DNA from: Planctomycetales bacterium
GTDB taxonomy: Bacteria > Planctomycetota > Planctomycetia > Pirellulales > UBA7805
NCBI GenBank assembly: GCA_011772275.1
Contig: WVZU01000235.1
Location: forward strand, 5,488 to 19,049
Direction of reading: 5' to 3'
Length of the DNA stretch: 13,562 nt
How positions within the stretch are numbered: position 1 is the first letter of the stretch; each line of letters begins with the position of its first letter. Positions 1 through 13,562 of this stretch are shown in pieces. The notes under the pieces were generated by a model. The model made no database searches, had not been told where the DNA came from, and saw nothing but the letters and a program-made list of their open reading frames with translations. The position numbers were made by a program, and so were the translations under genes.

Positions 1-2
1 TG

Positions 3-512
3 CTGGCCTTCGTACTCATCGCCGTCGTGATGGTCGCCTGGTTCCGCAGCCTGCGGGCCGGGCTGCTGACGATGTTCCCCAACGTCTTCCCCGCCGCCGT
101 GATCTTCGGCTACATGGGCTGGCGAGGCCTGATTGTCGATATCGGCTCGATGATGACCGCCAGCGTGGCCATGGGCATCGCGGTGGACGACACGGTGCAC
201 TATTTGACCTGGTTCCGCCGCGGCCTGCAAAACGGACTCTCTCGCCGCGACGCGCTGATCGACGCCTACCAACGCTGCTCGCGGGCCATGGCGCAGACCA
301 CCATGATCGCCGGGCTGAGCCTGCTGGTCTTCGTCTTCAGCAGCTTTCAACCCGTCTCCCAGTTTGGCCTCTTGATGTTCGTGCTGTTGGTGGCCGCGCT
401 GGTCGGCGACCTGATCTTCCTGCCGGCCCTGCTGGCCAGCCGGGCCGGGAGACTTTTCGAGCCCAGTCCTGCCGTCGCCCTCCCCACCCCAGTGGAACAG
501 CCGGTGGCGTAG
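3..512 (+). CDS. MMPL/RND-superfamily exporter, C-terminal fragment (5' end outside window)
   Basis: The reading frame is already open at the left edge, so this is the last 169 residues of a longer membrane protein. It ends at TAG 510-512. Four or five hydrophobic segments are visible. Between them lies the motif MGIAVDDTVHYLTWFRRG (about 171-224), the TM4-type Asp-Asp signature of the MMPL and 'predicted exporter' branch of the RND superfamily. In that family the acidic pair takes part in proton translocation. The end (LVGDLIFLPALLAS, then a short Pro-rich tail) matches the usual finish after the last helix. The substrate cannot be read from this part; hopanoid or lipid and small-molecule export are known roles of relatives. 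A GTG at 27 is internal and not a start. The family call is firm, the substrate is unknown. Confidence 0.85.
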   Translation: MAFVLIAVVMVAWFRSLRAGLLTMFPNVFPAAVIFGYMGWRGLIVDIGSMMTASVAMGIAVDDTVHYLTWFRRGLQNGLSRRDALIDAYQRCSRAMAQTTMIAGLSLLVFVFSSFQPVSQFGLLMFVLLVAALVGDLIFLPALLASRAGRLFEPSPAVALPTPVEQPVA

Positions 513-524
513 GCGGCCCGCCCC

Positions 525-538
525 CTGGCGGCCGCCAG
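525..538. repeat. 14-bp perfect palindrome just after the exporter stop
   Basis: CTGGCGGCCGCCAG is perfectly self-complementary and begins 13 nt after the exporter stop codon. A GC stem here could help end transcription, but no T-run follows, so it is not a standard intrinsic terminator. In DNA this GC-rich a short palindrome may also be chance. Confidence 0.3.
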
Positions 539-707
539 CAGCTTGACCCCTCGCGGCAATCCCGCCAAGGGCGAACCCCTCTGGCGTCCAAACTAAGGGA
601 CTGGCTACATTTCTACCTACCATTTCGCGACCGGGTCGTGGACAGGGCCGCGGAAGCGGCCGGACCCGTCGCTGCGGCTGCCGGCTGTGGCAGGAGGCCA
701 AGGGATA

Positions 708-727
708 CCCGCCGGTCGACCGGCGGG
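708..727. promoter_or_regulatory. 20-bp perfect palindrome upstream of the FGase-family gene
   Basis: The two half-sites CCCGCCGGTC and GACCGGCGGG are exact reverse complements with no spacer. The site ends 37 nt before the proposed ATG at 765. A perfect 20-bp dyad suits a dimeric regulator's operator or a strong 5'-UTR hairpin. It lies in a generally GC-rich stretch and no promoter could be placed around it, so the regulatory role is inferred. Confidence 0.4.
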
Positions 728-764
728 CAGGCCTTCCAGGGCGGACGAGCCTGTGGGGGGATTT

Positions 765-1550
765 ATGGACCAGCCAACCTGGCAGTTACAGATGGGAGAG
801 GGCCCCTTGGTGGCGGCCGCACTCCACGACGGCCACGCGGTTCGTGACGAACTGATCCCGCTGCTGGCGATTGCCGATAGCGAGCGACTCCGCGAAGAAG
901 ACCCTTTCACCGGCCTGTGGACGACGATGGCACCCACCCGCCTTCTCGGACTCCGCTCGCGGTTCGAACTCGATTTGAATCGGCCTCGCGAAAAGGCCGT
1001 CTACCGGACGCCGCAAGATTCGTGGGGGCTACAGGTCTGGAAGGCTCCCCTGCCCGAAAAAGTCGTCAGCCGGTCGCTGGCCGCCTGGGACACCTTCTAC
1101 GACCATGTCCACGCCTTGCTGGCCCGGCTGGTCGAACAGCATCCGCAGGTGGTGGTCTTTGACATTCACAGCTACAACCACCGGCGCGGTGGGCCAGAAG
1201 GCCCGCCAGCCCCGCCTGCCGAAAACCCGGAAGTCAACCTTGGCACCGGCAGCATGGACCGCCAGCGGTGGGCACCGATCGTTGACCGGCTGATCCACGA
1301 ACTGACAAACTATGACTATCAAGGCCGCCACCTGGATGTCCGTGAAAATGTCAAGTTTTTTGGGGGACATTTTCCGACCTGGATTCATCAGACCTTTCCG
1401 CAAAACGTCTGCGCGGTGGCCATCGAATTCAAGAAGTTCTTCATGGATGAATGGACAGGACAACCCGATCGAGATCAGCTGTTCGCCATCGGCCAGGCGC
1501 TGCGGGCAGCGGCGGAGGGTGTCGGGGAGGAATTGCAAGCTGTGGGTTAG
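765..1550 (+). CDS. N-formylglutamate amidohydrolase (FGase) family protein
   Basis: A 261-residue protein, normal for the FGase family (HutG-type N-formylglutamate deformylases and relatives), which are metal-dependent hydrolases related in fold to zinc carboxypeptidases. Visible family marks are LHDGHAVRDE (His21, His24), FELDLNRP (67-74), VVFDIHSY with the Asp133-x-His135-Ser motif, and Glu221 in VAIEFKKFFMDE. ATG 765 is chosen because GGGGGG (755-760) sits 4 nt upstream; a longer frame from 687 would add 26 low-complexity residues that do not look native. No histidine-utilisation genes flank it. Two GshB-like ATP-grasp ligases follow on the same strand, an association also reported for this family outside histidine breakdown. 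The substrate is therefore more likely an acylated amino acid or peptide made by that pathway. Family assignment is firm, substrate open. Confidence 0.88.
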   Translation: MDQPTWQLQMGEGPLVAAALHDGHAVRDELIPLLAIADSERLREEDPFTGLWTTMAPTRLLGLRSRFELDLNRPREKAVYRTPQDSWGLQVWKAPLPEKVVSRSLAAWDTFYDHVHALLARLVEQHPQVVVFDIHSYNHRRGGPEGPPAPPAENPEVNLGTGSMDRQRWAPIVDRLIHELTNYDYQGRHLDVRENVKFFGGHFPTWIHQTFPQNVCAVAIEFKKFFMDEWTGQPDRDQLFAIGQALRAAAEGVGEELQAVG

Positions 1551-1755
1551 AAAGAGGGGAAAGCCCTGCACGATTTGCGACCCATGAACGGAAGTCCTGG
1601 ACGGTCGGTTGCCGGCCGATCCGCCGCGACCGGCCTGCTGAGCGACCTTTTCCTTTCCGCAGCCGGCCCTGGCGACAGTCGCCGCTGCGGGCGGCGAATC
1701 CAGCCGGCGGGGGTGTCCGGTTTCGGCCCCCCGCGGGGGGAGCTGCGGGGTGTAC

Positions 1756-1790
1756 GGCGCCCGCTGGCCAGCCGGGGGCCCGTTTTCTTT
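1756..1790 (+). terminator. Possible intrinsic terminator downstream of FGase gene
   Basis: A GC-rich imperfect dyad (GCCCGCTGG / CCAGCCGGGGGC) is followed at once by CGTTTTCTTT, the only T-rich run in this region. It lies about 205 nt after the FGase stop and 113 nt before the next start. The stem is imperfect and other pairings are possible, so this is tentative. Confidence 0.3.
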
Positions 1791-1889
1791 GCGGGGGGGC
1801 TTGCCGACCAAGCCGCCTCGTGGCCATGGTGATCGTTGGTCCGCGGATTGCGACACAGTGTCAGGTCGCAGCCGCGGGAAGGATGAGCG

Positions 1890-1895
1890 AAGGAG
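1890..1895 (+). promoter_or_regulatory. Ribosome binding site deciding the GTG start at 1903
   Basis: AAGGAG with 7-nt spacing to GTG 1903. This is the clearest Shine-Dalgarno in the window and rules against the longer frame that begins near 1750. Confidence 0.7.
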
Positions 1896-1902
1896 TGGCG
1901 TT

Positions 1903-2952
1903 GTGAAGATTGGTTTTTTGGTCAACGACGTGATGACCGAACAGCCGGGGTACACCACCATGCGGCTGGCCCATGAGGCGCATAGCCGCGGCCACGATAC
2001 GTGGGTGATGGGTGTGGGAGAATTGGCCTACGATCCCGACGACTGTATTCGTGGCCGGGCCCGCGCGGCCCGCCCGGAAAGGCGGTGCAAAACTCCCGAA
2101 TCATATACCGCGGAATTGCAAGGGAACCACGCCGTCCGCCATCGGATTACGGTGGACGACCTGGACGTGCTGATGCTGCGCAACGTCCCTTCAGACGATC
2201 TGCTCAGCCGTCCTTGGGCCGTCACGGCGGCGGCCGAATTCGGGAGGCTGGCCGCTCGACGCGGCGTGATTGTGGTAAACGACCCCAACGGGCTGGCCAA
2301 AGCGTCCAGCAAGATGTATTTCCAATTGTTTCCGGAAGAAGTTCGCCCCCGCACCCTGATCACCCGGGACAACGCCGAGATCAAGGCCTTCGCCCAGGAG
2401 GAGGGTGGCAATATCGTGCTCAAACCGCTGCAAGGCTCGGGCGGTGCGGGTGTCTTCCTGGTCCGGCCGGACGATGTTCCCAACATCAACCAGATGATTG
2501 ACGCGGTCAGCCGGGATGGCTTCGTGATCGCTCAACAGTACCTGCCGGCCGCGGTCGACGGCGACATGCGGCTCTTCGTGATGAATGGGCGGCCGCTGCA
2601 GGCCAAGGGCAAGTACGCCGCCTTTCGGCGTGTGCGTAGCGGGGGGGACATGCGCAGCAACATTCACGCGGGCGGCAAGCTCGCCCCCGCCGAGGTCGAT
2701 GACATGGCACTCAGAATCGCCGAGATTGTCCGGCCCAAGCTGGTCCAGGACGGCATGTTTCTGGTCGGGCTGGACATCGTCGGCGACAAGCTGATGGAGA
2801 TCAATGTCTTCAGCCCGGGCGGCCTGGGCAGCGCGCAACGCTTTACGAAAATCAATTTCAACCGATATGTGATCCACGCCTTGGAACGCAAAGTGAACTA
2901 TATGAATTTTTATGGCCGCAATTTTGACAACGTCGACATGTGCACGTTGTAG
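1903..2952 (+). CDS. GshB/RimK-like ATP-grasp ligase, paralogue 1
   Basis: A 349-residue ATP-grasp ligase resembling glutathione synthetase GshB (about 316 residues in E. coli). The N-terminal GshB-like domain starts MKIGFLVNDV and includes LDVLMLRNVPSDD, the counterpart of GshB's DVILMRKDPP. ATP-binding elements follow: VLKPLQGSGGAGVF (glycine-rich loop), QQYLPAA..GDMRLFVMNG, GGDMRSNIHAGG, and VGLDIVGDKLMEINVFSPGG with the Mg2+-binding Glu/Asn. All expected catalytic residues appear present. The family forms amide bonds through acyl-phosphates using ATP. GTG 1903 is chosen because AAGGAG (1890-1895) is 7 nt upstream and translation then opens exactly at the family N-terminus; the frame stays open further upstream without homologous sequence. 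It differs from GshB in a C-terminal extension ending NFDNVDMCTL. No gamma-glutamylcysteine ligase is nearby, so the true substrates are unknown. Confidence 0.9.
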   Translation: MKIGFLVNDVMTEQPGYTTMRLAHEAHSRGHDTWVMGVGELAYDPDDCIRGRARAARPERRCKTPESYTAELQGNHAVRHRITVDDLDVLMLRNVPSDDLLSRPWAVTAAAEFGRLAARRGVIVVNDPNGLAKASSKMYFQLFPEEVRPRTLITRDNAEIKAFAQEEGGNIVLKPLQGSGGAGVFLVRPDDVPNINQMIDAVSRDGFVIAQQYLPAAVDGDMRLFVMNGRPLQAKGKYAAFRRVRSGGDMRSNIHAGGKLAPAEVDDMALRIAEIVRPKLVQDGMFLVGLDIVGDKLMEINVFSPGGLGSAQRFTKINFNRYVIHALERKVNYMNFYGRNFDNVDMCTL

Positions 2953-2994
2953 CGAACTGTGGCAGGTCTCCGCATTCGGAATACGGGAGAGGAT

Positions 2995-4038
2995 ATGCGG
3001 ATCGGGTTTATCGTCAACGACGTCAAGACGGAAGAGGGCAAGTTCACAACCAGCCGTCTGGGACAGGCCGCCGTCAATCGTGGGCACGAAGTCTGGGTCC
3101 TCGGCGTGGGAGACCTGGCATACGATCCCGATGACATGGTTCGCGCCCGGGCGACGTCGGTTCCCAAAGAGCGTTACGGCAGCAGCGATTCCTACACAAT
3201 GGACTTGCAAGGCAAGCGGGCGGTGCAGCGGCGGATCACCTTGGATGAACTGGACGTGCTGATGTTGCGCAACGTCCCCTCCGACGATTACTTAAAGCGT
3301 CCCTGGGCCTCGACGGCGGCCACCGAGTTCGCCCGCGTCGCCATGCGGCACGGCGTCATCGTGCTCAACGATCCCAACGGCCTGGCCAAAGCCTCCAGCA
3401 AGATGTACTTCCAGCTTTTTCCCGAAGAGGTCCGGCCGCGGACCCTGATCACGCGGTCCCGCGACGAGATCAAGGCATTTGCACAGGAAACGGGGACCAT
3501 CGTGATCAAGCCGCTGCAAGGTTCGGGCGGTGCGGGCGTGTTTTTAGTCCGCCCCTCCGACATCCCCAACCTCAACCAGATGATCGACGCGGTCAGCCGC
3601 GACGGATTCGTGATCGCTCAGGAATATCTCCCGGCTGCCGAACAGGGCGACCTGCGACTGTTTGTCATGAACGGCCGTCCTTTGAGGGTCGGTCGAAAAT
3701 ACGCTGCCTTCCGTCGCGTCCGCAGCGGCGGCGACCTCCGCAGCAACATCCACGCCGGTGGGACGAAAGCGGCCGCCGAAGTCGATTCCAAGATCCTCCA
3801 CATCGCGGAAGTGGTGCGTCCCAAACTGGTCCAGGACGGTATGTTCCTGGTGGGACTCGACATTGTCGGCGACAAACTGATGGAAATAAACGTCTTCAGC
3901 CCCGGCGGACTCGGCAGTGCTCAACTGTTCGAAAAAGTCAACTTCGCCGCCACGGTGATTGAATCGATCGAGCGGAAAGTTCAGTACATGCAGTATTACG
4001 GACGAAATTTTGACAACGTCGACATGTGTACCTTGTAA
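2995..4038 (+). CDS. GshB/RimK-like ATP-grasp ligase, paralogue 2
   Basis: A 347-residue tandem paralogue of the preceding gene, about 75% identical by hand alignment (262 of 349 positions, one gap in the variable N-terminal part and one near the ATP loop). It keeps the same ATP-grasp elements: VIKPLQGSGGAGVF, QEYLPAA..GDLRLFVMNG, GGDLRSNIHAGG and VGLDIVGDKLMEINVFSPGG. ATG 2995 is preceded by GGGAGAGG (2985-2992), and the protein then opens MRIGFIVNDV like its twin. The 42-bp gap implies cotranscription. Differences concentrate in the N-terminal domain (about residues 11-75) and just before the tail, whereas the ATP-binding core is nearly fixed. This fits two ligases acting on different acceptors, or a heteromer. 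Both end in the same 13 residues, YGRNFDNVDMCTL. The family is certain, the reaction unknown. Confidence 0.9.
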   Translation: MRIGFIVNDVKTEEGKFTTSRLGQAAVNRGHEVWVLGVGDLAYDPDDMVRARATSVPKERYGSSDSYTMDLQGKRAVQRRITLDELDVLMLRNVPSDDYLKRPWASTAATEFARVAMRHGVIVLNDPNGLAKASSKMYFQLFPEEVRPRTLITRSRDEIKAFAQETGTIVIKPLQGSGGAGVFLVRPSDIPNLNQMIDAVSRDGFVIAQEYLPAAEQGDLRLFVMNGRPLRVGRKYAAFRRVRSGGDLRSNIHAGGTKAAAEVDSKILHIAEVVRPKLVQDGMFLVGLDIVGDKLMEINVFSPGGLGSAQLFEKVNFAATVIESIERKVQYMQYYGRNFDNVDMCTL

Positions 4039-4117
4039 AGGGCCAGGGTTCCACGGTCTGGAGCGCTCGTCGATGACCTGCCACTCCCGGCGATCTACCT
4101 GACCTTCCGGCCGGAGA

Positions 4118-4138
4118 GGGGAGCCCGTTCCCCAGAGG
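4118..4138 (+). promoter_or_regulatory. Small hairpin abutting the kinase ribosome binding site
   Basis: GGGGA (4118-4122) can pair with TCCCC (4129-4133) across a 6-nt loop. The probable Shine-Dalgarno AGAGG (4134-4138) follows directly, 5 nt before ATG 4144. The stem is only 5 bp, so any effect on translation is speculative, but the ribosome binding site itself supports the chosen start. Confidence 0.3.
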
Positions 4139-4143
4139 CGACC

Positions 4144-5436
4144 ATGCTGAAAACACGCCAGAAACTCGGCAAGTATCAGATCGAGCGGAAGTTGGGGGAA
4201 GGCGGCTTTGCCCTGGTCTACCAGGCCCGCGATACCATAGAAGGGGTGCGGGTCGCCCTGAAAATACCCTATCCGCACCTGGTGACGCCGGACACCCTGG
4301 AGGATTTTCGCCACGAGGTCCGCGTTGCCGCGCGGTTGGAGCATCCTCATATTTTGCCGCTGAAGAATGCCGAATTTATCAATGGCCATTTCGTCATCAC
4401 CACGGCGCTCGGACAAGGTACGCTCGCCGACCGCCTCCAAAAACGATTGTCGTTTGCCACGGCACTCGACTTTGCCGAACAGATGCTGGCTGCAGTGGCG
4501 TATGCCCACGAAAACCGCATCATCCATTGCGACATCAAGCCAGACAATTTTCTGCTCTTCCCCGGCAACCGCCTCCGCCTGACCGATTTTGGCATCGCAC
4601 GCGTGGCGCAAAAGACGATCAAGGCTTCCGGCGAAGGGACGGTGGGCTACATCGCGCCGGAACAGGCCATGGGCAAGCCCTCCTTCGCTTCGGACGTCTT
4701 CAGCCTGGGGCTGATTCTGTATCGCATGTTTTCCGGCCAGCTACCGGACTGGCCTTACGACTGGCCTCCCGTCGGTTACGATCGTCTCCGCCGCCGCCTG
4801 CACCCCGAGATGCTGGGGGTGGTCCGCAAAGCCGTACAGGTCGACGTCCGTCGTCGCTACCGCAACGCGGGCCAGATGCTGGCCGCCTTCGGCCGAGCCA
4901 AACCGCGCGCCATCCGGTTTGCGGCCAGCCGATACGGGCAAGCGAAGCCCAAAACGACGCGCCGCGACTGGCAGGCGATCCGGCGCCAGGAATTTGTGCG
5001 TCAGTTCGGAAAACTTCTGGAGGCCCGCTTCGCCTGCTCGGCATGCCAGGGTCCCGTCTCCGAACCAATGACCTGCTGTCCCTGGTGCGGGAAGGCTCGA
5101 CGGAAACACGACGCCGAAACGCGATTCCCCATCCACTGCCCCCGCTGCCACCGCGGGATGAAACTCGATTGGCGCTACTGTGCCTGGTGCTATGGCCCCG
5201 GTTTTGAAGTCCAAGGCAATCGCGCCTATTCCGACGTCCGCTACACCGCTCGCTGTGAAAACGAACGTTGCGAGCGAAAAAAGCTGATGCCTTTCATGCG
5301 ATACTGTCCCTGGTGCCATACGCGCGTCCGCCGCACTTGGAACATTACAGGCTCGCAAGAAAAGTGCGCCCGCTGCGACTGGGGAGTCCTGCGGGCCTTC
5401 TGGAGCTACTGTCCGTGGTGCAGCAAGAAACTCTGA
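4144..5436 (+). CDS. Ser/Thr protein kinase with four C-terminal zinc-ribbon units
   Basis: A 430-residue protein with two parts. Residues 10 to about 255 form a Hanks-type kinase: glycine loop LGEGGFALV (18-26), VALK with Lys40, helix-C Glu58, catalytic loop HCDIKPDN (Asp130), DFG at 148-150, GTVGYIAPE (165-173) and SDVFSLG. The Arg of the usual HRD motif is Cys, so this is a non-RD kinase not expected to depend on classic activation-loop phosphorylation. Residues 298-426 carry eight Cys pairs (298/301, 312/315, 332/335, 346/349, 371/376, 388/391, 408/411, 423/426), that is, four four-Cys zinc ribbons whose second knuckle reads YCPWC, YCAWC or CCPWC. No transmembrane helix or extracellular sensor is seen, so it should be cytosolic, with the ribbons binding protein or nucleic acid. 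The ATP-grasp gene ends 105 bp upstream; mgtE begins 19 bp downstream. Kinase and ribbon calls are firm, the target is unknown. Confidence 0.9.
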   Translation: MLKTRQKLGKYQIERKLGEGGFALVYQARDTIEGVRVALKIPYPHLVTPDTLEDFRHEVRVAARLEHPHILPLKNAEFINGHFVITTALGQGTLADRLQKRLSFATALDFAEQMLAAVAYAHENRIIHCDIKPDNFLLFPGNRLRLTDFGIARVAQKTIKASGEGTVGYIAPEQAMGKPSFASDVFSLGLILYRMFSGQLPDWPYDWPPVGYDRLRRRLHPEMLGVVRKAVQVDVRRRYRNAGQMLAAFGRAKPRAIRFAASRYGQAKPKTTRRDWQAIRRQEFVRQFGKLLEARFACSACQGPVSEPMTCCPWCGKARRKHDAETRFPIHCPRCHRGMKLDWRYCAWCYGPGFEVQGNRAYSDVRYTARCENERCERKKLMPFMRYCPWCHTRVRRTWNITGSQEKCARCDWGVLRAFWSYCPWCSKKL

Positions 5437-5455
5437 AGTTTCCGGAGCGTCCCTG

Positions 5456-6823
5456 GTGATGGAAGAGCGTGATCAGCAGGAACCGTGGGACCAGCTTCGC
5501 CGCCTGGTGCAACAACACGACGCACAAGAACTTGCCGGCTTTCTGGAAGAACTCTCGCCGGGAGAAGCCGTCCGTGCCGTACTCCGCCTGGACCCGGCCC
5601 ATCAGACGCAGCTCCTCTTGACCCTGGCCCCCCAGGACGCTGCAGAACTCATCGAAGAGATGCCCCATGCCGAGGCGGCGGGGCTGGTGGAACACTTGCC
5701 TGCCGAAACCGCGGCCGCCATCGTACAGCAATTGCCCAGCGCCGAACAAGCGGATCTGGTCGGCGAACTGCCGATGTCCGAAGCGGACGCGATCCTCGCA
5801 AACATGGAAGTTCCCCAAGCGAACCAGTTGCGTTCGCTGGCCAGTTATCACAACGATGTGGCCGGCGGCATCATGGTCACGGAATTGCTCTCTTATCCCA
5901 GCGAATTCACCGTCGACGACGTGATTGGGGACCTGCGGGCCAACGCCGACCGATATGCCCGGTTCAACGTGCAGTACGTCTTTGTGACCACGAACGGCCA
6001 ACGCCTGGTGGGCGTACTGCGGCTCCGCGATCTGCTCCTTTCGCCCCGCAACGTCATGGTCAAGCAGATCATGCAGCAGGATTTGTTATCGTTTCCTGAC
6101 GACGCCACCTTGGACGAACTGCGCGAGTTTTTTGACAGCCACAATTATTTTGGCGTGCCGATCACCGATCGCCGAGGGTGCCTGCTGGGCGTCGTGCACC
6201 GCTCGGCCGTCGAAGAAGCACTCGGACAAAGGGCCGAAAGTGACTACCGCCGCTCGCAAGGTATTCTCTACGAGGAACTCCGCAGCATGCCCGCCCTCGT
6301 CCGCTCGCGAAGGCGGCTCGGCTGGCTGACCGTCAACATCCTCCTGAACGTTGTCGCGGCCAGCGTGATCGCGTTTTTTCAGGACACCCTGGCCCAGGTT
6401 ATCGCGTTGGCGGTATTCTTGCCGATCATCTCCGATATGAGCGGTTGCACGGGCAACCAGGCGGTGGCCGTCAGCATGCGCGAACTGGCACTGGGTGTTG
6501 TCAAACCGTTCGAACTGGCGCATGTCTGGCTGAAGGAGATCACCGTCGGCATCCTCAATGGACTGGCACTGGGCCTTTTGATCGCAACCGTCGCCGTGCT
6601 CTGGAAAGGAAACCCTTACCTGGGATTGGTCATCGGCACGGCCATGGCCACCAACACCATAATCGCCGTGTCGCTGGGAGGACTCTTGCCGCTGGCAATG
6701 AAACGCATGGGCATCGATCCGGCCCTGGCCGCAGGACCTGTCCTCACCACGATTACCGACATGTGCGGCTTTTTCCTGGTGCTGGGCATCGCCACGCTGA
6801 TGCTGCCCTTTTTGGTCCCCTAG
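5456..6823 (+). CDS. mgtE: MgtE-type magnesium transporter
   Basis: A 455-residue protein, matching the usual length of about 450 for this Mg2+-gated channel. Residues 1 to about 135 are the MgtE N-terminal superhelix with repeated xxLPxxE/A turns (EEMP, EHLP, QQLP, GELP). Residues about 136-255 are paired CBS domains (GGIMVTEL, LVGVLRLRDLLL, VKQIMQQDL, LLGVVHRSAVEEAL). Residues 285-455 hold five transmembrane helices, with GCTGNQAVAVSMRELALG and DPALAAGPVLTTITDMCG. Asp435 in TTITD corresponds to the pore Asp that selects Mg2+ in the Thermus protein. GTG 5456 and ATG 5459 are adjacent in-frame starts; GGAG at 5444-5447 is 8 nt from the GTG and 11 from the ATG, so the start is uncertain by one codon. 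It follows the kinase gene by 19 bp and is probably cotranscribed. MgtE is normally gated by cytosolic Mg2+ through its N and CBS domains. Confidence 0.95.
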   Translation: MMEERDQQEPWDQLRRLVQQHDAQELAGFLEELSPGEAVRAVLRLDPAHQTQLLLTLAPQDAAELIEEMPHAEAAGLVEHLPAETAAAIVQQLPSAEQADLVGELPMSEADAILANMEVPQANQLRSLASYHNDVAGGIMVTELLSYPSEFTVDDVIGDLRANADRYARFNVQYVFVTTNGQRLVGVLRLRDLLLSPRNVMVKQIMQQDLLSFPDDATLDELREFFDSHNYFGVPITDRRGCLLGVVHRSAVEEALGQRAESDYRRSQGILYEELRSMPALVRSRRRLGWLTVNILLNVVAASVIAFFQDTLAQVIALAVFLPIISDMSGCTGNQAVAVSMRELALGVVKPFELAHVWLKEITVGILNGLALGLLIATVAVLWKGNPYLGLVIGTAMATNTIIAVSLGGLLPLAMKRMGIDPALAAGPVLTTITDMCGFFLVLGIATLMLPFLVP

Positions 6824-6953
6824 CAGCCACTAAAAATAACGGTTCTTCCGCAGCATCCGTGGGTAGATTGCTGTTTCTCAAGGGTGGCCACAGCGGCAGT
6901 TCGTCCGCCTGGGGAAGAAGTGTGAGCAGCAAGGAGCATCGGGACAAGCGGGG

Positions 6954-7055
6954 CGTTTAAGGGTATTCGGTTAAGAGGATTCGGTTAAGAGTACATTTCA
7001 TCGCAGTCTTAACCGCCACGCTTAACCGGATACCCTTAACCGACTTGCTTAACCA
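6954..7055. repeat. Seven-copy inverted array of CGGTTAAG / CTTAACCG
   Basis: Copies on one strand lie at 6954 (CGTTTAAG), 6968 and 6982 (CGGTTAAG). Copies on the other lie at 7008, 7021 and 7035 (CTTAACCG) and 7048 (CTTAACCA). Start-to-start spacing is 14, 14, 26, 13, 14 and 13, a 13-14 bp period with one empty slot at the centre of symmetry near 6998. The outer arms pair strongly: 6954-6975 matches the reverse complement of 7021-7042 at 20 of 22 positions. It can form a long stem-loop or act as a spaced set of protein sites. Being between convergent genes, it may act as a bidirectional transcription barrier or be a genome-specific intergenic repeat. Confidence 0.75.
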
Positions 7056-7195
7056 CGCCCCACAGGCCAAATAATATCGCTGAGTGAAAAAACTCCAGCC
7101 ATTGCTGGCAGCCATCCAACTCAATTCCTTTCTTCAATGGACCATTCCGTTTTCTATGTCAGTCGCTTTTTACTCACAGATTCCTCTGAAGACCC

Positions 7196-7222
7196 AAAAC
7201 AACTTCCCCGTTGCAAGGGGAG
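7196..7222 (-). terminator. Weak intrinsic terminator candidate after the MscS-type gene
   Basis: Read leftward, CTCCCC TTGCAAC GGGGAAG forms a 5-6 bp GC stem with a 7-nt loop, followed by TTGTTTT. It lies about 92 nt past the stop codon of the leftward MscS-type gene. The stem is short and the T-run is broken, so confidence is modest. Confidence 0.35.
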
Positions 7223-7313
7223 AGGACAAATCCAAACCGACGACGACGGGAACAAGTGGGGCAGGCAGGGATGGAACCTAAAAACATGCCACCCCCTGCA
7301 CGCCAGGTTCGGC

Positions 7314-9671
7314 TCAGGCAGCCTTGCCGACCTGGGAACCACCCTGCTGCGGCGCAGGTGCTTCCGGTGCTAGGACGCGAACTTCCAGCGGCCGCACGGC
7401 ATCCAGGTGAATATCGCGTTGAGGAAAGGCAATCACGATTCCGGCCTCGCGGAACAGTTCGTCAATCTTAAAGCGAACCAGCGACTCAATCGTCATCCGC
7501 CGGGTCAAGGATGTCATTTGAACCCAGAAGTTAAGCTGGAATTGAAGAGAGTTGTCACCGAATTCCCGGAACCATACGAACGGGGACGGATCGACCAGGA
7601 CCATTTCCTGCAACTTCGCCGCTCGAATCATCAGCTCCTCGACTTGCTTTGTCGGGGACCCGTACGCCACGCCTGCCATGACTTCGCAACGGACCATGGT
7701 GTCGGAGAGCGTCCAGTTGGTGACATTGTTCTCCAGAAACTTGCTGTTGGGAACGATAATTTCCAGGTTGGCGCCGGTCTTGACCCGCGTGCTGCGGGCA
7801 CCAATCGTTTCCACCGTTGCGAAAAGGCCATCCACCTGGATAAGGTCCCCCACCCGAATCGGACGTTCAGCCAGCAGGATCAAGCCCGAGATAAAATTGT
7901 TCACCACATTCTGACTGCCAAAGCCGACACCCAGGGCCACCGCACCACCCAGCAGCGTGAAGGCGGTCAGCGGCACGTTGACGATTTTTAAAGCAAATAC
8001 GGCAAACAGGATCAGCAGAGAGTAGAACAATACCGTTTGCAAGGCCGAGGCGGCGCTGGGATTGACCCCCACCCGCGGCAGGAATCGATTGCCGAACAGG
8101 CGGCTGATCACGCGCGAAAGCAGATAGCCGACGAACAACAGCACGACACCCATCACGATCTTCCTGACCGTGATCGGACGATCGTCAATCGACGCCAGTT
8201 CGTGGTTCCAGGCTTGAACGATCGCCTCGTAGGCTTGCTTGCCGCGATCCGACCAGGTTGTTGCCGGCTCGCTATCGCGCAACTCGGCCAACAGCTTGTC
8301 GTGCAGCCGCCGGCTCGCATCGATACTTGCAATCTGTCGTTCGTGCAGCATCGACAATTGGCTCAACGTCGTCTGCTGCGCACGCAGCCAGCGTGTCGTG
8401 CCGTCAAGACGCTGCGAATCGCTGTCAAGCTTCGCTTCCAGCGTTGCCAGGTCCTGGCGGACTTCGTCCACGCGAATGGTCTGCAAACGCCGTTCGCGAT
8501 CCAACTGCTCAAGCTGCTGTATGGTTTCTTCAACCCACAGCCGCCGATCTTCTCTGCTTACGCTGTGCTGCGATATCCGGAAACGACGATTCCAGCCTTC
8601 CCGCCGATCTTCCAGCCTGGCAAGTTGCTGGCCCAGCGCCGCGATGCGTTGTTGTTGAGCGAGCCGGGCCAGTCGGCGGGCCTCGACCTCTTCCAGCAGA
8701 TCTGCGGGACGCTCAAAGGCCTGGTCCAGCCGGCCGCGCGCGTCGAACCACTGCTGGTCCAGAAATTGAGCTGTTTTTTCCGCCGCCTGCAGGCTCTGTT
8801 TCAAATCCCGCTCCTGCCGCTCCAGCTCGACTAACTGATGCTCCAAGTCCTCCACCCGGAAGTGCGTCTGCCTGCCAACCCACTCGATTTTCTCTGCCAG
8901 ATAAGCAAGTTGAAGCTCGTGGGATTGTTGAGCCCGTTTTTCGACTGCCAGTTCGATTTCCCGCGTCTTCAATATTTCGCCGGCGAGGCGGGTCTCCAGT
9001 TCGGCGTGAGCGAGCGCGGCGGACAGCTGCGGGTTCCGCTCTTCATCCTTGTTCGTATCGAATGTCTCTTTCGCCTTGCGGCGCTGGCGCTCCTTTTCGG
9101 CAAGCGCGGCCTTGGCCAGGCGCACAGCTTCTGCCGTCGTGTCGACCGTCGCCTGCACCGCACCTTGACGGGCTGTCTCCGCCACCAGCTCGTCCCGCAA
9201 CTGGTCCAGCAACAGGAAGGAATAGGGCGTCGGGTCCTCGGGCCCACGAGCCCGCAGGTCCTGCAACCGCTGCTCCAGCTCAACTTTCTGCTTCTCGGCA
9301 GCCTCCCTCCGCTCCTCGGCCGCTTGCTGCTGGGCCAATAACACCTCCAACTGCTTGAGGTTGCCCACCTCGCGAGTCAGATTCTCCGTCAGCTCACCAC
9401 CCCGACTGTCCGCCTCTGCCTCCTGGCTCTCTTTGACAGCATCCAGCTGGCGCTGCGCAACGCGAAGCCGCTGAGAAATTTCCTGCCGCTGCTGTTTCAG
9501 GCCTGCGGGAGAATCCGCCGTTGGGGACACGGAAGGTTCTGCAGGCGACGCGTCAGGCAATACCGGCAGGGATAGCTGGCCAGAGCAAATAGAGGCCTGA
9601 GTTGCCGCCAGCAGGAAAATCACCAGGCAGACAACGACCCCCACGGGCAACTTGGAGATAATCTTTTTCAC
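7314..9671 (-). CDS. MscK/MscM-like mechanosensitive channel with periplasmic coiled coil
   Basis: A protein of about 785 residues. A Lys-rich N-terminus (KKIISK) and a hydrophobic core up to AATQA form a signal peptide. Roughly residues 60-470 are a long charged Gln/Glu/Arg/Leu-rich coiled coil, predicted periplasmic. Two transmembrane helices follow (GVVLLFVGYLLS and VLFYSLLILFAVFAL), then the MscS pore helix LLGGAVALGVGFGSQNVVNNFISG and the cytosolic beta and alpha/beta parts (RPIRVGDLIQVDG, NLEIIVPNSKFLENNVTNWT). The architecture is that of MscK/MscM-type channels but shorter than E. coli's roughly 1100 residues, with fewer helices before the pore. Such channels release osmolytes under hypo-osmotic shock. 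The start is unresolved: GTG at 9671 gives the neatest signal peptide, and TTG at 9680 or 9683 is also in frame; none has a clear ribosome binding site and an in-frame stop lies at 9699-9701. Stop is TGA at 7314-7316. An 850-bp gap separates it from the upstream RND gene. Confidence 0.88.
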   Translation of the reverse strand: MKKIISKLPVGVVVCLVIFLLAATQASICSGQLSLPVLPDASPAEPSVSPTADSPAGLKQQRQEISQRLRVAQRQLDAVKESQEAEADSRGGELTENLTREVGNLKQLEVLLAQQQAAEERREAAEKQKVELEQRLQDLRARGPEDPTPYSFLLLDQLRDELVAETARQGAVQATVDTTAEAVRLAKAALAEKERQRRKAKETFDTNKDEERNPQLSAALAHAELETRLAGEILKTREIELAVEKRAQQSHELQLAYLAEKIEWVGRQTHFRVEDLEHQLVELERQERDLKQSLQAAEKTAQFLDQQWFDARGRLDQAFERPADLLEEVEARRLARLAQQQRIAALGQQLARLEDRREGWNRRFRISQHSVSREDRRLWVEETIQQLEQLDRERRLQTIRVDEVRQDLATLEAKLDSDSQRLDGTTRWLRAQQTTLSQLSMLHERQIASIDASRRLHDKLLAELRDSEPATTWSDRGKQAYEAIVQAWNHELASIDDRPITVRKIVMGVVLLFVGYLLSRVISRLFGNRFLPRVGVNPSAASALQTVLFYSLLILFAVFALKIVNVPLTAFTLLGGAVALGVGFGSQNVVNNFISGLILLAERPIRVGDLIQVDGLFATVETIGARSTRVKTGANLEIIVPNSKFLENNVTNWTLSDTMVRCEVMAGVAYGSPTKQVEELMIRAAKLQEMVLVDPSPFVWFREFGDNSLQFQLNFWVQMTSLTRRMTIESLVRFKIDELFREAGIVIAFPQRDIHLDAVRPLEVRVLAPEAPAPQQGGSQVGKAA

Positions 9672-9891
9672 TTTGGACAACAAACAGGATGAGGGTGTTC
9701 AACCAGACCACCGGGCGGAACCTTCACAACCTGGTCTGCCAAAAAGCAGATCCCATCCGCCCACAGACGCTCAACAACAGCGCCGCGCGATCATAGGAAC
9801 CGCGTGGCACCAGAGCAACGGCGCTTTGGCCGTCCCCACGGACGTCCCGTGGCGAACCCCCATACCGTTTCATCAAGAACCGGTCTGGTCG

Positions 9892-10041
9892 CCAACCGCG
9901 ATGCGGTGACAGCAAAAAACCGTACGCGCCAGCCCCAGGAAGGCTCAGCCCCGGGAAGACCCAGTTCCCGCAACCCCCATCCCACCAAAAACCAGCCGCA
10001 ACGCGGCGACAGGCAACAGCCTCACGCGCAAGCCCTAGGAA
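9892..10041. repeat. 100-bp-period imperfect direct repeat with covarying hairpin
   Basis: The 50-bp units at 9892-9941 and 9992-10041 match at 38 of 50 positions with no gaps. Each contains a short hairpin: ACCGC-GAT-GCGGT in the first, GCCGC-AAC-GCGGC in the second. The outer A-T pair of one becomes G-C in the other, so both arms changed together and pairing was kept. Each unit ends GCCCCAGGAA or GCCCTAGGAA. A weaker third resemblance begins near 9799 (ACCGCGTGGC). This suggests a structured, dispersed non-coding repeat; copy number elsewhere in the genome is unknown. Confidence 0.55.
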
Positions 10042-10069
10042 AATCGAGGCGCCCAGCAAAGATGGGCGC
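10036..10069 (-). terminator. Hairpin with T-run, possible leftward terminator
   Basis: Read leftward, GCGCCCA and TGGGCGC (10063-10069 and 10049-10055) form a perfect 7-bp stem with a 7-nt loop, followed by CTCGATTTTCC. It lies about 450 nt after the RND stop and about 365 nt before the channel start, so it could end RND transcription or attenuate readthrough. The T-run is short and offset. Confidence 0.35.
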
Positions 10070-10520
10070 TACCACGGTAACGGTCTCGGGGCTAGACGCG
10101 GATTTCTCACCAATTTTTTATTGAGCAAGCCACAACAAGGCTTTGGCTGGCAAGGAAGACTACCGATGTTTCCCGAAGCGGATGGATCATCCGTTCCGCC
10201 GCAACTGGCGACCCCGGACGCGGCCAGGCACCGACTTGGCCAGCGCCCCACAGCTGACTTCTGAGAAAGCCCGGCTAGCGTTGCTGGCAAACACGCCCCC
10301 TACCATCCATTCGTCTTCTCCCCCAAAACAATGCGCAACAGAGGTTCAACTACGGCCAGCGCGACTGCGGAAGGGGTGGCCGCCCCCGCGAGGCACACAG
10401 GGTGGGAGACCGTCGCGGAAAAGGCGCCGGGGACGAAGTGCCGGGTCGCGGCAGACGGCGGGTCGCCTCGTTCACGAAATCGACCGGGACTCTTTTGCAT
10501 GAACCCCGGCCTGAGGATGG

Positions 10521-13500
10521 TTATTTTCTGCCGGCAACTTCCGGCCAGGCCGGCCGGTTCGACGCGGCCTGCGTGCCGGCCGTGCTGCCGCGGGCCGCGA
10601 CCAGCGGCGTGGTGACGGGACCCGCCGCAACCTGGCCCCCCAACGCAACCCGACCGGTCATCAGCAGGTTGAACAACGTGGGGACCAACACCAGGGTAAA
10701 CACCGTCGAAACGACCAGGCCACCCAGCACCACACTGCCCAGCCCACGGTACAGTTCGCTGCCTGCACCGGGAAACAATACCAGCGGCAAGAGCCCCAAC
10801 ACCGTGGTGATTGTCGTCATAAAAATGGGGCGAATCCGAGTGCGGACGCTGTTCAGAATCGCCTCGTCAATCGGCATCTGGTGGTCGCGGATGTACTGCA
10901 GCGAATGGTGCACGATCAAGATCGGATTGTTCACTACCGTGCCGATCAGGATCACAAAGCCCAGCATGGTTAGCACATCCAACGGCTGGAGCACGAAGAG
11001 GTTCAACAGATTCAACCCCAGGATGCCGCCCACCGCGCCCAGCGGCACGCTGAAGATAATTACCAGCGGGTACAACCACGATTCGAAGAGAGCGGCCATC
11101 AGCAAATAGGTGATTAACAGGGCGAGGATCACATTGAACCGCAAAGCCAGCCAGGTATCCCGTAGCTTGTCCGCGGTACCGGCCAGCCGAATGCGGTAGC
11201 CGGCGCCCAGCTGGCCCTCCTCCTGCAGCGGCTGGACGATTTGCCTGGCAATCTGGTCCATGGCGTCTTCCAAAGCGATCTGCGGCGGGGGCGACACCTC
11301 CACCGTAATCGCCCGCTCACGCTCGCGGTGATTCACCTGTTCCGGACCGCTGCTCAAGTCGACGTGGGCCAAGGCACCCAACGGAACCAGCTGACCCTCA
11401 GGGGTCGCCACCGGCAGAGCAGCGACTTCCTGGGTGCGATCGGCATAACGGGCTTCACCCACAATCATCAGGTCGATCTTGTCACCACCCACGTAATAGT
11501 CCCCAGCATAGGCGCCATCGATCAACGCGTCGGCCGCATACCCCAAGTCGGCACTGCTCACCCCCATCTCAGCTGCCTGGATCAGCTTGGGCCGGATGTG
11601 CACTTCGGGCGTGGAAAGGTCCAAGCTGGGGATCGGACGGGCCTGGGCGGCAGGCATCAACTCTTTGACCTGACCCAGGACACGGCCACCCAGGGCGACC
11701 AGCCGGCTGAGCTGGGGACCGGTAATCTCGATGTCAATCGTGCGACCCGCCGCCAGACCCTGTTCAAACAAGCTCGACTGCTTGGCCACCCCAAACGTGC
11801 CCGGGATACGGGAGGCGGCCTGGCGGACCAGCGGTACCAAGTCGGCCACTCGCGAGGGGTCCTTTGCCCGCAATCCCAAGAAGACCTGCCGGCCACGGGC
11901 GACGAAAAAGAAATCCCCGATTACCGGAAAATCCAAGTTCGCGGCCTGGGTGCTGTACGGATCGACATCCCAATACGGTCGAAGTTCGGCTTCCACCGTC
12001 CGACCCAGCTGCATCAGTTGATCCAGGTTGTAACCCGGGGGCGGCAAAAGAATGCCGAACACAAGGTTGCGGTTACCCGTCGGCAGGTACTCGACCTTGG
12101 GCCAGAACAGCCAGCTCAGCCCAATCGCCAGGCCGACCAGGCCGACAACTACGACCAGCTGGCGTACGATACGTTGTTGAATCCAGGCGTTGGTCCCCAC
12201 GACCAGATCGACGAATCGCTGACCCGCCAGCTCGACCGACCGGGCCAGGCCCACCGCCCAGCGGCGTAAGGTCCGAGATCCGGCAGCCGGCCCGCCGGCC
12301 TGGCCGCGGGATACCAGCCAGCCGGGCGGTCGGCCTGGCCCATGATGGCCGGAAAACAGTCTCGCCGCCGCCGTGGGAATCACGCTCATCGAAACAATCA
12401 GCGACAACGTCACCGCCCCACTGATGGCCAGGGCAATGTCCCGAAACAGTTGTCCCGCCTCTTCCTGGACGAAGACCACCGGCAGAAAAACTGCCACGGT
12501 GGTCAGCGTCGAGGCCAGCACGGCACCGGCCACCTCCTGGCTGCCACGGACAGCCGCTGTAAACGGCTGCTCACCCATCCCGCAGCGGCGATGGATGTTC
12601 TCCAGTACCACCACCGCATTGTCCACCAACATGCCCACGGCGAACGCCAGTCCGGCCAGGCTGATCACGTTCAGCGAGCGGCCCAGCAGGCCCAGGATCA
12701 GAAAGGTCCCGATAATCGAAATCGGGATGGCCAGCCCCACGACCAGAGCACCGCGGGCGAACCAGAAGCCGATCAGCACCAGGACGACCAGGCAGACGGC
12801 TGCGAACCAGGGCGAGACGAGTGCTGCCAGCAGGGCGGTGGCCAGAATGATCGGGATGGAAAACAGGGTCCGCGCGTTCAAATGCAGGAACAGCATCAAG
12901 ACGACAACCGTCAGCGCTCCGCCCACAAAAATGTTCTGGCGAACCAGGTCCATGGACGAATAGATATACTCGGTCTCGTCGTAAACCTGCAGCAGCTGCA
13001 AGCCCCGCTCTTTGAGGATGCCTTCGTCCAGCTCGCGCCGCGCCTGCCGCAGGCCGGCCATCACGTCCAGCACGTTGGCGCCGGTTTCGCGTTGAGCGTT
13101 GATGGCGATGGCGGATTCACCGAAGCGGCGGACCAGGCCGTCCGGTTTCTTGTAGTCCAGACGCACCACAGCCACGTCGCGGACGTAGACCGGACTGCCG
13201 CCACGGACCGCCAGCAACTGGTTTTCCACCTGCTGCGGGCTGCGAAATTGGCCCAGTGTCCGCACGACCCACCGTCGCTTGCCCTCCCAAAAATCGCCGG
13301 CCGAAGTGTCTTCGTTCTGGCCGCGCAATACGCGACGCACGTCGGCGATCGTCAACTGCCGCGCGGCAAGTTTTTCCGGATCGACCACGACCTGCAATTC
13401 GTCCTCCAGGCCGCCAATCACGTTGGATTGCGAGATACCCGGCACCCGCTCAAAGCGGGCTTCGATCACGTCCTCGGCAAACCGCCGTAATTTGGTCACG

Positions 13501-13562
13501 TCCAGGTCCGGCGGCAGCAGTTCGGCTACCTGCGGATGTTGCTGGACCAGCAGCCGCAGCCG
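10521..13562 (-). CDS. RND-family efflux pump (AcrB/HAE1-like), N-terminus outside window
   Basis: 1013 residues are present and the frame stays open to the right edge, so about 150 N-terminal residues are missing compared with AcrB (about 1050). The visible start corresponds to the porter domain just before the ERVPGISQSNVIGG segment. TM4 contains GMLVDNAVVVLENIHRR; the first Asp of the AcrB Asp-Asp proton pair is kept (codon 12621-12623) and the second is Asn (12618-12620), common in HAE1 relatives. The C-terminal half repeats the fold (YLLMAALFESWLYPLVIIF, GFVILIGTVVNNPILIVHH). Such pumps are trimeric inner-membrane proton antiporters working with a periplasmic adaptor and an outer-membrane channel; those genes would lie beyond the right edge. 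Oddly, the TM2-TM3 link is enlarged by about 40 mostly hydrophobic residues (about 12750-12869). The last 30 residues are a variable Ala/Pro-rich tail ending at TAA 10521-10523. Substrate unknown. Confidence 0.9.
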   Translation of the reverse strand, partial: RLRLLVQQHPQVAELLPPDLDVTKLRRFAEDVIEARFERVPGISQSNVIGGLEDELQVVVDPEKLAARQLTIADVRRVLRGQNEDTSAGDFWEGKRRWVVRTLGQFRSPQQVENQLLAVRGGSPVYVRDVAVVRLDYKKPDGLVRRFGESAIAINAQRETGANVLDVMAGLRQARRELDEGILKERGLQLLQVYDETEYIYSSMDLVRQNIFVGGALTVVVLMLFLHLNARTLFSIPIILATALLAALVSPWFAAVCLVVLVLIGFWFARGALVVGLAIPISIIGTFLILGLLGRSLNVISLAGLAFAVGMLVDNAVVVLENIHRRCGMGEQPFTAAVRGSQEVAGAVLASTLTTVAVFLPVVFVQEEAGQLFRDIALAISGAVTLSLIVSMSVIPTAAARLFSGHHGPGRPPGWLVSRGQAGGPAAGSRTLRRWAVGLARSVELAGQRFVDLVVGTNAWIQQRIVRQLVVVVGLVGLAIGLSWLFWPKVEYLPTGNRNLVFGILLPPPGYNLDQLMQLGRTVEAELRPYWDVDPYSTQAANLDFPVIGDFFFVARGRQVFLGLRAKDPSRVADLVPLVRQAASRIPGTFGVAKQSSLFEQGLAAGRTIDIEITGPQLSRLVALGGRVLGQVKELMPAAQARPIPSLDLSTPEVHIRPKLIQAAEMGVSSADLGYAADALIDGAYAGDYYVGGDKIDLMIVGEARYADRTQEVAALPVATPEGQLVPLGALAHVDLSSGPEQVNHRERERAITVEVSPPPQIALEDAMDQIARQIVQPLQEEGQLGAGYRIRLAGTADKLRDTWLALRFNVILALLITYLLMAALFESWLYPLVIIFSVPLGAVGGILGLNLLNLFVLQPLDVLTMLGFVILIGTVVNNPILIVHHSLQYIRDHQMPIDEAILNSVRTRIRPIFMTTITTVLGLLPLVLFPGAGSELYRGLGSVVLGGLVVSTVFTLVLVPTLFNLLMTGRVALGGQVAAGPVTTPLVAARGSTAGTQAASNRPAWPEVAGRK

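Follow-up and report, generated by a model that had tools for sequence, protein, structure and literature searches.

What a hydrolase of the FGase family and two GshB-like ATP-grasp ligases make together, whether glutathione or something else, and whether they are a reduced version of a known gene cluster, is the question raised by this locus. The window, by which we mean the whole 13,562-nucleotide stretch analyzed, corresponds to bases 5488-19049 of contig C47 in a planctomycete assembly (3.3 Mb, 437 contigs, 84.6% complete) and is bordered just beyond its ends by short masked (N) stretches. By kinship and by its closest relatives, the genome falls in the planctomycete order that includes Pirellulimonas nuda. 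The original prediction of an FGase gene and two GshB-like ATP-grasp genes 42 bp apart on one strand was borne out by Pfam, NCBIfam and the sequence itself. The FGase-family amidohydrolase (765..1550, plus strand, ATG start) has 261 amino acids and matched PF05013 with 76 bits against a gathering score of 28.9. It is followed after 352 bp by ligase 1 (1903..2952, plus strand), which starts with GTG downstream of an AAGGAG, and then by ligase 2 (2995..4038, plus strand, ATG start). The two GshB/RimK-like ligases are 75% identical. The end of an MMPL/RND exporter gene (3-512) lies upstream of the operon and a large RND-type pump gene (10521-13499, minus strand) lies at the far end of the window, with no link of either to the operon seen.

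Genome contigs were scanned with an alignment of eight ligases, yielding 37 related loci, some from the same genome (L015/L038, L022/L033, L019/L037 and L025/L041/L043), and partners were called with profiles built from the loci, using a threshold of at least 100 bits for MATCAP (PF08014, the former DUF1704). A local MATCAP gene was found in 28 of the 37 loci and a local FGase in 26, with both in 22 and either in 32. Adjacent core genes were on the same strand in 92 of 93 pairs, with a median gap of 40 bp. The commonest minimal layout was FGase-MATCAP-ligase and the fullest was FGase-MATCAP-ligase-ligase-MATCAP-ligase, while the FGase-ligase-ligase layout of the window recurred in three loci (L015, L016 and L033). 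The original prediction had named a lack of conserved linkage as the outcome that would speak against it; in this comparison of neighbourhoods the core linkage was conserved.

Our MATCAP profile had no match in any frame of the window, as the original prediction had stated for DUF1704. This absence is only local, because the genome has a PF08014 match (309.8-312 bits, cut-off 27) on another contig, C248. The C248 protein also scored above the TIGR02421 cut-off (343.9 versus 338.65) and retains HEIGTH, as an HExxTH test requires, and QEGLA. At that site (L003; G000:C248, 6221-8197 and 8212-8850) the MATCAP gene has a PAD_porph gene and one resembling PTS enzyme I as neighbours, and the end of a convergent AstE/aspartoacylase-like gene, a weak match, is found at the contig edge. 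The nine loci that lacked a local MATCAP came from eight genomes, each of which has a PF08014 match, that of G167 being partial and at a contig end. Seven genomes were searched for an FGase missing from the locus; four have one elsewhere, and an FGase of this type was not found in the other three. Among 119 genomes of the phylum, a ligase above the NF009110 cut-off occurred in four (10 at a looser E value of 1e-30), the FGase of this type in the same four, and MATCAP in 20 including those. Among 40 closer relatives the ligase was present in four (three above the cut-off), all of them among the seven with MATCAP.

The window set is a dispersed copy of a conserved planctomycete operon, with three of the four parts present. 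A DUF1704 (QEGLA/MATCAP)-FGase-GshB-like ATP-grasp neighbourhood has reportedly been described before, with Iyer et al. in 2009 as the likely source. These three families do not stand side by side in the window, MATCAP being elsewhere in the genome. The suggestion that the window holds a cut-down form of the known cluster is supported, since relatives link the three genes, usually with MATCAP, and this genome has its MATCAP elsewhere. The system is real, conserved and uncharacterized, and the window carries a dispersed variant of a neighbourhood that had already brought the three core families together. A search of open-licence papers found none on this operon, which is weak evidence of absence. 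A variant cluster in L059 (G065:C516, 2-4202) contains an ATP-grasp gene, a short MATCAP, a hydrolase read from its sequence as AstE-like in place of the FGase, and a GshB-like ligase, with an adjoining sigma-54 activator. Similar operons were also seen in metagenome-assembled genomes labeled Sumerlaeota, Desulfobacterales, Gemmatimonadota and Kiritimatiellae (L030, L035, L039 and L042, respectively), reflecting either transfer or misbinning.

FastTree trees were read as containing three ligase clades (A, B and C) and two MATCAP clades (a and b). Ligase 1 of the window falls in clade B and ligase 2 in clade C. Ligase C was present in all 10 genomes with MATCAP-b, and MATCAP-b in 10 of the 13 genomes with ligase C (L007, L014 and L016 being without it). 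MATCAP-a was present in 15 of the 16 genomes with ligase A, the sixteenth (L041) having an unclassified fragment; in L008, L028 and L031 it was found with no ligase A. Because the paralogues co-occur in this way, the data suggest that ligases and MATCAPs form dedicated ligase-carboxypeptidase pairs, a pairing that is new here, and that this genome keeps one of them: it carries ligases B and C with MATCAP-b, and neither ligase A nor MATCAP-a was found in the 84.6% complete assembly.

The two hydrolases appear to be related through one domain. The window FGase keeps every residue that is invariant across the 27-member family alignment, scored far below the cut-off of the HutG N-formylglutamate deformylase model (TIGR02017; 27.5 versus 278.75 bits), and found no PDB chain at E ≤ 1 in a sequence search. 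The MATCAP proteins bear an N-terminal FGase-like domain that lacks these invariant residues. This putatively FGase-derived domain of MATCAP is new here. A natural fusion of an intact-looking FGase with MATCAP exists in L065 (G036:C566, 5889-7910, minus strand); it adjoins a ligase without the conserved tail described below, and a sigma-54 activator is nearby. Candidate ligase-FGase-ligase and ligase-MATCAP-ligase fusions in L036 were rejected as long overlapping frames.

The surroundings of the operon, whose recurrence the original prediction had missed, were analyzed in 44 loci (the 37 plus L002, L051, L052, L053, L056, L059 and L065), comparing the 3 kb beside the core (near, 220 kb in total) with the remaining flanks (far, 274 kb). 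CNNM/CorC transporters occurred nine times near and once far, CorA five times and MgtE twice near and neither far. Pooled, 16 of 17 cation transporters were near (p = 2e-5), or 14 of 15 with one genus counted once (p = 1e-4), and sigma-54 activators were found 11 times near and never far (p = 1e-4); these p-values are optimistic because the families were picked for recurring, and part of the loci share a genome or genus. The occurrence of three transporter families, unrelated to each other, in the same place argues for function. In the window an MgtE magnesium transporter (5456..6823, plus strand; TIGR00400, 264.7 bits, cut-off 232.75) lies 1418 bp downstream. A Ser/Thr protein kinase with a zinc-ribbon-like C-terminal part (4144..5436, plus strand; PF00069, 133.5 bits) is closer, and close kinase homologues directly downstream, at 109 bp in the window, 118 bp in L016 and 293 bp in L051, make up the three strong cases for a kinase link. 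PP2C-type phosphatase genes, named from one member, adjoin the operon in four loci, including the flanks of L033 and L007, and may be partners of the kinase seen elsewhere. The MscK/MscS-type mechanosensitive channel of the window (7314..9683, minus strand; PF00924, 77 bits) is 3336 bp downstream; such channels lie within 5 kb of the operon in nine of the 44 loci, and a link was rejected for want of near enrichment (5 of 9 loci, p = 0.37; 5 of 10 by copies).

Upstream regions were scored against the generally known sigma-54 consensus, with at least 10 of 12 matches counted as a site. Sigma-54-like sites preceded nine of 39 operons, where 0.53 were expected from shuffles and 0.67 from the whole-locus rate; the opposite strand gave 0 of 39 and the downstream controls 1 and 1 of 41. 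A site and an adjacent activator occurred together only in L007. In the window we make no claim for a weak -24/-12 look-alike (1837..1852, plus strand, 50 bp upstream of ligase 1; 9 of 12 matches, p = 0.13), and no sigma-54 activator was found near the operon there. The sigma-54 activators, the sigma-54-like sites and the three divalent-cation transporter families around the operon are new here, and the MgtE of the window fits this setting.

What the sequences establish is the set of parts, how these are linked in relatives and co-occur, the pairing of paralogues, the domain relations and the recurrent neighbours. The reading we favor, at a probability of roughly 0.45, is that the system makes and trims an amide of an amino acid or peptide and has ties to ionic or osmotic homeostasis. 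As ATP-grasp enzymes, the ligases would couple an amino acid to a carboxylate acceptor at the expense of ATP. Glutamate is the best guess for the added unit because RimK, which glutamylates the C terminus of a protein, and the MptN/MyfB enzymes are relatives that use it; for the latter this is described in PMC8141765. By analogy with the human enzymes, MATCAP would take the added residue off the C-terminal side, and the same compound would be cut by the FGase at an N-acyl or similar amide bond. The sigma-54 activator and the Ser/Thr kinase would probably switch the system, in the service of ionic or osmotic homeostasis. Counting against this reading are the three genomes in which no FGase of this type was found, the window's lack of a nearby sigma-54 activator and of a significant site, the single locus that combines a strong site with an adjacent activator, and the mechanosensitive channels, which are not enriched near the operon. 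The make-and-trim arrangement of the original prediction is upheld by the conserved linkage; its gamma-glutamyl option found no support here, and the results do not favor a small metabolite over a protein tag.

Protein C-terminal tagging of the kind seen in tubulin tyrosination or glutamylation, with the ligase writing and MATCAP erasing on some protein of the bacterium, for which the tails of the ligases themselves are one candidate, is an unlikely alternative that nevertheless finds some support in the ligase C termini. Beyond the GshB fold the ligases share a conserved C-terminal tail of fixed length that is new here (2902..2949 in ligase 1 and 3991..4035 in ligase 2, both plus strand and ending NVDMCTL). 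In the loci, every one of the 63 ligases that reach 300 amino acids ends in a leucine directly before the stop, and a C-terminal leucine is found in 222 of 240 listed homologues, the remainder having mostly Met or Ile. RimK, the next relative, glutamylates a protein C terminus. In eukaryotes, enzymes of the MATCAP family shorten proteins at the C terminus and strip off polyglutamate (PMC10499314). A ribosomal precursor peptide was rejected: among 1355 small ORFs lying up to 1.5 kb from the core genes, no conserved precursor emerged, as no family reached more than four loci and the larger groups were mostly from one genus. However, in the predicted model of ligase 2 the alignment to GshB stops at residue 330 and the last block has a pLDDT of 89, so the tail, being predicted to be ordered, may be structural. 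The more distant G036 and G065 ligases lack the tail despite having the same partners, and tagging leaves both the FGase step and the target protein unaccounted for. An elaborated form, more doubtful still, would make the system a writer-eraser relative of the tubulin code, in which the ligases attach an amino acid at a C-terminal carboxylate (their own tails being one candidate), MATCAP removes it with its dead FGase-like domain as sensor or docking module, the FGase completes the cycle, and the whole, under sigma-54 control, tunes cation transporters or osmotic state.

There is little to recommend an old linkage of which the window holds a decaying copy, with MATCAP-a and ligase A gone and MATCAP-b moved. 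The FGase-ligase B-ligase C order, MATCAP-b on another contig and the two components not found would fit, and ligase genes broken in pieces do exist in L027 (9629-10129, clade A, Bythopirellula) and L053 (2935-3486, the single ligase of G151). Against this, neither the FGase nor either ligase is truncated and their conserved residues are kept, MATCAP-b retains its two motifs, the same layout recurs in the three loci named above, and the assembly is incomplete. Possible MATCAP remnants were rejected, both in the 352-bp gap of the window (a single match, E = 0.07) and in the gaps of L016 (short matches, E = 0.003 or weaker, with two model regions on the same bases).

A similarly poor chance is given to ordinary glutathione synthetases with an incidental FGase and MATCAP. 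E. coli GshB is the best relative of the ligases by fold and by sequence, PF02955 matched them with 169.6 and 173.8 bits, and they exceed the curated cut-off of 408 for the NF009110/PRK12458 'glutathione synthetase' subfamily (449.9 and 446.7 bits), a name that their relatives carry in the databases. Both GshB equivalog cut-offs were missed, however, by ligases 1 and 2 alike (NF003573, 207.5 and 216.1 versus 272; TIGR01380, 197.1 and 200.9 versus 299.05). No glutamate-cysteine ligase of PF04107 or PF04262 was found in the 84.6% complete genome of the window. PF04262 was absent from all 13 genomes with the system; PF04107 (GCS2), a family that also includes non-GshA ligases, was present in eight, a point in favor of this rival, and missing from five, among them the window's genome and Pirellulimonas nuda, whose closed single-contig chromosome carries the operon and has neither of these two families. 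Nor would ordinary glutathione synthetases be expected to come in up to three paralogues or to be tightly linked to two hydrolases. Because both ligases miss the equivalog cut-offs and P. nuda lacks either gshA family tested, a glutathione product is unlikely, in agreement with the non-glutathione option of the original prediction, and the 'glutathione synthetase' names on these proteins are probably wrong.

Polyglutamylation of a methylofuran- or pterin-type coenzyme by MptN/MyfB-like ligases, with the hydrolases trimming the chain, is improbable: the MptN model matches at 61-74 bits and MyfB offers a precedent (PMC8141765), but the cut-off of 350 is far from reached, no one-carbon gene was recognized among the recurrent neighbours, and the cation-transporter context is left unexplained.

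The make-and-trim reading places an uncharacterized bacterial MATCAP, a relative of the human tubulin-trimming enzymes, beside its likely partner ligases in a compact system. Since that system is present in cultured planctomycetes (among them Pirellulimonas nuda and Stieleria), the bacterial role of the DUF1704 family is directly testable, and ions, osmotic stress and sigma-54 are the suggested physiological setting in which to seek the product.

Compared with known systems, the window ligases differ from bacterial GshB in scoring below both equivalog cut-offs and in an RSNxHAGG-type loop closer to RimK, while the ligases of the system at large have the additional conserved tail and gshA is often missing. 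They are also distinct from the RimK, MptN and MyfB glutamate ligases, falling far under the cut-offs for RimK (TIGR00768; 67.1 and 75.3 bits versus 143.4) and MptN. In contrast to the eukaryotic MATCAP/TMCP tubulin carboxypeptidases, the bacterial MATCAP has an additional FGase-like N-terminal domain. The DUF1704-FGase-ATP-grasp neighbourhood has the same three families, tightly linked in relatives; here MATCAP is displaced, and the relatives carry up to three ligases and two MATCAPs, a degenerate FGase-like N-domain on MATCAP, and surroundings of cation transporters and sigma-54 elements.
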